This document shows positions 1 to 64,000 of a DNA stretch of 64,000 nucleotides, piece by piece. The stretch is from assembly GCF_000829395.1 (NCBI RefSeq), contig NZ_AP014680.1, forward strand, positions 248,001 through 312,000, in the 5' to 3' direction. The stretch's first letter is position 1. Each line of letters begins with the position of its first letter. A program made the position numbers and the translations under genes. Under the pieces are notes generated by a model, which worked only from the letters and a program-made list of their open reading frames with translations, had not been told where the DNA came from and made no database searches. The stretch comes from Paucilactobacillus hokkaidonensis JCM 18461. GTDB lineage: Bacteria > Bacillota > Bacilli > Lactobacillales > Lactobacillaceae.

Positions 1-362
1 TTTCGGTTGAACAACTGCAGTTGGTGCAGCTGTTGTCACTATACTTTTTAAATCAACCTGCGTTACTAACCTGGCAATTACCCCAGCTAACCCAGCAAGC
101 AAAAAGGATGAACAATCATGTGGCGTTGGAGCATCCGTTGGCGTTATCGCGCTATCATCGTGAAGGGGTTGAGTTGCTGCAAGACGTCGAAAAGTTTGTG
201 GATGATCAAAAGCTAGGGGATGAATCTAAACGGCTTGTACAATGTTTTAAGGAACAATTTAAGTGTCCTGAGCTGACACTAGCTGGGCGACTGACTAAGC
301 AGGTGCAAGATAAGTCATTGTTATCGTTTGGCTTGCGCCAAGGTGAACGGTTGATGAGTTAG
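1..362 (+). CDS. C-terminal fragment of an unrecognised protein (cut by window edge)
   Basis: The reading frame is open from the first bases and ends at a TAG at 360-362, so the gene begins outside the window. About 119 residues are visible. They are rich in Leu, Gln, Lys and Glu, look helical and cytoplasmic, and show no membrane segment or catalytic motif that I recognise. A TTG at 21 could be a start but has no ribosome site in the visible bases, so a longer protein is more likely. A terminator-like hairpin follows at 384-420, which separates it from the LCP gene. I assign no function. Confidence 0.6.
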   Translation, partial: SVEQLQLVQLLSLYFLNQPALLTWQLPQLTQQAKRMNNHVALEHPLALSRYHREGVELLQDVEKFVDDQKLGDESKRLVQCFKEQFKCPELTLAGRLTKQVQDKSLLSFGLRQGERLMS

Positions 363-383
363 AGATAAATTGGTGTAATAATG

Positions 384-420
384 AACTACGGCGAAGAAAT
401 TTGCTGTGGTTCTTTTTGTT
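384..420 (+). terminator. Rho-independent terminator
   Basis: AACTACGGC at 384-392 pairs with GCTGTGGTT at 403-411, nine pairs including two G-U wobbles, and a CTTTTTGTT run follows. It probably ends transcription of the gene entering the window. Confidence 0.55.
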
Positions 421-590
421 TGCTCAGCTAGTTCAATTTTTATTGATTAAGTCACGTTAATGCTCAGAGCCTAACCACCTTTCTTCACACTCGTACTTGA
501 CTGTTCACCCATTAAATGGAATGATAAACGAGGAGTTATGTAAAATTTGGAGTGATAGTTTTCCATCTATCAGTTAAGGAGCGGAGTTTA

Positions 591-1583
591 ATGAGCGCAG
601 ATAAAGGCGACGAAATCAAGCGACACAAGCATCATCGACATCACCACAGACATCATCGAGTCAGGAATACAATTTTGATCATTGTTGGATTATTGGTGGT
701 TGTTGGCGGTGTGTTTGCTGCGATTGCTTGGAAAAATTTGGCATCAACTACTAATGATATGTATCAATCATCAGGTGCTGATAAACAACGAAATGCAAGT
801 AAAGTATTGAGTGATAAAAAGCCAGTTTCAATCCTGTTATTAGGGACGGATACTGGAGACTTGGGTCGTGATGATAAAGGGCGAACAGATACCATTATTG
901 TTATGACAATCAACCCTAAAACAAAAAAGACAACTATGACCAGTTTGCCACGTGACATGAAGGTCAATTTACCAGATTATCCGCAATATTCACCAGCTAA
1001 AATCAATGCGGCCTATGCTTATGGTGGCATTAAAGAAACCATTAATACAGTGCAAACATATTTGAAAGTTCCAATTGATTACTATGTTTTGGTCAATATG
1101 GGCGGGCTGAAAAAGGCGATTAATCAAGTCGGCGGTGTAAACGTCACTTCGCCACTAACGTTTTCGTACAATGGTTCTAGCTTTACTGAAGGAAAGTCTG
1201 AACACATGAATGGTGAAACGGCGCTGAACTTTTCACGGATGCGGCACGAGGATCCACAGGGCGATTATGGCCGGCAAACACGTCAACGACTTGTTATCAC
1301 CGCATTATTACGTGAGTCGATTTCGTATAAAACAGTGTTAAACACTAAGTTTTTGAATTCGATTTCTAGCCAATCAAAGACAGATTTAACGAAATCACAG
1401 ATGACCAAATTGGCATTGAGTTACCGAAATGCTGATAAAACAGTGAAATCAGATCATGCACAAGGAACAAGTCAAATGATTGGTGGACAATCATTTGAGG
1501 TGGTATCAAGTACTGAAAAGCAGAGAGTTTCGAATGTTATTCGGGACAACTTAGGGTTAAAGAGGGTCCAGCTAACAGAGTAG
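591..1583 (+). CDS. LytR-CpsA-Psr (LCP) family cell-wall glycopolymer ligase
   Basis: LCP proteins move undecaprenyl-pyrophosphate-linked glycopolymers (teichoic acid, capsule) onto peptidoglycan at the outer membrane face. The 330-residue product has a short cytoplasmic head, one membrane segment at about residues 25-48, then the LCP domain: LLLGTDTG, an Arg/Asp-rich stretch with GRTDTI, TSLPRDM, and a distal FSRMRHEDPQGDYGRQ-type segment. These carry the Asp/Arg residues that bind the pyrophosphate lipid. ATG 591 is chosen over an upstream in-frame codon at 552 because AAGGAGCGG lies just before it. The head is unusually His-rich (eight His in thirteen residues). It sits before EPS locus 1 but has its own terminator, so it is probably a separate unit that attaches EPS or teichoic polymer. 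Confidence 0.9.
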   Translation: MSADKGDEIKRHKHHRHHHRHHRVRNTILIIVGLLVVVGGVFAAIAWKNLASTTNDMYQSSGADKQRNASKVLSDKKPVSILLLGTDTGDLGRDDKGRTDTIIVMTINPKTKKTTMTSLPRDMKVNLPDYPQYSPAKINAAYAYGGIKETINTVQTYLKVPIDYYVLVNMGGLKKAINQVGGVNVTSPLTFSYNGSSFTEGKSEHMNGETALNFSRMRHEDPQGDYGRQTRQRLVITALLRESISYKTVLNTKFLNSISSQSKTDLTKSQMTKLALSYRNADKTVKSDHAQGTSQMIGGQSFEVVSSTEKQRVSNVIRDNLGLKRVQLTE

Positions 1584-1649
1584 GAGTGTTGGGAAAGGCG
1601 GAAAAAGTTGGCTTCTCTCAATAAGGTCAAGCAGCAAAGTCAGCAAAAG

Positions 1650-1697
1650 AAGTGCTTGGAAAAAGCTCAAGGATTTTACCAAGCACTTCTTTTTTTG
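1650..1697 (+). terminator. Rho-independent terminator after the LCP gene
   Basis: AAGTGCTTGG at 1650-1659 pairs perfectly with CCAAGCACTT at 1679-1688, followed by CTTTTTTT. It separates the LCP gene from the small gene at 1800. Confidence 0.9.
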
Positions 1698-1799
1698 ACT
1701 AAAAATTCATACAATTTCCTAAAATCAACCCAAATCAGCTATCTAAATAATGAGATAACGATTAGAATAACTACTAATCAAACTATTGGGGTGATGAGA

Positions 1800-2000
1800 A
1801 TGAAAATAGTCATATTTGGTATCGTCATAGTTTTATTTTCAATTGTCTGCTTACAGACAATGAAAATCTATCGTCATCACATAATGATTTCTGGTAGAGG
1901 TACGCCAATCATTGCTGGTTTCACGTTTTGGCAATGGTTCTTACGAATAATATTGGTTGTTGGGTTAGTCATAATTGTAGCTGGATTCGTCATAAATTAA
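1800..2000 (+). CDS. Small two-helix membrane protein, unknown function
   Basis: A 66-residue product with two hydrophobic segments (about residues 2-20 and 43-65) and a short basic loop, so a small integral membrane protein. ATG 1800 follows GGGGTG at a suitable distance; ATG 1794 and GTG 1791 are in-frame alternatives. The open frame extends upstream to 1608, but that part runs through the terminator at 1650-1697 and is rejected. I recognise no family. It lies between the LCP gene and EPS locus 1, and nothing in it shows a role. Confidence 0.6.
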   Translation: MKIVIFGIVIVLFSIVCLQTMKIYRHHIMISGRGTPIIAGFTFWQWFLRIILVVGLVIIVAGFVIN

Positions 2001-2135
2001 ACGGGGTGATCAATATGATCCTCTGTTTTTTATTTTGCTTCTAAGACGAACGATAAGGGAATGATAAAAATAACCGTATTATTTATATTTCAAATATTTC
2101 AGTTTAATTAAAATGTTTAAATTTAGCTTGTGTTT

Positions 2136-2173
2136 ATTGTAAATATGTTAAATAATTACAATCGTTATTGTAA
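2136..2173. promoter_or_regulatory. Triple ATTGTAA motif upstream of EPS locus 1
   Basis: ATTGTAA occurs at 2136-2142 and 2167-2173, and its inverse TTACAAT at 2156-2162. The first two copies form an inverted repeat and the outer two a direct repeat 31 bp apart. The block sits just upstream of the first EPS gene and is a plausible operator. No protein is assigned, and the promoter hexamers here are weak. Confidence 0.4.
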
Positions 2174-2208
2174 AATTTAAGATAAGAAATCACTTTTGGA
2201 GGATTAGA

Positions 2209-3063
2209 ATGGAAAGCACGCTCGACATACGAAGAATGTTCGCGATTTTACGTAAACATTTACTACTAATTATTTTATGCATGGTTGGTTTTGCAATCGT
2301 GGCATTTGGAGTCGCAGAGTTTGCGATGACCGCCAAATACACTTCGGCAACTCAAGTACTAGTTAATCAAAAGAAGGATGCTTCTAATAGTGCAGCTGCT
2401 TATCAGGATCAGCAAGCAGACGTCCAAATGATTAGTACATACAAAGATATAATTACGAATCAAGTAATTTTAAAACAAGTTAAGCATGATTTGGCTAATC
2501 CTACCAAAGTGGTTAAAGCGGCTCAAAAGGCTAAATATACAACCAATGCAGATGGAACTAAGCGACTTACTAAAGCCGCAACACCTGCTGTGACGGAGCC
2601 AACGGGTAAAAAATATGATGTGTCAGTAGCAGAGTTACAGTCCGATATTTCAATTTCAAACGAGCAAAACTCCCAAGTGTTTGCATTGAATGTATCTAGT
2701 GATGATCCTGACAAGTCAGCAGCAATTGCCAACGATGTGGCGGATGTCTTCAAGACAAAGATTAAAGACATTATGAGTGTTAACAATGTCACGATTGTGT
2801 CTAAAGCAGTTGCCAATGATAACAAGACATCACCCAGAACAATGTTGATTGTGTTGATTGGAATTGTAATTGGAATGCTGCTGAGTGTTGGTTATGCATT
2901 TGCAATTGAATTAACTGATACAACTGTTAAGGATGACGAATTCTTGACTGATACGTTGGGATTAACCAATCTTGGTCAAGTTGCTGAAATTAAAATGTCT
3001 GGCTCACACTTGGCAAATCGTTCAGCTAGTCGTGAAAATAGTCACCGTCGTGTTAGGGTTTAG
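2209..3063 (+). CDS. Wzz/CpsC-type polysaccharide co-polymerase (tyrosine-kinase modulator)
   Basis: This family sets polysaccharide chain length and supplies the membrane part that activates the partner BY-kinase. The 284 residues show the usual layout: a cytoplasmic N-terminus, a first membrane helix at about residues 17-40, an extracellular region of roughly 170 residues, a second helix at about 212-233, and a basic C-terminal tail that would contact the kinase. GGAGG lies before ATG 2209. It is the first gene of EPS locus 1, and the kinase gene starts 12 bp downstream. Confidence 0.9.
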   Translation: MESTLDIRRMFAILRKHLLLIILCMVGFAIVAFGVAEFAMTAKYTSATQVLVNQKKDASNSAAAYQDQQADVQMISTYKDIITNQVILKQVKHDLANPTKVVKAAQKAKYTTNADGTKRLTKAATPAVTEPTGKKYDVSVAELQSDISISNEQNSQVFALNVSSDDPDKSAAIANDVADVFKTKIKDIMSVNNVTIVSKAVANDNKTSPRTMLIVLIGIVIGMLLSVGYAFAIELTDTTVKDDEFLTDTLGLTNLGQVAEIKMSGSHLANRSASRENSHRRVRV

Positions 3064-3074
3064 AGGAGGATATC

Positions 3075-3806
3075 ATGGGATTATTTAGTCGAACAAAAAA
3101 ACTATCAACAGATACCATCGATAACGGTGTTAAACTAATCGCCGCCGCTAAACCTAAAGATGTGATTTCAGAACAGTTCCGAACGATTCGAACGAACATC
3201 GATTTTTCTTCTGTGGACAAACAGTTAAAGACATTACTGTTTACCTCATCCAATGTTAGTGAGGGTAAATCCACTGTTTCAGCTAATACGGCTGTTACGT
3301 GGGCACAACAGGGTAAAAGAGTATTATTTATTGATGCGGATTTGCGTCGACCAACGTTGCATACAACGTTTGGTCTAAATAATACGCAGGGCTTGTCTAC
3401 AATTTTAACGCAGAGCTTAGATTTTCATGATCATGTCAATGATAGTGGAATAGAAAACTTGACTGTTATTACGAGTGGACCCGTACCACCTAATCCAGCA
3501 GAATTGTTAAATTCAAAACGGATGAAAGAGTTATTAGCTCAGGTAGAACAAGAGTATGATGTCGTTATGCTTGATGTACCACCATTGTTGTCAGTAACGG
3601 ATACACAAGTGCTGGCTGCTAGTGTGGATGGAGTGATTTTAGTTGTTCGTCAAGGTGTTGCACAACAGGCCGCCGTTAAACGATCAGTTGAATTACTTGA
3701 AATGGTCCATGCTAAATTATTAGGTTACGTGTTGAATGATGTCGCGCCTAAAAATGGATACGGCTATGGTTATGGATACGGTTATGGCTATGGGTATGAA
3801 CAATAG
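3075..3806 (+). CDS. CpsD/CapB-type bacterial tyrosine kinase with (Gly-Tyr)7 tail
   Basis: BY-kinases autophosphorylate on a C-terminal tyrosine cluster and control EPS assembly with the Wzz partner. The 243 residues contain Walker A (SEGKST, about residue 60), Walker A' (VLFIDADLRRP) and Walker B (VVMLDVPP). The protein ends in seven Gly-Tyr pairs followed by EQ. The glycine codons of the tail are mixed (gga, ggc, ggt, ggg), so it is not a simple slipped DNA repeat and looks maintained at protein level. GGAGG precedes the ATG. It lies between the modulator and the PHP phosphatase, the classical Firmicute triad. Confidence 0.93.
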   Translation: MGLFSRTKKLSTDTIDNGVKLIAAAKPKDVISEQFRTIRTNIDFSSVDKQLKTLLFTSSNVSEGKSTVSANTAVTWAQQGKRVLFIDADLRRPTLHTTFGLNNTQGLSTILTQSLDFHDHVNDSGIENLTVITSGPVPPNPAELLNSKRMKELLAQVEQEYDVVMLDVPPLLSVTDTQVLAASVDGVILVVRQGVAQQAAVKRSVELLEMVHAKLLGYVLNDVAPKNGYGYGYGYGYGYGYEQ

Positions 3807-3849
3807 GATTTTGATGAAGGGTTTAATAGATTGAAAGGGTGTGGAGTAG

Positions 3850-4623
3850 ATGATTGACCTGCATTGTCATTTATTGCCAGGGCTAGACGATGGTTCTGCT
3901 AATATGGATATTTCATTACGATTAGCGCAAGAAGCTGTCGATAATGGTGTCTCGTTTGCACTGTTAACTCCACATCACATGAATGGTGTCTATACTAATC
4001 ATCGAAAAGATGTTATTGAACGGACACAAGAATTTCAAGCAGCATTGAAAGAACACAACATCGGGTTAACTGTTTTTCCAGGGCAAGAGGTCCGAATAAA
4101 CGGAGACCTATTGACGGCTATCAAACAGCATGATATTCTGTTTGCAGATGATGATAATCAATATCTAATGTTGGAATTCCCAGATGATGATGTTCCAGCT
4201 TATACTAACGATATGATTTATCAAATTCAACAGCAAGGTATAATCCCAGTAATTGTGCACCCTGAACGAAATACTAGAATTATGAAGCATCCAGAAATAA
4301 TATTGGAACTACTCAAAAAAGGTTGCTTATCACAAATTACTGCCAGTAGTTATGTTGGAACATTTGGTGACAAGGTAGAAACCTTCAGCCGGCAATTAAT
4401 TGAATCTGGTCAAGGGTATGTATTTTCTTCTGATGCACATAATTTACCAGGACGTAAATATGAGATGCGACAAGCATTTGACAAGCTAAAGAAGGAATTC
4501 GGGAATGAGTTGGCACAGCGGTTCGAAGATAATGCAAAAGCGATTATCAACGGAGATGCGGTGCCGGCGAATCAGGTTCGGCCTATTGTTGTTAAAAAGA
4601 AAAAAAGATTTGGATTATTTTAG
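3850..4623 (+). CDS. CpsB/Wzb-type PHP-family protein-tyrosine phosphatase
   Basis: This manganese-dependent phosphatase dephosphorylates the EPS tyrosine kinase. The 257 residues begin with the metal-binding IDLHCHLLPGLDDG motif, continue with LLTPHH and a FPGQEV segment, and carry the distal HPERN and SSDAHN metal ligands of the PHP fold. The length is normal for the family. The start is ATG 3850 after GGTGTGGAG. It forms one operon with the preceding kinase and modulator. EPS locus 2 has no copy of this gene. Confidence 0.92.
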   Translation: MIDLHCHLLPGLDDGSANMDISLRLAQEAVDNGVSFALLTPHHMNGVYTNHRKDVIERTQEFQAALKEHNIGLTVFPGQEVRINGDLLTAIKQHDILFADDDNQYLMLEFPDDDVPAYTNDMIYQIQQQGIIPVIVHPERNTRIMKHPEIILELLKKGCLSQITASSYVGTFGDKVETFSRQLIESGQGYVFSSDAHNLPGRKYEMRQAFDKLKKEFGNELAQRFEDNAKAIINGDAVPANQVRPIVVKKKKRFGLF

Positions 4624-4658
4624 AAAAAATGTTACTTATTTGTGTGGAGGACTTATAA

Positions 4659-5309
4659 ATGGAAGCAATGCATGGAGACAACGAAGTTTGTGTTGAAACG
4701 TATAGGGATGAAATTGGAGAGGCTGTTCAATCATGGTATATTCCTGTGAAATCAGTTTTTGATTTTATTATGGCTTTAATCATTGGGATAATAACTTTAC
4801 CGGTTGTTATAGTTACTATAGTTGCGATTAAGATTGAATCAAAAGGGCCTGTATTTTATCATCAAGTTCGGGTTGGCTTAATGGGAAAACATATAACAGT
4901 AACCAAATTGCGGTCTATGAGAATGGACGCCGAAGAAAATGGGGCTCGTTGGGCAGATAAAAATGATTCACGAATAACTAAAGTAGGAAAACTTATCCGA
5001 AAAACGCGAATTGATGAGCTTCCTCAATTGTGGAATGTTTTAAGGGGAGACATGAGCTTAATCGGGCCGCGTCCAGAACGACCTGAGTTTACAGAAGAGT
5101 TCTCACATGAGTATCCTGGGTTTGAACAACGATTGCGAATAAAGCCAGGACTGAGTGGCTATGCTCAAGTCCATGGTGGATATAACATCGATCCTGGTCA
5201 AAAAGCTAAACTTGATAGCTATTACATTGATAATTTTGGAATTACTATGGATAGTCGTATATTTTTAGATACAGTTAGGACAGTTGTAACTGGAGAAGGG
5301 GCTCGCTAG
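4659..5309 (+). CDS. Undecaprenyl-phosphate sugar transferase (priming enzyme, short form)
   Basis: It transfers a sugar-1-phosphate from a nucleotide sugar to undecaprenyl phosphate, starting the EPS repeat unit. The 216-residue protein is the short form: one membrane or re-entrant helix at about residues 27-54, then the conserved catalytic half with VTKLRSM, KLIRKTRIDELPQLWNVL, LIGPRPERPEF and the distal PGLSGYAQVHG motif. GGAGG lies ten bases before ATG 4659. The next gene starts one base after its stop. The sugar specificity cannot be read from sequence. Confidence 0.92.
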   Translation: MEAMHGDNEVCVETYRDEIGEAVQSWYIPVKSVFDFIMALIIGIITLPVVIVTIVAIKIESKGPVFYHQVRVGLMGKHITVTKLRSMRMDAEENGARWADKNDSRITKVGKLIRKTRIDELPQLWNVLRGDMSLIGPRPERPEFTEEFSHEYPGFEQRLRIKPGLSGYAQVHGGYNIDPGQKAKLDSYYIDNFGITMDSRIFLDTVRTVVTGEGAR

Positions 5310-5310
5310 A

Positions 5311-6252
5311 ATGAATCATATTGTAGATAGTACAATTTTAATTACTGGAGGAGCAGGTTTTATTGGCTCAAACTTAGCAGATGTTTTGATTGAAGATAAT
5401 GAGATTGTAGTAGTTGACGATCTTTCAATGGGAAAGATTGAAAACTTACCGCAATCAAATCATCTTCATTTTTTTAAACACTCAATTGTTGACAAAAAAT
5501 TTATGGATGCATTATTAATTGATTGGAAGTTTGATTATATTTTTTTGTTGGCTGCAGTTGCTAGTGTTGCCGATACTATTGAACGACCGCTTGAAACCCA
5601 TGAAATCAATCAAAATGCAAATGTAAATATTTTGGATGCCATTAGAGTTAATAACCTTTCAATTAAGAAGTTGTTATTTGCTTCATCTGCAGCTGTTTAT
5701 GGAAATGATCCGGAACTGCCAAAAAAAGAAAGTTCGCATGTGGATCCATTGACACCATATGCAATTGATAAATTTGCAATGGAGCGTTTTGCAATTGATT
5801 ATGGGATACTTTATAACATTCCAACTGTTGCTACTAGATTTTTTAACGTTTATGGACCCAAACAGAATCCTAAATCGCCATATTCTGGTGTACTGTCGCT
5901 TGTTAGTGAATCGGTAAAAGAAAACAAAATCTTTACTATATTTGGTGATGGAGAACAAACAAGGGACTTTGTTTACGTGAAAGATGTTATTAACGCACTA
6001 GAACTTCTAATGATTAATGAAGATGCTATGCATGATGTTTATAATGTAGCCACTCAAAATGCAATTAGTTTGAAAACAGTAATAAAAGAATTTGAAAATA
6101 TTAGTGGTGAAAGAGTTGTTTTGAAATACTCTGATGCTAGGGTCGGAGATATAAGAGAATCATTTGCGGATATAAGCAAATTAAAAGAACTTGGTTTTAA
6201 GCCTGAGTATACAATTAATAAAGGGTTAGCAAGCTATTGGGATTCTTTATAA
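5311..6252 (+). CDS. NAD-dependent nucleotide-sugar epimerase/dehydratase (GalE-like extended SDR)
   Basis: The 313 residues fit the extended SDR fold. GGAGFIGSN near the N-terminus binds NAD, FASSAAVYG carries the catalytic Ser, and YAIDK gives the YxxxK pair. The likely role is C4 epimerisation of a UDP-sugar supplied to the following glycosyltransferases, but a dehydratase or decarboxylase role cannot be excluded from these motifs. The ATG lies one base after the priming-transferase stop, so the genes are probably translationally coupled. From here to 13729 the DNA is visibly more AT-rich than upstream. Confidence 0.85.
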   Translation: MNHIVDSTILITGGAGFIGSNLADVLIEDNEIVVVDDLSMGKIENLPQSNHLHFFKHSIVDKKFMDALLIDWKFDYIFLLAAVASVADTIERPLETHEINQNANVNILDAIRVNNLSIKKLLFASSAAVYGNDPELPKKESSHVDPLTPYAIDKFAMERFAIDYGILYNIPTVATRFFNVYGPKQNPKSPYSGVLSLVSESVKENKIFTIFGDGEQTRDFVYVKDVINALELLMINEDAMHDVYNVATQNAISLKTVIKEFENISGERVVLKYSDARVGDIRESFADISKLKELGFKPEYTINKGLASYWDSL

Positions 6253-6307
6253 GTATCTATTTTTAAATAAAACGTAATTTTTTTAAAATTGATTTAGGGG
6301 AATTAAT

Positions 6308-7063
6308 ATGAAAGAACATCCTTTTTTTTCTGTTGTACTTACTACACATAATGCTCAAGAAACAATTGGGGAAACATTGAGATCAGTTTTAAATCAATCC
6401 TTTGATGATTTTGAAATTATAGTTGTTGATGACAATTCTGTTGATGGTACAGTAAACATGATAGAAAAAGAGTTGAAGTTAACGAATATTGGTAGCAAAG
6501 TAGTATGCTTGACTGATAATATGGGAGTTTCAGTAGCTAGAAATAAAGGAATAAATAGTAGTTCTGGTTATTATATTGCTTTCTTAGATGATGATGATTT
6601 GTGGTGTTCTGATAAGTTGATAATCCAACATAATATTATTATTGAAAATGATGTAGATTGGGTATTTTCGAATTACTACGTTATCAATGAAGAATACGTG
6701 CAAGTTGGTAAACGTTATAGGGAACCAGGATATTACGCGTTTAATAAATTTGTCATTGACGGTAATCCGGTCGGATTACTTACGGTTGTTATTAAAAAGC
6801 AAATACTACTTAAATATGAATTTAAAGATGTCCAACATGAAGATTACGATCTGTGGTTGGAAATAAGTCAGCATGGGTACTGTGGTTACTTGATAAAAGA
6901 TTATTTGGCAATGTATATGAAAAGAAGTAGTTCTGCATCAAGTAATAAAATGAAATCTGCCTATTGGACTTACTTAGTTTTTAGAAGACATAATATAGGG
7001 AATATAAAATCAGTTTTCTTGATAGTTAGGTATTTTATTAACGTCCTGAGTAGAAAAAGATAA
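6308..7063 (+). CDS. Family 2 glycosyltransferase
   Basis: A GT-A fold inverting transferase of 251 residues. It opens with FFSVVLTTHNAQETIGETL, has IIVVDDNSVDGT for nucleotide binding and FLDDDDLW as the metal-binding acidic motif at about residue 97. A QHEDYDLW segment later supplies the likely acceptor-side acidic residues. AGGGGA precedes ATG 6308. It is a cytoplasmic or membrane-associated enzyme adding one sugar of the EPS 1 repeat unit; donor and acceptor are unknown. Confidence 0.88.
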   Translation: MKEHPFFSVVLTTHNAQETIGETLRSVLNQSFDDFEIIVVDDNSVDGTVNMIEKELKLTNIGSKVVCLTDNMGVSVARNKGINSSSGYYIAFLDDDDLWCSDKLIIQHNIIIENDVDWVFSNYYVINEEYVQVGKRYREPGYYAFNKFVIDGNPVGLLTVVIKKQILLKYEFKDVQHEDYDLWLEISQHGYCGYLIKDYLAMYMKRSSSASSNKMKSAYWTYLVFRRHNIGNIKSVFLIVRYFINVLSRKR

Positions 7064-7072
7064 TAAAGAAAT

Positions 7073-7828
7073 GTGAGTAAATATATTATGATACCGAAAA
7101 TAATTCATTATGCGTGGTTTGGTTCAAGCATTCCTGAAAAGATACAATTGCGTGTTGAAAAATGGAAGCGAATAATGCCAAGTTGGGAGTTTAAACTCTG
7201 GAATGAAGGCAATTATGATTTAAAAAGATTTGAGTTTTCCAGTTGTATGTATGAAAAAGGAAAATATGGATATGTTGCGGATGAACTAAGATATGATGTT
7301 CTTAATAAATTTGGAGGCTTTTATTTAGATACGGATATTATCATAAAGAAAGATCTATCTGTATTTTTAAATAATGATATGGTATGGGGATTTTTATATG
7401 ATAATAGTTTGGCAACGGGAATAATAGGATCCAAACCAAACCAGAGATTATTGAGTGATATTTTAGAAGTATATAGTGGGAAAAAATATTTAGAAATACG
7501 CAATCAAATTTTTGATATGACGAGTAATCCGATTGTCACAAAAATTTTTATGAAAGAATTTTATAATTTTAGAGTTAATGGAAAAAAACAAGTCCTTAGA
7601 CCTGGTTTGGTCGTGTATCCAAGAGATTTTTTTACTTATAAAAGCAGGAATGATAATGCAAACTTTACTGAGCATTTATTTGATAACTCTTGGGGAGATA
7701 AGAGTAAGGGGGGATATGAGACTTTAAAGGCTGGAATTAATAAATATTTTCCATATGTATGGGCAAATATTTCTGCGAAACGTGGAATTAACAGTGCAAA
7801 AAAAGATGGAATACCTTTACAAAAATAG
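7073..7828 (+). CDS. Family 32-type glycosyltransferase (DXD sugar-binding)
   Basis: The N-terminus PKIIHYAWFG and the DELRYDVLNKFGGFYLDTDI block are hallmarks of the GT32/capsular polysaccharide synthesis family, with LDTD as the DxD metal site. The product is 251 residues. The start is uncertain: GTG 7073 is used here with a weak upstream AAAGAA, and ATG 7088 is an in-frame alternative five codons later. It lies between two other glycosyltransferase genes and probably adds a hexose by a retaining mechanism. Confidence 0.85.
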   Translation: MSKYIMIPKIIHYAWFGSSIPEKIQLRVEKWKRIMPSWEFKLWNEGNYDLKRFEFSSCMYEKGKYGYVADELRYDVLNKFGGFYLDTDIIIKKDLSVFLNNDMVWGFLYDNSLATGIIGSKPNQRLLSDILEVYSGKKYLEIRNQIFDMTSNPIVTKIFMKEFYNFRVNGKKQVLRPGLVVYPRDFFTYKSRNDNANFTEHLFDNSWGDKSKGGYETLKAGINKYFPYVWANISAKRGINSAKKDGIPLQK

Positions 7829-7836
7829 GTTTCAAT

Positions 7837-7864
7837 AGGAGAAAAAGTTGTCAAAAAAAAAATG
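7837..7864 (+). other. Poly(A)10 tract between ribosome site and start of a glycosyltransferase
   Basis: AGGAG at 7837-7841 is followed at ideal spacing by TTG 7848. The TTG frame passes into a run of ten A residues (7853-7862) and then hits TGA at 7863. With one A fewer, the TTG frame would join the glycosyltransferase frame. The tract could be a phase-variation site, a slippage site or an assembly error. Confidence 0.55.
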
Positions 7865-8998
7865 ATAATTGTAATGCAAAACTTAAAGTTTGGCGGAGCA
7901 GAAAAGATATTGATTACATTCCTGAATAGGTTTGACCGTGAAAAGTATACGGTAAATTTAATATTACATACAAAAGAGGGAGAACTTATTAATGAGGTGC
8001 CTCCCGATGTAAGCATTAAGGGAATCGTTCCGGTTGATAATGGAAAATTAATCAATAAAATTAAACGCTCAATTTTTTTTAAGCTATCAAAGTATTTTCC
8101 CATCATTTTAAAGATATGTCTAAACGTTTATTTAGGGTCAGCTGACATCAATATTGCATATATGGAAGGTATTACGACTAAGATTGTTAGCTTTTTAAAA
8201 GGACCTAAAGTTGCTTGGGTTCATACAGATCTTGAAAATAATTCTTGGACCGATGTTTTTTTTAAAAACTTGGATGACCAGAAGAATACTTATGAAAAAT
8301 TCAAAAAAATTGTATTTGTTTCAGAAGGCGGTAAGACCGCTTTTAATAACAAATTCAAAAATACCGCTCAAGATAGACAAGTTGTTATTCATAACCCTAT
8401 TGATAATGTACAGATAGAAAAAAAAGCAAAAATAGTAGACAATGATTTTAATAAGTGGGCTAAGAAAACAGAAAATACCGTTAGACTAATTTCCGTTGGA
8501 AGAACGGATCCAGTTAAGAGATACGGTTTATTGATAAAAGCTGTTACTAAAATGATTGATAGGAATGAATCAGTAACTTTAACAATAATCGGTGATGGTC
8601 AAGATACACACAAATTAATTGATCTAGCTACTGGATATAACTGCTTTTATTTTGTTGGTTTTAAAGAAAACCCGCTACCATATGTAAAAAAGAGTGATAT
8701 TTTTATTTCAACATCATCGGTAGAAAGTTATCCAACAGCTATTGCGGAATCGCTAGTTTTGGGAACCCCTGTTTTAGCGACTGAGAATGCTGGAAGTAAT
8801 GAAATAATTAATAGTAGAAAATGTTTATTGAAACATGATATTTCATTTGTGGAATTAAGTAATTCGATAAGTAACGCACTTGAAAATAAAACAGAATTAA
8901 CTGAAATTGCATTTGAAACAGGTAAAAATTTTGACATTAACAAGACTTTAATTGAATATGATTTAGTTTTTAAGGAGGCCAGCCAGAGTAATGAATGA
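7862..8998 (+). CDS. Family 4 glycosyltransferase (GT-B fold)
   Basis: The 378 residues begin MIIVMQNLKFGGAEKIL, the usual GT4 N-terminal glycine loop. Further on are VSVGRTDPVKRYGLLIKA and the C-terminal ISTSSVESYPTAIAESLVLGTPVLAT block with the ExxxxxE nucleotide-binding pair. The only in-frame ATG at the head is 7862, which lies 20 bases from AGGAG, too far for efficient initiation. The ribosome site fits TTG 7848 in another frame (see the poly(A) entry). The stop overlaps the Stealth gene by eight bases. It is a retaining transferase of EPS 1. Confidence 0.88.
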   Translation: MIIVMQNLKFGGAEKILITFLNRFDREKYTVNLILHTKEGELINEVPPDVSIKGIVPVDNGKLINKIKRSIFFKLSKYFPIILKICLNVYLGSADINIAYMEGITTKIVSFLKGPKVAWVHTDLENNSWTDVFFKNLDDQKNTYEKFKKIVFVSEGGKTAFNNKFKNTAQDRQVVIHNPIDNVQIEKKAKIVDNDFNKWAKKTENTVRLISVGRTDPVKRYGLLIKAVTKMIDRNESVTLTIIGDGQDTHKLIDLATGYNCFYFVGFKENPLPYVKKSDIFISTSSVESYPTAIAESLVLGTPVLATENAGSNEIINSRKCLLKHDISFVELSNSISNALENKTELTEIAFETGKNFDINKTLIEYDLVFKEASQSNE

Positions 8999-9965
8999 TA
9001 AGATTGATGTAGTAATTCCATGGGTTGATGATAATGATGAACTGTGGTTAAAAAAGAAGAAATCTTATTCTTCACAAAGTAGTTCAATTGGAGAATTGAC
9101 ATCGATAAATCGCTATCATGATTACGGCACACTTAAATATGTTCTAAGATCCATTGCCAATAATATGAACTGGGTAGATAACGTGATTTTGGTGACTGAT
9201 AATCAGTTACCAGAGTGGTTGAATACGAGGGAAGTACGTGTTGTTGATCATAAAGAATTTATTAATGGAAAGTTGCCTACCTTTAATTCCAATGTAATAA
9301 TGACTAATTTAGATAAGATACCACAACTTAATGAGCAATTCATTGCATTTAATGATGAAACGATTGTTTGGAATGCTGTCAAGAAAACGGATTTTTTTAA
9401 AAATAATCTACCTGTCGATTCTTTAATTGAAACTGGAACTGTTCCAAAAAACGATGGCTTTTATCATATATCTTTGAATGGTGTTGCATTGATCAATGAA
9501 AGGTTTTCAAAACGCAATGTTATGTTAAAAAATATAAATAAATTCTTTAGTTTTAAGTATGGCATTCAAATTTTTAGAACGCTTTTATCATTACCATATG
9601 GAGGGTTTATAGGCTTCTTAAATCAGCATCTTATTATCCCATATAAAAAGAATGATTTTAAAGATGCTTGTAGTTTGTTTCCGATGGAATTTGAACGTAC
9701 ATGGGATCACAGGTTTAGGGAGCTGGATGATATTAATGATTGGTTGGTAAGATATATAAGAAATTTAAAGGGGAATTTTACACCGGGATATCTTAAAGGA
9801 CAGTTTTTTTCACTTTCTGATTTTGAGAAAACTATGCCAAAAATTAGTCAACATTCTAAAGTTATTGTCATAAATGATGACAGTCACTACAACATAGTAA
9901 TTTTAAAAAGAATTCAAAAGCTTTTATCAACGAAGTTTCCGGAGAAATCTAAATATGAAAAATAA
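8991..9965 (+). CDS. Stealth-family capsular polysaccharide phosphotransferase
   Basis: Stealth proteins transfer hexose-1-phosphate, making phosphodiester links in capsules. The 324 residues show conserved region 1 (VVIPWVDDNDELW), region 2 with YGTLKYVLRSI and VILVTDNQLPEWL, and region 3 around FNSNVIMTNLDKIPQLNEQFIAFNDE. The motif after FND differs from the more usual D-rich form, so activity should not be taken for granted. AAGGAGG lies within the end of the upstream gene, and the two overlap by eight bases. It also overlaps the next gene, so translation is coupled. It implies that EPS 1 may contain a sugar-phosphate bond. Confidence 0.85.
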   Translation: MNDKIDVVIPWVDDNDELWLKKKKSYSSQSSSIGELTSINRYHDYGTLKYVLRSIANNMNWVDNVILVTDNQLPEWLNTREVRVVDHKEFINGKLPTFNSNVIMTNLDKIPQLNEQFIAFNDETIVWNAVKKTDFFKNNLPVDSLIETGTVPKNDGFYHISLNGVALINERFSKRNVMLKNINKFFSFKYGIQIFRTLLSLPYGGFIGFLNQHLIIPYKKNDFKDACSLFPMEFERTWDHRFRELDDINDWLVRYIRNLKGNFTPGYLKGQFFSLSDFEKTMPKISQHSKVIVINDDSHYNIVILKRIQKLLSTKFPEKSKYEK

Positions 9966-10923
9966 TCTTTTATCCATTGTGATACCAGCTTACAATGTTG
10001 ACAACTATCTAGAAAACTCTGTTAAAAGTTTAGGAAACTTTTTATTTGATACTAGGGTAGAAATTATTATATTGAACGATGGCTCAACAGATAGAACTTT
10101 AAAAATTGCTAATCATCTTAAGAATATCTATTGTAATATTACTGTTATTGATAAAAAAAATGGTGGGTTATCAGATACTAGAAATCTTGGCAATAGTATT
10201 GCAACAGGGAAGTACATTTATTTTTTTGATGCGGATGATTATTTAAATGATGACAAAATATCAGATGTTCTTGATTTACTTGAAAATAAGGACTTGGATT
10301 TATTGTGTTTTGGATATTCAAAAGTAAGTGAAGCAGGTGACATGTTGTCTAAGCATACGCTTAATAGTGATATCTTCATAAAAAATTTGTCGAGCTTAGA
10401 ATTTATAAAACTTTTGCTTAGTGGTGGTAACGAACCAATTGCTGGATACTTGCCAACAAAAATAATAAAACATTCTCTTGTAAAACAAATGAAATTTATG
10501 CAAATGAACTATGAAGATATGCCTTTTGTGCTAGAATTTGTGCTAAAGTACAGTGGACTTAAAATTGTTTATATGGATAGTGTTGTTTATAATTATGTGC
10601 AACGCAATAAAAGTATTACACATTCAAGCAGTGAAAAAAATATGATAGATAAATTATTCAGCTTACAATTGGTGCGCAAATTAATTGCAGAATATAGATT
10701 ACCGAATGATATAATTGTACTCAACAACAAAAGGTCTGTGGTTGCGGCACTTTGGGCATCTTCGATAAACAAACGTAGATTGAATTCGGCTGCAGTTGCC
10801 ATTGCAGCTAATAAACAATTTAACTTTACATTTTTATTTTCCGAGCCATGTTCTAATTTATATTTAAAAATTAAAATGTTGTATTATTTTTTTTACAATA
10901 AGAATATTATTAGGAGTAACTAA
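9955..10923 (+). CDS. Family 2 glycosyltransferase
   Basis: A GT-A protein of 322 residues. LLSIVIPAYNVDNYLENSV opens the fold, IILNDGSTDRT binds the nucleotide, LSDTRNLG follows and FFDADDYL is the DxD-type motif near residue 95. MNYEDMPF later marks the acceptor region. ATG 9955 lies inside the end of the Stealth gene (11-base overlap). The C-terminal third has hydrophobic and aromatic stretches that may associate with the membrane. Substrates cannot be assigned. Confidence 0.88.
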   Translation: MKNNLLSIVIPAYNVDNYLENSVKSLGNFLFDTRVEIIILNDGSTDRTLKIANHLKNIYCNITVIDKKNGGLSDTRNLGNSIATGKYIYFFDADDYLNDDKISDVLDLLENKDLDLLCFGYSKVSEAGDMLSKHTLNSDIFIKNLSSLEFIKLLLSGGNEPIAGYLPTKIIKHSLVKQMKFMQMNYEDMPFVLEFVLKYSGLKIVYMDSVVYNYVQRNKSITHSSSEKNMIDKLFSLQLVRKLIAEYRLPNDIIVLNNKRSVVAALWASSINKRRLNSAAVAIAANKQFNFTFLFSEPCSNLYLKIKMLYYFFYNKNIIRSN

Positions 10924-10928
10924 AATAA

Positions 10929-12155
10929 ATGCTTGAGGATGAACAAAAAAAATTAAATATAATTAACCCAATATTTGTTATTATTTTTCTGGCAATCAGT
11001 TATTATATTTCTCCAATGCTTTGTATATTAATGTCTTTATTGCTGTTCAGTCGAAAAAAGGAGTCAAGGATACTGTCATTATTTGCAGGATTTTCACTTG
11101 CACTGCCAGCACTGTACTATGTACCTTTGGTAACTGATGACGCAAGCAGAATCTTTTTTGTTATGCAAGGTATGAGTAGGATCCCGATTGATGGGCTTAT
11201 ATCGTGGCTAAGATTATGGGCGGGAGATTATTTAAATTATCCTATTTTCACTGGATTAATGTATATCATTTCTCAGAGATACCAAAATGACTTATTACCA
11301 TTCATCGTTGCTGGAATCTCATACTCTTTGGTTATTTATGTTGTTTCTAAATTTTCTAGAATTTTTAAAATCCCCCAATTAATTAAGTATCTTGCATTAT
11401 TTTCAAGTGTTTTATGGATTAGCTTTTTGGAATTAATTAGTGGCATGAGGTTCACACTAGCTTGTTGTGTTGCTATATTAATTTTGCTTAATATATTTAT
11501 ATTCAACGATTTTAAAACAATTAAAAACTATTTATCGCTTTTATGGTTTTTGATTCCGCTTGCAATACATCCTGGAGTCAGCCTTATCTTAGCACCTATT
11601 TTTGTGATTTTAATAGCTAGACAAAAAAATGTGGTATTAAAAAGTTCAATATTGTTTATAGTTATTGTAGGAGTTATGCTTCTTCTGTCGGGCTACGGTT
11701 CTAAATTTACATATGTTGAAATGTTGAAAAATAGGCTCAGTATTTATCAAACCACATCCTTTGGCTATGTTTCTTCATTGCAAAAATTAATTCATTTTTT
11801 TGTTGCCATTGTTACTGCATTACTTGGAACAATTCAATTACATGGGGCTTCAAAGAATGATCCTACAAATAAAACGATTTTTAAAAATTTGTTTTATATG
11901 AACTTTGGCTATTTATTGTATTTTTCAGTCTCGATACTTTCACTAAATTTTGGAATGAGGTTAGTTGCTGTCATTCCAATAATTTTTATTTTATCAATTG
12001 CAGCGGACACATCTGAATATTTAGATAATAGGGAAGTATTATTTAATTGTATAATGCTAATTTTGCTCATTATTGCAGGATTCATTTATAATGTGAGCTT
12101 TTTTCATATTAATTTCTCTGATATTAAATGGTTTTTCCCATTTTACAATGTATAA
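10929..12155 (+). CDS. EPS polymerase, Wzy/EpsG-like integral membrane protein
   Basis: A 408-residue, very hydrophobic protein with about ten to twelve predicted membrane helices and a larger loop early in the protein (residues about 60-100), as in EpsG/Wzy polymerases. These join lipid-linked repeat units at the outer membrane face. Sequence conservation in this class is poor, so the call rests on topology and position: it lies between the glycosyltransferases and the flippase. AGGAG precedes ATG 10929 by about a dozen bases. Confidence 0.75.
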   Translation: MLEDEQKKLNIINPIFVIIFLAISYYISPMLCILMSLLLFSRKKESRILSLFAGFSLALPALYYVPLVTDDASRIFFVMQGMSRIPIDGLISWLRLWAGDYLNYPIFTGLMYIISQRYQNDLLPFIVAGISYSLVIYVVSKFSRIFKIPQLIKYLALFSSVLWISFLELISGMRFTLACCVAILILLNIFIFNDFKTIKNYLSLLWFLIPLAIHPGVSLILAPIFVILIARQKNVVLKSSILFIVIVGVMLLLSGYGSKFTYVEMLKNRLSIYQTTSFGYVSSLQKLIHFFVAIVTALLGTIQLHGASKNDPTNKTIFKNLFYMNFGYLLYFSVSILSLNFGMRLVAVIPIIFILSIAADTSEYLDNREVLFNCIMLILLIIAGFIYNVSFFHINFSDIKWFFPFYNV

Positions 12156-12202
12156 TTTTTAATAACTGTTTTGGTTGAATTAGGCGATAGGGTATAAATA
12201 AT

Positions 12203-13729
12203 ATGACGAGATCTCAGAAAGCATTTAGAAATGTACTTTTTTCCACAGGTACTTATGCAGTTCAATTAATTTTATCATTAATTGTTCGAGTTTTTTTTGT
12301 AAGATACATTGGAAGAGAGTACTTAGGACTAAATAGTGTCTATGCTAGTATACTATCTGTAATTTCAATTGCAGACTTAGGGCTTGATACGGTATTTGTT
12401 TACCTACTGTACAAACCCTTAAAAACTAAAGATTATTCTGTTATTAATGGAATACTGAATCTTTATAAAGTTATTTATAGATATATTACTGTTGTAATAG
12501 TAGTTGTAGGGATTATTATTATTCCATTTATACCTAGCATAATAGGGAAACAAGTAAGTTTACCCGGTACATATACAATATATTTTCTATATATTATGAA
12601 TGCCGCAGTTGGATATTTAAATGCCTACAAACGCGCTCTGTTCATAGCAGATCAAAATGGTTATATTGTAAGTGGTATTACGTCAGGGTTTATTGTTTTA
12701 GTTGATATATTGCAAATAATTCAGATAAGTATTATTCCTAGTTCTGTTATTTATATGATAATTCAAGTGGCTGGAACATTTTTTACAAACGTATTAATAA
12801 GCTATTTGGTGAAAAAAAGATATAGACAAGTTTTTGAGAGCAACAAAGTTAAATTAAGTGAAAACGAGAAATCAATACTAATACATAATGGTATTGGGGG
12901 TATATCTAATAAAATAGGTAGTATTATTGTTGTTAGTTCGGATAATGTTTTGTTGTCTATATTTACTAATTTGGTTACTGTTGGGATGTATTCGAACTAT
13001 ACTGTTTTGACTGCCGCGTGCAGTAAAGTTATGCAAACAATATCGACAGCAATAACACCTAGTTTAGGACAAATGGGAGTTGAACATGATAGTTCTAAAA
13101 ATAAAGAGATATTTTTAGAATTAAGTTTTATTATTTATTCTTTTTCGACGTTTATTTTTGTTGGATTTTTTTGTTTTATAACACCATTTGTAACAGTTTG
13201 GGTAGGGAAAATAAATGTGTTTCCAGTTTTTTTAACGTGGCTAATATCTATTAATTTATGGATGAATTTGATCAGAACACCGTCATGGATGTTTGCGGAT
13301 TCTTTTGGATTGCAGTGGATACAAAGGTGGAAATCGGTTGTTGAAGCTATTGCTAATTTAGGATTCTCATTAGTTTTCTTAAAAATTTTTAATTTAGGAA
13401 TTGAAGGAATAATATTAGGGACTATATTGTCTACTATTCTTGTTGTCTTGTGGTACGAGCCTTTGACAGTATTTAAGCATATCATTCCTGAATTGACCTT
13501 AAAAAAATATATTAATTTCAACTTACCATTTATTTGGATAGTTGTGGTTTCCTCGCTGCTATTCTTCATTGGTAATTTGATAGTATCGCATTACAATAGC
13601 ATATTTGTGAATTTAATTAATTCGTGTATTACTTTTTTTATTACGTGTGCAATATATTTTGTTTTTTTTAGGAAAAATAAGTATTATAAAAAAATGATTA
13701 ATAGAATTTTTATGCTTTTTGGAAAATGA
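12203..13729 (+). CDS. Wzx-type lipid-linked oligosaccharide flippase
   Basis: A 508-residue membrane protein with twelve to fourteen hydrophobic segments and the polysaccharide-export signature at its N-terminus (FFVRYIGREYLGLNSVYASILS followed by a long charged loop). It moves the undecaprenyl-linked repeat unit across the membrane for the polymerase just upstream. It is the last gene of EPS locus 1. A short hairpin without a T-run follows at 13730-13751, so the end of the operon is not clearly marked. Confidence 0.88.
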   Translation: MTRSQKAFRNVLFSTGTYAVQLILSLIVRVFFVRYIGREYLGLNSVYASILSVISIADLGLDTVFVYLLYKPLKTKDYSVINGILNLYKVIYRYITVVIVVVGIIIIPFIPSIIGKQVSLPGTYTIYFLYIMNAAVGYLNAYKRALFIADQNGYIVSGITSGFIVLVDILQIIQISIIPSSVIYMIIQVAGTFFTNVLISYLVKKRYRQVFESNKVKLSENEKSILIHNGIGGISNKIGSIIVVSSDNVLLSIFTNLVTVGMYSNYTVLTAACSKVMQTISTAITPSLGQMGVEHDSSKNKEIFLELSFIIYSFSTFIFVGFFCFITPFVTVWVGKINVFPVFLTWLISINLWMNLIRTPSWMFADSFGLQWIQRWKSVVEAIANLGFSLVFLKIFNLGIEGIILGTILSTILVVLWYEPLTVFKHIIPELTLKKYINFNLPFIWIVVVSSLLFFIGNLIVSHYNSIFVNLINSCITFFITCAIYFVFFRKNKYYKKMINRIFMLFGK

Positions 13730-13862
13730 AGTATAGGTAATACACTATACTGATCTAAAATATCTAACAAGCGTTTTTGGTAGCAATAGGCAGGTATTAT
13801 AGATAATTTTAGTTTTCAAAAGTTTATATTAATTAAACCTATTAATTTAATGATAATCGGTG

Positions 13863-13889
13863 TTGTTTGTTGTAAACTATACTTATAAT
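13863..13889 (+). promoter_or_regulatory. Possible promoter for the Ser-rich membrane protein gene
   Basis: A consensus TATAAT lies at 13884-13889. The best upstream hexamer is TTGTTT at 13863-13868, with a short 15-base spacer. It is placed correctly for the gene at 13911, but the call rests mainly on the -10. Confidence 0.35.
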
Positions 13890-13910
13890 TAAATTAATTT
13901 GAGGTGTCTT

Positions 13911-14687
13911 ATGGTTTTATATTTAATATTGATAGCAATTTTATCACTTGTTTTTTTATTGATGATTTTTACGCATTATCGTAGAACTACTCGGGCTGGT
14001 CGACCTGAAAGCTTGGCATTTGTTCGAATTATTGTGAGCTGGGTATTACTGTTTACTTTTATTGGTAGTACAGGAACTGCAATTTTTGCGGCTACGCATA
14101 AAAAGGCTTCACAACCTAAAGAAGATACTAGTAAGGTTGTGAAGCAAACAAGCGAGAGCAGCACATCACAAAAGCTGGCGGCAGTTGGCGTTAAATTTAG
14201 TCCCAAAGATCCGGTTTTAAAAGGTAGCAGCATCGAAGTGACCTTCAAGGTATCAGCTCAAACACAGTTGCAGATTTTAGGACATTATTCGCAGAAGGTT
14301 TATAAGAATTTTGATGCTAATGATAGTGACAAGACAGAGACATTTAAGTATAAAATCACATCAAATGGTGAGTACGACGTTGTTGCTAAACGTGGCAATA
14401 AAAAGGTGGTTAAACATTTGACGGTTACTGACGGGAATGCAGCTAGCAGCAGTAGTGTATATTCAACAAGTAATAGCTCATCAGTTGTAAGTAGTAGTGC
14501 TCCGACTGCTTATTCAAGTAGTCAAAGAAGCTCCAGTTATAGTTCTCCTAGTTACTCCAGTAATCGCAGTGGATCATCATATTCTGGCAATTCTAATAAT
14601 ACTGGTAATAGTAATAATTCGCAGCAAGAAGAAAGCAGTTCAGAGACTGGTTCCATTGATTCAAATGAATATGCTAATGGCCAATAG
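13911..14687 (+). CDS. Membrane-anchored extracellular protein with Ser-rich tail (copy 1 of a paralogous pair)
   Basis: The 258 residues start with two hydrophobic helices (about 1-22 and 38-60) joined by a short basic loop. A charged linker and a compact region of about 80 residues with the pattern VKFSPKDPVLKGSS...LGHYSQKVYKNFDA...YDVVAKRGNKKVVKHLTV follow. The last 80 residues are Ser/Asn-rich low complexity, typical of a wall-spanning stalk. ATG 13911 is preceded by GAGGTG. The gene at 14754 has the same layout and matching segments. I recognise no named family; the core looks like a small beta-sandwich. Confidence 0.75.
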   Translation: MVLYLILIAILSLVFLLMIFTHYRRTTRAGRPESLAFVRIIVSWVLLFTFIGSTGTAIFAATHKKASQPKEDTSKVVKQTSESSTSQKLAAVGVKFSPKDPVLKGSSIEVTFKVSAQTQLQILGHYSQKVYKNFDANDSDKTETFKYKITSNGEYDVVAKRGNKKVVKHLTVTDGNAASSSSVYSTSNSSSVVSSSAPTAYSSSQRSSSYSSPSYSSNRSGSSYSGNSNNTGNSNNSQQEESSSETGSIDSNEYANGQ

Positions 14688-14695
14688 GCATCACT

Positions 14696-14726
14696 AAATC
14701 CCACAGTCTGTTGGGATTTTTTTTAC
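14696..14726 (+). terminator. Rho-independent terminator between the paralogues
   Basis: AAATCCCA pairs with TGGGATTT around a short loop and is followed by a T-run. It lies between the two paralogous membrane-protein genes, so the second gene needs read-through or its own promoter. Confidence 0.85.
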
Positions 14727-14753
14727 TGTCAGATAAAATGGGAGGTTAAACGA

Positions 14754-15329
14754 ATGGTATTATACTTGAGCGGATTAGCGATTTTGAGTGTACTAGTATT
14801 GGTAGTTTTATTTACTAGATTTGTTAAATTAGCACATTCTGGTGAAAAAATCAGTCATATGAAGATATGGGTAACCATGAGTTGGACCTTCCTGCTACTA
14901 TTAATTGGCAGCACTGGTGGCGCAATTTTTGTGGTTGCGAAGTCGCACGTTGCTGTACCTGCCCAGCAGGAGACTACAAGTAGAAAAGTTGCAAATAAAT
15001 CACAAGTGCAACAACCTAAACTAACCTTTAGTCCGAGTAACCCAATAATTTATATGCAAAGCGTACCGGTTAAATTTAAACTTTCTGCGAATACTAATCT
15101 TAAAATCGTGGCACATTATTCTAAACTAACTTATAAGGAATTTAAAGCAGCCAAAGATAGTCAAACGGTTACTTATGATTTTAATGAACCTAGTGAGTTT
15201 GATTTAGTGGCTACCCGCGGGTCCAAAAAGCTGGTTAAGCATATTACGATCACTAAACCGACAGAATCTAGTTCGTCATCAGTGACCAACAAAATGTCAA
15301 GTGCAGATACAAAAACTACGACCAATTAG
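14754..15329 (+). CDS. Membrane-anchored extracellular protein (copy 2 of the paralogous pair)
   Basis: A 191-residue paralogue of the protein at 13911. It has the same start (MVLYL), two membrane helices with a basic loop, the IGSTGGAIF-like second helix, and a core matching the first copy: LTFSPSNPIIYMQSVPVKFKL, HYSKLTYKEFKA, FDLVATRGSKKLVKHITI. Its Ser-rich tail is much shorter. Upstream is GGGAGG. The pair lies between EPS locus 1 and the two-component system, which suggests, but does not show, a cell-surface role. Confidence 0.75.
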   Translation: MVLYLSGLAILSVLVLVVLFTRFVKLAHSGEKISHMKIWVTMSWTFLLLLIGSTGGAIFVVAKSHVAVPAQQETTSRKVANKSQVQQPKLTFSPSNPIIYMQSVPVKFKLSANTNLKIVAHYSKLTYKEFKAAKDSQTVTYDFNEPSEFDLVATRGSKKLVKHITITKPTESSSSSVTNKMSSADTKTTTN

Positions 15330-15388
15330 TGTGATTAAAACATAGGAATATTACTTCACACGTCTGTGCCGTTCATAAATATTTTATT

Positions 15389-15416
15389 AAGCCCTGTATA
15401 ATTAGGGCTTTTTTTG
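15389..15416 (+). terminator. Rho-independent terminator
   Basis: AAGCCCT at 15389-15395 pairs with AGGGCTT at 15404-15410, followed by a run of T. It ends the transcript of the second paralogue, just before the two-component operon promoter. Confidence 0.88.
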
Positions 15417-15428
15417 TTTTTTTGGTAA

Positions 15429-15463
15429 TATAATGTTAATTAGTAGCGTTGGACTAGTCCAAC
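15429..15463 (+). promoter_or_regulatory. -10 element and 16-bp perfect palindrome upstream of the response regulator
   Basis: A consensus TATAAT lies at 15429-15434. Downstream, GTTGGACTAGTCCAAC at 15448-15463 is a perfect palindrome. An alternative outer stem, AGCGTT at 15445-15450 with AACGCT at 15474-15479, uses part of the same bases. The site is about 50 bases before the regulator start and could be an operator or an RNA hairpin in the leader. Confidence 0.5.
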
Positions 15464-15512
15464 CGATAAAATTAACGCTGAAGTATTTCCCGGCGTCTTG
15501 AGGAGACCAACT

Positions 15513-16202
15513 ATGAAAATTTTGATTGTCGATGATGATAAAGAAATTGTTCAATTACTAGAAATTTATGTTAAAAACGAAGGCTACGATCCAGTCACTG
15601 CCTTTGATGGTAAGGAAGCACTGACTAAACTCAATACTAATCCAGATATAGCGTTGATTATTTTGGATATTATGATGCCTGAAATGGATGGTATCGAGGT
15701 TGTAAAACAAGTTCGAAAAGATTCACAGATTCCGATATTGATCTTATCAGCTAAGACGGCTGATATGGATAAAATCCAAGGCTTAATTACTGGTGCTGAT
15801 GATTATGTTACAAAGCCATTTAATCCATTAGAGGTTATGGCTCGGGTTAAATCATTGTTACGTCGTAGTCAAAACGATGTAACTAATGATGCACCAGATA
15901 TTTTGGATATCGGGCCATTGACGATTAATAAGGATTCACACGAAGTCAATACAATCAAGGGAGACACGATTTCATTGACTGCCTTAGAGTTTGGAATTTT
16001 ATATTTGTTGGCTAGCCACCCAAATCGTGTCTTCTCTGCTGATGATATTTTTGAGCGCGTATGGCAGCAGGAAAGTATTGTCTCGGCCAAGACTGTTATG
16101 GTTCACGTAAGTCACTTGCGCGATAAGATTGAAGAAGCAACCAATGGTGAAAAGGTGATTGAAACTGTTTGGGGTGTTGGGTACAAGATTGAATCACACT
16201 AA
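15513..16202 (+). CDS. OmpR/VanR-like two-component response regulator
   Basis: A DNA-binding response regulator of 229 residues. The receiver domain holds the acidic pair in VDDDKEI, the phospho-acceptor Asp in LIILDIMMPEMDG, the Thr/Ser switch in ILILSAKT and Lys in YVTKPFNP. The C-terminal winged helix (about 130-226) ends with VWGVGYKIE, the OmpR-type wing. ATG 15513 follows AGGAGA; an upstream in-frame TTG at 15498 overlaps that site and is rejected. Its kinase would normally be next, but a broken tmk and a small ORF intervene before the kinase at 17224. Confidence 0.92.
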   Translation: MKILIVDDDKEIVQLLEIYVKNEGYDPVTAFDGKEALTKLNTNPDIALIILDIMMPEMDGIEVVKQVRKDSQIPILILSAKTADMDKIQGLITGADDYVTKPFNPLEVMARVKSLLRRSQNDVTNDAPDILDIGPLTINKDSHEVNTIKGDTISLTALEFGILYLLASHPNRVFSADDIFERVWQQESIVSAKTVMVHVSHLRDKIEEATNGEKVIETVWGVGYKIESH

Positions 16203-16226
16203 AACTTTATCTTTGGGGGAATTTAA

Positions 16227-16859
16227 TTGCTAGGAAAGTTTATTTCTTTTGAAGGCCCAGATGGAGCCGGAAAAACAAGTGTTTTGAAAGAATTAATACC
16301 GCGTTTAAAAAACGAATTAGACAACGAGATTATATTGACTCGTGAGCCAGGGGGAAATGTAATATCAGAGTCCATTCGTAAGATTATATTGGATAAGAGA
16401 AATACAGAAATGGATGCTAGGACAGAGGCTTTGTTGTACGCAGCTGCAAGGAGACAACATATAGTAGAACAGATTATTCCTGCATTACAGGCTAATAAAA
16501 TTGTGCTTTGTGACAGATATGTCGATAGTTAAGTTGCCTATCAAGGTGCTGGCCGCGAAATCGGTGAAGACGAAGTTCTTGAAATGAATCAGTTTTCAAT
16601 TGATGGATTAGAGCCAGACATAACTATTTATTTAGATATTGAGTCAAAAAAAGGTATTGAACGAATTAAAAAGTTTAGGCAAAATGAGATTAATCGGCTT
16701 GACGTGGAAGAATTATCATTTCACGAAAAAGTTAGAAAATCATACCTTGGACTCTCCAATAAATATCCGAAGAGAATTAAGTTAATTGATGCTGGTCAAC
16801 CATTTGAAGTAGTTTTAGATGAAGCTCAGAAAGAAATAATGGATAACCTTGCACATTGA
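16227..16859 (+). pseudogene. Thymidylate kinase copy broken by one nonsense codon
   Basis: Thymidylate kinase phosphorylates dTMP. The frame from TTG 16227 (GGGGGA upstream) has the P-loop [11 protein letters not shown], the REPGG motif and the DRY motif. After CDRYVDS it meets TAA at 16530-16532, then continues in the same frame with VAYQGAGREIG through to 16859. The whole frame is about 210 codons, normal for Tmk. In the family DRYxxSS is followed by xAYQG, so the stop replaces a Ser codon; TCA to TAA is one base change. The truncated product lacks the lid and would be inactive. A functional tmk presumably exists elsewhere. It interrupts the VanRS-like operon. Confidence 0.88.
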
Positions 16860-16880
16860 CATAGAATTTAAATAAAAAAC

Positions 16881-16943
16881 AGATACCAATCGGATTTTGA
16901 TAATTAATTAAAGAACTGTATGCTATTTGGTATCTATTTTTTT
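16881..16943 (+). terminator. Terminator-like hairpin after the tmk pseudogene
   Basis: AGATACCAA at 16881-16889 pairs perfectly with TTGGTATCT at 16927-16935, followed by ATTTTTTT. The loop is long (37 bases). It would reduce read-through from the response regulator into the kinase gene. Confidence 0.6.
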
Positions 16944-17043
16944 AATTTTAAATTTAATCTATAGTGTGATAGCTTAGAAATCACTAAATAGCCTAGAATT
17001 TATTTAAATTTAGAGATATAGTTAAAAAAGCGTTGGGGTCATA

Positions 17044-17211
17044 ATGATGACTAATAATTCATTGCTATATCACGAAAATGGCCTAAATTCAGAGCTTATA
17101 AAAATGATAAAAAACATGTTGCAGAATCCTTGCATGATTGGACTGTTCGTTACTGAACTTTGTAACAAGCACGAAAAACATCAAGAGCAACTGAAAATGA
17201 TTAATAAATAG
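17044..17211 (+). CDS. Possible 55-codon small gene upstream of the histidine kinase
   Basis: An ORF from ATG 17044 to TAG 17209-17211, 55 codons, with TTGGGG about eight bases before the start. The product starts MMTNNSLLYHENG, is helical and charged at its C-terminus and has two Cys. No family is recognised and there is no membrane segment. It ends 12 bases before the kinase start, and the kinase ribosome site AGGAG follows directly. It may be a passenger of the same insertion as the tmk copy, or a remnant. Confidence 0.35.
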   Translation: MMTNNSLLYHENGLNSELIKMIKNMLQNPCMIGLFVTELCNKHEKHQEQLKMINK

Positions 17212-17223
17212 CAGGAGCACCGC

Positions 17224-18366
17224 ATGAAACTAAAAGCACGTGAAAAAAGTTCATTATTTTTTGAGGGGATCATTACCGTGATCCTCTTATTATTGTTGAA
17301 TTTATCAATTGTTGTCTTGGCCGAAGAGGCAATCCGAAATAATCAAGGACTTGAGAATGGAATTTTTATTATTAAACAGTCATTGGTGATCGGACCGTAT
17401 CATACTCAGATTTGGAGTTATCAACGGTGGTTGGTTGCCATCATGATTTTGATTGATATTTGGGTGCTGTATTGGCGCTTAATGCGACGCTATCGCCAGT
17501 ATCAGATGCATCATATTATTGATGAACTACACTACATTGCGCAAGGCCATTTTGATCATCGAATTCCGTTTCAACTCAAAGGTGATCAGCAACGCGTTGT
17601 GACCAGTGTTAATTCACTGGTTGATAGTGCAATTCAATCTATGGATGATGAACGCAAAATTGAACAATCTAAGGATGAACTGATTACTAACGTTAGTCAT
17701 GACCTTAGGACACCACTGACGTCGATTATTGGCTACCTAGGGCTAATTGAAGATAAACAGTACCATAATAACGAAGACCTACTTAAATACACGCATATCG
17801 CCTATGATAAGGCCAGGCAGATGAAGGCTTTGGTGGAGGATTTGTTCGAATACACCAAGGTGCGTCAAACAGAAGCACCAATCAACATTATCAATGTCAA
17901 CCTAGATCAGATGCTGGAACAGTTAGCGGCCAGTTTTGAGCTAGAGGCAAGTAAGCAAAACATTAAAATGTTATCAAATACAAAACCGGCTAATTTAATG
18001 ATTGAGGCAGATGCCGAGAAACTGGGACGCGTGTTCAGTAATCTGATTGCAAACGGCCTAAAATATGGCCAAGGAGCCACTTATATTAAATTAGAGGCTC
18101 GTCAAAAGGATGCCAACGTGATTATCCATGTGTCAAACGACGGAGCACCAATTCCGCCAAAATCACTAGATCACCTATTTGAACGGTTCTACCGCGTGGA
18201 AGAATCGCGTTCAAAAGCCACTGGTGGAACTGGATTAGGACTTGCCATTGTCCAAAGCATTGTGGATTTGCACCACGGTACCGTGCATGCTGAATCAAAT
18301 GATAAAGAAACAAGTTTTATCGTCGAGCTGCCAATGCAACGGGCGATCGCGGATAAGGAGAAGTAA
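17224..18366 (+). CDS. VanS-like sensor histidine kinase
   Basis: A 380-residue membrane kinase. Two hydrophobic segments (about 12-34 and 61-80) flank a short outer loop. A HAMP linker, a HisKA domain with NVSHDLRTPLTSIIGYL (the phospho-His) and a HATPase domain with NLIANGLKYG, SNDGAPIP and GGTGLGLAIV follow. All catalytic boxes are intact. AGGAG precedes ATG 17224. Its stop overlaps the carboxypeptidase start (TAATG). With the regulator at 15513 it makes a cell-envelope type two-component system. Confidence 0.92.
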   Translation: MKLKAREKSSLFFEGIITVILLLLLNLSIVVLAEEAIRNNQGLENGIFIIKQSLVIGPYHTQIWSYQRWLVAIMILIDIWVLYWRLMRRYRQYQMHHIIDELHYIAQGHFDHRIPFQLKGDQQRVVTSVNSLVDSAIQSMDDERKIEQSKDELITNVSHDLRTPLTSIIGYLGLIEDKQYHNNEDLLKYTHIAYDKARQMKALVEDLFEYTKVRQTEAPINIINVNLDQMLEQLAASFELEASKQNIKMLSNTKPANLMIEADAEKLGRVFSNLIANGLKYGQGATYIKLEARQKDANVIIHVSNDGAPIPPKSLDHLFERFYRVEESRSKATGGTGLGLAIVQSIVDLHHGTVHAESNDKETSFIVELPMQRAIADKEK

Positions 18367-19634
18367 TGAAAGTATTCAAAAAATGGATTGTTAGTTTATT
18401 AGCTGGAATATTGTTATTGAACGTTGGCAGCATGGTCACCAGTGTCAAAGCGGCAACCAAAATCGATGCTAGCGCTGCATTGGTAATGGACGCCAAGACC
18501 GGCCAAATTATCTATCAGAAAAATACCGATAAAGTATTGCCTGTCGCTTCAATTACGAAACTGCTGACGGTTGCAGTGATTGAAAATGAAATTAAAGAAA
18601 ATAAGCTCAATTGGAACAGCAAAGTCAAAATCAATAAAACGTTGGCCAAGTTATCAACCAGTTCAGAACTATCAAACGTTGAGCTGAAAAAGGGTTCGTC
18701 CTACACAGTTAAAAATCTAGTACACGCATCATTAATTAGTTCGGCAGATGCAGCTACGTTGGCGCTAACCACTGCAACTGGAGATACTACTGCCAGCTTT
18801 AACAAAAAACTGCAAGCAATGGCACACAAAATTGGCGTTAAAGATGCTAAGATTTATAACGCTGTGGGTCTGAAGAATAGTGATTTGGGGGCTCTAAAAC
18901 TCAAAAATGTTTCTGCCAAATCTGAAAATGAAATGTCGGCTAGTGATGTAGCTAAGATTGCTCAGTATGTTGTTAAACATGATAGTAATGTATTGCAAAT
19001 TACCAAGATTAAAACGGAAACCTTTAAAACTACTGCCACAGCTTCAACGGTGATGAATAGTCTCAATCAAATGTTGCCAGGCAATACAATGGCGCCTAAA
19101 ACGGTTACCATGGATGGCCTTAAGACGGGGACCTCAGATGCTGCCGGCAATTCATTTGTTGGTACGGGAACGTATAAGGGGCACCGGTTAATTACTGTGG
19201 TTTTGCATGCCAATGGCGACACAGATGCGCGCTATACACAAACTGAAAATCTATTGCGAATGGTCGTTAATGGATATAACCCTGTGAGCTTAAAGAAAAA
19301 TGCCACTGTTTCACAAGCCAAAACAGTATCAATTCCAAATGGTAAACAAACTAAGCTTGCCGTCCGGGTGGCTGAGGATACAACAATTTGGGTCAAAAAG
19401 GGCACTTCATTGAGTTCATGGAAGAATACATTTAAGGCTAAAACTAGCTTGCAAAACAAAAAGCACCAGCTAGCTGCACCAGTTAAGGCCGGTCAAACGG
19501 TTGGAAACTTACAATTGAGTAAAGATGGTGTGACCAGTTTATCTGGCAATAAGTCAGTAGCAGTACCAGTAAAGGCTCACACAGCAATGAACAAAGCCAA
19601 CATTTTTGTTCGGATGTATCGAGCAATCTTTTAA
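18366..19634 (+). CDS. Secreted D-alanyl-D-alanine carboxypeptidase (S11, DacA-like)
   Basis: It trims the terminal D-Ala of peptidoglycan stem peptides. The 422 residues begin with a signal peptide ending near VKA (about residue 28). The serine motif is SITK (VASITKLLTV) and the third motif is KTG (MDGLKTGTSDAAG). The second motif, normally SxN, appears here as SSAD in LISSADAATLAL, without the Asn. A C-terminal beta-rich PBP5-type domain follows. Translation is coupled to the sensor kinase through a one-base overlap, so the two-component system probably controls it together with itself. Confidence 0.9.
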   Translation: MKVFKKWIVSLLAGILLLNVGSMVTSVKAATKIDASAALVMDAKTGQIIYQKNTDKVLPVASITKLLTVAVIENEIKENKLNWNSKVKINKTLAKLSTSSELSNVELKKGSSYTVKNLVHASLISSADAATLALTTATGDTTASFNKKLQAMAHKIGVKDAKIYNAVGLKNSDLGALKLKNVSAKSENEMSASDVAKIAQYVVKHDSNVLQITKIKTETFKTTATASTVMNSLNQMLPGNTMAPKTVTMDGLKTGTSDAAGNSFVGTGTYKGHRLITVVLHANGDTDARYTQTENLLRMVVNGYNPVSLKKNATVSQAKTVSIPNGKQTKLAVRVAEDTTIWVKKGTSLSSWKNTFKAKTSLQNKKHQLAAPVKAGQTVGNLQLSKDGVTSLSGNKSVAVPVKAHTAMNKANIFVRMYRAIF

Positions 19635-19652
19635 TAGACGAGGATAAGTACA

Positions 19653-20144
19653 ATGTTAAGTTTGAAGATGGCACAGGCAAGTGATTTACCGTTTATTGTT
19701 GCAACATATAACCAGACAATTCCTAGTCATATGGTGACAGCAGACCTGCAGCCAGTGAGTGTGGCACAACGACAAGGGTGGTTTGCCCAGCACAATGATA
19801 AATATCCATTATGGTTATTAATGCAAAATGACCAGGTGGCTGGCTGGGTGAGTTTATCACACTATAGCGACCGGGCAGCGTATGATTTAACGGTTGAAAT
19901 CAGTATTTATATTGATGAACATTTTCGCCATCAGGGACTTGGTACGCAGACAATTGAGTTAGTGGAACCACTAGCGAAACAACGCGGGTTGCAGGTAATT
20001 ATCTCACGAATTTTTGGCCACAATCCTGGCAGCATCCACTTATTTAAAAAAATGGGTTATGAGCACTGGGGCCATTTGCCACAAGTAGCAATCCTAGCTA
20101 GGCAAAAGGCTGATTTAGAGGTATATGGCAAGCATTTGAACTAA
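19653..20144 (+). CDS. GNAT N-acetyltransferase (phosphinothricin acetyltransferase-like)
   Basis: A 163-residue acetyl-CoA-dependent acetyltransferase. It opens with LSLKMAQASDLPFIVATYNQTIPS, as in the Pat/YncA group. The acetyl-CoA pyrophosphate loop is seen around YIDEHFRHQGLGTQTIE, and the ISRIFGHNPGSIHLFKKMGYEHWG segment holds the usual Asn and Tyr positions. ATG 19653 is preceded by GAGGATAAG. It starts 18 bases after the carboxypeptidase and may share its transcript. The amine substrate is unknown. Confidence 0.85.
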   Translation: MLSLKMAQASDLPFIVATYNQTIPSHMVTADLQPVSVAQRQGWFAQHNDKYPLWLLMQNDQVAGWVSLSHYSDRAAYDLTVEISIYIDEHFRHQGLGTQTIELVEPLAKQRGLQVIISRIFGHNPGSIHLFKKMGYEHWGHLPQVAILARQKADLEVYGKHLN

Positions 20145-20192
20145 ATTAAGTAAACTAGATATTTTGAGTGGGTATTCATTCATCGTAAAACA

Positions 20193-20201
20193 TGTTAGAA
20201 T
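20193..20201 (+). promoter_or_regulatory. Extended -10 promoter upstream of azlC
   Basis: TGTTAGAAT gives a TGn-extended -10 (TAGAAT at 20196-20201). No good -35 is visible at 17 bases, which is compatible with an extended -10 promoter. Confidence 0.35.
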
Positions 20202-20280
20202 AGTCTCGCACTGTGTAAATATAAATTTGAATTAATTGTAAATGACGCTAATCGCAGATAGTTTCATTGGGGGAACGTTC

Positions 20281-21066
20281 TTGAAACGAGAAGAACCAAA
20301 CTGGTTGATGGTATTGAAAATTGCAATGCCGCTATGCCTCAGTTATATTCCAATTGGGCTAGCGTGTGGGATTCTACTCCACGCAGCTGGCTTTAATTTT
20401 TTGTTGACGTTGCTAGTTTCAATTGTTGTTTTTTCTGGTGGCGCTCAATTTTTAATTGCGTCACTGCTCACAATTAATGCACCAATTATTTCAATTGTGG
20501 TGACGTTATTTTTCCTCGAGTTGCGCTATGCGTTACTTGGGTCTAGCTTGTCACGTTATTTAAAGGGACAATCCCAACATTTTATTTGGTTGTTTTCTGT
20601 TTCATTGAATGACGAAAACTACGCCGTTAATTATTTGAAGTTTGCGACAGACAAAACTTGGACACCTAAACAAGCATTGATGGTAGAACATTATTCATTA
20701 CTATCATGGTCGGTTGCTAATCTAATTGGTAGTTTAATTGGTAGTGCATTAACAATTGATCTAGAGATCGTTGACTTTGCGTTAACGGCACTATTCCTGT
20801 ACATGATTGTGATGCAAATCCGTAATCGTATGACATTATTGATTAGCCTATTATCAGGAGTACTGGCCGTTGCTTTTATGGTGTGGACTAAGAGTACACT
20901 GGGGCTCGTATTATCAACATTGGTAGCTTCATTTATTGGATTTTTGGTTGAAGCAAAAATTCGTAAAGGTAAGGGCAGACTTAGCGATCACTGGCTATTT
21001 GGCAAGGTCCGTGGTCCAGCTGTGACTCGTAAAACCATTGAAGATAAGAAAAGCACTGAAAGTTAG
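20281..21066 (+). CDS. azlC: AzlC-family branched-chain amino acid exporter, large subunit
   Basis: AzlC and AzlD form a membrane exporter for branched-chain amino acids and analogues. This 261-residue protein has about six to eight membrane helices and the family pattern LSYIPIGLACGILLHAAGF, then FSGGAQFLIASLL and LFFLELRYALLGSSLS. TTG 20281 is chosen because GGGGGA lies six bases upstream; an in-frame ATG at 20242 has no ribosome site. The azlD gene follows 11 bases after the stop. Confidence 0.88.
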   Translation: MKREEPNWLMVLKIAMPLCLSYIPIGLACGILLHAAGFNFLLTLLVSIVVFSGGAQFLIASLLTINAPIISIVVTLFFLELRYALLGSSLSRYLKGQSQHFIWLFSVSLNDENYAVNYLKFATDKTWTPKQALMVEHYSLLSWSVANLIGSLIGSALTIDLEIVDFALTALFLYMIVMQIRNRMTLLISLLSGVLAVAFMVWTKSTLGLVLSTLVASFIGFLVEAKIRKGKGRLSDHWLFGKVRGPAVTRKTIEDKKSTES

Positions 21067-21077
21067 CGGAGGATGAG

Positions 21078-21461
21078 ATGGAAAATATTTTGTCGAACTT
21101 GCCGATCCTTGCTGGAACAGTTGTTAATAAAATGGACAGTTGGGATCATTTTCTCTTAATTATTCTGGCAGCCATCGCCGCTTTCATTCCGCGTTATCTG
21201 CCAATGTTATTTTTTTCTAAGCGTGAAATTCCAGAATGGTTTAATGAGTGGATGAAGTATGTACCGGTAAGTTTATTTACCGCACTAGTCGTTAAGAGTC
21301 TGTTTATCACGACAGCTGGTTATCACTTTGCTCCATTTGCTCACGTCAATCAACTTATTGCGGCAGTTATCGTGATTGTTATTACGTATATGACACGATC
21401 GATGGCTTTGTCCGTAATTTTGGGGTTGGTGGCTGTGTTTGTGATTACAATGGTGATGTAG
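21078..21461 (+). CDS. azlD: AzlD-family branched-chain amino acid exporter, small subunit
   Basis: A 127-residue membrane protein with four predicted helices. The PRYLPMLFF segment followed by IPEWFNEWMKYVPVSLF is typical of AzlD. CGGAGG precedes ATG 21078. It is the last gene of the azlCD pair and converges on the CFA synthase gene, with a shared hairpin between them. Confidence 0.88.
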   Translation: MENILSNLPILAGTVVNKMDSWDHFLLIILAAIAAFIPRYLPMLFFSKREIPEWFNEWMKYVPVSLFTALVVKSLFITTAGYHFAPFAHVNQLIAAVIVIVITYMTRSMALSVILGLVAVFVITMVM

Positions 21462-21532
21462 TAATAATTTAAGCAAATATATAGTCATTTTGATCTGCTT
21501 TTCAGATTGGGATGATTTTTTATTTTAAGTCT

Positions 21533-21570
21533 AAAAAAGCCCAGCAACTAATTCAGTTGCTGGGTTTGCT
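21533..21570 (-). terminator. Terminator of the cyclopropane fatty acid synthase gene
   Basis: CCCAGCAACT at 21540-21549 pairs perfectly with AGTTGCTGGG at 21555-21564. On the minus strand it is followed by GCTTTTTT, so it mainly serves the minus-strand gene, although it may also stop azlCD transcription. Confidence 0.85.
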
Positions 21571-21581
21571 CATATATTAAA

Positions 21582-22769
21582 TTAAGCTTGGTTACTTTTA
21601 TACATATAATCTCTAGTGATTGGTAATACACGACCAGAAGGTCCCTTAGTCATCAAAAATTGGATGACATCAATATTGCCAGACTGGAATGATGCGGCGC
21701 AGGCTTGCAGATATAAATCCCACATCCGAACGAAACGACCGCCCATCATCTTGTCAACTTCTGCCCGTTTGGCATTGAAGTTGTCATCCCAGATTTCAAC
21801 GGTGCGTTGATAGTGACGCCGCAGTGGCTCCATGTCACTTATTTGCATGCCTGCGTCAACGATGTGGCCAATATTTTCAGCCAAACCGGGCACATAACCA
21901 CCCGGGAAAATATACTTGTTGAGCCAACCATTATTAGCGCCACCCTGTTGCCGTGTAATACCGTGAATCAAGGCAACACCATCATCTTTAAGGTAGCGGT
22001 TAACATCTTGAAAATAAATTCCAAGATTTTCTTTACCAACATGTTCGAACATTCCAACGGATGTAATATAATCCCATTGTTCTTTACCGAGTTCGCGATA
22101 GTCTTCCAACCGAACCTCAGCGACATCTTCCAATCCGTCGTCGTGAATTCGTTTTTGAACTAAATTAAATTGTTCCTGACTTAAGGTAACACCTGTCACT
22201 TTCAAGCCATACTTCTTAGCAGCCGTTAGCATCAGGGTACCCCAGCCACAACCAATATCGAGCAATGTTTTACCAGGCTCGGGATTGAGTTTTTCCAAGA
22301 TATGATCAACCTTATCGAGTTGGGCCTGTTTTAAATCATCATAGTTACCGTTAGTGAAGTAAGCACATGAGTACGTCAAGGTATCGTCAAGCCATAGTTT
22401 GTAGAAGTCATTACCAATATCATAGTGATTTTGGACATCTGATTTACTACTCTTTTCAGAATGGCCTTGCTTAGGTAAAAATTTGATGAATTTTGAATTA
22501 TGGAAGAAACTGTCAGCATTTTCATAAGCAGATTCAATTAGTTCTTGAATGTTGCCATCAATGTCGATTTTACCATCCATATAGGCTTCCCCAAGGGCGA
22601 TTGAGGCGTTTTTAGTGATTTCTTTAATCGGAATTACTTCGTGGAAAGTTATCGTCGTTTTTGGTTGGCCATCGCCATATATATCTGTGGTGCCATCCCA
22701 GTAATTGACTTGAATTGGAATGCTGAAGGTTTTGCTTAAAAATGTTTTATAAAATGTTTTTTCTAGCAT
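21582..22769 (-). CDS. cfa: Cyclopropane-fatty-acyl-phospholipid synthase
   Basis: It adds a methylene group from S-adenosylmethionine to unsaturated membrane acyl chains. The 395 residues contain the SAM-binding [12 protein letters not shown] motif, a preceding [11 protein letters not shown] segment, [12 protein letters not shown] and the C-terminal FPGGYVPG motif, all typical of CFA synthases. The start at 22769 (MLEKTF) is preferred over an upstream frame extension to 22811, because AGAAAGGA lies before it. It is transcribed alone, convergent with azlCD and divergent from the adhesin gene. Confidence 0.94.
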
Positions 22770-22976
22770 ACGATAAAAATCCTTTCTAATAATAAAATTA
22801 ACGAATGTCATTATACGCTTTGATTGACGAATAAATCAATTAGTTTAGTTGATTAATGAAACATTAGGCAATCTTTGTGAATCAAAGCTGAAGATAAGTT
22901 TATATAGTAAACAAAATAGTGTAAAATATAGTTAAGATTATTAACTTTTTATCAGGTGTTAAGGGGGATTATAAGA

Positions 22977-25900
22977 ATGAATAAAATCCAGCAAAGAAAG
23001 CGCTTACGATTATTAAAAGATGCGGGGCGTTTAACGCAACATTATAAAATGTACAAGACTAGCAAGGGATGGCTTTTTGCGGCTGTTTCGTTACTAACAT
23101 TTAGTTTAGGTATGGGATTTAGTGAATCAAACGCACAGGCTGCAGACTTAACAGCGACAACTTCTGACAATAGTGAAGTAGTGTCCACTAGTTCGACTGG
23201 GGTTACTTCAACTGCAAATTCGGTTGTCTTGAAAAGTGCAAGTATTACTAGTTCAGCCGATTCGACTGTCTCTGACTTGAATACTGTCAAAAATTCTAGT
23301 TCAAGTGCTAATTCAAATGAGGTCACTACTGCAGATTCAAATACTAACACGAGTTCAAGTGGTACTGCGTCGGCAAATAGTAATTCAGCTATACCCCTCC
23401 AAACAAGTTCGAGTCCTGATACAAGTTCAACTACGAGTGAGACAAATCAATATTCAAATGGTGAGAGTCTCGTAAATCCAACCAATGATGAAATCACTGC
23501 TGCCAAAGCGGCAGGAGCAGAAAACTACGCTATAACAGGTACAGCACAGACAATCAGTGCAGTCTCCGATGTCGCAGCAACTGGGGATGCAACACCGGTT
23601 GCGGATACGGTTAATTTTTGGACACCAGGTAGCGATGTTAATGCTAATTCTAATACCGGAACATATGGCGACAATGGGCTAACAAATTACGTGTACACGG
23701 ATGATCCGTTTACGACAACCGTTGATGGTACAGTGGATACGGTATCGAAAATGCAAGTACTGGCAAAAGGGATTTATGGCAGCGTTAAATGGTACGTATC
23801 GACGGATGGAATACTTCATCTTGGAGCAGGGAAACCCATTGGTTCCTCATCGTCACTCGCGTTACCTATTGGAAACATTTCTCCATGGGTTCAGTATCAA
23901 AATTTATTTACAAGAATTAGTATTGATGGTGAAATCTCATTGACTGGTGGAGTGGCTGGCGGCGCTAATTATTTATTTGCATCGCTAACAAAGATTACAG
24001 CTATAACTGGTGCGGACAAGTTAGATTTTACTGGTACTACAGATGTCACAGGGATGTTTAGCAATACGACATTACTAACAACGATTACTGGTAGCAGTAG
24101 TTGGAATTTGTCTAAAGTTAGATCAGTTTCTTCCATGTTTGTGAATTCTGGCATTAAATCATTAGACGTTTCTAATTGGGGAATGAATAGTATTACATCA
24201 GCTGCTTCTATGTTTAATGGTGCGAAAAATTTAACTCAAATTATTGGGATTGAAAATTGGAGTATGGCGTCGGCAACTAATTTGGTTTATATGTTTAACG
24301 GGGCAACTAGTCTTAGCTCACTTAATTTTTCGGGATGGAATACTAGCAAGGTCACTAACATGACACAGATGCTTTATGGTATGACAGCGCTCAAACAAGT
24401 TACTTTTGGAACAGGATTTGTAACCACCTTAGTAGCTGGTGGTACAGTGGCTCTGCCAAATACTACTGACACTGCCAAATGGGTAAATGTTGGTATAGGA
24501 ACGACAACTGCACCACAAGCAAACCTTTCGCTAAGCACATATGCTGGTAAGGCAGCTGATACCTATGTATTGAGGACGATTATTTCTGTAATACTTAGCA
24601 GTCCTACAATCACTTATAATGGCAAAAACGCTAGTGAAGCTACGGGATTGACAGCTAACGTAGACGGTGTAGTTGTTCCATTGGGCAGTGATGATGTGGC
24701 CGTTACTGATGATGCAGCCAATGTTAATGATTATGGGTATACTTTAACATCTGCTGGAATTGAAAAGGTACTCGCTACATTAGGAGCTGGTTATGTTTTA
24801 CCAGCTGCAAATGTAACTGCAGGGGTAATAACGATCAGTTCAGCCGCAGCAACGGTAACCTTAAGTGGTAGTGAAAATAATGATTATACCGGTAAGCAAC
24901 AAAGTCCAACCGCTAGTCATTATCAAGTAACCTTGCCAGATGGCACGGTCTACACCTTGACAGATAGTGATATTCAGTTAGTCAGTGGTGGTACAGATCA
25001 AGGCACCTACAAGGTTGAGTTGAGTGCCAGTGGTAAAGAAAATATTGAAGCCGCCATCGGCGGTAACTATGATGTAACCTTCGGCACATCAACGGGCACG
25101 TATACGATTGATCCAGCCGCAACAACGGTAACCTTAAGTGGTAGTGAAAATAATGATTATACCGGTAAGCAACAAAGCCCAACCGCTAGTCATTATCAAG
25201 TAACCTTGCCAGATGGCACGATCTACACCTTGACGGATAGTGATATTCAGTTAGTCAGTGGTGGTACAGATCAAGGCACCTACAAGGTTGAGTTGAGTGC
25301 CAGTGGTAAAGAAAATATTGAAGCCGCCATCGGCGGTAACTATGATGTAACCTTCGGCACATCAACGGGCACGTATACGATTGATCCAGCCGCAACAACG
25401 GTAACCTTAAGTGGTAGTGAAAATAATGATTATACCGGTAAGCAACAAAGTCCAACCGCTAGTCATTATCAAGTAACCTTGCCAGATGGCACGGTCTACA
25501 CCTTGACGGATAGTGATATTCAGTTAGTCAGTGGTGGTACAGATCAAGGCACCTACAAGGTTGAGTTGAGTGCCAGTGGTAAAGAAAATATTGCGAACGC
25601 CATTGGCGGTAACTATGATGTAACCTTTGGCACATCAACCGGAATGTATACCATTAATCCAGCCACAACCAACCCCGACGATGAAACAACAACTATCAAA
25701 GTTAACGATGCAACTTCATCATACGGAGAAGCCGCACCATCCTTTGGTATCAGCGTTGGTTCGAACGTTAAGGATCCTGGTAATTTAACTAACGATGACT
25801 TTACCTTCGTCAATAAGGCAACCGGTCAGGTAGTTGTTGGCGTGCCAACTGATGTCGGTGATTACGAAGTCAGTTTAAACGCTAGCGGACAGGCTAAAGT

Positions 25901-26840
25901 GGCAGCGGTTAATCCAAATTACCAGTTTAGTGCTGGCAGTCTGGTTAGTGGTACGTACACGATTAATGATGTAATTACGCATAGTGAGATCACGGTTAGT
26001 CGGACGATCCATTATATCGGTGCAGGTCTTAGGACTCCGATAGATGTAGTAAAAACTCTGACTTACGATGTTGCTACTAGTAAGGCAACTGGAATTTCGA
26101 CTTACACACCACAGGGTAGTTATGCGGCTGTGACTACACCTACGATTGCTGGATTTACTAATAGCGGTAATGTTGATGCAGTCACGCCTGAAGCTTCAAC
26201 TACTAGGCCGGTTAACCCAATAGTTACAGTTACTTATACTCCGACTAATGAAATTGAGTACAGTGAAATCACTGTTACCCGAACTATTCATTATGAAGGT
26301 GCTGGTAGTCAAACACCACATGATGTCATTGAAACAATTGTTTACAAGGTTGCTACTAATAAAACCACTGGTGAAGTTTCATATACACCACAAGGTATCT
26401 ATGAAGCAGTTGAAACTCCAGATTTAGCGGGTTATACCAACAGTGGTAATGTTGCTGAACTAATCCCTAGTGCAACAATGATCCAACCAGAGAATTCGAT
26501 GGTTGTTGTTGCTTATCAGGCCATTTCAAAACCCGGCAACGGTGGATCGGGTAGTGAAACCAATCCTGCAACTCCTGGAAATGATAATAACGACAATGGC
26601 AACGGTACTGGTACTTCCAGTGGAAGTTCGAATGGTACTAGCATTTCAAATGTTGGTAACAATAAGATAGTGGTTAATGCAACCAACATAAATCGAACGA
26701 CGTTAATAGAATCTAATCAACATAAATTGCCTCAAACCAATGATGATAGTGATAAAGCTGATACAATTGCTGGGTTGTCATTATTAGGATTAACACTAGG
26801 CTTGTTTGGGTTTAAACGCCGTAAACGTGACGAGAAATAA
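22977..26840 (+). CDS. LPQTN-anchored surface adhesin with BspA-type, MBG-like and MucBP-like repeats
   Basis: A 1287-residue wall protein. In order: a KxYKxGKxW-type signal peptide (KMYKTSKGW, cleavage near residue 55), a Ser/Thr-rich stalk to about 160, and a unique region. BspA/DUF285-type repeats follow (FNGAKNLTQI, WNTSKVTNMTQML; about 350-480). Then come five MBG-like domains, three of them nearly identical 91-residue units (about 625-897), two MucBP-like repeats (SEITVSRTIHYIGAG, SEITVTRTIHYEGAG; about 1000-1180), a Gly/Asn linker, LPQTN, a membrane helix and a basic tail. The sortase links it to peptidoglycan. AGGGGG precedes ATG 22977. Adhesion to mucus or matrix is inferred from the domains. 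Confidence 0.93.
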   Translation: MNKIQQRKRLRLLKDAGRLTQHYKMYKTSKGWLFAAVSLLTFSLGMGFSESNAQAADLTATTSDNSEVVSTSSTGVTSTANSVVLKSASITSSADSTVSDLNTVKNSSSSANSNEVTTADSNTNTSSSGTASANSNSAIPLQTSSSPDTSSTTSETNQYSNGESLVNPTNDEITAAKAAGAENYAITGTAQTISAVSDVAATGDATPVADTVNFWTPGSDVNANSNTGTYGDNGLTNYVYTDDPFTTTVDGTVDTVSKMQVLAKGIYGSVKWYVSTDGILHLGAGKPIGSSSSLALPIGNISPWVQYQNLFTRISIDGEISLTGGVAGGANYLFASLTKITAITGADKLDFTGTTDVTGMFSNTTLLTTITGSSSWNLSKVRSVSSMFVNSGIKSLDVSNWGMNSITSAASMFNGAKNLTQIIGIENWSMASATNLVYMFNGATSLSSLNFSGWNTSKVTNMTQMLYGMTALKQVTFGTGFVTTLVAGGTVALPNTTDTAKWVNVGIGTTTAPQANLSLSTYAGKAADTYVLRTIISVILSSPTITYNGKNASEATGLTANVDGVVVPLGSDDVAVTDDAANVNDYGYTLTSAGIEKVLATLGAGYVLPAANVTAGVITISSAAATVTLSGSENNDYTGKQQSPTASHYQVTLPDGTVYTLTDSDIQLVSGGTDQGTYKVELSASGKENIEAAIGGNYDVTFGTSTGTYTIDPAATTVTLSGSENNDYTGKQQSPTASHYQVTLPDGTIYTLTDSDIQLVSGGTDQGTYKVELSASGKENIEAAIGGNYDVTFGTSTGTYTIDPAATTVTLSGSENNDYTGKQQSPTASHYQVTLPDGTVYTLTDSDIQLVSGGTDQGTYKVELSASGKENIANAIGGNYDVTFGTSTGMYTINPATTNPDDETTTIKVNDATSSYGEAAPSFGISVGSNVKDPGNLTNDDFTFVNKATGQVVVGVPTDVGDYEVSLNASGQAKVAAVNPNYQFSAGSLVSGTYTINDVITHSEITVSRTIHYIGAGLRTPIDVVKTLTYDVATSKATGISTYTPQGSYAAVTTPTIAGFTNSGNVDAVTPEASTTRPVNPIVTVTYTPTNEIEYSEITVTRTIHYEGAGSQTPHDVIETIVYKVATNKTTGEVSYTPQGIYEAVETPDLAGYTNSGNVAELIPSATMIQPENSMVVVAYQAISKPGNGGSGSETNPATPGNDNNDNGNGTGTSSGSSNGTSISNVGNNKIVVNATNINRTTLIESNQHKLPQTNDDSDKADTIAGLSLLGLTLGLFGFKRRKRDEK
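24849..25667 (+). repeat. Three tandem 273-bp repeats inside the adhesin gene
   Basis: Units at 24849-25121, 25122-25394 and 25395-25667 are almost identical at DNA level and keep the frame (91 codons each). Copy 2 differs by a few bases, including a Val to Ile change. The last unit diverges near its end. Such identity points to recent duplication or ongoing gene conversion. Confidence 0.92.
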
Positions 26841-26858
26841 GTTTTAATGAATTTAGTT

Positions 26859-26910
26859 ACAAAAGGGATAAAGTTGTTATCAGGCCTGATAACAGTTTTA
26901 TCCCTTTTGT
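26859..26910 (+). terminator. Strong terminator after the adhesin gene
   Basis: ACAAAAGGGATAAA at 26859-26872 pairs perfectly with TTTATCCCTTTTGT at 26897-26910. An inner perfect palindrome, GTTATCAGGCCTGATAAC (26876-26893), extends the hairpin. Confidence 0.88.
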
Positions 26911-27003
26911 TCTATGAGATTTTGCGTGTTATATTTCAATTTTTAATTTGAATAATGATTAATGTTATAATGCCAAGGAGAAGAAGTTGAGGAGGATTTT
27001 GGT

Positions 27004-28065
27004 TTGATTAATGCGTGGCAAAGGTTTATCAATAATGTTAAGTTACGACGGTTTTGTGTTTTAATTTTAATTATTTTTATATTATGGTTGGCGCGGTCAA
27101 TCATGAGTATTGTGCTATTAACGTTTATTTTTACGTTTTTGGTGGTGCACTTAGTTCATTTTATTCAACGTTATTTTAAATTACCGAGTGTGCTAATTGT
27201 AATTGTTACGTACGCAGTTCTATTTGCCGCACTTTATTTTGGGATAACTAACTATTTGCCGAAATTGATTACGCAAATTGTTAGGATGACAACTTCGCTC
27301 ATTGATTTTTATCAAAATCCAGATCGCAATACGTATGAACTATTTAAATTTGTCACGAATTATATTGGTTCATCTGGGATTACAGAACAGTTTAAAAAGG
27401 GTGTCGGACTAGTCTTTACGTATATTACTAGTGTTGGATCTATGGGTGTGACATTTGTTTTATCATTAATTTTGAGTTTCTTTTATTCGATTGAGCTTAA
27501 ACAGATGAATTCATTTTCCCATTTATTTTTGGATAGTGAATTTGGCTGGTTCTTCCAAGATTTAGCTTTCTTTGGTCATAAATTTGTGAATACATTTGGG
27601 GTGGTACTGGAGGCACAGTTTTTTATTGCCATTTGTAACACTGCAATTACGACGGTTATTTTAATTTTTATGGGAATGCCACAAATTATGGCACTAGCGA
27701 TTATGATTTTTATCTTGAGTTTAATTCCAGTTGCCGGAGTCATTGTTTCGTGCATTCCACTTAGTATTATCGGATATTCTGTTGGTGGAATTCGAGATGT
27801 CGTTTATATTTTAATTATGATTACGGCTGTCCATATGTTAGAAGCGTATGTGCTGAACCCTAAATTTATGTCGAGTCGAACGGAGCTGCCGATCTTTTAT
27901 ACTTTCGTAGTATTGCTGGTTAGTGAGCGATTATTCGGAGTTTGGGGCTTAATCGTGGGGGTTCCGATTTTTACATTCCTACTAGATATCCTTGGGGTGA
28001 AATCGATTCCGCGTCCTAAACGGAGACTAAGGCGACCACATTCGAAGATAAAACCAGGAAATTAA
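27004..28065 (+). CDS. AI-2E family (PerM-like) transporter
   Basis: A 353-residue membrane protein with about eight helices in the AI-2E/PerM arrangement: paired N-terminal helices, a soluble stretch near residues 90-140, and C-terminal helices with MALAIMIFILSLIPVAGVIVS and the conserved VLNPKFMSSRTELP segment. TTG 27004 is used because GGAGG ends eight bases before it. Members are thought to be permeases of varied substrates; no autoinducer role can be inferred. It stands alone between the adhesin and phosphoglycerate mutase genes. Confidence 0.85.
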   Translation: MINAWQRFINNVKLRRFCVLILIIFILWLARSIMSIVLLTFIFTFLVVHLVHFIQRYFKLPSVLIVIVTYAVLFAALYFGITNYLPKLITQIVRMTTSLIDFYQNPDRNTYELFKFVTNYIGSSGITEQFKKGVGLVFTYITSVGSMGVTFVLSLILSFFYSIELKQMNSFSHLFLDSEFGWFFQDLAFFGHKFVNTFGVVLEAQFFIAICNTAITTVILIFMGMPQIMALAIMIFILSLIPVAGVIVSCIPLSIIGYSVGGIRDVVYILIMITAVHMLEAYVLNPKFMSSRTELPIFYTFVVLLVSERLFGVWGLIVGVPIFTFLLDILGVKSIPRPKRRLRRPHSKIKPGN

Positions 28066-28141
28066 TAGAAATTACTTTCGGTTTTATGAATTTCAGAGTA
28101 AAATGATAATGATAATATGAAAGAAAGAGGTCATTGATAAC

Positions 28142-28828
28142 ATGGCAAAACTTGTATTGATTCGTCACGGACAAAGTGAATGGAACCTATCTAACCAATT
28201 TACTGGTTGGGTGGATGTTGATTTAAGTGAAGAAGGCGTTCAACAGGCTAAAAACGCCGGTGCTGCAATCAAAAAAGCAGGCATCGAGTTTGACTATGCG
28301 TATACTTCAGTTTTAACACGTGCCATTAAGACATTGCACTATGCTTTGGAAGGATCCGATCAACTTTGGGTTCCAGAAACAAAGACATGGCGTTTAAACG
28401 AACGTCATTACGGTGCATTGCAAGGCCAAAACAAAGCTGAAGCTGCTAAAAAGTGGGGCGACGATCAAGTTCATACATGGCGTCGTTCATACGATGTATT
28501 ACCTCCATTGTTGGATGCAAATGATGAAGGCTCAGCTGCAAAGGACCGTCGTTATGCTAACTTGGATCCTCGCTTGATCCCTGGTGGTGAAAACTTAAAG
28601 GTTACGTTGGAACGTGTTATGCCTTTATGGGAAGATGAAATTGCTCCTAAGTTACTTGATGGTCAAAACATCATTATCGCCGCACATGGTAATTCATTGC
28701 GTGCATTGAGCAAGTATATCGAACAAATCTCAGACGAAGACATTATCAGCTTGGAAATGGCAACTGGCCAACCAGTTGTTTATGACTTTGATGAGAAGTT
28801 GAATGTACTGGGTAAGGAAAAATACTAA
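28142..28828 (+). CDS. gpmA: 2,3-bisphosphoglycerate-dependent phosphoglycerate mutase
   Basis: It interconverts 3- and 2-phosphoglycerate in glycolysis. The 228 residues begin [14 protein letters not shown], with the phospho-His in RHG, followed by [13 protein letters not shown], the [13 protein letters not shown] motif and the second catalytic His in [12 protein letters not shown]. Length and motifs are standard. AAAGAGG lies before ATG 28142. It is a single-gene unit followed by the long hairpin at 28838. Confidence 0.95.
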
Positions 28829-28837
28829 ATTAAAATA

Positions 28838-28956
28838 GAGTGCAAACTAACTTGTTTAGCTTGCGTGGTGTAAAGACAAGGCCACCATTATGTTTCGTAC
28901 TTTGAAGCATGATGGTGGCCTTGGTTTTACACTCAGCCAGCTGAGTCAGTTTGCAC
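28838..28956. repeat. Long nested hairpin, copy A of an intergenic hairpin family
   Basis: Four stems nest. GTGCAAACT (28840-28848) pairs with AGTTTGCAC (28948-28956); TTAGCT pairs with AGCTGA with one G-U; GTGTAAA (28868-28874) pairs with TTTACAC (28926-28932); CAAGGCCACCAT (28877-28888) pairs with ATGGTGGCCTTG (28912-28923). It lies between convergent genes, directly after the gpmA stop. It shares a fixed sequence framework with the hairpin at 55493. Confidence 0.75.
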
Positions 28957-29008
28957 GATTGATCAGTAAAAAATGGTACTAAACTAAAATCTAAATGTAT
29001 GAGAATTT

Positions 29009-29053
29009 AAAAATCACATCTAGTGTAACTTGCGCGCTAAATGTGATTTTTAG
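29009..29053. terminator. Bidirectional terminator
   Basis: AAAAATCACAT at 29009-29019 pairs with ATGTGATTTTT at 29041-29051. The stem has A-runs on the left and T-runs on the right, so it can stop both the gpmA side and the convergent PIN gene. Confidence 0.75.
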
Positions 29054-29092
29054 TATTAAGTTAAATATCAATTGTTTGATAGTATCAGCTGG

Positions 29093-29587
29093 TTAATTGG
29101 CCACAAAATTATTTTCTGCTAAAAATGTCCAAAAGTTCATTGTTGGTACATTAAACTCATTGGCAACAAAGGGGATTTTTGGTTCATTATCAGATTTATT
29201 TCCGTTAGGACCAGTACTTCTTTCATCGGTCAGAATAGTATATGAATTTTTCATTGCACAAGCAATTAGCCAAGGATCAGCTTTTTCATATTTAGCTGTC
29301 CATTCTTGATAGCCGGCTGCTGTCCATAGATTAGACGCAAGTAAATATTGAGTAATTTGTGTATATTCAGCAATACAATCATCGGCTTTAATAATTTTAT
29401 TTTGATAGTTTTGTTTAGTCCAATTTTTTAAGTCATCATTCTTTGAGGTTAATTCATTGTATACACGATCCAACATATAAAAATGCGGTGTTTGCAGAAA
29501 AAAATGCCATACAACTGGGAAATATTGTTGTCGATAACGGCGGTTGGAGGTAATGAGAATATTTGAGTCTACTAAATAGCCGTTCAT
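29093..29587 (-). CDS. PIN-domain protein of the DUF4411 type (probable toxin)
   Basis: PIN domains are metal-dependent ribonucleases and common toxins. The 164 residues start MNGYLVDSNILITSNRRYR, with the first acidic residue in VDSN, followed by YNELTSKNDDL, KADPWLIACA and a late TDERS segment carrying the other acidic residues. The start overlaps the end of the upstream metalloprotease gene by four bases, so the two are translationally coupled. DUF4411 genes are often seen next to ImmA/IrrE-type genes, and the pair is read here as a toxin-antitoxin-like module. The target is unknown. Confidence 0.82.
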   Translation of the reverse strand: MNGYLVDSNILITSNRRYRQQYFPVVWHFFLQTPHFYMLDRVYNELTSKNDDLKNWTKQNYQNKIIKADDCIAEYTQITQYLLASNLWTAAGYQEWTAKYEKADPWLIACAMKNSYTILTDERSTGPNGNKSDNEPKIPFVANEFNVPTMNFWTFLAENNFVAN

Positions 29588-30690
29588 ACTAGGGCCTCAC
29601 GTTCATTAAAAGTTTCAATCGTTTTATCTAACATTTTATAGCTGATTCCAATTAAAGTTGCAGCCTGTGTTGGCTGTATAGTACCTGTTTCTTGCGCGGA
29701 TACGAGTGCGTTCATGTATCTTTTATCGTTTAGTGTGAGTGCATTATTGTATGGATTTCCACCAGAGCTTTTTTTTAATGATCCGGAATTAGATAATATT
29801 GCTACTTCGTTAATATTATTAATCAGGCCAATTTCTTGAGCACGGATAGCGGCTGCTTCTGGGCTTGTATTAAAGTATCGAGCTGTTTTATTAATGTCAT
29901 GATTTTTAAAAATATTTTTGAACTTACCTTCGGGCATCAAGAAAGCCGATACAATTTTATTAATGTTGCGTTCCTCGGTAACATCAGTGTCTTTGTCGCT
30001 AAGCAATTCATCCGATCCATGTAAAATATGAATAAATTCATGTATCAGCGAAAAAATCCGGGCCGTATAACTGTCCTTTTGGTTAATAAAGATTAGTGGT
30101 GCGTAGTCGTCAAGTAAAACAAATGCGCGCAGCTCGGATACATCTAATGGTCTCGTCGTACCTAAGCCAGCATTTCCTTTTTGCATATTCAAAATACCTA
30201 AATGCGCTAACTGGTCTCGCAAATCATTAAACAGATCACGTGGCGAGTTAAAGTGATTTAGTGTCAGCAGATTAAGCACAGCATTTAAAGTTTCTGCATT
30301 GTTTAACTTACTGGCACTCCCTACGATCGACAATTTCTGGTTAGCCAAGCCACTTTCTTCTTTAAACCATGACTGTTTACGTCGCATTTCATAGATAATA
30401 TCTCTTACATTGAGGCTTACCTCTGCGGGTACATTTTGCTGAGTGCGGAAGGCCAGCCGAATATCTTCTGTCTTTGGCGGTTTATCAAGGAGAAGGCTTC
30501 CAAATGGTATATGCAACCGGGTAGCAAAAGCCCCAAGTTGTTTGACTGTGGGCTGCAGATATAATTTAGATGATTGTTGAAGCCATTTATTTCTCTGAGT
30601 AATTTCAACCAGCGTATCTTCACCTAAATCAGTTGTTTCGAAGGCCCATTGCTTTAAAGACTCTTTAATTTTTATCCTAGTAGTTGCCAA
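29584..30690 (-). CDS. XRE/ImmA-IrrE-type HTH and metalloprotease protein (probable antitoxin partner)
   Basis: The 368 residues have an N-terminal region of about 65 residues resembling an XRE helix-turn-helix, then an ImmA/IrrE peptidase domain with the zinc motif HEFIH in SLIHEFIHILHGSDE (about residue 220) and a downstream EERNINKIVSAFLMP segment supplying the third ligand region. A C-terminal helical part follows. The TTG start at 30690 has AAAGGAGG eight bases upstream. In such pairs this protein usually represses the operon and neutralises the PIN partner; that role is inferred. Confidence 0.85.
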   Translation of the reverse strand: MATTRIKIKESLKQWAFETTDLGEDTLVEITQRNKWLQQSSKLYLQPTVKQLGAFATRLHIPFGSLLLDKPPKTEDIRLAFRTQQNVPAEVSLNVRDIIYEMRRKQSWFKEESGLANQKLSIVGSASKLNNAETLNAVLNLLTLNHFNSPRDLFNDLRDQLAHLGILNMQKGNAGLGTTRPLDVSELRAFVLLDDYAPLIFINQKDSYTARIFSLIHEFIHILHGSDELLSDKDTDVTEERNINKIVSAFLMPEGKFKNIFKNHDINKTARYFNTSPEAAAIRAQEIGLINNINEVAILSNSGSLKKSSGGNPYNNALTLNDKRYMNALVSAQETGTIQPTQAATLIGISYKMLDKTIETFNEREALV

Positions 30691-30713
30691 TTTAGAAGCC
30701 TCCTTTCACAATT

Positions 30714-30743
30714 ATTATAACTGAACAGATGTTTGCGTGTAAA
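30714..30743 (-). promoter_or_regulatory. Sigma-A type promoter of the ImmA/PIN operon
   Basis: On the minus strand TTTACA (30738-30743) and TATAAT (30714-30719) are separated by 18 bases, close to consensus. It lies just upstream of the AAAGGAGG and TTG of the metalloprotease gene. Confidence 0.75.
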
Positions 30744-30780
30744 GCAGGGAAACTTTTGAACATGCCTGGAAGTTAGTCAA

Positions 30781-31101
30781 TTAAAATAACGTGGTCCCAT
30801 GGGCGCTACCAACCTTAAATGCAATAATTCCGCCAACAATGATTAGTACTGCAAGACCGACAGGTATGAGCCAAGACCAGCGATTGTTAACTGGTCTTGG
30901 CTGATTTTTATTTTCGGATGATTGTGGTTGAATTTGATGTTCGATATTTTCGTTAGTACTCGAAGATCGTGTCTGTCTTAGTCTTTGAGCCTGAACATTC
31001 CGAGTAATCCGTTTTTTGGCCGTTTCAAATTCGCTCTCATTTGGTTGTCGACCATTTTGATTCTCAAATCTGTGCTGCCATTTTTGCAGTTCATCATTCA
31101 T
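30781..31101 (-). CDS. Small single-pass membrane protein, unknown function
   Basis: A 106-residue protein with a charged, Gln/Arg-rich cytoplasmic N-terminus (about 1-72) and one membrane helix at about 76-98 (WLIPVGLAVLIIVGGIIAF). The N-terminal 35 residues are helical and basic. I recognise no family. It lies upstream of the ImmA/PIN pair on the same strand, but that operon has its own promoter, so it is probably a separate gene. Confidence 0.6.
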   Translation of the reverse strand: MNDELQKWQHRFENQNGRQPNESEFETAKKRITRNVQAQRLRQTRSSSTNENIEHQIQPQSSENKNQPRPVNNRWSWLIPVGLAVLIIVGGIIAFKVGSAHGTTLF

Positions 31102-31279
31102 TGATCATAATTTCCCTTCAGATAACATGTTTTATACATAGCACGAACTATTTACTTATATTGATTATATAATATAGCGTCTTGGATTGCAGATAATAAT
31201 ACTATTATTTTCGTTGATTAGATCAAAGCTCATAATTAAATATTACTCTATTAATAAATGCAATATGTTGTTGCCAACA

Positions 31280-32278
31280 CTAATTGATTGAACTTGTTGA
31301 CTCGCGTTCAACAATTTTAAAGGGCAGGTATTTAGATGTGAATGAGCGTTTTTTTAGTATAAAATCGATGCCCTCAGTTCCCATTGCGTAAAATTGTTGA
31401 GTAACACTGGTGATTCGTGGCCTAACAATATCAACAAGATTGGTACCATCAAAACTAATAATATTTAATTGTACTGGTACCTTAATCCCCATTTTAGTAG
31501 CTGTATTCATTAATCCTACGCCAACAAAATCGCTGGCACATATTACTGCAGTGATGGGTTCTTGCTCACGATAATTTTTCATTGCTTGAACACCGTCATC
31601 GTAGGTACAGTCTCCATATTGAATCCATGCTTTTTTTATTTGTAAGTTGTGATCTTGCATGCATTGTGAGTAACCGGCAATCCGTTGGCTAATTGAGCCA
31701 TCTGCAGGGATACCAGCGATGCCAATCTTTTTATGACCCTTTTTAATTAAAAAATCAGTCGCTGCATATCCCATCTTAAAATTATCAGAGGTCACAAACG
31801 GAAACACTGAATTTTTCACAGATGTGGACAAGCAAACACAAGAGATACCGGCTTCTTTGAGCAGTTGTAAAATGTGATCGTTAAGCTCTAGGGAAACCAA
31901 AATTATGCCCTTCACGGCACGTTCACTGACTGTTTTAATTGCCCGTTCTTGTGAAACTTCGTCTGCATGGCCAGCATGTAATATAAACACATCGAGATTA
32001 TTTTGTACGGCCTGATCCTCAATAGCAGAAATAATGCTATCACTGAAGTTTGATTTGGTATTTGAAACAATCACCGCAATCACGTGGCTTGTGCGCTGGA
32101 CTAGTTCAACAGCAGAAGTGTTTTTAATATAGCCCATTTTGATGGCAGCATTTTGTACTTTTTTAACAGTTTCGCCATTGTGTTCGCCAGTATTCGCTAA
32201 AACTCTCGAAACTGTTGCAATCGACAAATTAGTTTCTTTGGCGATATCTTTAATTGTTATTCGTCCATCATGATCCAT
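31280..32278 (-). CDS. LacI-family transcriptional regulator of the alpha-glucoside genes
   Basis: The 332 residues begin with the LacI helix-turn-helix ITIKDIAKETNLSIATVSRVL and the hinge-helix region, then a periplasmic-binding-protein-like ligand domain (about 60-330). It is divergent from the MFS transporter and GH31 genes, whose promoter holds two TGTAAACGTTTACA sites that fit a LacI-family dimer. It probably represses them until an alpha-glucoside or breakdown sugar binds. The inducer cannot be read from sequence. Confidence 0.88.
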   Translation of the reverse strand: MDHDGRITIKDIAKETNLSIATVSRVLANTGEHNGETVKKVQNAAIKMGYIKNTSAVELVQRTSHVIAVIVSNTKSNFSDSIISAIEDQAVQNNLDVFILHAGHADEVSQERAIKTVSERAVKGIILVSLELNDHILQLLKEAGISCVCLSTSVKNSVFPFVTSDNFKMGYAATDFLIKKGHKKIGIAGIPADGSISQRIAGYSQCMQDHNLQIKKAWIQYGDCTYDDGVQAMKNYREQEPITAVICASDFVGVGLMNTATKMGIKVPVQLNIISFDGTNLVDIVRPRITSVTQQFYAMGTEGIDFILKKRSFTSKYLPFKIVERESTSSIN

Positions 32279-32428
32279 AAATATTCTCTTCCATCTTAAT
32301 ATCCTGGCGTTATTTTAAAATCGGCCGGATAGTGTTATTTATACTTATTCATATATAAAGTTAAGGGCAATTTATTAGGTTAGTCAAGTAATATATCAGA
32401 TTGTCACCAAAAAGTTTCTCTTAAGCCA

Positions 32429-32480
32429 TTGTAAACGTTTACAGAAAGAACTACAATCTTACTGTAAACGTTTACAGTAA
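32429..32480 (+). promoter_or_regulatory. Promoter with two LacI-type/cre-like operators
   Basis: TTGTAA (32429-32434) and TACAAT (32452-32457) are spaced by 17 bases. One operator TGTAAACGTTTACA (32430-32443) covers the -35, and a second (32463-32476) lies at the start region inside a perfect 22-bp palindrome, 32459-32480. Their centres are 33 bp apart, about three helix turns. Both also match the CcpA cre consensus. Confidence 0.85.
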
Positions 32481-32500
32481 ATTCTAAGGAGATGTTCCTT

Positions 32501-33886
32501 TTGGAAAATACACATGATACTAAGGTTTCAATTAACAAAAAACGGCATTCATTACCAAACATAAGTTTAAAAACAATGTTTGCCATCACATTTGGATTTT
32601 GTGGAGTCAATATGGCCTTTTCTTTACAGACATCACAAATGAGTCGTATATTTCAGACGTTAGGAGCAGACCCTAACAAATTAGGGTTCTTCTTCATTTT
32701 TCCACCCCTAATTGGCATGATTATTCAACCGTTGTTAGGTAAATTTTCTGATGGCTTTTGGTCACCTAGATTTGGTCGCCGAATGCCATTACTCATGTTT
32801 TCTGCTCCAATGGCAGCAATAATTATGGTGTTATTGCCTAATGCGGGTTCATTTGGATTTGGTTATGCTTCTATGGGAGCATTAGTATTTGGATCCATTG
32901 CAATTATTTTGATGGATTTATCAAATAATGCTTGTATGCAGCCATTTAGAATGATTATCGGTGATATGGTGAATGAAAATCAGAAAGATAAGGCATGGTC
33001 ATGGCAGCAATCATTTAGTAATCTGGGTGGTGTGTTAGCCAATATTTGTCCCTTTGTTTTAACTTGGATTGGAGTTGCCAACGTTGACAAAAAAGGGGTT
33101 GTGCCACTATCAGTTAGGTTATCATTTTACATTGCCGCTGTTATTTTATTACTTATTTCGGCTTACACAATTCTTTCTGTTAAAGAGTATGATCCTAAAA
33201 CCTATGCACAATATCATAATTTTGATTATAAAGAGAAAAAAGAGAAAAAATCATATTGGACATTAATTAAAGAGGCACCCAAAACTTTTTGGGAAGTTGC
33301 ATTTATTCAGTTCTTTGCTTATTTTGGGATTCAATATTTATGGACTTACACCACTGGTGCGATTGCACAAAACGTTTGGCATACTGCTAATTCTTCATCT
33401 GGTGGTTTTCAGGCCGCTGGTAATTGGTATGGTATTTTAACTTTTGTACAATCAGTTGTTGGAATTTTGTATGGCTTTTTAGTATTATCACGAACGAGCC
33501 AATTTAAACGCAAGTTTTGGTATCGAATTGGACTATTTTGTGGCGGACTTGGGATGATTTGGGTATCCTTGACGCATAATCAATATGCCCTGATCTTGGC
33601 CTTTGTACTAATTGGGGTTTGTTTCTTGACAATGCATACGGAACCATTTGCTATTTTCACAACAGCAACCGATGGCCAAAATGATGGCGCCTATATTGGT
33701 TTGTTCAATGTGTTCATTTGTTTACCTCAAATTATTGCATCCGTCAGCAGTTTTGTGATATTCCCACTAGTTGGAAATTCAATGGCTGCCATGGTTATGA
33801 TTGGTGGTATATCATGGTTAATAGGTGCAGCTTTGATGAGTGTTATTAAAACAGATAGTCATGTTAAGAGTGAAACCATCAATTAA
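32501..33886 (+). CDS. MFS oligosaccharide/sugar:cation symporter
   Basis: A 461-residue transporter with about twelve helices. GKFSDGFWSPRFGRRMPLL between helices 2 and 3 is the MFS signature in the form seen in GPH/SLC45-like maltose and sucrose carriers. TTG 32501 is preferred because AAGGAG lies nine bases before it; the in-frame ATG 32492 directly abuts that site. It is followed 20 bases later by the GH31 alpha-glucosidase, so it likely imports an alpha-glucoside that the next enzyme cleaves. Confidence 0.87.
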   Translation: MENTHDTKVSINKKRHSLPNISLKTMFAITFGFCGVNMAFSLQTSQMSRIFQTLGADPNKLGFFFIFPPLIGMIIQPLLGKFSDGFWSPRFGRRMPLLMFSAPMAAIIMVLLPNAGSFGFGYASMGALVFGSIAIILMDLSNNACMQPFRMIIGDMVNENQKDKAWSWQQSFSNLGGVLANICPFVLTWIGVANVDKKGVVPLSVRLSFYIAAVILLLISAYTILSVKEYDPKTYAQYHNFDYKEKKEKKSYWTLIKEAPKTFWEVAFIQFFAYFGIQYLWTYTTGAIAQNVWHTANSSSGGFQAAGNWYGILTFVQSVVGILYGFLVLSRTSQFKRKFWYRIGLFCGGLGMIWVSLTHNQYALILAFVLIGVCFLTMHTEPFAIFTTATDGQNDGAYIGLFNVFICLPQIIASVSSFVIFPLVGNSMAAMVMIGGISWLIGAALMSVIKTDSHVKSETIN

Positions 33887-33906
33887 TGAAAGGAAGCAGT
33901 TAATAT

Positions 33907-36216
33907 ATGTCTAGTCAGTCAATTGAATTTGAAGATAAAAACCAGCAAATTACATTGCATAATGATGATAATACCTTACAGTTAACAATCTTGGAACCAG
34001 ATATTATCCAAGTTTTCCAGGATCATAATAAAAGTAAAAATTCATATGCCATTGAAGGTAATAAACAGGAAAAAGTTGAATATCAGGTAGTAAAAAAGGA
34101 TCATTATATTGAAGTTACCACTAGTGCACTTTGTATCCAGGTCGATGCGGCTTTAAAAGTAGATGTGTACGATGCTACTGGTAATCCCCTAATTATTGAT
34201 TATCGTGGTGAACGCCAATCAATTAATAAGACTGTGGATGAGGCCCATAAAAAAATTGTCCGATCTGAGGGCCATGAGGTTTCTACATTAAGCCATAAGG
34301 ATGATACGTATTATGAAGTGGTTAAGTCATTAGATGATGACGAACAATTTTATGGATTGGGCGATAAAACCGGGTACCTTAACAAGCGTGGTTATGAGTA
34401 TGATAACTGGAATTACGACGAACCGCGACCACATATTGAGAGCTTCACGCATTTATATAAATCTATTCCAGTTATGTTTGGTTTGAAGAATGGTCATCCC
34501 TATGGGTTATTTTTTGACAATACTTATCGTAGTCATTTTGATATGGGCAAGGAAAGTCCTAATTACTATTACTATTCTGCTGTAGATGGAAATTTAAATT
34601 ATTATATTTTAGGCGGAACCAGCTTGAAGGCAGTTATTTCAAATTATACTTACTTAACAGGTAGAGTACCATTGCCCCAAAAATGGATGTTAGGTTATCA
34701 ACAATCGCGCTGGGGCTACAGTATGAGCCAAGAGCGAGTGCAAGAAATTGTGGATAAGTTTGCTGAGTATCATCTACCCCTTGAAGCAATTCATTTTGAT
34801 ATTGACTATATGGTTGGTTATCGGGTATTTACCTGGGATACTGACAAGTTTAAGCATCCCAAACAATTTTTAAATGATTTAAAGAGTAAGGGCGTTCGAG
34901 TGATTCCAATTTTAGATCCCGGTGTCAAACAAGATGATAATTATGATATTTACCAAGAGGGGTTAAAAAAAGGCTATTTTGCCAAGAATCCTGATGGCAG
35001 TGTTTATATTAATCGAGTTTGGCCAGGTAAATCGGCTTTTCCTGATTTTGGTAATCCTGATGTGCGAACCTGGTGGGGTCAACACTGTAAATTCTTATTA
35101 GATACTGGTGCTGCTGGAATCTGGATTGATATGAATGAGCCTGCAACGTTTGATGGCAATATGCCGGAAGAGGTTGTCATGACAGATGAAGATCAGCAAT
35201 CCAATCTGAAACAATTAAACAATGTTTATGGCCATAATATGGCTCGTGCCACGTATGATGGTATTAAATCAGCTACTGGCAAACGACCTTACGTTATTAC
35301 TCGTGCGGCATATGCTGGAACTCAAAAGTATTCTACGATTTGGACCGGCGACAATCAAAGTTTATGGCCTCATTTGCAGATGATGATTCCACAACTAAGT
35401 AATTTAGGACTCAGTGGCTTTAGTTTTGCGGGAACTGATATTGGCGGCTTTAGTGCTGACACGACTCCTGAATTATTGACTCGCTGGATCGAAGCGGCAA
35501 TTTTTAGCCCATTACTGCGTAACCACAGTGCCTTACAGGTGCGGGATCAAGAGCCGTGGGTGTTTGGTGAGCAAGTATTGTCGATTTATCGTAAGTATCT
35601 TCATTTGCGATATCATTTCATTCCTTATTTGTATGATTGTTTTGCTCAAGAAACTAAGGATGGTTTACCAGTTCTACGACCATTGGTATTGAATTACGAT
35701 GACGATGCTAATGTGCGAAATTTGAACGATGAATATATGGTCGGTGATCGTATTTTAGTTGCACCAATTGTCCAACAAGGTCAAACTGTTCGTTCAGTTT
35801 ATTTACCACAGGGAGATTGGCTTGATTTATGGAGTGGTGTTCAATATGGTGGTAAAAATAATATCATTGTTGAGGCACCTATTGATAAGTTACCAGTATT
35901 TATTAAAATGAACAGTATTTTACCATGGGGGCAGTTTGTTGAACATATCAGTGAACAGCCAGACGAGACGATGACCTTTAGATTGTTTGGCAATAGTGGC
36001 AGTTACAAGCATTATCAAGATGATGGGGTTGACTTTGAATATGAAAACGGACAATACAATTTGTATCAAGTTACCGTCACTACAGATGGTGAAGCCAGCG
36101 TCACTTTAACAAATAATGGATTTGCACCAGTCTACAAGTATATCTATCTTGAACTTCCAAATAAAAAGCTAACTTTTGAATATGATGAAAAAAATAAAAA
36201 GTATTCGGTAGCTTGA
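33907..36216 (+). CDS. Glycoside hydrolase family 31 alpha-glucosidase
   Basis: It hydrolyses alpha-linked glucosides in the cytoplasm (no signal peptide). The 769 residues have an N-terminal beta domain, the catalytic barrel with the nucleophile Asp in GIWIDMNEPATF, the acid/base Asp in WTGDNQSLWPHL, the HFDIDYM segment and the RNHSAL loop, then C-terminal beta domains. All catalytic residues are visible. GAAAGGAAG precedes ATG 33907. With the upstream transporter and the LacI regulator it forms an inducible alpha-glucoside utilisation unit; alpha-xylosidase activity is an alternative within GH31. Confidence 0.93.
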   Translation: MSSQSIEFEDKNQQITLHNDDNTLQLTILEPDIIQVFQDHNKSKNSYAIEGNKQEKVEYQVVKKDHYIEVTTSALCIQVDAALKVDVYDATGNPLIIDYRGERQSINKTVDEAHKKIVRSEGHEVSTLSHKDDTYYEVVKSLDDDEQFYGLGDKTGYLNKRGYEYDNWNYDEPRPHIESFTHLYKSIPVMFGLKNGHPYGLFFDNTYRSHFDMGKESPNYYYYSAVDGNLNYYILGGTSLKAVISNYTYLTGRVPLPQKWMLGYQQSRWGYSMSQERVQEIVDKFAEYHLPLEAIHFDIDYMVGYRVFTWDTDKFKHPKQFLNDLKSKGVRVIPILDPGVKQDDNYDIYQEGLKKGYFAKNPDGSVYINRVWPGKSAFPDFGNPDVRTWWGQHCKFLLDTGAAGIWIDMNEPATFDGNMPEEVVMTDEDQQSNLKQLNNVYGHNMARATYDGIKSATGKRPYVITRAAYAGTQKYSTIWTGDNQSLWPHLQMMIPQLSNLGLSGFSFAGTDIGGFSADTTPELLTRWIEAAIFSPLLRNHSALQVRDQEPWVFGEQVLSIYRKYLHLRYHFIPYLYDCFAQETKDGLPVLRPLVLNYDDDANVRNLNDEYMVGDRILVAPIVQQGQTVRSVYLPQGDWLDLWSGVQYGGKNNIIVEAPIDKLPVFIKMNSILPWGQFVEHISEQPDETMTFRLFGNSGSYKHYQDDGVDFEYENGQYNLYQVTVTTDGEASVTLTNNGFAPVYKYIYLELPNKKLTFEYDEKNKKYSVA

Positions 36217-36228
36217 TTAGTTATTAGT

Positions 36229-36283
36229 AAAGGCATTCTCTAATTGGGGTTAATTCCAACCAATTAGAGGATGCCTTTTTGAT
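36229..36283. terminator. Terminator between GH31 and EPS locus 2
   Basis: A 19-bp stem with one G-U pair joins 36229-36247 to 36260-36278 (AAAGGCAT to ATGCCTTT at the base). TTTTTG follows on the plus strand. It lies between convergent genes and may serve both. Confidence 0.85.
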
Positions 36284-36295
36284 GTAATCTTTAAT

Positions 36296-37858
36296 TTATC
36301 GATTTTGGACGGCATTAGAAATCAAGTACTGCAAATTTTTCAGTAAGTTTTGGGTTTCACGAAATTCAGTTTTACGATGGTGACCAATATAAAGCCATGC
36401 GCAGCTTGCAATTAGTAATGACAGCAGCAGTACGCCTAGATTGATCCATGTATTCGCAAGAATGTGTTCCGGTAAGTAGATGATGGCACCCAAAATTAGT
36501 AAAATAGATGTCCAATAACTGAGCGTGCGCCACCAGTAAGATCTACTCGATAAGTGTAATCCTGCCCGATAAACAATAAATGGTTCCCACCAGAGGTTAA
36601 TACTGAGTTGACTTGTTAAGGTTCCAAGCAAAATGCCGTTAATTCCCATGTGGGCCTGGGTTACTAGTAGAATTGATACCCCGACACTAACAATGACCTC
36701 GACGGCTGCTTTAATTCCGAGATGGAAAAAAAGTCCATAAGCGGTAATGAAAACTAGTGACGTTTGGCGCATTTGATTACAGGCAAAGATTAATACAATC
36801 AGGATCACCGTTGTTTTAGGCAATACGTAGGAAGTCCCAATCCACAGTGTGATAAATGGGTTGAGCAGTCCCATTAGGCAGGCGGCTGCAATAGTAGTAC
36901 AGCCAAAGTTAACAAAATAATGCGTTTTTAGTACTTTATCAACTGTTTTAACGTTTTTTTGATTGGTGGTAGCGGTCAGATTACCCACACTAGCGGTCAC
37001 TGAACTAATGGCTTGGGTTAGCATTAAGGTAATGCCGGAGACAATCAACGTGTAGTTAGCAAACAGCCCCCCTGCATGCACACTGACTAACAGTCCAATC
37101 AATAATCCATCTTTAGAAGTGGTAATAATAACACTCAACTTGCTACTGACCAGGCCCTTTAAGTTATGCTTTAACTTAACTAAAGTTGCTGGGGCGACTG
37201 CAACTGACCGATTTTCTTTTTGACGCAGGTATGGATACCGGTGACGAATTTGCCAAGAAACGGCTAAGTTACCACCCAGTGTACAAACCAATTGAATAGT
37301 TAAGAAGGCCAGGTAGTTGGGCCACCATACCAGGCAAGCAACCTGCAGTACTGTTTGAACGATCAAAATAACACATTGATTGATGACACTAATGTAGCCT
37401 AGCTGATCTGCAATTAGTAATTGATGCTTATCCTCATTAAGAAAAAATAGCAGATAGTTTGCTAATATTAGTAGGTAGGCACCCTGCCAGTGTGAAATTA
37501 ATTCAGTATCATAATGAAAAATGCTGATACCAAACATAAATGCTAATCCGATAACGGCACTCAATACGCAGATCCGATGGTAAATATACCGAAATAGATT
37601 GATTAGTGCGGCAATCTGTTTAGTTTGTTCATGAGCTAAGGGTTCATAGAGTGCGTAGACAAATGCACTGCTGATTCCAAACTCAAAGCATGATAAGAAT
37701 AGCATTAGGTTGATGAAAAAACTCTGGGTTCCTAGAAATTGAGCACCTAAGATCTGGATGAAAATAGTTTGAGTAGCAAATTTTAGTACGAGGCTACTAA
37801 ATTGGGCTCCCACGGAAATTCCAGAATTTAACATAGTTTGCCGAAAGCGATTTTTCAT
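36296..37858 (-). CDS. Wzx-type flippase of EPS locus 2
   Basis: A 520-residue membrane protein with about twelve to fourteen helices. The N-terminal QTIFIQILGAQFLGTQSFFI corresponds to the export signature in the EPS 1 flippase, and the two proteins share overall layout (for example the YEPL loop and a late WWEPFIVYR), so they are distant paralogues. It translocates the lipid-linked repeat unit. It is the last gene of the minus-strand EPS operon, one base after the preceding glycosyltransferase. Confidence 0.87.
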   Translation of the reverse strand: MKNRFRQTMLNSGISVGAQFSSLVLKFATQTIFIQILGAQFLGTQSFFINLMLFLSCFEFGISSAFVYALYEPLAHEQTKQIAALINLFRYIYHRICVLSAVIGLAFMFGISIFHYDTELISHWQGAYLLILANYLLFFLNEDKHQLLIADQLGYISVINQCVILIVQTVLQVACLVWWPNYLAFLTIQLVCTLGGNLAVSWQIRHRYPYLRQKENRSVAVAPATLVKLKHNLKGLVSSKLSVIITTSKDGLLIGLLVSVHAGGLFANYTLIVSGITLMLTQAISSVTASVGNLTATTNQKNVKTVDKVLKTHYFVNFGCTTIAAACLMGLLNPFITLWIGTSYVLPKTTVILIVLIFACNQMRQTSLVFITAYGLFFHLGIKAAVEVIVSVGVSILLVTQAHMGINGILLGTLTSQLSINLWWEPFIVYRAGLHLSSRSYWWRTLSYWTSILLILGAIIYLPEHILANTWINLGVLLLSLLIASCAWLYIGHHRKTEFRETQNLLKNLQYLISNAVQNR

Positions 37859-37859
37859 G

Positions 37860-38840
37860 TTACCCGTCCCTTCGGTTCAGTCGACTAGTAGCAAGCTTCA
37901 GATTAGTGTAAAAGTTAGTTTGGAGTGCCAAGATAACCAACCGATCGCGTATTTTAAAGTGACGATTACGCAATGCAGCACTAGCTGATGCCTTAAAGTC
38001 ATTAATTAACACGGTCGCGACTGCTTGATCGGCAGCTCCTTGGGTGGCTAATAGTGCCCGTAAATTTTTTAAGTTACGATAATATAAGTAGGCTGCCTCA
38101 TTAGCCAAATGTGGATAATCAGCACGAATAAACTGATAAATTTGGCGTGAAAAATGGAGTAAATCCAATTTGCCTGCAGATAGCGGCATACTTGAAATAC
38201 TATTAGTGCGTTGACGGTAGTGGTAGTATGGTTTACCAATATGCACTAAACGGGTGGCATAGTGTACCGTTTGATAAAAGATAGCAACATCATCGTGGTA
38301 GCACTGAATTGGAAATTTTGTTTTTGTCAATACACCGCGTGTAAACACTTTATCACAAATTGAAGAGTCTAATTTATGTTCGAGTAGTAGCTCATACATT
38401 GCGGTGACGCGGTCGATGACACGTGGATCGCCCGTAAACTCTGTCCCAATTACTTGTTCATCTTGTTCAGTGACCAAGTAACGACCACAAGCTCCAATCT
38501 CGGCGTCAGCATCTTGCATTGCCTTAATTAATTCTGCATACATAGTTGGATCAACCCAATCATCACTATCCATAAAGGTGATTAACTCACCATGTGCTAG
38601 TTCCAAACCATACCGATGACAGTATGCTAGGCCATGGTTATCTTGATGAATTAAGGTTACTTGTGGTTGATCTTGATATTCATCACAAATTGCAGGGGAT
38701 GCATCGGTCGAGCCATCGTTAATGATGATTAATTCAATATTTGGATACGTTTGGGCTAACAAACTATCAATACATTTTTTTAAAAAGGGAGCCACATTGT
38801 AAACCGGTAGAATAATTGAAAGTAATGGACTGTCAGTCAT
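37860..38840 (-). CDS. Family 2 glycosyltransferase (EPS locus 2)
   Basis: A 326-residue GT-A enzyme. LLSIILPVYNVAPFLKKCIDS opens it, IIINDGSTDASP binds nucleotide, and FMDSDDWVDP is the DxD motif near residue 95. CYHDDVAIFY corresponds to the acceptor-side acidic motif. The start overlaps the upstream glycosyltransferase end by eight bases. It adds one sugar of the EPS 2 unit; substrates are unknown. Confidence 0.88.
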   Translation of the reverse strand: MTDSPLLSIILPVYNVAPFLKKCIDSLLAQTYPNIELIIINDGSTDASPAICDEYQDQPQVTLIHQDNHGLAYCHRYGLELAHGELITFMDSDDWVDPTMYAELIKAMQDADAEIGACGRYLVTEQDEQVIGTEFTGDPRVIDRVTAMYELLLEHKLDSSICDKVFTRGVLTKTKFPIQCYHDDVAIFYQTVHYATRLVHIGKPYYHYRQRTNSISSMPLSAGKLDLLHFSRQIYQFIRADYPHLANEAAYLYYRNLKNLRALLATQGAADQAVATVLINDFKASASAALRNRHFKIRDRLVILALQTNFYTNLKLATSRLNRRDG

Positions 38841-39654
38841 CGGACTCCTCCTCTTTTTGTGAAACCAGTAGTTTGCGATAGCGTAGATTTAGAATCGATT
38901 GGGGCAGCCAGGATTTAATCAGTGGTATCAGAGAATAGATTCGCCCTGTAGTTGTTAATGGTAAATCTTTACGCCAAACCTTCATTACCTGATGAACATT
39001 GCGATGCTGTTGGGCGTTTCTGTGCTGTATATTGCGGGGGCTTTCGTGGTAATCAAGGAGCGGCTGTTGTACATTAATTCCCCTGTAACCATGCGCATAT
39101 AGTTTACACCACAGATCAAAATCTTCACATCGTAGTGCATACGGAGCAATATTATATCCACCAACATTGAGTAATATTTGGCGGCGGATTAAAATAGTTG
39201 GATGAATAAAATTTTTCCCGTTAAAAATTTGTTGGGCAGTGGGACGTTCTGGACATTTTCGAAATCCTTGGTAATGGCCAGGTTCACTGAACAGATGGGC
39301 ATTACAGCCTGTTAATGCAATCTCTGGATTTTTATCTAATGCTTGGATTTGGGCCTCAAACCGATGCGGTTGGGACACGTCATCATCATCCATTCGGGCG
39401 ATTAATGGGGCTTGTGCTTGAGCAAGACACTTATTTAAACTCAGTGACAAACCACCTTGTTGTGAGTTTTGCAGTAGTTTAATTCGTGAATCCAAGGCTG
39501 CGATGGACTGCAAGATTGACCAGGTGTTATCGGTGGAACAGTCATCACAGATGATAAACTCCCAATCAGGTTCTGTTTGATTTTGAATTGATTGAACGGC
39601 TGTTTTTATCGTTGCTTCACCATTATGAGTTCCCATGATTACTGAAATTTTCAT
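38833..39654 (-). CDS. Family 2 glycosyltransferase (EPS locus 2)
   Basis: A 273-residue GT-A enzyme with KISVIMGTHNGEATIKTA, FIICDDCSTDNT and the ARMDDDDVS metal-binding motif, then RCEDFDLW near the C-terminal third. AAGGAG lies within the end of the polymerase gene, and the two overlap by 32 bases, so translation is probably coupled. The donor sugar is not predictable. Confidence 0.88.
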   Translation of the reverse strand: MKISVIMGTHNGEATIKTAVQSIQNQTEPDWEFIICDDCSTDNTWSILQSIAALDSRIKLLQNSQQGGLSLSLNKCLAQAQAPLIARMDDDDVSQPHRFEAQIQALDKNPEIALTGCNAHLFSEPGHYQGFRKCPERPTAQQIFNGKNFIHPTILIRRQILLNVGGYNIAPYALRCEDFDLWCKLYAHGYRGINVQQPLLDYHESPRNIQHRNAQQHRNVHQVMKVWRKDLPLTTTGRIYSLIPLIKSWLPQSILNLRYRKLLVSQKEEESDD

Positions 39655-40906
39655 TTTTCATTCTCCTTGTTGTTGACTTGGTCGCAGCAATCTGTGCAAA
39701 CCAGATAGCTAAGAAAATCCAAAAAATACGTGAATTGTTAAGCGAAATTGACATTGAGTAAATAATACAGATGGCCATTGCACTTGTGAGCGCTCTGACT
39801 AATGGCTGTGCTGAACGCCAACCGCGCCAGAATTGGTAGCCCATGAAGCAAATGAAGATGAACGTAAAGCTAATGCCCCATTCAACTACTAATTGCAAGA
39901 TGGTGTTGTGGGCGATGACTGTTTCGCCGACTAATTGGTTAGCTACAATTCCATAATCGTGAAAACCGATTCCTAGTCCGTTCATGGTGGCCGTGATTGA
40001 AAGTGCATTTTTCCAGGCCGAGGTACGATCAGATCCGTTTGAGGTCAATGGATTGTCGCCAGAAAAGAGGGTGCTGATACGAGCAAAGGATGGGTTGACA
40101 GCTTCCAGTGTGTGAACAACATTGGCCAGTTGAGGTGTAATCAGGGTCCCAATGGTGATTAAAATCAGGATGGTTAAAACGATGATTGTCAGTTGCGGTA
40201 TACGGCCACTTTTAAGTAGCTTCCATGTTCCGGTTACTAGCTTGAATATCCCTAATAAGCACAGTACTAGTAAGGCGGACTTTGAGCCTGAAAGGATCGC
40301 CGCAACAACCAGGCAGAGCGTTATAACACCTCTAACAACTGGCCGATGGGGCCAAAACAAGTGAATGAAAGGAAGACACATGATTTGCAGCATTGAAAAG
40401 TAATTCGGGTCATTCATGAGTCCCTTGTAACGAAAACTAGTAAACAAACCAGGCACGATGCTAATGGTGTTGGTGCAAATGGTGATTATCCCAACCAGAC
40501 CAATGATCAAATTAGCAATGACAAACATTTTAAGCAGTAACTTAATGGCACGAGTTCGACTACCGATCAGGTAGCCGGCCACGAAGTAAATGATAATGAG
40601 ACCAAATTTCAAAACACTAGCGAATACTTCTGGGTTAATGATTGAGAGCCAGGAGGGTAAGATTAGAGAGATAATGGTTCGACTCAGGAATACGACCGCC
40701 AAAAATGTTAATTCAACAACTGGCAATTTAGCATCTGCATTACTCAGCATAAGCAATGCTAGTAAAACCAAACTGATATCAGCTAATGAAAAGTTTAACC
40801 CACCAAGAACAGTACTTTGGATTAGGCCAATCCCAGTTATAATGACTAGGACAAACTGGAGGCTGGGCAGCCGATTTGTTTTAGTTAAGCTAATTGAGTT
40901 TTCCAT
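39623..40906 (-). CDS. Wzy-type polymerase / O-antigen ligase-like protein (EPS locus 2)
   Basis: A 427-residue protein with about ten to twelve membrane helices and a periplasmic-type loop around residues 265-320 with SNGSDRTSAWKNAL, GLGIGFHDYG and ETVIAHNTILQLVVEWG, the pattern of the Wzy/WaaL superfamily. It is expected to polymerise lipid-linked repeat units at the outer membrane face. It belongs to a different polymerase class from the EpsG-like protein of EPS 1, so the two loci probably make different polymers. Confidence 0.85.
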   Translation of the reverse strand: MENSISLTKTNRLPSLQFVLVIITGIGLIQSTVLGGLNFSLADISLVLLALLMLSNADAKLPVVELTFLAVVFLSRTIISLILPSWLSIINPEVFASVLKFGLIIIYFVAGYLIGSRTRAIKLLLKMFVIANLIIGLVGIITICTNTISIVPGLFTSFRYKGLMNDPNYFSMLQIMCLPFIHLFWPHRPVVRGVITLCLVVAAILSGSKSALLVLCLLGIFKLVTGTWKLLKSGRIPQLTIIVLTILILITIGTLITPQLANVVHTLEAVNPSFARISTLFSGDNPLTSNGSDRTSAWKNALSITATMNGLGIGFHDYGIVANQLVGETVIAHNTILQLVVEWGISFTFIFICFMGYQFWRGWRSAQPLVRALTSAMAICIIYSMSISLNNSRIFWIFLAIWFAQIAATKSTTRRMKNENFSNHGNS

Positions 40907-40921
40907 GAGTCACCTCTTTTT

Positions 40922-42034
40922 CTACGGTTCGGTTGTAATCCCGACTTGACGGTATAATTGGGCTAATTCTTGTTTCACATGTTCAAGTGAAAATTGAGCT
41001 AATAATTCTTGAATGTCAGCATCTTTGAATGGTGTTGGTTGATTACTTAGAAGATTGATTTGTTCAACTAGTTGATCATTGGTCTTGTATAAAAAGCCGT
41101 TAATTTCTGGTTTAATCAGGTCTTGATGCCCCCGGATATTACTAGCAATTACCGGAAGATTGAATGCTAGAGCTTCCATGATATTAACTGGCAGTCCCTC
41201 TTGTTTGGATGAGGAGACTGCAATGTCTGCTAGCGCCAAAAATGGTGTAATTTGGGACTGATAACCGGCGAAAATAACTCGTTGTGCGACATTTAATTGC
41301 TTAGCCAATGTTTCGTATTGTTGTTTCATTGGTCCGTCACCTAGTAATAGCAGTTTAACGTTTACATCCAGGTGGGGTAGAGCTTCAATTAGTTGAGCCT
41401 GGTTTTTACGTTTGCTCAGTTCGGCGGCAAACACCAACACCGTGTCTTGTTCGTTAAGGTGATATCGTTGGCGCCATTGTTGTCGATCAAAATCTGGCGG
41501 TAGTTTAGCCAGTTCTGGTCTAAAGCCAATCCCATGAGTGAAGCCGACTTGACCGCGAACTGGTAATTTCAATGCATTTTGATGATCTTCATTATTAATC
41601 GTAATTAGTAGATCAGTCCATTGTGCCGCTAACCACTCTAATGAATGAAATAGGATTTGATTTTTGCGGCTGGCAGCACTGTGAAAGTGAAATCCATGGG
41701 CGGTATAAATGACCTTAATTGGAAGATGGCGGCTAGCCAGTCTGACTATAAATGAAGCAATTGGTGTATGGGTATGCACGACATCATAATGTTCTTGTTT
41801 GAATAAATGTCGCATCTGTTGATAACTACGCAGATGATTAGTTGATAAAGTTGAACGACTAAAGTCAATCGCGTTCCATTTGCAAGCCAGTTTTTCAAGT
41901 TGTGGATCAAGTGGTTGGTTGCTGGCACAAGCAATGTCTACTTGATGGCCATCCTTAACCAACTGCTCAATATGAGGGATAAGAAACGCATTGACCGTAC
42001 TTGAAACAGTGGTAACATAGAGAATTTTCATCAA
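40922..42034 (-). CDS. Family 4 glycosyltransferase (EPS locus 2)
   Basis: A 370-residue GT-B enzyme. The N-terminal KILYVTTVSSTVNAFLIPHIEQLVKDGHQV and HTHTPIASFIVRLA resemble EpsD-type transferases. The C-terminal half has VFAAELSKRKNQAQLIEAL, LLLGDGP and SSSKQEGLPVNIMEALAFNLPVIAS with the ExxxxxxE pair. It follows the aminotransferase gene after nine bases. In related clusters the equivalent enzyme adds the second sugar; that is an inference here. Confidence 0.88.
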   Translation of the reverse strand: MMKILYVTTVSSTVNAFLIPHIEQLVKDGHQVDIACASNQPLDPQLEKLACKWNAIDFSRSTLSTNHLRSYQQMRHLFKQEHYDVVHTHTPIASFIVRLASRHLPIKVIYTAHGFHFHSAASRKNQILFHSLEWLAAQWTDLLITINNEDHQNALKLPVRGQVGFTHGIGFRPELAKLPPDFDRQQWRQRYHLNEQDTVLVFAAELSKRKNQAQLIEALPHLDVNVKLLLLGDGPMKQQYETLAKQLNVAQRVIFAGYQSQITPFLALADIAVSSSKQEGLPVNIMEALAFNLPVIASNIRGHQDLIKPEINGFLYKTNDQLVEQINLLSNQPTPFKDADIQELLAQFSLEHVKQELAQLYRQVGITTEP

Positions 42035-42043
42035 GTTTCCTCC

Positions 42044-43171
42044 CTAACGTAGGCATTGGTTTAAGACATCGATAACCCGTTGTTGTTGATTTGTAGTCAT
42101 TGACGAACCAGATGGTAAACATAGTCCATGTGTAAACAGGTCGCCGCTAACGTCTTGATTAGTATGATGAGCGTAGAATGGAACTCCTTTGAACAATGGT
42201 TGTTGGTGCAGTGGTTTCCATAGTGCCCGTGATTCAATTTTGTAGTGTTGCAGGTGTTTCATGATGACCCACGGATCCTGATCACGAAGTGTTAATGTGG
42301 TTAGCCACCTTGTTCCACGAGAATTAGGTAGTTCTGGTTGGAAGGCGATTCCTGGTATTCTTGATAGAGCTGTCTGATAGGTTGTAAAAATGTTGCAACA
42401 CCGATCAACGTAATGATCCAGCATTTGGAGCTGACCACGACCGATTCCAGCGGCGATATTAGACATACGGTAGTTGTATCCTTGTTGCGTATGGTAGTAA
42501 TAGTTACGGGCCTCTTTAGCTTGAGTGGCCAGGTGCAATGCACGTTCATGATATTCTTCATTGTCAGTGACCATACAGCCACCACCACCGGTCGTAATCA
42601 TTTTGTTACCATTGAATGAATGAAAGCCAATTTCACCGTATGTTCCTGATGGTTGTCCGTGATATTGGGCGCCCAATGATTCAGCCGCATCCTCTATAAT
42701 CGGCACGTCATACGAGTCAGCTACATTTATCAAAGCTTCCATATCTGCGGATTGACCAAACAAATGCACGACGATAATGGCCTTGGGTAACTGTTGCTTT
42801 TTTTGAGCGTCATGCAATGCCCGATCCAAAGCTTGTGGCGACATGTTCCATGATTCTGGTTCTGAATCAATGAAAGTCAATTGAGCGCCAATGTAATTAA
42901 CTGGATTAGCACTAGCAATAAAGGTGAAACTTTGGCAAAATACTTGGTCACCAGACTGAACACCGAGTGCCAAGAGTGCTAGATGTAATGCGGCGGTTCC
43001 TGAATTCGTAGTTAAAGCATATTTTATCTGATCGTAATCTGCTAAGTCCTTTTCAAAAGCGGTTACGTTGGATCCTAAGGTTGTAATCCAATTAGTTTCA
43101 AAGGCTTCATTAATATATTTTTGTTCTGTTCCGGACATATGTGGTGGGGATAGTAAAATTTGTTCAACCAT
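42044..43171 (-). CDS. DegT/DnrJ/EryC1 PLP-dependent nucleotide-sugar aminotransferase (PglE/EpsN-like)
   Basis: It transfers an amino group to a 4-keto sugar nucleotide. The 375 residues start with the family motif LLSPPHMSGTEQKYI, and the PLP lysine is in FHSFNGNKMITTGGGG. EDAAESLGAQY and the C-terminal RALWKPLHQQP are also typical of 4-aminotransferases. Together with the PglF-like 4,6-dehydratase at 45090 it should give a UDP-4-amino-4,6-dideoxy-hexosamine. No acetyltransferase of PglD/EpsM type is present in the locus. Confidence 0.9.
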   Translation of the reverse strand: MVEQILLSPPHMSGTEQKYINEAFETNWITTLGSNVTAFEKDLADYDQIKYALTTNSGTAALHLALLALGVQSGDQVFCQSFTFIASANPVNYIGAQLTFIDSEPESWNMSPQALDRALHDAQKKQQLPKAIIVVHLFGQSADMEALINVADSYDVPIIEDAAESLGAQYHGQPSGTYGEIGFHSFNGNKMITTGGGGCMVTDNEEYHERALHLATQAKEARNYYYHTQQGYNYRMSNIAAGIGRGQLQMLDHYVDRCCNIFTTYQTALSRIPGIAFQPELPNSRGTRWLTTLTLRDQDPWVIMKHLQHYKIESRALWKPLHQQPLFKGVPFYAHHTNQDVSGDLFTHGLCLPSGSSMTTNQQQRVIDVLNQCLR

Positions 43172-43184
43172 GTTGGGTTCTCCT

Positions 43185-44474
43185 TTACGCTTGCCAGTTA
43201 ATTAAGCCTTCAATTGCGGTAACGTCAAATACTGGGCAACCAATTTCTTGCAAGACATTATCACGTTCAATAAATGAATCATCGATGAAAATTGGCTGTG
43301 AGTACTGAGCTACAATGGTGCTTTTAGGCGATCGATCTGTTAAATGGTGAATCGTGGTGAATAGGTGCGGATCAATGTTTAGGCGTTGCAGTGTTTTGTC
43401 CAGATCATATTGATGTCTTGTGATTAACACGATGGGGATGTGTTGATTTTGAACCTGGTATAGCAGGTACATTGTTAGTGGATTGATCTTGTTTTTTAGA
43501 GTAATCGTATCGTCGAAATCAATAACAAGTGTTTGATATTCAATACTGAGTTGATATTTGTTGGATAGTGCCCGGTCAACTTCAATGTGATATTGATTTT
43601 CTTGGATTTGGATTGGATAGTTCAGCCGATCATAAATACTCAATAATGGTAGATTAGTTCCTAAATTACGGTAGAGACACATTGTGCCGGCAACCCGTGT
43701 CGCAAACTCCATTAATCGATATTCGCCTGTCTGATTTTTCTTAACTTGGAAAAACCACACGCCGCGAAAATTTAATTTTTGATTGAGTAAGGATGCGATT
43801 GAGGCTACTGCAGGAGGCAGGTCCAGGTTGGCCGTATTAACACTGATTCCATTTTTAACACGTTTACGTTCACGAAAGCCGCTAAAGCATAGTTTGCCAA
43901 AGCGATCTGTGAAACAGTCTACTGTATATTCTTGCCCTGGAAGATATTCAGTGATCAGGTAGTCTTTACCATCGGCTAATTTATGATCCATTTCAGCAGC
44001 ATTGGTAATGACGGCGATTCCTTGTGATCCTGCTCCCACAACTGGTTTAACAAACACTGGATATTGATCTACTTGGTCTGGCGTTGGATAGTAGGCTGGC
44101 AAAATGCCGTCATCTGCAAAGAATTCACTGGTGCGTCGTTTGGAACGAGCAATTTCATTGGTGAATTGATCGCTACCAATTACTTGAGCGTTAAGTTCAG
44201 TCTCGTGAGTGGCAAAAAAGAGGGCAAAATCATCTGAAGCGGGGAATAACATGTCAATTTCTCTGGCTTTGATCAGTTCATTAAAATGATCGACAAGTGT
44301 ACTCTCGTTATCAGCAGTAAAGTGGCTCACAAAGTCAGTAAAAACATATTTACCATGTCGCTCTGTTGGTGAGACACCGACTAAATGAATGAATTTTACA
44401 TATTTTAAGGCGTTATTAATTTCAAGACCGATTTCAGTATCGGCGGGGTAAACTAGAACGTTAATGGTCTTCAT
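43185..44474 (-). CDS. ATP-grasp ligase-like protein fused to a HAD-like domain
   Basis: The start is placed at 44474 (MKTINVLVY); the frame extends upstream to 44564 but only through the sugar-transferase gene. The 429 residues hold a Rossmann-like front ([15 protein letters not shown]), then an ATP-grasp core with VFVKPVVGAGSQGI, LITEYLPGQEYTVDCF and the EFATRVAGTM metal-binding block, as in carbamoyl-phosphate-synthase-like proteins. The last 110 residues are HAD-like: LVIDFDDTIT, VLITRHQYD and IFIDDSF. It overlaps the priming transferase by 14 bases. ATP-grasp enzymes join a carboxylate to an amine, so it may acylate the amino sugar; that is inference. Confidence 0.82.
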   Translation of the reverse strand: MKTINVLVYPADTEIGLEINNALKYVKFIHLVGVSPTERHGKYVFTDFVSHFTADNESTLVDHFNELIKAREIDMLFPASDDFALFFATHETELNAQVIGSDQFTNEIARSKRRTSEFFADDGILPAYYPTPDQVDQYPVFVKPVVGAGSQGIAVITNAAEMDHKLADGKDYLITEYLPGQEYTVDCFTDRFGKLCFSGFRERKRVKNGISVNTANLDLPPAVASIASLLNQKLNFRGVWFFQVKKNQTGEYRLMEFATRVAGTMCLYRNLGTNLPLLSIYDRLNYPIQIQENQYHIEVDRALSNKYQLSIEYQTLVIDFDDTITLKNKINPLTMYLLYQVQNQHIPIVLITRHQYDLDKTLQRLNIDPHLFTTIHHLTDRSPKSTIVAQYSQPIFIDDSFIERDNVLQEIGCPVFDVTAIEGLINWQA

Positions 44475-45084
44475 CGGTTGAATCAACTCCTTTGAATATT
44501 GGCATGGTGGCATGATCGTCAGCGCTGACATCGCTAGTTTGCAAGATGGTTTTAATTGTGCCAATAATAATTTTGATGTCAGTTATGAAAGTTACGTGAT
44601 GGGCATATTGAATGTCATATTTGAATTTAGACTGCCAATCAATGGCATTGCGCCCGCTAACTTGAGCTAAGCCGGTGATACCAGGGCGCACACCGTGACG
44701 TTGTAACTGTTCATTAGTGTAGCGCGGTAAATACTCTGGTAGTAGCGGCCGTGGGCCAATGAGGCTCATCTTACCAGTTACCACGTTAATCAATTGTGGG
44801 ATCTCATCAAGACTGGTTTTACGCAACAGTTTACCGAATTTAGTTAGCCGTTGATCGTCGCTAAGAAGTTCTCCGTGGTCGTCACGTTGGTTAGTCATTG
44901 TCCGAAACTTAATGAGAGTAAAAGGTTGGTGATGAAGGCCGATCCGGGCTTGCTTGAAAATGATTGGTCGGCCAATCAATGTGAATACGAGTAGTGAAAT
45001 TAGTAACCATAATGGGGCGCCAATAATTAAAATGAGGCTAGCAACTACGATGTCACATAAGCGTTTGATATATTTAGCATACAT
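44461..45084 (-). CDS. PglC/EpsL-like undecaprenyl-phosphate sugar transferase (EPS locus 2)
   Basis: The priming enzyme of locus 2, 207 residues. It has one N-terminal membrane helix (about 12-38), then [52 protein letters not shown] and [13 protein letters not shown], all standard for the small PglC type. The LPEYLPRY form is common in transferases of di-N-acetylbacillosamine- or GalNAc-type phosphate, which agrees with the neighbouring amino-sugar genes. It ends in an acidic tail that overlaps the ATP-grasp start. Confidence 0.92.
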
Positions 45085-45089
45085 AATAA

Positions 45090-46910
45090 TTACACCACCT
45101 TTTCGGCCTTAGCTGCACCGTTATATTTGCAGGCAAAGCCAACGATTTCTTGTTTCACAGATTTAGGGGTCGTTTGAAGTAGGTCTTTAACGAAGGAAAC
45201 AATTTGTTGTTCTTCGACCTGCATCACCTGACCGAGAAATATTTTATCGTGAATCTGTTGGTTTGCGGTTTCACCACTAATCAGTAATTCTTCGTATAAT
45301 TTTTCTCCCGGCCGCATACCAACCTCATTAATTTTAATTTGATTTTCACGCAGGCCGGAAAGGGCAACCATTTTTTTAGCAAGGTCATAAATTTTAACTG
45401 GTTTTCCCATATCAAGGATGAATAGTTCACCACCATGACATAGTGCACCAGCTTGAATGACTAGTTGGCTGGCTTCTGGAATCGTCATAAAGTAACGGGT
45501 CATTCGAAAATCAGTGAGGGTAATCGGTCCACCCTGAGCAATTTGGCGTTTAAATAGCGGTACCACACTTCCACGACTTCCCAGCACATTGCCAAATCTG
45601 ACAACGGCGAAGTTAGTCTGACTATGGTGGTTAAGGTTGGTCACAATTAATTCGGCAAGTCGCTTGGTTGCTCCCATCACGTTAGGTGGATTAACGGCCT
45701 TGTCTGATGAAATCATGACAAACGTTGAGACACCGGCACTATCAGCTGCGTGAGCTATATTGCGTGTTCCGAGAACATTATTTTTAATGGCTGCATGTGG
45801 ATTATCTTCCATCAGCGGTACGTGTTTATGAGCGGCGGCGTGATACACAATGGATGGTCGATACTTTTGCAAGATTTGATTGACCGTTGGTTGATCCTGA
45901 ATATCGGCAATGATTGGGATTAATGGAATTGAAGTTACTGATGCAAGCTCCTGCTTAATCTGGTAAATTGAATTTTCGCCGTGTCCAAGGAGTAATAATT
46001 TTTCTGGTTCAAATTGCACTAGTTGACGTACAATTTCGGAACCAATCGAACCACCAGCACCGGAAACCAGGACAGTTTGACCTTTGATTTGTTTTTTCAT
46101 CCGGGTAATATCAAGCTTTAATTCATCCCGTTCCAGTAAATCTGAGATTGTAATTTCACGCAGGGTTACAGAACGATTAGGCGATTGTAATATTTCTTCT
46201 AGGCTTGGCATTTGTAATAATTCAATTTTTTGTTGTTTAGCTAACTGGACTAATTCTGTAATTTTTTCGGTGGTCAAATTAGCAGCAATAATCAATCGTT
46301 TTACTTTTAATGAAGTTAGTAAAGTGTTAATTTCTGTTAAATCACCAACGACACTGATATCTTGGATTGTAATTTTAGAACGATTAGTGCCGGAATCGAC
46401 TAAGCCCATTACTGTGTGTTTTTCTTTACTAGTTGCTAATTGGGTGAGCAATAAATCGACTTGCTTACCTGTACCAATAATCAGTGTCCGATCGCAATCG
46501 GCCAATGTGTTTGACCGAAAGGAGAATTGCTGGCTATGAAGAACGTGCCACAACACTCGACTACTGATAATGAAGAAGGTAGCGAAAAGATAAACTAGGC
46601 CTAAAAAACGTAAGCTAAATGGTTCATCAAAAACTGTTAAAATGGCAATTTTACTTATGAAAGCTCCTGAACAACATAGTAATAAATTGATAAAGGCTCG
46701 CAAGCCAATATAGCGAACAACTTGTTGGTATACTTTCATATAGGTGGCAAGGAGAAAGTAAGTAACCATTCCGAGCAACGCACTAATCAGATAGGCACTG
46801 CTTGGAAAAGCGTGATAGTCTGTTACAAATAAAAGTGCAATGATGTTCGCCATCACGATAGATCCTAAATCGCTTAGCCTAAGCAGTAGTCCTTTAGTTG
46901 TCCGTGTCAT
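45090..46910 (-). CDS. Membrane-bound UDP-GlcNAc 4,6-dehydratase (PglF/EpsC/CapD-like)
   Basis: It converts UDP-N-acetylglucosamine to the 4-keto-6-deoxy form. The 606 residues have four N-terminal helices (about 10-125), a CoA-binding-like Rossmann region with LIIGTGKQVDLL, then the SDR dehydratase domain (about 275-580): VSGAGGSIGSEI for NAD, and SSDKAVNPPNVMGATKR, in which Met replaces the usual catalytic Tyr as is normal in the PglF group. The DFRMTRYFMTIPEA and MRPGEKLYEELL motifs complete the family pattern. It feeds the aminotransferase at 42044. Confidence 0.93.
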   Translation of the reverse strand: MTRTTKGLLLRLSDLGSIVMANIIALLFVTDYHAFPSSAYLISALLGMVTYFLLATYMKVYQQVVRYIGLRAFINLLLCCSGAFISKIAILTVFDEPFSLRFLGLVYLFATFFIISSRVLWHVLHSQQFSFRSNTLADCDRTLIIGTGKQVDLLLTQLATSKEKHTVMGLVDSGTNRSKITIQDISVVGDLTEINTLLTSLKVKRLIIAANLTTEKITELVQLAKQQKIELLQMPSLEEILQSPNRSVTLREITISDLLERDELKLDITRMKKQIKGQTVLVSGAGGSIGSEIVRQLVQFEPEKLLLLGHGENSIYQIKQELASVTSIPLIPIIADIQDQPTVNQILQKYRPSIVYHAAAHKHVPLMEDNPHAAIKNNVLGTRNIAHAADSAGVSTFVMISSDKAVNPPNVMGATKRLAELIVTNLNHHSQTNFAVVRFGNVLGSRGSVVPLFKRQIAQGGPITLTDFRMTRYFMTIPEASQLVIQAGALCHGGELFILDMGKPVKIYDLAKKMVALSGLRENQIKINEVGMRPGEKLYEELLISGETANQQIHDKIFLGQVMQVEEQQIVSFVKDLLQTTPKSVKQEIVGFACKYNGAAKAEKVV

Positions 46911-46930
46911 GATAATTCCTCCTCATTTAG

Positions 46931-47569
46931 TTACTGTTTAACTGCCACACACCCCAAAATTGTGGCCTGCACATCAGTTAATGTCGTTTTAGCATGTGCA
47001 AGTGATTCTTTAGTGGTTTTGCCAATGTTGACACTTAGAAGGGTGGCGTCACACAAAGTGGCAATGATTTGCGCACTTGGATTAGTCAATAGGTCTGATG
47101 AATCAAAAATAATTAGGTCGTATGTTTGACGCCAGTCTGCAATTAATTGTTTCAGTCGGGGACGCGCCAGCGTATCACTGACTGCCGTATCACTTTGTTT
47201 AGTTGGCATGACGTCCAAGTTGCTAAACTGTGTCGGGTTGGGATGCACAGTAGCGCTAGAATTGATTGCGTCAATTAAGTTGTGTGGATTTTTTAATTCA
47301 AAACTCGTTTGTATACTGGGATAGCTGAAATTGGTGTCGACTAGTAATGTTTTTTGACCAATTTTAGCGTTGGCCAGTGCGAGATTAGTTGCTAGCACGG
47401 ATTTGCCTTCGCTAGCCTTCGCAGAAGTTATTTGTAATATCTGGACATTAGCATGGTTTTGCTGCAAGTAGGTTCTCAATGATCTAATTTGGTCTGCAAA
47501 ATTTGATTGTGGGGTACGATCGTATAAAAGCATCCCCTGATGCGATGAATTACGTTTAAATAAAGACAT
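46931..47569 (-). CDS. CpsD-type tyrosine kinase of EPS locus 2, without a tyrosine tail
   Basis: A 212-residue BY-kinase family ATPase. Walker A is SAKASEGKSVLATNLA, Walker A' is TLLVDTNFSYP and Walker B is LIIFDSSDLL. It ends LGCVAVKQ with no tyrosine cluster, unlike the EPS 1 kinase with seven Gly-Tyr pairs. Without those tyrosines it may not be regulated by autophosphorylation, or may rely on other residues. The matching Wzz-type gene is immediately upstream. No PHP phosphatase gene lies in this locus. Confidence 0.88.
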   Translation of the reverse strand: MSLFKRNSSHQGMLLYDRTPQSNFADQIRSLRTYLQQNHANVQILQITSAKASEGKSVLATNLALANAKIGQKTLLVDTNFSYPSIQTSFELKNPHNLIDAINSSATVHPNPTQFSNLDVMPTKQSDTAVSDTLARPRLKQLIADWRQTYDLIIFDSSDLLTNPSAQIIATLCDATLLSVNIGKTTKESLAHAKTTLTDVQATILGCVAVKQ

Positions 47570-47589
47570 ATGGTGGACTCCCTTCTAAA

Positions 47590-48243
47590 TTAGGCCTTGT
47601 TAGTTTTATCAATTTTGATTGTGCCGATTAGTGGCAGTGAGGATGAGGATAGTAAGTCTGCTTTAGTGACTTTTTTACTGACTAAATCGCGCCAAATCAC
47701 CATGATGATTGCGACCAGTAATCCGCTTAATATACTTAGGGTAATGACAATCCAACGATTGGAAGTGTGTTTATAAACTGCTGTTTTACCAATGGTTAAT
47801 CGTTTCAAATTACTAGGATTAATTAATTCGGGAGATTCTTTTTGTAAGATGGTGGCAGTCTGATTAGCAATTAAGCGTGCATCTTTAGCGGTGTTACTAG
47901 TTGCAGTAATTGTAAATACTTGTGAATCTTCATCGGCCGTAATGTTAATTCTCTTGCCCAGATCTGAGACCGACTCGCTGTAGCCTTTTTGTTGGGCTAG
48001 TTGCTGATGAATGGGTGATAAGATAATAGGTGTTTTAATAAAGCTTTGGTAGGTTTTAATGATTTTGGATGAGTCCGCCGATTTTGATTGGCTAACACTG
48101 ATTAGATCGACATCACTGCTGTAGTAAGGCTTAACCAAGACGAATGCCAATAAATTAATTAAGGCAACGGTGATAATAAATGAAATTAAAGCAATGAACC
48201 AATGGGATTTAATGGTTTTGCTGAGTGAACGAATTTTTATCAT
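47590..48243 (-). CDS. Wzz/CpsC-type chain-length regulator of EPS locus 2
   Basis: The first gene of EPS locus 2, 217 residues, with membrane helices at about residues 15-38 and 168-190, an outer region between them, and a short cytoplasmic tail. ATG 48243 (MIKIRSLS) has AAAGGAGCT just upstream; the longer frame to 48258 would place the start over that site and is rejected. It pairs with the kinase at 46931. Confidence 0.88.
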   Translation of the reverse strand: MIKIRSLSKTIKSHWFIALISFIITVALINLLAFVLVKPYYSSDVDLISVSQSKSADSSKIIKTYQSFIKTPIILSPIHQQLAQQKGYSESVSDLGKRINITADEDSQVFTITATSNTAKDARLIANQTATILQKESPELINPSNLKRLTIGKTAVYKHTSNRWIVITLSILSGLLVAIIMVIWRDLVSKKVTKADLLSSSSLPLIGTIKIDKTNKA

Positions 48244-48320
48244 GGGAGCTCCTTTCAAATCAAGTGCAATAGGTTATTATGGTTTAGCAATCATAAGTTA
48301 GTAGTAGGCAAGATACCTGA

Positions 48321-48352
48321 CTTACCATAGATAACTAAATAGTTATGGTAAG
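48321..48352. promoter_or_regulatory. 32-bp imperfect dyad upstream of EPS locus 2
   Basis: CTTACCATA (48321-48329) is inversely repeated as TATGGTAAG (48344-48352), with an inner ATAACT-AAAT-AGTTAT dyad (48331-48346). It lies about 80-110 bases upstream of the first EPS 2 gene and is a probable operator. Its AACTA/TAGTT core resembles the MarR-region palindrome at 49034. The rest of 48244-48467 shows nothing else that I can name. Confidence 0.45.
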
Positions 48353-48467
48353 CATTACCTTTATGTCCTTTAATCAGAATAATAGAATCAATAAACTAAG
48401 TAAAGTAAAAACTAATGATTAATATTAGAAGTTTATATGAAGATGAGTTCTGTCATTTGTGGTTACA

Positions 48468-48520
48468 TTAAATCGGCCTCCTAATTGTGAGTTTGTTCAA
48501 CAATTAGGAGGCCGATTTAA
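48468..48520. terminator. Perfect 20-bp hairpin between MarR gene and EPS locus 2
   Basis: Bases 48468-48487 pair perfectly with 48501-48520 around a 13-base loop; the stem core is GGCCTCCTAATTG. It follows the MarR stop on the minus strand. It lacks a clear T-run, so it may be a terminator of imperfect type or a processed hairpin. Confidence 0.6.
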
Positions 48521-48546
48521 AATAGTCTATTGTAATAATTTCATTT

Positions 48547-49005
48547 TTATTTTTCAGGTTTTAGTCTAATAATATGTGCTTTTTCCATTAAGCGAATACT
48601 TTCACGTAAGTGTTCAACTAATGCTTGTTGGTCCGAAATAGCCAATGTTTCCATATGATGCTGGATTCGTTGTTCGATCAATGTCATGTGTTCTTTGACA
48701 ACGGATTCACCTTTTTTGGTGCGTTGAACGTTGACGATGCGCCGATTTTCTTCATTATGTTGTCGATAAACTAGATCTCTATCTTCCAATGTACTGACAA
48801 TACGGGTTAACTGTGGGCTTGTAATCCCAATCAATTTTGCTAGTTGGGTCATGGTGATGCCGGGTTGTTGGTACACGTTTCTAAGGGTAATGGCCTGTAA
48901 TCGGGTCAGTCCAAATTCCTCAAGCGAGCGATTTTGCGTAATTGCTTGTGTTAAGGTCATGAATAACTGGCCAAACAATTCGCTGTTATTTGAATTATCT
49001 TCCAT
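48547..49005 (-). CDS. MarR-family regulator
   Basis: A 152-residue winged-helix protein. ITLRNVYQQPGITMTQLAKLIGITSPQLTRIVSTLEDRDLVYRQHNEENRRIVNVQRTKKG covers the recognition helix and wing (quoted here as positions about 45-105), and the flanking helices form the dimer. ATG 49005 is chosen because TTGGAGAT lies upstream of it. It is divergent from the ABC transporter gene, with a perfect 7-3-7 palindrome in the 125-bp gap, so it probably represses itself and the transporter operon. Confidence 0.87.
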   Translation of the reverse strand: MEDNSNNSELFGQLFMTLTQAITQNRSLEEFGLTRLQAITLRNVYQQPGITMTQLAKLIGITSPQLTRIVSTLEDRDLVYRQHNEENRRIVNVQRTKKGESVVKEHMTLIEQRIQHHMETLAISDQQALVEHLRESIRLMEKAHIIRLKPEK

Positions 49006-49033
49006 AGTAATCTCCAAGGTTAATTAAAATTTA

Positions 49034-49050
49034 ACTATTCATAATAGTTG
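49034..49050. promoter_or_regulatory. Probable MarR operator
   Basis: AACTATT-CAT-AATAGTT is a perfect inverted repeat between the divergent MarR and ABC transporter genes. A further half-site, ATAGTTAA, lies at 49073-49080. Confidence 0.6.
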
Positions 49051-49129
49051 ATAATTATGAAGTATGTCATTATAGTTAACAGTTGTCAAATGATAAGTGT
49101 TTAAAAAGCGATTAAAAGGGGATCTGGCA

Positions 49130-51454
49130 GTGCTAAAATTAAGCCATATTAACAAATATTATCATGTTGGAGAGACCGTTACAAAAGCCCAAAATGATGT
49201 GTCAGTTGATTTTCGGCAACAAGAATTTGTTGCCATCTTGGGACCTAGTGGATCTGGAAAAACTACCATGTTAAATATTATTGGTGGTTTAGATCGATAT
49301 GATTCAGGTGATCTATTAATCAAGGGTAAATCGACTAAGAATTTTAAGGACTCAGATTGGGATGCATACCGAAATAACTCAGTCGGGTTTATTTTTCAGT
49401 CGTATAATCTGATTTCACATCTGTCAATTATGGAAAACGTTGAAATGGGGATGACATTGAGTGGTGTCCCTGCTGTGCAAAAGAGAAAACAGGCGACCGA
49501 TGCGTTGATTCGAGTTGGATTAAAGGACCAAATGCATAAGCAACCAAGTCAGCTTTCTGGTGGTCAAATGCAACGGGTGGCGATTGCCAGAGCAATTGCC
49601 AATGATCCAGAGATTCTGCTAGCGGATGAACCCACTGGTGCGTTGGACTCAGAAACCAGCCTTGAGATTATGGAACTGATTCGTGATTTAAGCAAGGATC
49701 GACTAGTTATCATGGTGACCCATAATCCTGATTTAGCCCACCAATATGCTGATCGGATTATTGAATTTGCTGATGGTCAGATTCAGTATGATTCTAACCC
49801 ATTTGAAGAAGATAGCGACCAGACAGGTTTTTCGTTAAATAATACCAAAATGAGCTATTGGACCGCACTTAAGTTATCTTTCACAAATATTAGAACCAAA
49901 AAAGGACGGACATTTTTAACCGTTTTTGCCTCTAGTATTGGTATCATTGGCATCGCAGTTGTTCTGGCACTATCAAATGGCTTTCAAAAGCAGGTCAATC
50001 AGACTCAGAGCAATACCTTATCCACAATGCCGGTTACAATTTCGCAGGTTAGTACTGATCCTAGCGCGATGGCTAATAATAGTTCTAAAGATAAAGCCTC
50101 AAAGAGTAATCAAGTCAAAGCTGAAAAAAGTGATCAGGAAAAAGCACAACATACGAATAAAATTACGAATAAGTACCTCGATTACCTTAATAAAATGCCT
50201 AAAAAAGATGCCAAAAACATTGCGGTTAGTTATGGGACAGGGATGAATCTCCTTCGTCAAGTTAATGGAAAGTATAAACCAGTTACATTCTCCAACACTA
50301 ATCCGGACACGGCTTCGTCCGGTTCTATGATGAGCGGATCCAGTAACACAACCAGCAGTGTGTATCCGGTTGATCGCAATGGCAAGCAAACATTTCTAAA
50401 GTCATATTACAAAGTTCTTGCTGGTAACTATCCTACTAAAGCAACGGATATTGTGTTGGTGGTTAACAAGGATAATTCATTAAACATCAATGCACTAAAA
50501 AATCTTGGAATTAGTGTTAAAGAAGGTCAAAAGTTTAATTACAACGATTTAGTGGGAACCAAAGTCAAGATGGTTGCCAATGATGATTATTATACCAAGC
50601 TACCAACTGGTAATTTTGTTTCCGGCACAGACTATTCCTCCATGGCAACAAAAGCAGCTACCAAAACATTAACTGTCAAAGGAATTATTCGGGTTAAATC
50701 GAGTGATTCGGATGGAATTTTGGCTAGTGGGGTTGCATACAGCGCTAATTTAACCAAGGAAGCGTTGAATGTTAATCAGAATTCAGCCATTGTGACTGCG
50801 CAAAAGAATAGTAATAATAATGTCATTACTGGACAAAATATGGATAAAGCGGCTCGTTCGAATGTGTTGACTACGCTGGGTGGTACTTCCACGCCAACTA
50901 ATATTCAAATTTATCCAACCAGATTTAAACAAAAGGATAGTGTTCTGTCCTACTTAGATAAATACAATCAGGGGAAGAGCAAAGCAGATAAGGTTGTTTA
51001 CACTGATCTGGCCAGCACCATATCCAAGATGACCGGTGGAATTATGGATGCAATTACGTATGTTTTAATTGCCTTTGCCGGAATTTCATTAGTTACTTCG
51101 ATGATTATGATTGCAATTATCACGTACACCAGTGTGCTTGAGCGGACTAAGGAAATCGGTGTTTTGAAAGCCTTAGGTGCACGTAAAAAGGATATTACGC
51201 GAGTATTTGATGCCGAAACATTTATCCTTGGATTTGGTGCAGGGATCTTTGGTATTTTTGTTGCTTGGGTCTTAACGTTCCCGATCAATGCAATTTTAGA
51301 AAACGTGACTGGATTAGCTGGTGTGGCGGTATTGAACCCCATGCAAGCAGTTATCCTAGTTATTATTTCGACCGTACTGACTTTATTGGGTGGCCATATT
51401 CCAGCCCGAATGGCGGCTAAAAAAGACGCAGCCATTGCGTTGCGTGCTGAGTAG
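49130..51454 (+). CDS. MacB/LolD-type ABC transporter, fused ATPase and FtsX-like permease
   Basis: The 774 residues combine an ATPase (about 1-235) with Walker A LGPSGSGKTT, Q-loop FIFQSYN, signature LSGGQMQRVA and Walker B ILLADEPTG, and a permease. The permease has a first helix near 275-297, a large extracellular domain of about 320 residues, and three C-terminal helices (FtsX type) with ALGARKKDITRVF. GTG 49130 is preferred, with AAAGGGG upstream. Such proteins export peptides, lipids or antimicrobials, or act as mechanotransmitters. MarR control suggests efflux or stress defence. Confidence 0.9.
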   Translation: MLKLSHINKYYHVGETVTKAQNDVSVDFRQQEFVAILGPSGSGKTTMLNIIGGLDRYDSGDLLIKGKSTKNFKDSDWDAYRNNSVGFIFQSYNLISHLSIMENVEMGMTLSGVPAVQKRKQATDALIRVGLKDQMHKQPSQLSGGQMQRVAIARAIANDPEILLADEPTGALDSETSLEIMELIRDLSKDRLVIMVTHNPDLAHQYADRIIEFADGQIQYDSNPFEEDSDQTGFSLNNTKMSYWTALKLSFTNIRTKKGRTFLTVFASSIGIIGIAVVLALSNGFQKQVNQTQSNTLSTMPVTISQVSTDPSAMANNSSKDKASKSNQVKAEKSDQEKAQHTNKITNKYLDYLNKMPKKDAKNIAVSYGTGMNLLRQVNGKYKPVTFSNTNPDTASSGSMMSGSSNTTSSVYPVDRNGKQTFLKSYYKVLAGNYPTKATDIVLVVNKDNSLNINALKNLGISVKEGQKFNYNDLVGTKVKMVANDDYYTKLPTGNFVSGTDYSSMATKAATKTLTVKGIIRVKSSDSDGILASGVAYSANLTKEALNVNQNSAIVTAQKNSNNNVITGQNMDKAARSNVLTTLGGTSTPTNIQIYPTRFKQKDSVLSYLDKYNQGKSKADKVVYTDLASTISKMTGGIMDAITYVLIAFAGISLVTSMIMIAIITYTSVLERTKEIGVLKALGARKKDITRVFDAETFILGFGAGIFGIFVAWVLTFPINAILENVTGLAGVAVLNPMQAVILVIISTVLTLLGGHIPARMAAKKDAAIALRAE

Positions 51455-51481
51455 ATTTACAAGTAAGAAAGGAAAATTAAA

Positions 51482-52099
51482 ATGACATTTGAAAATCAAC
51501 GACCAACTACTAATACAATTGAAGAGATGCTAGACAAACAGCAAATTACCGAACTAGTCCAATATGAGCGTTATGCTCGTGATTACGGGCTATGGGACGG
51601 TATGGCAACGTGTTATACAGATGACGCTACGATTGAGATTTCATGGTACAAAGGTGGCATTAAAGGTTTCTTGGATGCATCTAAACCTAGTCGCGATGCA
51701 CAAACTGATTCTTTACCTGCCCACAAGCTGCATGAGACCCTTGTATGGTTAAATGGTGAAAAAGCCATGGCGGTGATTGTGACAACTATGACTGGTCGGA
51801 CACCTGTACAAGGTAAAACGATGGATAATTTAATTTATGTTCGTTTGGTCTATTCATTGAAAAAGGTTGCTGGTGAATGGAAAGTTTATAGTATGACCCC
51901 AATTTATGAACGAGATACTTTATTACCAGTGACTCCAGCTGATATTAAAACCGTCCCGGGAGCTCGTGATAGTTACAAGAACCTGGCAATTGTATTAAAA
52001 GATCTGGGGGCCAAAACGAGTGATGATCTACCTGGATTGGACCAGCCTGAATCAGTTCAAAAATTCATGACCCAGGTTAATGATTGGTTAAATGAGTAG
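51482..52099 (+). CDS. NTF2-like / SnoaL-fold protein
   Basis: A 205-residue protein. The first 140 residues fit the SnoaL/NTF2-like cone fold: an N-terminal helix (IEEMLDKQQITELVQYERYARDYGLWDGMATCYTDDATIEI, at about 10-50), then VWLNGEKAMAVIVTTMTGRT and VYSLKKVAGEWKVYSMTPIYERD. Members are small-molecule isomerases, hydrolases or binding proteins. It lies 27 bases after the ABC transporter and before an SDR, so the two may act on one compound. The reaction is unknown. Confidence 0.75.
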   Translation: MTFENQRPTTNTIEEMLDKQQITELVQYERYARDYGLWDGMATCYTDDATIEISWYKGGIKGFLDASKPSRDAQTDSLPAHKLHETLVWLNGEKAMAVIVTTMTGRTPVQGKTMDNLIYVRLVYSLKKVAGEWKVYSMTPIYERDTLLPVTPADIKTVPGARDSYKNLAIVLKDLGAKTSDDLPGLDQPESVQKFMTQVNDWLNE

Positions 52100-52133
52100 T
52101 ATTTGAATTAAATTAGTTAAGGACGGATTTATT

Positions 52134-52892
52134 ATGGCAGATAAAAAAGAAACAATTACTTTAATTACCGGTGCTGATAAAGGGATCGGATTTGCAACTG
52201 CACAGGGACTAGGTAAAATTGGACAACATGTTTTGATTGGCGCTAGAGATGCTAAGCGTGGTCAAGCTGCAGTGGATAAATTACAAAAACAAGGCTACAA
52301 AGCAGCACTGATTATGATTGATGTCACGGATCAAGAATTAATTAAGCAGGCCGTGGCTGAAATTGAACAAAAGTTTGGTTATTTGAGTATTTTAATTAAT
52401 AATGCAGGGGTAGCGCTTGATCATCACGAAAGTGCTGCTGATTTAAGTACAGATACAATTCGCCAGGATTTTGATGTCAATTTCTTTGGTATGATTGATG
52501 TCACGCAAGCAATGATTCCGTTGCTTAAAAAAGACTTGCCGGCTAAAATTGTTAATCTATCCAGTAATATGGGTTCGTTAACTTTTGCAAGTGATCCTGA
52601 ATCTCGTTTCTACAAGGTGTCATCACTTGGCTATCAAGCTTCTAAGGCGTCAGTTAATTTCTTTACAATTAATCTAAGCAAGGAGTTGGCCGATAGCAAT
52701 ATTACGGTAAACTCAGTTAATCCAGGATGGACGGCAACTGGTTTTGGTGGACGCCCAATGTCAATGCCTAAAATTCCGGGGATGCAAGATGTTGAGGAAG
52801 GTGCAGCTCAAGTGATTAAGATGGCCAGTCTCCCGCGGGATGATAAAACTACGGGGACATTTACTGAAAATGCAGGCAAACTTCCTTGGTAA
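52134..52892 (+). CDS. Short-chain dehydrogenase/reductase (carbonyl reductase-like)
   Basis: A 252-residue classical SDR. The cofactor loop is ITGADKGIGFATA, the Arg in GARDAKRG after strand 2 suggests NADPH, and NNAG is present. The catalytic Ser is in VNLSSNMG, and YQASK gives the YxxxK pair, with VNPGWTATGFGG after it. It resembles the plant and animal carbonyl reductase group found in many lactobacilli. It is the last gene of the probable MarR-controlled operon, and a terminator follows at 52920. Confidence 0.88.
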   Translation: MADKKETITLITGADKGIGFATAQGLGKIGQHVLIGARDAKRGQAAVDKLQKQGYKAALIMIDVTDQELIKQAVAEIEQKFGYLSILINNAGVALDHHESAADLSTDTIRQDFDVNFFGMIDVTQAMIPLLKKDLPAKIVNLSSNMGSLTFASDPESRFYKVSSLGYQASKASVNFFTINLSKELADSNITVNSVNPGWTATGFGGRPMSMPKIPGMQDVEEGAAQVIKMASLPRDDKTTGTFTENAGKLPW

Positions 52893-52919
52893 TGAAAAAA
52901 GAATAATAAGGATAATGTA

Positions 52920-52950
52920 AATCTCACTAAATATGGGATTTTTTATTTTG
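52920..52950 (+). terminator. Rho-independent terminator
   Basis: AAATCTCA at 52920-52927 pairs with TGGGATTT at 52935-52942 (one G-U), followed by a T-rich run. It ends the ABC, NTF2-like and SDR operon. Confidence 0.8.
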
Positions 52951-53058
52951 GTTAAAAAATAATATTTTTTGGCCTATACCACTTGTAATTGAAATGAAAG
53001 GGGTTACAATTAGTATTTATAAAGTATAGTTTTTATTGCTTTTCAGGGGGCATTTTTT

Positions 53059-54441
53059 ATGAGAACTCATCATTTAAGTATCTTTTTTATCTTTGTTTTT
53101 GGTGCACTTGGTGGCCTGTTATTTGGTTTTGATACTGGTATTATTTCAGGGGCTTCACCATTGATTGAAAATGATTTCAATTTGAGCATCTCTCAAACTG
53201 GTTTCATTACGTCATCAGTACTAATTGGGTCTTCAATCGGTGCGTTATCGATTGGTTCTCTTTCGGATAAATTTGGGCGCAGGAAATTATTGCTTGTTGC
53301 TTCAATTTTATTCTTACTTGGTTCAGGGCTTTCAATGTGTGCTGTGGGATTCACTTCGATGATTATTGCACGGATTATCCTGGGATTTGCCGTTGGGTCA
53401 GCATCCGCATTGACACCTGCTTACTTAGCAGAATTAGCTGATGCACCGCACCGTGGTTCGTTGGGAACAATGTTTCAGTTAATGGTCACTCTTGGGATTT
53501 TATTGGCATATGTGTCTAATTTAGGTTTCTTACATCATAATTTACTTGGAATTCGTGACTGGCGCTGGATGCTTGGATCGGCTTTAATTCCTGCTGCCAT
53601 TTTATTCATTGGTTCATTAATTTTACCAGAGTCACCACGTTTCTTAGTTGAAAAGGGTAAAGTTGCCCAAGCACGCGAAATTTTACATGGATTACGTGCG
53701 AATACGGATGAAGATCCGGATAAAGAATTGGAATCGATTCAAGCAGTTGCTAATCAACCAAAGGGTGGTTTGAAGGAACTATTTACGATTGCACGTCCGG
53801 CGGTTCTTGTTGCAATCGGTTTAATGCTGTTACAACAATTAGTGGGGATTAATTCAGTTATTTACTTCTTACCACAAGTGTTTATTAAAGGTTTTGGTTT
53901 TGCAGAAGGAAATGCTATTTGGATTTCCGTAGGAATTGGAATTGTTAATTTTGTTTGCACGATTTTGGCCTACAATATCATGGATAAATTTAACCGGCGG
54001 ACGATTTTATTGTTTGGATCAATCGTTATGGCCGTTTCAATTGGTGTTTTAGCTATTTTAAACTTTACTTTAAGTGTGAAATCGGCCGCAGTGCCAACGA
54101 TGATTTTAATTGCTGTTTATATTTTTGGCTTTGCTGTGTCGTGGGGTCCAATTTGCTGGTTAATGATTGGTGAAATTTTCCCACTAAATGTTCGTGGAGT
54201 CGGGAACTCAATTGGGTCTGCTGCTAATTGGATTGGTAATTTTATTGTTTCTCAATTCTTCTTAGTGTTACTCGCTAAATTTCATAATAATGTTGGTGGC
54301 CCGTTTGCTGTGTTTGCATTCTTTGCAGTTGTTTCAATTTTCTTTGTCATTTACGCAGTACCAGAAACTCGTGGCAAGACGCTAGAAGAAATTGAAATGA
54401 CAATGCGGCATAAAGAAGACTTAAAAGAAACTAAGAATTAA
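53059..54441 (+). CDS. MFS sugar porter (proton symporter)
   Basis: A 460-residue, twelve-helix sugar porter. Family signatures are all present: FGFDTGIISGASP in helix 1, DKFGRRKLLLVAS after helix 2, PESPRFLVEKGK before the central loop, QQLVGINSVIYF in helix 7, and PETRGKTLEEIE at the C-terminus. The substrate could be a pentose or hexose. GGGGGC lies before ATG 53059. An aldose epimerase gene follows, which suggests that the porter and mutarotase act on the same sugar. Confidence 0.92.
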   Translation: MRTHHLSIFFIFVFGALGGLLFGFDTGIISGASPLIENDFNLSISQTGFITSSVLIGSSIGALSIGSLSDKFGRRKLLLVASILFLLGSGLSMCAVGFTSMIIARIILGFAVGSASALTPAYLAELADAPHRGSLGTMFQLMVTLGILLAYVSNLGFLHHNLLGIRDWRWMLGSALIPAAILFIGSLILPESPRFLVEKGKVAQAREILHGLRANTDEDPDKELESIQAVANQPKGGLKELFTIARPAVLVAIGLMLLQQLVGINSVIYFLPQVFIKGFGFAEGNAIWISVGIGIVNFVCTILAYNIMDKFNRRTILLFGSIVMAVSIGVLAILNFTLSVKSAAVPTMILIAVYIFGFAVSWGPICWLMIGEIFPLNVRGVGNSIGSAANWIGNFIVSQFFLVLLAKFHNNVGGPFAVFAFFAVVSIFFVIYAVPETRGKTLEEIEMTMRHKEDLKETKN

Positions 54442-54458
54442 GAGTATACTAGTATTTA

Positions 54459-54472
54459 TTAAAACGTTTTCA
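54459..54472. promoter_or_regulatory. cre-like site before the aldose epimerase gene
   Basis: Read on the minus strand, TGAAAACGTTTTAA matches the CcpA cre consensus with one mismatch. It sits just upstream of the epimerase ribosome site, so catabolite control is possible. Confidence 0.35.
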
Positions 54473-54486
54473 AAAGGAGAGCTAAT

Positions 54487-55491
54487 ATGCAAATTACAAC
54501 AGATATTTTTGGACAGCATCAAGGTAAAGACATTGAACGTTATACAATCACAAACCAAGCGGGTAACTTCATTCGCGTGATAACATTAGGTGCAACTTGG
54601 CAAGGATTTGTTGTTAATGGTAAACCGCTTATCGTCCATTTTGATAGTGTTGAGCGCTATGCTGGGCCAGCAAACTATTGCTTATGTAAATCTGTTGGTC
54701 GGGTAGCTGGGCGAATTGCTAATGCGACCGCCACTATTGATGGTAGAGAAACTCATTTTGATGCTAATGAGAATGGTAATACACTGCATGGTGGACCTAA
54801 TGGCTTTCCTGAATTAATCTGGAATGCTAAGACTGAAGTTCATGATAGTGATGCCAGTGTGATCTTTTCACGTCACATTCCAAGTACGGAAGATAACTTT
54901 CCTGGCGATTTGGATGCGAAGATTACTTTTACTTTCAATGATGATAACGAAGTTGCAATTACATTTGATGCGGCCACGACTGAATCGACCCTATTTAATC
55001 CAACTAATCATGCATACTTCAATTTAACTGATGGACAAAAAGATATTAGTAGTCAGCAGCTGCAAATTAATAGTAACCGATTGTTAGCATTGAATGATCA
55101 GAAATTACCAACAGGTAAATTCATTGATGTCAAAGGGACAGGTTATGACTTTACAAAAGCAACACGAGTTCCGGATGCATTAGCTAAAATTAAGTCACAG
55201 ACTGGAAAAATTGAAATTGATGATGCCTTTGAAGTGACACCGAGTGATGATCAGCCAATTGCTGTATTGAGTGATAGTAACAGTAATCGAAATGTGGCAA
55301 TTTATTCAGATCGTAACGGACTCGTTGTCTTTACTGCCAATCCAATAGATGATTCTAAACCATATAATGCAGTGGCAACGGAAGCACAAACGCTACCAGA
55401 TGCCATTAACCATGATGGATTTGGTGACACTGTATTGGAACCTGGCAAACCAAAACAGTATACGATTCGGTATAAGTATTACGAAAAATAG
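54487..55491 (+). CDS. galM: Aldose 1-epimerase (galactose mutarotase)
   Basis: It interconverts alpha and beta anomers of aldoses. The 334 residues show the GalM pattern: VITLGATWQGF, KSVGRVAGRIANA with the conserved Arg, ENGNTLHGGPNGF with the first catalytic His region, FNPTNHAYFNL with the second His, and the C-terminal VATEAQTLPDAINH segment with the catalytic Glu. AAAAGGAGAG precedes ATG 54487. It lies 45 bases after the sugar porter and probably shares its transcript. Confidence 0.92.
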   Translation: MQITTDIFGQHQGKDIERYTITNQAGNFIRVITLGATWQGFVVNGKPLIVHFDSVERYAGPANYCLCKSVGRVAGRIANATATIDGRETHFDANENGNTLHGGPNGFPELIWNAKTEVHDSDASVIFSRHIPSTEDNFPGDLDAKITFTFNDDNEVAITFDAATTESTLFNPTNHAYFNLTDGQKDISSQQLQINSNRLLALNDQKLPTGKFIDVKGTGYDFTKATRVPDALAKIKSQTGKIEIDDAFEVTPSDDQPIAVLSDSNSNRNVAIYSDRNGLVVFTANPIDDSKPYNAVATEAQTLPDAINHDGFGDTVLEPGKPKQYTIRYKYYEK

Positions 55492-55492
55492 A

Positions 55493-55617
55493 GAGTGTGA
55501 ACAACCGCGTTTAGAAGCTGGAGTGTAACGGTAAAATACCACTTATGGATGGTCGAGTTTTGACCATCCCTAAGTGGTATTTTGTTGTTACTTGTAAGCT
55601 TCTGCGGTTGTGAGCAC
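55493..55617. repeat. Long nested hairpin, copy B of an intergenic hairpin family
   Basis: Stems include AACAACCGC (near 55500-55508) with GCGGTTGT (55604-55611), AGAAGCT (55513-55519) with AGCTTCT (55597-55603), GTAAC with GTTAC (55587-55591), AAAATACCACTTA (55533-55545) with TAAGTGGTATTTT (55571-55583), and GGATGGTC with GACCATCC at the tip. As in copy A, it directly follows a plus-strand stop and lies before a convergent gene. Confidence 0.75.
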
Positions 55618-55741
55618 ATTTCGACAATAAAAATAGAGCAATGAAAAAGGTCGCATTTTGACCATCAAAGCGCAATAATTTTAAGTTGCATTAATATCTC
55701 TAAATGAACAAGTTCTACACCAAATATAACTATGTATTTTG

Positions 55742-56830
55742 CTAATTAATATAAGGTTTATAGTCAACATTTAGCCGGTTTGCGATTGCAATGATTTCTT
55801 CGAGCGTATGATCATCAATTTCAATTCCATTTTTACTACGGTCTTCGTATGCTAAGGCTTCTTTATCTCCATGAACATAAATAGTTTTACCAGGAATAGC
55901 TGGTAGCTCACGAATGTCCTGTAGGTATTCTGAAAAACGGTTAATGATCTGTTCCTTGTCGCCAAAAATTGATGGATCGATTGCAATGAAACTTTGACAT
56001 GGGCCAACCTCCAAATTTTCTGGAGTGATCTGAGTTGAAGTGTTTCCCATTGATAAAATTGAAGTGAAGACTTCAACGATAATACCAAGGCCAAAACCCT
56101 TGTGGCTACCAGTCGTTTCTGAAACGCCGCCAAGTGGTGCTAGTCCAACGTTTGCGTCTGGATCGCGTAGTAAATCAAGATCATGGGTATCGTTATGATC
56201 GTAGACTGGTTCGTTACCATTCTTAGCCACCCAGAGTGCTGGCAGATCTTTTTCTAGTTTGCGATAAACTTCGATTTTACCTTGAGGCACCGTGCTAGTT
56301 GCTGCATCAAAAATAAATGTGTGTGGTTTAGCCGGCATGGCAAAAGAAATTGGGTTGGTACCAACAAATGCCTTAGTAGCATGGGTTGGCAGCATTGCTG
56401 GCCTAGAGTTGGTAGAAGACATACCAATTAATCCTTGTTCTGCAGCCATGTTAGCATAAAAGCCCGCAATACCATAGTGGCCCGAATTTCTGGTCGTGAC
56501 AATTCCGATTCCATGTTCTTTGGCTTTTTTAATAGCAACGTTCATGCTGTAAATACCATTTAATTGTCCCAAACCAAAATGGGCATCAACTACGGCACTA
56601 ACATCAGTTTGTTTCACTATTTCTGGATGACTGGTTACTCGAATTTTACCGTTTTGAATGAAGTGATCATACATTACCATCCGTTGAACACCATGTGATT
56701 CGATTCCGTGAAGATCTGTGTAAATTAGAGTGTGAGCTACTTTTTCACTTTCATCTTCGGAAAAGCCATATGATTTGTAGACGTTGAATACTAATTGCTT
56801 AATTTTATTACTATCGTATCTTTTTATCAT
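55742..56830 (-). CDS. Ldh2-type malate/L-lactate (ureidoglycolate) dehydrogenase
   Basis: A 362-residue NAD(P)-dependent oxidoreductase of the Ldh2/MDH2/YlbC family, which does not use a classical Rossmann fold. Visible family motifs are HGIESHGVQRM, VVDAHFGLGQ, TTRNSGHYGIAGFYA, GTNPISFAMPA, and DAATSTVPQGKIE with the GSHKGFGLGIIVE block. Substrates in the family include malate, lactate, ureidoglycolate and 2-keto acids; none can be chosen here. The start at 56830 has GGTGAG just upstream. It is transcribed alone on the minus strand, with a long upstream region. Confidence 0.88.
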   Translation of the reverse strand: MIKRYDSNKIKQLVFNVYKSYGFSEDESEKVAHTLIYTDLHGIESHGVQRMVMYDHFIQNGKIRVTSHPEIVKQTDVSAVVDAHFGLGQLNGIYSMNVAIKKAKEHGIGIVTTRNSGHYGIAGFYANMAAEQGLIGMSSTNSRPAMLPTHATKAFVGTNPISFAMPAKPHTFIFDAATSTVPQGKIEVYRKLEKDLPALWVAKNGNEPVYDHNDTHDLDLLRDPDANVGLAPLGGVSETTGSHKGFGLGIIVEVFTSILSMGNTSTQITPENLEVGPCQSFIAIDPSIFGDKEQIINRFSEYLQDIRELPAIPGKTIYVHGDKEALAYEDRSKNGIEIDDHTLEEIIAIANRLNVDYKPYIN

Positions 56831-57075
56831 TTAACTCACCAGGCCTCTTTGTTTTATTATTGAGCCAATGCGGATTACACAGACTACTGATGTAAATGTT
56901 AATTATCTAGTTAGTAATTGTCAATGCGTTTTCTAATTAAATTTTAATCATTCTCTAATTATTAACGATATGTCTGATTTTAACGCTAAACTGACATACT
57001 AGTTTTATACATAATAATTAATCTTCCTAAGTTTGAAAATTAAGTTTAAAAGTCAACACTGATAAGCTTTCATTA

Positions 57076-57110
57076 AGAAAACGGTTTCTAAAAATAGTAA
57101 GCGTTTACTA
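57076..57110. promoter_or_regulatory. Two cre-like / LacI-type sites in the 534-bp gap 56831-57364
   Basis: AGAAAACGGTTTCT (57076-57089) and AGTAAGCGTTTACT (57096-57109) both resemble the CcpA/LacI half-site pattern, 20 bp apart. They may control the Ldh2 gene or the secreted protein gene. Elsewhere the gap is AT-rich with a 10-bp direct repeat (GCTTTCATTA at 57066-57075 and 57191-57200) and no coding frame that I trust. Confidence 0.4.
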
Positions 57111-57273
57111 GTAAAACCATGTACTTGTGAAATAAATAATAATTTCTATTAGTTTGAAAATAGACATACTTTAACTACGTGAATTAAAAGGCTTTCATTA
57201 CAAAATACATAGTGAACTAATTAAAAAAATCAATACCAACTAGTATACAAGCAATATTTTTGGTGCTATAGTA

Positions 57274-57369
57274 ATTCTCGTAGGCAAGAGAGAATAGATG
57301 ACCGAAGGATCCACTGGTGGTTGCGAACTAGAGAGACGCAAACATCACTTGGATTAAATATTAAGTGAT
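57274..57369 (+). ncRNA. Structured 5' leader of the secreted repeat protein gene
   Basis: ATTCTC (57274-57279) pairs with GAGAAT (57290-57295). A long imperfect hairpin follows at 57311-57352 with CCA/TGG, GTG/CAC and TTGCG/CGCAA steps around an 11-base loop. ATCACTT (57344-57350) can instead pair with AAGTGAT (57363-57369), just before the ribosome site, so two mutually exclusive folds are possible. No known riboswitch class is recognised. Confidence 0.45.
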
Positions 57370-57391
57370 TGGCATAGGGAGAATAGGGAAA

Positions 57392-57898
57392 ATGAAAAAT
57401 TTGAAAAATGTATTATTAGCAACATTTGCTGTCAGTTTTGGTTTATTGGGATTAGCTGGTCAAGCTAACGCTTCATCATATAGTGATCAAGTCGCCGCTG
57501 TTCAAACAAAAAACGCCAAGATTGTTACTGGCGAAACAGGATCAGTGCATAAGTTTAGCTGGAAAGCTTTTACCAAGAATTATACTGATGTTCAGATGGC
57601 TAATGTAAACTTTACGACTGCAAAGACAGCCTCAGTCCAAGGATTAGATTGGAACAAGTTTGCTAAGAGTTATACGGATGCCGAAACAGCACAATCACGA
57701 GCTGTTACTGCAAGCTCTAAAGAATCCGCAAGTAGCAAGATCAGTTGGCATGATATTGCAGCTAACTACACGAAGGCGCAAACAGCCAATGTACGAGCTC
57801 AAAGTGATAAGCTTTCTGCCAGTAATAAGTTAACTTGGAATGACATTGTTAAGAACTATGCTCAAGCACAAGTTGCTAACGTTAAGGATGCTGACTAA
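57392..57898 (+). CDS. Small secreted protein with four 30-40-residue repeats, unknown family
   Basis: A 168-residue product with a signal peptide (MKNLKNVLLATFAVSFGLLG, cleavage after NAS near residue 28). The mature part is four imperfect repeats, each with a Trp followed by a helix: FSWKAFTKNYTDVQMANV, LDWNKFAKSYTDAETAQS, ISWHDIAANYTKAQTANV and LTWNDIVKNYAQAQVANV. It has no Cys, membrane segment or anchor. ATG 57392 is chosen with AGGGAG/AGGG upstream; the frame runs back to a GTG at 57365. It stands alone with its own terminator and a folded leader. I recognise no family. Confidence 0.75.
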   Translation: MKNLKNVLLATFAVSFGLLGLAGQANASSYSDQVAAVQTKNAKIVTGETGSVHKFSWKAFTKNYTDVQMANVNFTTAKTASVQGLDWNKFAKSYTDAETAQSRAVTASSKESASSKISWHDIAANYTKAQTANVRAQSDKLSASNKLTWNDIVKNYAQAQVANVKDAD

Positions 57899-57916
57899 TT
57901 AGAGATTCCAGTAAAG

Positions 57917-57942
57917 ATAGCCTGATTGGGCTATTTTTTTTG
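57917..57942 (+). terminator. Rho-independent terminator
   Basis: ATAGCC at 57917-57922 pairs with GGCTAT at 57929-57934, followed by TTTTTTT. It ends the secreted repeat protein gene. Confidence 0.85.
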
Positions 57943-58020
57943 TACTTTTTTAAAGTTAATTGTGTTTTTTGACGTATGTAATAGGTAGTTGCCCATAAAG
58001 AAACCAATATTTGGTAATGT

Positions 58021-58060
58021 TTGTAATTATATGCGAATCCGGATATACTTGTAATTACAA
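58021..58060 (+). promoter_or_regulatory. Promoter and operator of the MazEF/PemIK-type module
   Basis: TTGTAA (58021-58026) and TATACT (58044-58049) are spaced by 17 bases. TTGTAATTA occurs at 58021-58029 and again at 58049-58057, the second copy inside the perfect palindrome TTGTAATTACAA (58049-58060). The repeats overlap the -35 and the start region, as expected for antitoxin autorepression. Confidence 0.7.
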
Positions 58061-58075
58061 AAGGGAGGAATTATC

Positions 58076-58327
58076 ATGTCAAAATCGCTAGGAATATTTT
58101 CTACTCGAAAAGCTGGTAATTCATTAATATTAACAGTACCAACAACCTCAGGAGTGACGGAAGGAGTGGAGTTTGAATTGATAAAAGAAGAAGACGGAAG
58201 CCTAGTATATAAGCCTAAAAATAGCAATCCATGGTTAGACGGCACTTATGACGGTTATGATTTTAGAAAAGATCTCAATAAAATTGGTAACTTTGGTGAC
58301 GAAGGATCAGTTGGAAAGGAAGTTTAA
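58076..58327 (+). CDS. MazE/PemI-like (AbrB-fold) antitoxin
   Basis: An 83-residue protein. The N-terminal half (SKSLGIFSTRKAGNSLILTVPTTSGV, about 2-27) fits a swapped-hairpin AbrB/MazE DNA-binding domain. The C-terminal half is charged and probably disordered, the part that wraps the toxin. GGGAGG precedes ATG 58076. The PemK/MazF-type gene starts four bases after its stop. It likely represses the promoter just upstream and neutralises the toxin. Confidence 0.85.
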   Translation: MSKSLGIFSTRKAGNSLILTVPTTSGVTEGVEFELIKEEDGSLVYKPKNSNPWLDGTYDGYDFRKDLNKIGNFGDEGSVGKEV

Positions 58328-58330
58328 TGA

Positions 58331-58699
58331 ATGCATGATGTGCCTGAACAGGGGAGTCTGATCTATATTGATGCAGAACCGCATGCCGGACATGAATATG
58401 GTGGTCATAATTCAAATATGGGAAATATCAGACGTCCAATGATAGTTTTATCAAATTCTGGCTATAATCAAAAGACGGGTATGGTTAGTGGAATGGTAAT
58501 TACTTCAACGAGGTTCAATAACAGCGACAATTATATTGAAATTGCAGATTTTAAAAGTGGAATTAGTGGTTCAATTGTTACTTGGCAGTTGCCCTCCTAC
58601 GATTATTCGGCTAGGCATGGAGAAATAGTTGGGAAGATAAATGGAAAAACATTAAATATGCTAATTCAAAAAGTCGTAGAGATTTATTCGATTTTTTGA
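58331..58699 (+). CDS. PemK/MazF-type mRNA interferase toxin
   Basis: A 122-residue protein of the MazF/PemK fold. GSLIYIDAEPHAGHEYGGHN is followed by RRPMIVLSNSGYNQKTGMVSGMVITST, the family's R-P-x-x-V-L-S motif and strand, then SGSIVTWQLPSYDY and the terminal helix. Members cleave mRNA at short sequences. ATG 58331 is placed after AAAGGAAG; an overlapping ATG at 58327 is out of frame and closes at once. It forms one operon with the antitoxin and ends at a terminator. Confidence 0.88.
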   Translation: MHDVPEQGSLIYIDAEPHAGHEYGGHNSNMGNIRRPMIVLSNSGYNQKTGMVSGMVITSTRFNNSDNYIEIADFKSGISGSIVTWQLPSYDYSARHGEIVGKINGKTLNMLIQKVVEIYSIF

Positions 58700-58709
58700 T
58701 GTGATCTAG

Positions 58710-58744
58710 AAGAACTGTCAGCATACTGATTGGTTCTTTTTTTA
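58710..58744 (+). terminator. Rho-independent terminator
   Basis: AAGAAC at 58710-58715 pairs with GTTCTT at 58733-58738, with an inner TCAG/CTGA step and a following T-run. It ends the toxin-antitoxin operon. Confidence 0.8.
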
Positions 58745-58767
58745 TACAGTGAAGTAGGTCTCAAACC

Positions 58768-58813
58768 TTGACATTATTCTAAAAAAGTCATTTAATGGAT
58801 AAGTCCATTAAAT
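58768..58813 (+). promoter_or_regulatory. Near-consensus promoter with a MarR-type palindrome
   Basis: TTGACA (58768-58773) and TTTAAT (58791-58796) have a 17-base spacer. ATTTAATGGA (58790-58799) and TCCATTAAAT (58804-58813) form a perfect 10-4-10 palindrome over the -10, just upstream of the MarR gene, so autorepression is likely. Confidence 0.85.
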
Positions 58814-58839
58814 TTGATTAAAAGTACTGGGAGGCAATC

Positions 58840-59271
58840 ATGGAACTATTTGAATTCAGTAAATACATAGCTTCAGTTTACAGACAATCAAAAAATGACT
58901 TTAAACAAAAAATCACCGAACTAGATGTCCGGGCGACTCAAAGCGATTTAGTCATGTTTATTCAGGATCACCCTGGATTGACGCAACAACAAATTGCCAG
59001 CAATATGACGATTGACGCCAGTCTGTTGGCCAAAGATATAAAGTTGCTGATTGATAAGGGCTGGGTAAAACGACAAGTTAACCAACAAGATCGGCGGGCA
59101 AAGGTAATCACATTGACTGCAACTGGAACCGAGCTTGCGCAAAAATTGCAAAAAACAATGACCAACTGGTGGGCAGATTTATTTAAAAATAATCCAGAGA
59201 TTGATAGTGATATTTTAGGTCACCAATTAGAACTGGTTCGTAGAGCATTGGAGGAAAGAAAAAATGATTAA
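58840..59271 (+). CDS. MarR-family regulator
   Basis: A 143-residue winged-helix protein. The DNA-binding part (about 40-100) contains HPGLTQQQIASNMTIDASLLAKDIKLL and the wing RQVNQQDRRAKVITLT. GGGAGG lies before ATG 58840. It overlaps the following membrane-protein gene by eight bases, so the two are translationally coupled. The 10-4-10 palindrome over its promoter is the probable binding site. Confidence 0.9.
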   Translation: MELFEFSKYIASVYRQSKNDFKQKITELDVRATQSDLVMFIQDHPGLTQQQIASNMTIDASLLAKDIKLLIDKGWVKRQVNQQDRRAKVITLTATGTELAQKLQKTMTNWWADLFKNNPEIDSDILGHQLELVRRALEERKND

Positions 59272-59962
59272 GAAATGGGGAACCATTAGCACAATTAAAC
59301 ACTTTGTTTGCTTAATATTGGGCATTGGGCTAATGTCCGCCAGCGTAGCTTTATCTAAAATTGCGTTACTTGGGACATCACCAATTTCTAGTATTCCAAA
59401 TGTACTCAGTGAACTGACACCACTAACAATTGGTCAATGGACGATTTTATTTATGATTGTTTTGATTGGATTAGAATGGATCGCTTTGCGCCAATATTTT
59501 AGTTGGCTAAATGTTATCCAAATAATTCCATCGTTATTTTTTGGAGTTATGATTGATTGGTTTGTAAAATTTTTCAGTTTTATCAAATTATCAAATTACT
59601 GGGTTCAAATTGGAATTACGCTGTTTAGTATTTTATTGTTGGCGATTGGAGTTTTTTTTGAGGTGAATTCACGAACGCTAATGATGGCTGGAGAGGGCAT
59701 TACAGATGCCTTGGCATTTTCAAAAAAAGTAGCATTTTCACGAATGAAGGTTCGTACTGATATCACAATGGTGATTGTGGCGCTGATTATCAGTCTTGTT
59801 TTTAGTCACCAATTGATTGGTATTCGTGAAGGCACTATTTTTTCAGCGCTTTTAGCCGGCCGTTGCGTTGGCCTAATTGAACGGCATTTCCCCAAATTAA
59901 CTGCTTGGGTGCGCGGCTCAAACGAACATGGTAATTCCAAGACAGAGCAAGTACTACAATAA
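59264..59962 (+). CDS. YczE/YyaS/YitT-type integral membrane protein
   Basis: A 232-residue membrane protein with about five to six helices. The motif ALSKIALLGTSPISSIPNVL and the FFEVNSRTLMMAGEGITDALAF segment are those of the YczE group. Function in this family is not established. It is coupled to the MarR gene upstream and converges on a YitT-family gene, leaving six bases between stops. The MarR partner suggests that it is switched by a small molecule. Confidence 0.82.
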   Translation: MIKKWGTISTIKHFVCLILGIGLMSASVALSKIALLGTSPISSIPNVLSELTPLTIGQWTILFMIVLIGLEWIALRQYFSWLNVIQIIPSLFFGVMIDWFVKFFSFIKLSNYWVQIGITLFSILLLAIGVFFEVNSRTLMMAGEGITDALAFSKKVAFSRMKVRTDITMVIVALIISLVFSHQLIGIREGTIFSALLAGRCVGLIERHFPKLTAWVRGSNEHGNSKTEQVLQ

Positions 59963-59968
59963 TAATTT

Positions 59969-60805
59969 TCAATTGATGTTGCCGCCGTGGACCTCGGCAG
60001 CTTCAGTTACTAGAACAAATGCAACGGGGTCAATTCTATGAATCCGATTGACCAATTCACGAAAATGGCCATGTTCAACAATCACCATTAACATTTCTTT
60101 TGGTTCGCCCGAATAGCCTCCCAATACTTGATGAATTGTTAAACCATGGTCGGTTTCTTTTAAAATATCGGCTTCAATTTGGGGTAAAGTACGGTTACTC
60201 ATAACATAAATTACCTTTTTTCGATCAAAACCAGTTTCAACATAGTTCATGACAATACTAGTTAATCCGATTGAAAATACTGCTAGAATGAAGGCTTCAA
60301 TTCCCGAAACTGGAATGTTAAATAAACATACGATTAAATCAATGGCAAATAGTCCAATTGCGGGTTTGATATGCAGGTATTTTTTTAAGATCATCGGCGG
60401 CACAGTAGTTCCACCACTAGATGCATCAATTCTAAAATTGATTGAGACACCGACAGCAAAAATAATACTACCAACAATGATCGCCAACAGACGATCTTCC
60501 ACAATCATTATTTGTGGTGTAATTGCCAAGAATACAGGTAAGAGCAAGCTACCAAGCAAAATTCGTTTGGTAGTTTCTTTGTCTAGTAACCAAATTGCTA
60601 ATCCGAGCATTAGCGCATTGACTATTAAGGTTGTTAGCCCAACTGAAACACTAAATACTTCTTGTACTAAGATCGCGATTCCAGTGGCACCTCCGGCAGC
60701 TACCCCATGTGGGGCATAAAACATATTGATGCTAATGGCAATGATTTCTAGTGCAACTAGCATCATTGCAAGTCGTGTAAGGGAAAAGTTAAAATATCGT
60801 TTCAT
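59969..60805 (-). CDS. YitT-family membrane protein (DUF161 plus DUF2179)
   Basis: A 278-residue protein with five or six N-terminal membrane helices (SINMFYAPHGVAAGGATGIAILVQ, DASSGGTTVPPMILKKYL) and a C-terminal soluble DUF2179 domain of about 80 residues (KKVIYVMSNRTLPQIEADIL, GLTIHQVLGGYSGEPKEMLMVIV). The reaction or substrate is unknown. GAGGTGAC lies upstream of the start at 60805. It is convergent with the YczE-type gene. Confidence 0.88.
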   Translation of the reverse strand: MKRYFNFSLTRLAMMLVALEIIAISINMFYAPHGVAAGGATGIAILVQEVFSVSVGLTTLIVNALMLGLAIWLLDKETTKRILLGSLLLPVFLAITPQIMIVEDRLLAIIVGSIIFAVGVSINFRIDASSGGTTVPPMILKKYLHIKPAIGLFAIDLIVCLFNIPVSGIEAFILAVFSIGLTSIVMNYVETGFDRKKVIYVMSNRTLPQIEADILKETDHGLTIHQVLGGYSGEPKEMLMVIVEHGHFRELVNRIHRIDPVAFVLVTEAAEVHGGNIN

Positions 60806-60964
60806 AGGTCACCTCTCGTCTATTCTATTATTTATTTATTATAGTTACCATTATAACATACTATGATTTTAACTAAGAATTATTAAAATTGTAGTCATAA
60901 TTATGTACTGTTTGCAGGAACTGTACTATAGTGAATCAAATCAATTAGAATTAAGGGGAATAGA

Positions 60965-61651
60965 TTGAAACATAAATCGGTGTTTTTTTGGCTGGCACTA
61001 GTGATGGGATTTATTTTCATTCCAGTAGCCCATAAAAGCCAATTGCTACCAATTACTGGTGAAATTGAGCAGTATATTAATAAAGTAGTTCCTAACACAA
61101 ATTCAACTAAACAAGATCAGAACGTATCACAAAGTAGTTCAGTGGAATCAACGACTACAACGGAGCAGACACCATTAGAATCAAATGTTGAGGGAAAAAG
61201 ACTGTCCAGTACGTACTATTATCATTTTGCGCAGGGCGTACCACAGTCAGTTAAAACAGCATTCAAGTACGCCATTCAAACGTATAACCAAACTGGTGTA
61301 GTTAAGTTGGTGGCTGGAACGGGTACTCAAAAACAAAATCAGATCACTTTTTCGACTTACCGTAAAGTAATGAGCGCACAGCAACAAGGTACGATTGAGT
61401 TAGGCCGTGGTGGTCCTGAAATTATTACACAGGTTGGTTTTGGTGCGTATACCGCCAATCATGCCCAAGCTAGTTTAAATATTAACTACCCGGGATTAAT
61501 TAAGAATTCTGTTGCAATTCATGAATTGGGCCATGCGTTAGGTTTGGCTCATAGTTCGAGCCAACGATCAGTGATGTACCCAATTGATCGTGGGAGGACA
61601 ACTCTAACTGATGCAGATATTAATGGCCTTAAGAAAATTTATGATCAGTAA
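60965..61651 (+). CDS. Secreted or membrane-tethered matrixin-like zinc metalloprotease
   Basis: A 228-residue protein. The first helix (about 5-22) is a signal peptide or anchor, then a Ser/Thr/Gln-rich linker (about 45-78), then the protease domain. The zinc site is HELGHALGLAH (HExxHxxGxxH, about residue 190), with the Met-turn in SVMYP soon after, the metzincin layout. The TTG start at 60965 follows AAGGGG. No pro-domain with a cysteine switch is visible. It is followed 29 bases later by a small membrane protein gene. Targets are unknown. Confidence 0.88.
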   Translation: MKHKSVFFWLALVMGFIFIPVAHKSQLLPITGEIEQYINKVVPNTNSTKQDQNVSQSSSVESTTTTEQTPLESNVEGKRLSSTYYYHFAQGVPQSVKTAFKYAIQTYNQTGVVKLVAGTGTQKQNQITFSTYRKVMSAQQQGTIELGRGGPEIITQVGFGAYTANHAQASLNINYPGLIKNSVAIHELGHALGLAHSSSQRSVMYPIDRGRTTLTDADINGLKKIYDQ

Positions 61652-61680
61652 CTAAATTTTAAACATTAGGAGGATTGAAA

Positions 61681-61941
61681 ATGACTTCATTTTTATTGCC
61701 ACTTGCAATGACTGATGGCGCCAAGGTTGGAATTGCCGTTGGCGCGTTAGTCTTTATTATATTATTTATTAAATTAATCATTGGATTTATTAAATTTTGT
61801 TTCCGACATCCAGTTATATTTATTGTGTTGTTATTGTGTGGCGGATTAGGATTTGCATTTAACTTTTTATTAGCGGGGATATTAATTTTGGCAGTGTTAG
61901 CCGGTGGAGTGGTAATGTTTATTTTTAACGAGTTTGGCTAA
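61681..61941 (+). CDS. Small hydrophobic membrane protein, unknown function
   Basis: An 86-residue protein, almost wholly hydrophobic, with two to three helices. The first resembles a signal or anchor (SFLLPLAMTDGAKVGIAVGALVF). ATG 61681 follows AGGAGG by seven bases; TTG 61675 overlaps that spacing and is rejected. It lies directly after the metalloprotease gene on the same strand and may share its transcript. I recognise no family. Confidence 0.65.
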   Translation: MTSFLLPLAMTDGAKVGIAVGALVFIILFIKLIIGFIKFCFRHPVIFIVLLLCGGLGFAFNFLLAGILILAVLAGGVVMFIFNEFG

Positions 61942-61986
61942 ATGATAACAATTACTATTTACATTAAAAAGTAATTATGGTAGTCT

Positions 61987-62012
61987 GTTAAAAGTAATTA
62001 TTACGATTTAAC
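61987..62012. promoter_or_regulatory. Probable Zur box
   Basis: The core GTAATTATTAC (61993-62003) is a perfect inverted repeat. The right arm reads ATTACGATTTAAC, matching the Gram-positive Zur half-site; the left arm GTTAAAAGTAAT is one base shorter and imperfect. It lies just before the 44-codon gene and the S14 paralogue. Confidence 0.65.
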
Positions 62013-62025
62013 GGGGGAATCAACC

Positions 62026-62160
62026 ATGGCAGAGAAAATTGATTATGCAAGTGCCAAACGGCGACTAAATAGTAGAAACATTAAAACTCGCAATCGGGCA
62101 AAAAAGGTTTTACATGATATGAAACGAAATAATGTTAAGAAGGTGTTAGTAAATGGCTAA
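62026..62160 (+). CDS. 44-codon basic protein gene coupled to rpsN
   Basis: An ORF from ATG 62026 to TAA 62158-62160, with GGGGGA upstream. The product is lysine/arginine-rich with no Cys ([20 protein letters not shown] at its start) and looks helical. It overlaps the S14 gene start at 62153 by eight bases, so translation is coupled. I recognise no family. Its composition suggests RNA or ribosome binding, but it does not resemble L33 or L36. Position behind the probable Zur box suggests expression under zinc limitation. Confidence 0.6.
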
Positions 62161-62422
62161 GAAATCAAAAATAATGAAGGCACGTAAAATCGATGCCACA
62201 ATCGAAAAATATGCGGCATTACGACAAGAGCTTAAAAAAAATCATGATTATATTGCTTTGAGCAAGTTACCACGAAACGCTTCACCAACGAGACATCACA
62301 ATCGCGACAGTTTAGATGGTCGTCCTCATGCATATATGCGCAAGTTTAAAATGTCACGGATTAATTTTCGGCATTATGCTCATTTAGGACAAATTCCAGG
62401 AGTTAAAAAGGCTAGCTGGTAA
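62153..62422 (+). CDS. rpsN: Zinc-independent 30S ribosomal protein S14 paralogue
   Basis: The 89 residues match S14 of the long, cysteine-free type: [11 protein letters not shown] at the start, [49 protein letters not shown] and the terminal [11 protein letters not shown]. No Cys is present, so it needs no zinc; Firmicutes also carry a short zinc-binding S14 in the main ribosomal operon. Under zinc limitation this form replaces the zinc protein. It overlaps the 44-codon gene and ends at a terminator. Confidence 0.94.
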
Positions 62423-62436
62423 TACAATAGTGTATC

Positions 62437-62485
62437 AAAAATGGTTCTATGAAAGCTGAATTGCTTTCGTAGGACCATTTTTATT
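62437..62485 (+). terminator. Rho-independent terminator after rpsN
   Basis: AAAAATGG (62437-62444) pairs with CCATTTTT (62475-62482), with inner CTA/TAG and GAAAG/CTTTC steps, and T-rich sequence follows. Confidence 0.85.
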
Positions 62486-62552
62486 TGACAATATAATTCA
62501 ATCTAGTTAAAGCTTAAAATTTAATTGCATCGAGATTAAGCAAGCAGTAAAA

Positions 62553-62582
62553 ATGACAGCATCTATAAATAATTGTTATAAT
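62553..62582 (+). promoter_or_regulatory. Promoter of the SDR gene
   Basis: ATGACA (62553-62558) and TATAAT (62577-62582) are spaced by 18 bases, and TG at 62574-62575 extends the -10. Confidence 0.7.
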
Positions 62583-62632
62583 CAACATAAGGAGACTATA
62601 ACAAATTTTGAAATAATTAGGAGGCTTCCATA

Positions 62633-63367
62633 ATGGATAGATTAAAGGATAAAGTCGCGATTATTACTGGTGGTTCTCAAGGTATGGGTGCTGCGCATGC
62701 TAAGTTGTTTATTGATGAAGGTGCTAAGGTCGTTATTACAGATATCAATGCAGAAAAAGGTGAAAAATATGCCGATGAATTGGGTAACAATGCCACGTTC
62801 ATTAAACAAGATGTTTCTAGTGAAACTGACTGGCAAAGGGTAATGGATGAAACTAAACAGAAGCTTGGCAACTTAGATATACTGGTGAATAATGCCGGAA
62901 TTACGTTTGCTAAGTCGATTTTTGACATTACAGTTGATGATTATGTAAAGATATTCCGTATTAATCAATTAGGAGCATTTCTGGGAACTAAATATGCTGC
63001 TATCGCAATGAAAGATCAGCAACATGGAAGTATCGTCAATATTTCTTCTTTAAATGGTATTGTTGGTGGTGCGGTTGGATATACAGATACTAAATTTGCT
63101 GTTCGTGGGTTAACTAAAGCCGCTGCATTAGAATTAGCCCATTACAATATCAGAGTTAATTCTGTTCATCCAGGGGTTATTTCAACTCCAATGATCCATC
63201 AGGGAGATACAGGTGATGCAGTGGAACAGTTTGCCAAATCAATTCCGTTGCAGCGAATTGCTAAACCAAATGAAGTTTCAAAAATGGTTCTTTTCCTGGC
63301 CTCTGATGATTCCAGTTATTCTACTGGATCAGAATTTGTTATTGACGGTGGAATGAGTGCTCAATAG
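62633..63367 (+). CDS. Short-chain dehydrogenase (alcohol dehydrogenase / 3-oxoacyl reductase-like)
   Basis: A 244-residue classical SDR, close in layout to the (R)-specific alcohol dehydrogenases of lactobacilli. The cofactor loop is ITGGSQGMGAAHA, and the Asp in VVITDINAEKG after strand 2 suggests NAD rather than NADP. NNAG, the Ser in VNISSLNG, YTDTK as YxxxK, and VHPGVISTPM follow. GGAGG lies before ATG 62633. Substrate range cannot be told from sequence; FabG-like 3-oxoacyl reduction is less likely outside a fab operon. Confidence 0.9.
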   Translation: MDRLKDKVAIITGGSQGMGAAHAKLFIDEGAKVVITDINAEKGEKYADELGNNATFIKQDVSSETDWQRVMDETKQKLGNLDILVNNAGITFAKSIFDITVDDYVKIFRINQLGAFLGTKYAAIAMKDQQHGSIVNISSLNGIVGGAVGYTDTKFAVRGLTKAAALELAHYNIRVNSVHPGVISTPMIHQGDTGDAVEQFAKSIPLQRIAKPNEVSKMVLFLASDDSSYSTGSEFVIDGGMSAQ

Positions 63368-63394
63368 TCCTAAAATGGTGTGCCAATTAATTTT

Positions 63395-63441
63395 AAAAAA
63401 ATATCGTCAGGAAGGCGCTCCTTCCATGGCGATATTTTTTA
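63395..63441. terminator. Bidirectional terminator
   Basis: AAAAAATATCG (63395-63405) pairs with CGATATTTTTT (63430-63440), with an inner GGAAG/CTTCC step. It lies between the SDR gene and a convergent gene. Confidence 0.85.
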
Positions 63442-63467
63442 TTTGGTAAGTGTTGTTAGCAACATAG

Positions 63468-64000
63468 TTACTTTAATTTAAAGTCTAAAACGACTGGATT
63501 ATGATCCGAGTATTTAAACTGAGTATTGTGGACGTGAATGTCTGTTGCAGTAATATTTTTGGATAAAATATAACCATCGATCATTGTCACGAATGTTCGT
63601 CCTTTTTTATACGGCTGATTTAAATTACGAACGGATGGGATTCCAGCTTGTTTTAAACCAGTCGTTGGAATGTAAAAATTATTAGGTAATTTTTTTCGTG
63701 GAAATGGATTTGTCCAAGTTAACTTTGGATTACCAGTTTTAAATATTTTAGCGCTATTATTCAAAATAGCATGATTATAATCACCTGCCACTAGAACATA
63801 ATTACCTTGTTTGTATTCATCGTGAATAAAAGTAAATAACTTCTTGAATTGTGTATTTTGAATGGCCTTATTTTTGGTATACGCTGACATATGAATATTG
63901 ACCATTAGAAAATATTTACCGTTATTCACTCGACTTTTAGTAACAGTAAATGCGCGATCAAGATCAGTAAATTTACTTAAACCGGTATCAATTGGCAATG
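63468..64000 (-). CDS. Endonuclease/exonuclease/phosphatase family protein, C-terminal part
   Basis: The frame is open to the window edge on the minus strand, so the N-terminal part lies outside. About 177 residues of the EEP fold are visible: YFLMVNIHMSAY, VLVAGDYNH with the catalytic Asp/Asn pair, IDGYILSKN and the terminal YSDHNPVVLDF with the catalytic Asp-His. DNase, phosphatase and sphingomyelinase-type members share these motifs. A TTG at 63996-63998 is not taken as a start. Confidence 0.85.
   Translation of the reverse strand, partial: LPIDTGLSKFTDLDRAFTVTKSRVNNGKYFLMVNIHMSAYTKNKAIQNTQFKKLFTFIHDEYKQGNYVLVAGDYNHAILNNSAKIFKTGNPKLTWTNPFPRKKLPNNFYIPTTGLKQAGIPSVRNLNQPYKKGRTFVTMIDGYILSKNITATDIHVHNTQFKYSDHNPVVLDFKLK

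Follow-up and report, generated by a model that had tools for sequence, protein, structure and literature searches.

Nested hairpins of 115–130 nt, dispersed over the genome of Paucilactobacillus hokkaidonensis and often docked on stop codons, represent a large and apparently uncatalogued family of structured gene-end elements in lactic acid bacteria. We narrowly favour (probability about 0.55, without transcript data) the reading that they are dispersed RNA elements of mRNA 3' ends with a terminator or stabiliser role.

Two copies lie in the window, i.e., the whole analyzed stretch of 64,000 nucleotides. They were scored with the covariance model R1, which was built from 12 copies from four Paucilactobacillus genomes (alignment A2). 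Both window copies are among these training sequences, such that their own scores are not independent. Features of the two loci are as follows, where A3 denotes an alignment of 47 diverse sequences.

28142..28828 (+): ORF ending 9 nt before copy 1; orthologues in 6/6 congeners
28838..28960 (+): hairpin element copy 1, whole (GAGTG ... CACGATT); R1 110.3 bits, E 2e-25; fold z -11.4
28840..28853 (+): copy 1 helix 1, 5' arm; fold, column pairs 3-16 in A2/A3
28854..28857 (+): copy 1 one-sided 5' bulge GTTT; unpaired in fold
28858..28864 (+): copy 1 helix 2, 5' arm; fold
28867..28874 (+): copy 1 helix 3, 5' arm (GTGTAA motif); fold
28877..28897 (+): copy 1 apical stem, 5' arm; 21 bp in fold
28898..28902 (+): copy 1 apical loop; fold
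28903..28923 (+): copy 1 apical stem, 3' arm; fold
28926..28933 (+): copy 1 helix 3, 3' arm (TTACAC); fold
28936..28942 (+): copy 1 helix 2, 3' arm; fold
28943..28956 (+): copy 1 helix 1, 3' arm; fold
28954..28960 (+): copy 1 3' terminal motif CACGATT; alignment A3, family consensus CRCGTTT
54487..55491 (+): ORF with its TAG stop 1 nt ahead of copy 2
55493..55621 (+): hairpin element copy 2, whole; R1 99.7 bits, E 1e-22; fold z -12.9
55495..55508 (+): copy 2 helix 1, 5' arm; fold
55509..55512 (+): copy 2 bulge GTTT; fold
55513..55519 (+): copy 2 helix 2, 5' arm; fold
55525..55556 (+): copy 2 5' arm of helix 3 and apical stem, with an A-tract ahead of the GC-rich core; fold
55560..55591 (+): copy 2 3' arm of apical stem and helix 3, with a T-rich tract behind the core (TATTTTGTTGTTAC); fold
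55597..55603 (+): copy 2 helix 2, 3' arm; fold
55604..55617 (+): copy 2 helix 1, 3' arm; fold

The ORF upstream of copy 1 we take to be gpmA, a name given by the first-pass annotation with no family search behind it; the one upstream of copy 2 we take, by look, to be an aldose 1-epimerase gene. Most claims of that annotation on the two copies held. A recount confirmed exactly the 23 identities claimed for the first 36 bases, aligned without gaps, and each copy does have GAGTG, GTTTAG and GTGTAA at offsets 0, 16 and 30. As claimed, the stems diverge in both arms while remaining paired, and both copies lie between convergent ORFs (28142-28828(+) and 29093-29587(-) for copy 1, 54487-55491(+) and 55742-56830(-) for copy 2), right behind a plus-strand stop. 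The proposed extent of 119 bases (28838-28956) held in part, the element being slightly longer (28838-28960); the first three bases of its CACGATT motif also close helix 1. The initial identity was rejected as weak evidence, as other 36-mers of the window reach 21–22 identities against copy 1. Both folds are exceptionally stable, with -70.8 kcal/mol (z -11.4) for copy 1 and -71.5 kcal/mol (z -12.9) for copy 2, and none of 200 shuffles was equally stable in either case. At window positions 471-492 (-), a degenerate 5' half-element of the GAGCATTAACG subtype was observed without a recognisable 3' half.

High copy number in the own genome is shown. The chromosome of the silage strain LOOC260T, published as Lactobacillus (now Paucilactobacillus) hokkaidonensis, comprises 2,277,985 bp; its description covers insertion sequences, prophages and conjugative elements and does not mention the present hairpins in the relevant sections (PMC4377027). 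A strict sequence pattern retrieved 8 copies, and none in a reversed control. Searching with R1 gave 136 matches. Of these, 129 do not overlap; 125 reach E < 0.001, and 121 exceed 60 bits. This search scored 150 of 1,623 candidates, and thus the count is a lower bound. The window together with 20 stretches of 20 kb revealed 18 places at E < 1e-4, only 11 of which were already listed, so the genome must hold at least the number of copies given here. These stretches were hand-picked, ten of them inside a suspected gap, and are not a random sample. An apparent shortage of copies in the mid-chromosome region was dropped, since the sampled stretches held copies missed by the candidate-limited search. 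In the counts of context, wobble and terminators below, the eight of the 129 matches at or below 60 bits are left out; four of the 129 have E > 0.001.

Copies are arranged singly, as tandem pairs and in one array of seven units with a period of 132 bp (C1:1640886-1641800). At one locus (L009, G000:C1:2192450-2192612, G000 denoting the own genome), one element apparently lies inside the apical part of another. Several otherwise unlike elements share an insert of ~50–60 bp (ACTTGTACTTGCCGG...CGGCATAGTACAA...) on the 3' strand, at the same point just past CTGCG (G000:C1 323291, 544284, 2161669 and 411744, with partial copies after 318317, 672080 and 2192497); this may be a second small element or an extra branch. 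Tandem repeats of a 3' half-element plus flank were seen behind complete elements in several genomes (G000:C1 2043894, 1688524 and 496399, the gpmA site of the congener G006 (L168), and loci of genome G069).

The wide distribution is likewise shown. For this survey, a second covariance model, R2, was derived from the 47 diverse sequences. Of 251 Lactobacillaceae genomes it matched 142, which belong to 24 of the 40 genera; as 14 candidates were scored per genome, copy numbers are capped there. Copy number is uneven between genomes. A draw from the order gave matches in 33 of 198 genomes, nine from the same family and 24 from six other families, several of them weak. Twenty loci from nine genomes of four other families, chosen among the better matches, all fold to the same nested plan. 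In the rest of the phylum none of 198 other genomes matched, the own genome being the sole match among 199. Plasmids of Enterococcus and Lactococcus carry the family, with 96 and 60 records for two queries, and the three copies folded are all single nested hairpins. A query from G069 retrieved only 14 of 72,556 plasmid records, a window copy as query none of them, and a phage search with a single query gave no match.

With Rfam 15, no match in the window reached the gathering threshold. Five element loci, compared at E up to 5, gave only matches below gathering, e.g., eukaryotic miRNA hairpins; these candidates were rejected as unrelated hairpins. The open-access literature searched does not describe the family for Lactobacillaceae; subscription journals were mostly not covered, so that absence is unproven.

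The family is defined by a common plan. From 5' to 3', a GAGYG start is followed by helix 1 (up to 14 bp), a one-sided 5' bulge, helix 2 (7 bp), a small internal loop, a third helix built on GTGTAA/TTACAC or a variant thereof, an apical stem that varies and a CRCGTTT end (A2, A3). The bulge comprises four bases (GTTT, GGTT, GCTT and others), and the 12 commonest types have a four-base stretch starting with G at this position. The two ends of the element pair in helix 1, but the sequence of this helix varies from copy to copy. The flanks are A-rich, and in 95% of 91 isolated copies the base at -1 is A.

Covariation is shown for all helices. Two-sided changes occur in 29 of 43 pairs among the 12 copies and in 38 of 42 pairs among the 47 diverse ones, the latter equalled by 1 of 500 shuffles. 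Cells with double changes number 600, compared with 181 in shuffled alignments and 123–169 in slid structures, and 0 of 500 shuffles matched this value. Helix 2 is paired in 98.8% of cells across the 47 sequences. These sequences were picked for diversity, the counts refer to cells rather than independent events, and copying between arms could conceivably inflate the signal. The first-pass annotation had spoken of the first of two copies, which understates the family by far (125 non-overlapping matches at E < 0.001 genome-wide, plus four weaker ones). Its suggestions of a dispersed hairpin element and of selection on structure are supported, by these 125 matches and the 142 of 251 family genomes, and by the 38 of 42 pairs with two-sided changes in 47 copies, respectively. 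It had named a lack of further copies or of stem covariation as refuting; both were found, and neither refutation applies.

Docking on stop codons is shown as well. We speak of docking when the stop of an ORF ends within -10 to +22 of element base 1, and consider only elements with a 5' ORF. An ORF of at least 80 codons terminates near the 5' side of 93 of the 121 own copies that score above 60 bits. Of these 93 stops, 71 dock, in the orientation of the gene, all ending between -9 and +22. The stop codon takes in element base 1 in 31 of the 93 copies (29 TAG, 2 TAA); in nine copies the ORF stops at the bulge-motif TAG (+22) and in five at an internal TGA (+8). One of the other 22 stops lies at +80 and 21 lie 62–282 nt upstream, 11 of them at 109–149 nt, about one element length; second members of arrays would be expected at this distance, which was not verified at individual loci. 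Of all 93 stops, docked or not, 59 are TAG, versus 88 of 327 elsewhere in the sample. For ORFs on the 3' side of own copies, no clustering relative to the element was found. In the own genome, 37 of 98 element sites lie between convergent genes.

Relatives were tested with 159 elements, leaving out opposite-strand echoes and duplicate loci. Docking was found for 19 of 25 elements in G001, which we take to be P. kaifaensis, 18 of 27 in G006, 16 of 24 in Secundilactobacillus and 10 of 18 in further genera. Outside this set, it was found for 11 of 15 elements in other families of the order. Counts for further genera rest on 22 elements, after removal of five elements of three congeners from a set of 27 elements and 16 genomes. 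In the annotation of the Lactococcus plasmid pVF18, one CDS has element base 1 as its last base. Docking is weak in G069 (5 of 16), where several copies start, by eye, beside an antisense ribosome-binding-site-like motif or right behind a T-tract. GTAG-type REPs reportedly supply TAG stops too, so that the trait has a precedent (PMC3733652).

A strand-biased wobble is shown by the mismatches, counted within stems picked by Watson-Crick pairing alone. On the sense strand, the apical stems of the own genome contain 320 G.T versus 31 A.C mismatches. Elements richer in G.T outnumber those richer in A.C by 108 to 4 in the own genome, 24 to 1 in G001, 31 to 0 in G006, 38 to 0 in G069 and 28 to 0 in Secundilactobacillus, while further genera show 15 to 0 with 7 ties. 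Helix 2 leans likewise in the own genome (39 G.T, 8 A.C) and in most groups, G069 being opposite (0 versus 4). Helix 1 has no such bias (25 G.T versus 26 A.C in the own genome, 1 versus 7 in G069). Copies of one genome are partly related, above all in G069, and hence independence is overstated. Since G.T exceeds A.C about tenfold in the inner stem, we infer from sequence alone that the folded sense strand is likely under selection, with RNA as its most plausible form.

This asymmetry bears on a DNA-level role, by which a folded single strand or a cruciform would be bound by a recombinase or nucleoid protein. In its favour, helix 1 lacks the G.T bias, different elements occur at one plasmid site, and the single-strand fold with its one-sided bulge resembles other hairpin recombination sites, which are generally known to fold single-stranded with such a bulge. 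Against it stand the strong sense-strand G.T excess of the inner stem in every group tested, the gene-linked orientation in most groups and the lack of a Y1 transposase in five copy-rich genomes. We regard this explanation as very improbable.

Comparison between species gives a second view of how the arms change. We compared 21 pairs of elements at orthologous gene ends (own genome versus G001 or G006); the counterpart was the best match of 124 in six pairs and among the top three in nine. From these ranks we infer that some copies were inherited in place, and others look swapped for other family members. Eight of the nine pairs ranking 1–3 were used to count changes; copy 1 and its G006 counterpart exemplify such an inherited pair with changes in the arms. 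The inner stem shows 53 double and 6 single changes and 6 unpaired positions, the outer part a less clean 14, 12 and 15, respectively. The lopsided ratio of the inner stem may hint at arm-templated copying beside selection.

An extreme form of this idea holds that covariation arose from mutation alone, i.e., that arm-templated copying in replication keeps palindromes perfect without selection. For it speaks the ratio of 53 double to 6 single inner-stem changes, which we infer to be more lopsided than drift via wobble intermediates suggests. However, arm copying would erase the one-sided bulge and could not on its own yield a tenfold G.T/A.C asymmetry, and position and motifs are conserved across families. 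This explanation can be all but ruled out.

Terminator-like cores are shown in Paucilactobacillus. A strict terminator pattern, in which a T-tract follows a GC-rich hairpin, fits 62 of 121 copies in the own genome, 22 of 29 in G001 and 23 of 33 in G006, and none of their shuffles. The detector is a strict one, being positive behind only 24 of 124 ordinary genes, where the hairpins begin a median of 19.5 nt past the stop. At the base of the apical stem, the 5' arm is A-rich in 111 own copies and T-rich in three, with seven ties; we infer a polarity as in bidirectional terminators. Within 80 nt downstream, a second terminator-like hairpin follows only 7 of 84 isolated own copies. Further genera show the pattern in 7 of 22 copies; it is rare in Secundilactobacillus (3 of 29) and G069 (1 of 40). 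The 5' arm shows no such preference in Secundilactobacillus (A-rich in 11 copies, T-rich in 12), and in G069 the preference is reversed (4 versus 25).

At the gpmA orthologues of four of six congeners (G001, G002, G003, G005), the 3' slot holds, by eye, an ordinary T-run hairpin. In G006 the slot is taken by two elements and partial copies, and in G004 by a probable remnant. In G003 (C54:11055-11156), the last 34 codons of the orthologue were observed to be duplicated ~150 nt past the gene, with a terminator in between.

A third alternative has to be weighed, namely that the elements are merely very long bidirectional intrinsic terminators, converged or copied. The terminator-like cores of right polarity in Paucilactobacillus, the 37 of 98 convergent sites and the ordinary terminators in the same slot of relatives support it. 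Against it, the GAGYG start, the bulge, helix 2 and the CRCGTTT end are conserved across genera and families, the T-tract pattern is rare in G069 and Secundilactobacillus, and the arms past the termination point covary: the outer 3' arms do so although termination at the apical stem would leave them untranscribed. Termination cannot be the whole function, since Secundilactobacillus and G069 hardly show the pattern and polarity is absent or reversed there, and docking is not due to termination alone, since copies of Secundilactobacillus dock yet lack terminator features. We consider this alternative unlikely. The first-pass claim that the element is something other than a simple terminator is thus half right, given a terminator-like core in about half of the own copies tested; the ordinary terminator in the gpmA slot of most congeners qualifies it further.

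The strongest competitor is a parasitic origin: a non-autonomous mobile repeat, MITE- or REP-like, would be moved by a transposase acting in trans and tolerated at gene ends, its structure serving mobilisation. High copy number, tandem arrays, the nested element, uneven counts between genomes, changes of array size and element swaps on plasmids, and carriage by Enterococcus and Lactococcus plasmids all fit. Moreover, the similar repeats BOX, RUP and SPRITE are deemed likely parasitic (PMC3049150).

On the other side, the Y1 transposase of IS200/IS605 type (PF01797) was not found in the own genome, G001, G005, G006, G069 and G076; it is present in G003, G008, G020, G059 and G073 (5 of 11 genomes). 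Mobilisation by an HUH transposase was rejected, as PF01797 is missing from the five copy-rich genomes (G000, G001, G005, G006, G069), which also counts against a parasitic repeat in general.

Four short plasmid alleles, candidates for empty sites, were rejected as such; they are internal deletions or array contractions, and all retain element ends. In three of them the internal deletion is clear. The fourth (L289) retains only ~11 terminal element bases and is most simply a deletion remnant too, though with less certainty. At the four plasmid sites neither a clear pre-insertion site nor a target duplication was found, and thus mobility is not shown. The target-site duplications that the first-pass annotation had named as a sign of a mobile element were not found, there being no clear pre-insertion site to examine. 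Array-size changes and element swaps occur at one plasmid site. In the gap between IIC and IIB of a plasmid PTS operon (L283, L290, L291, L289), closely similar flanks enclose two different members or a probable remnant; we infer, again from sequence alone, swapping of elements at a fixed point.

Few plasmid records (14 of 72,556 for the G069 query, none for the window copy) and no phage match with one query also speak against a parasite, as do the gene ends bearing elements in three species and the 9 of 21 pairs in the top 3 of 124. In detail, the same gene ends bear elements in three species, and 23 of 41 gene ends of relatives have an own match of at least 55% identity; of these, 20 bear an element on the list, two bear none and one has a decayed copy (39 bits). 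The share of 20 in 23 is biased upwards, since own DNA was compared mostly from around elements. Taken together, the parasitic repeat remains a serious contender, though one clearly less likely than not.

Our preferred reading, the RNA element of mRNA 3' ends, can be spelled out as follows. The element would start on the stop or no more than a few bases from it, and the sense-strand RNA would fold as a single long hairpin of nested stems. The apical stem of Paucilactobacillus copies, often equipped with an A-tract and a T-tract, could then act as a bidirectional intrinsic terminator, replacing the ordinary one of the gene. On read-through by the polymerase, the full hairpin would form and shield the mRNA 3' end. 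The copies would owe their past spread to transposition or gene conversion through unknown machinery. Termination, stabilisation and this past spread are inferred. Against the reading stand the lack of terminator features in Secundilactobacillus and G069, the weak docking in G069 and the absence of wobble bias in helix 1.

A bolder version is possible but rather improbable, in which the elements form an order-wide class of mRNA 3' ends in Lactobacillales. A ribosome terminating on the stop codon would cover helix 1 but leave helices 2 and 3 folded; its release would allow the outer helix to close and so link the end of translation with transcription termination and mRNA protection, and copies would multiply and move between gene ends as modular cassettes.

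If the preferred reading is true, very many gene ends of food and gut lactic acid bacteria bear an uncatalogued structured element. The family would then provide a natural test system for dispersed palindromes as parasites versus working gene-end parts, and would inform on the joint evolution of arms and on why elements end exactly on stop codons. The covariance model can be used for annotation immediately.

Among known systems, several share single traits with the family. Ordinary intrinsic terminators of Firmicutes share the A-tract, GC-rich stem and T-tract seen in 62 of 121 own copies; here, in contrast, the core is nested in two further conserved helices with fixed motifs and docked on the stop. 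The bcr1 repeats of the Bacillus cereus group are likewise short (100–400 bp in the bcr set) and numerous (up to 130 integral bcr1 copies per genome), but their mobility is tied to TTTAT motifs and they are confined to that group (PMC6542083). Integron attC sites, generally known to have RYYYAAC/GTTRRRY ends and an integron integrase, show a resemblance only, as a hairpin with a bulge.

EFAR and Efa-1 of Enterococci, which we take to be the same family, are dispersed, intergenic and strongly folded elements of the same order (PMC3733652, PMC2267715). Efa-1, with 163 bp and 65 copies, is near the present family in size (PMC2267715). It is described as two adjacent stem-loops (PMC2267715), unlike the one nested hairpin of 115–130 nt with a one-sided bulge; paired stem-loops of the Efa-1 type were not seen in the 20 other-family loci, all of which are single nested hairpins. 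EFAR (De Gregorio 2009) is reported to integrate into stem-loops, most of which are then deleted. EFAR might be a branch of the present family, without a sequence comparison to support it.

REPs and BIMEs are extragenic, mostly 3' of coding regions, plausibly act as RNA, and their ends often give TAG stops (PMC3733652). REPs measure 20–40 bp and have a GTAG or CGTC tag, with RAYT transposases for the GTAG types (PMC3733652); the present family, in contrast, has 115–130 nt, GAGYG and CRCGTTT ends, and no Y1 transposase in five copy-rich genomes. BOX, RUP and SPRITE of Streptococcus pneumoniae are small interspersed repeats of the same order, folded once transcribed, and SPRITE is also terminator-like and enriched between convergent genes (PMC3049150). 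However, BOX is modular, and SPRITE has an 18-bp duplex, a U-rich tract and AAAA/TTTT ends (PMC3049150). Their range comprises the pneumococcus, to a lesser extent S. mitis and rarely other streptococci, with BOX-related repeats in S. suis (PMC3049150), whereas the present family occurs in several families of the order, a contrast drawn without comparing sequences. The described repeats most similar to the present family are EFAR of the Enterococci, the REPs, and the pneumococcal BOX, RUP and SPRITE.
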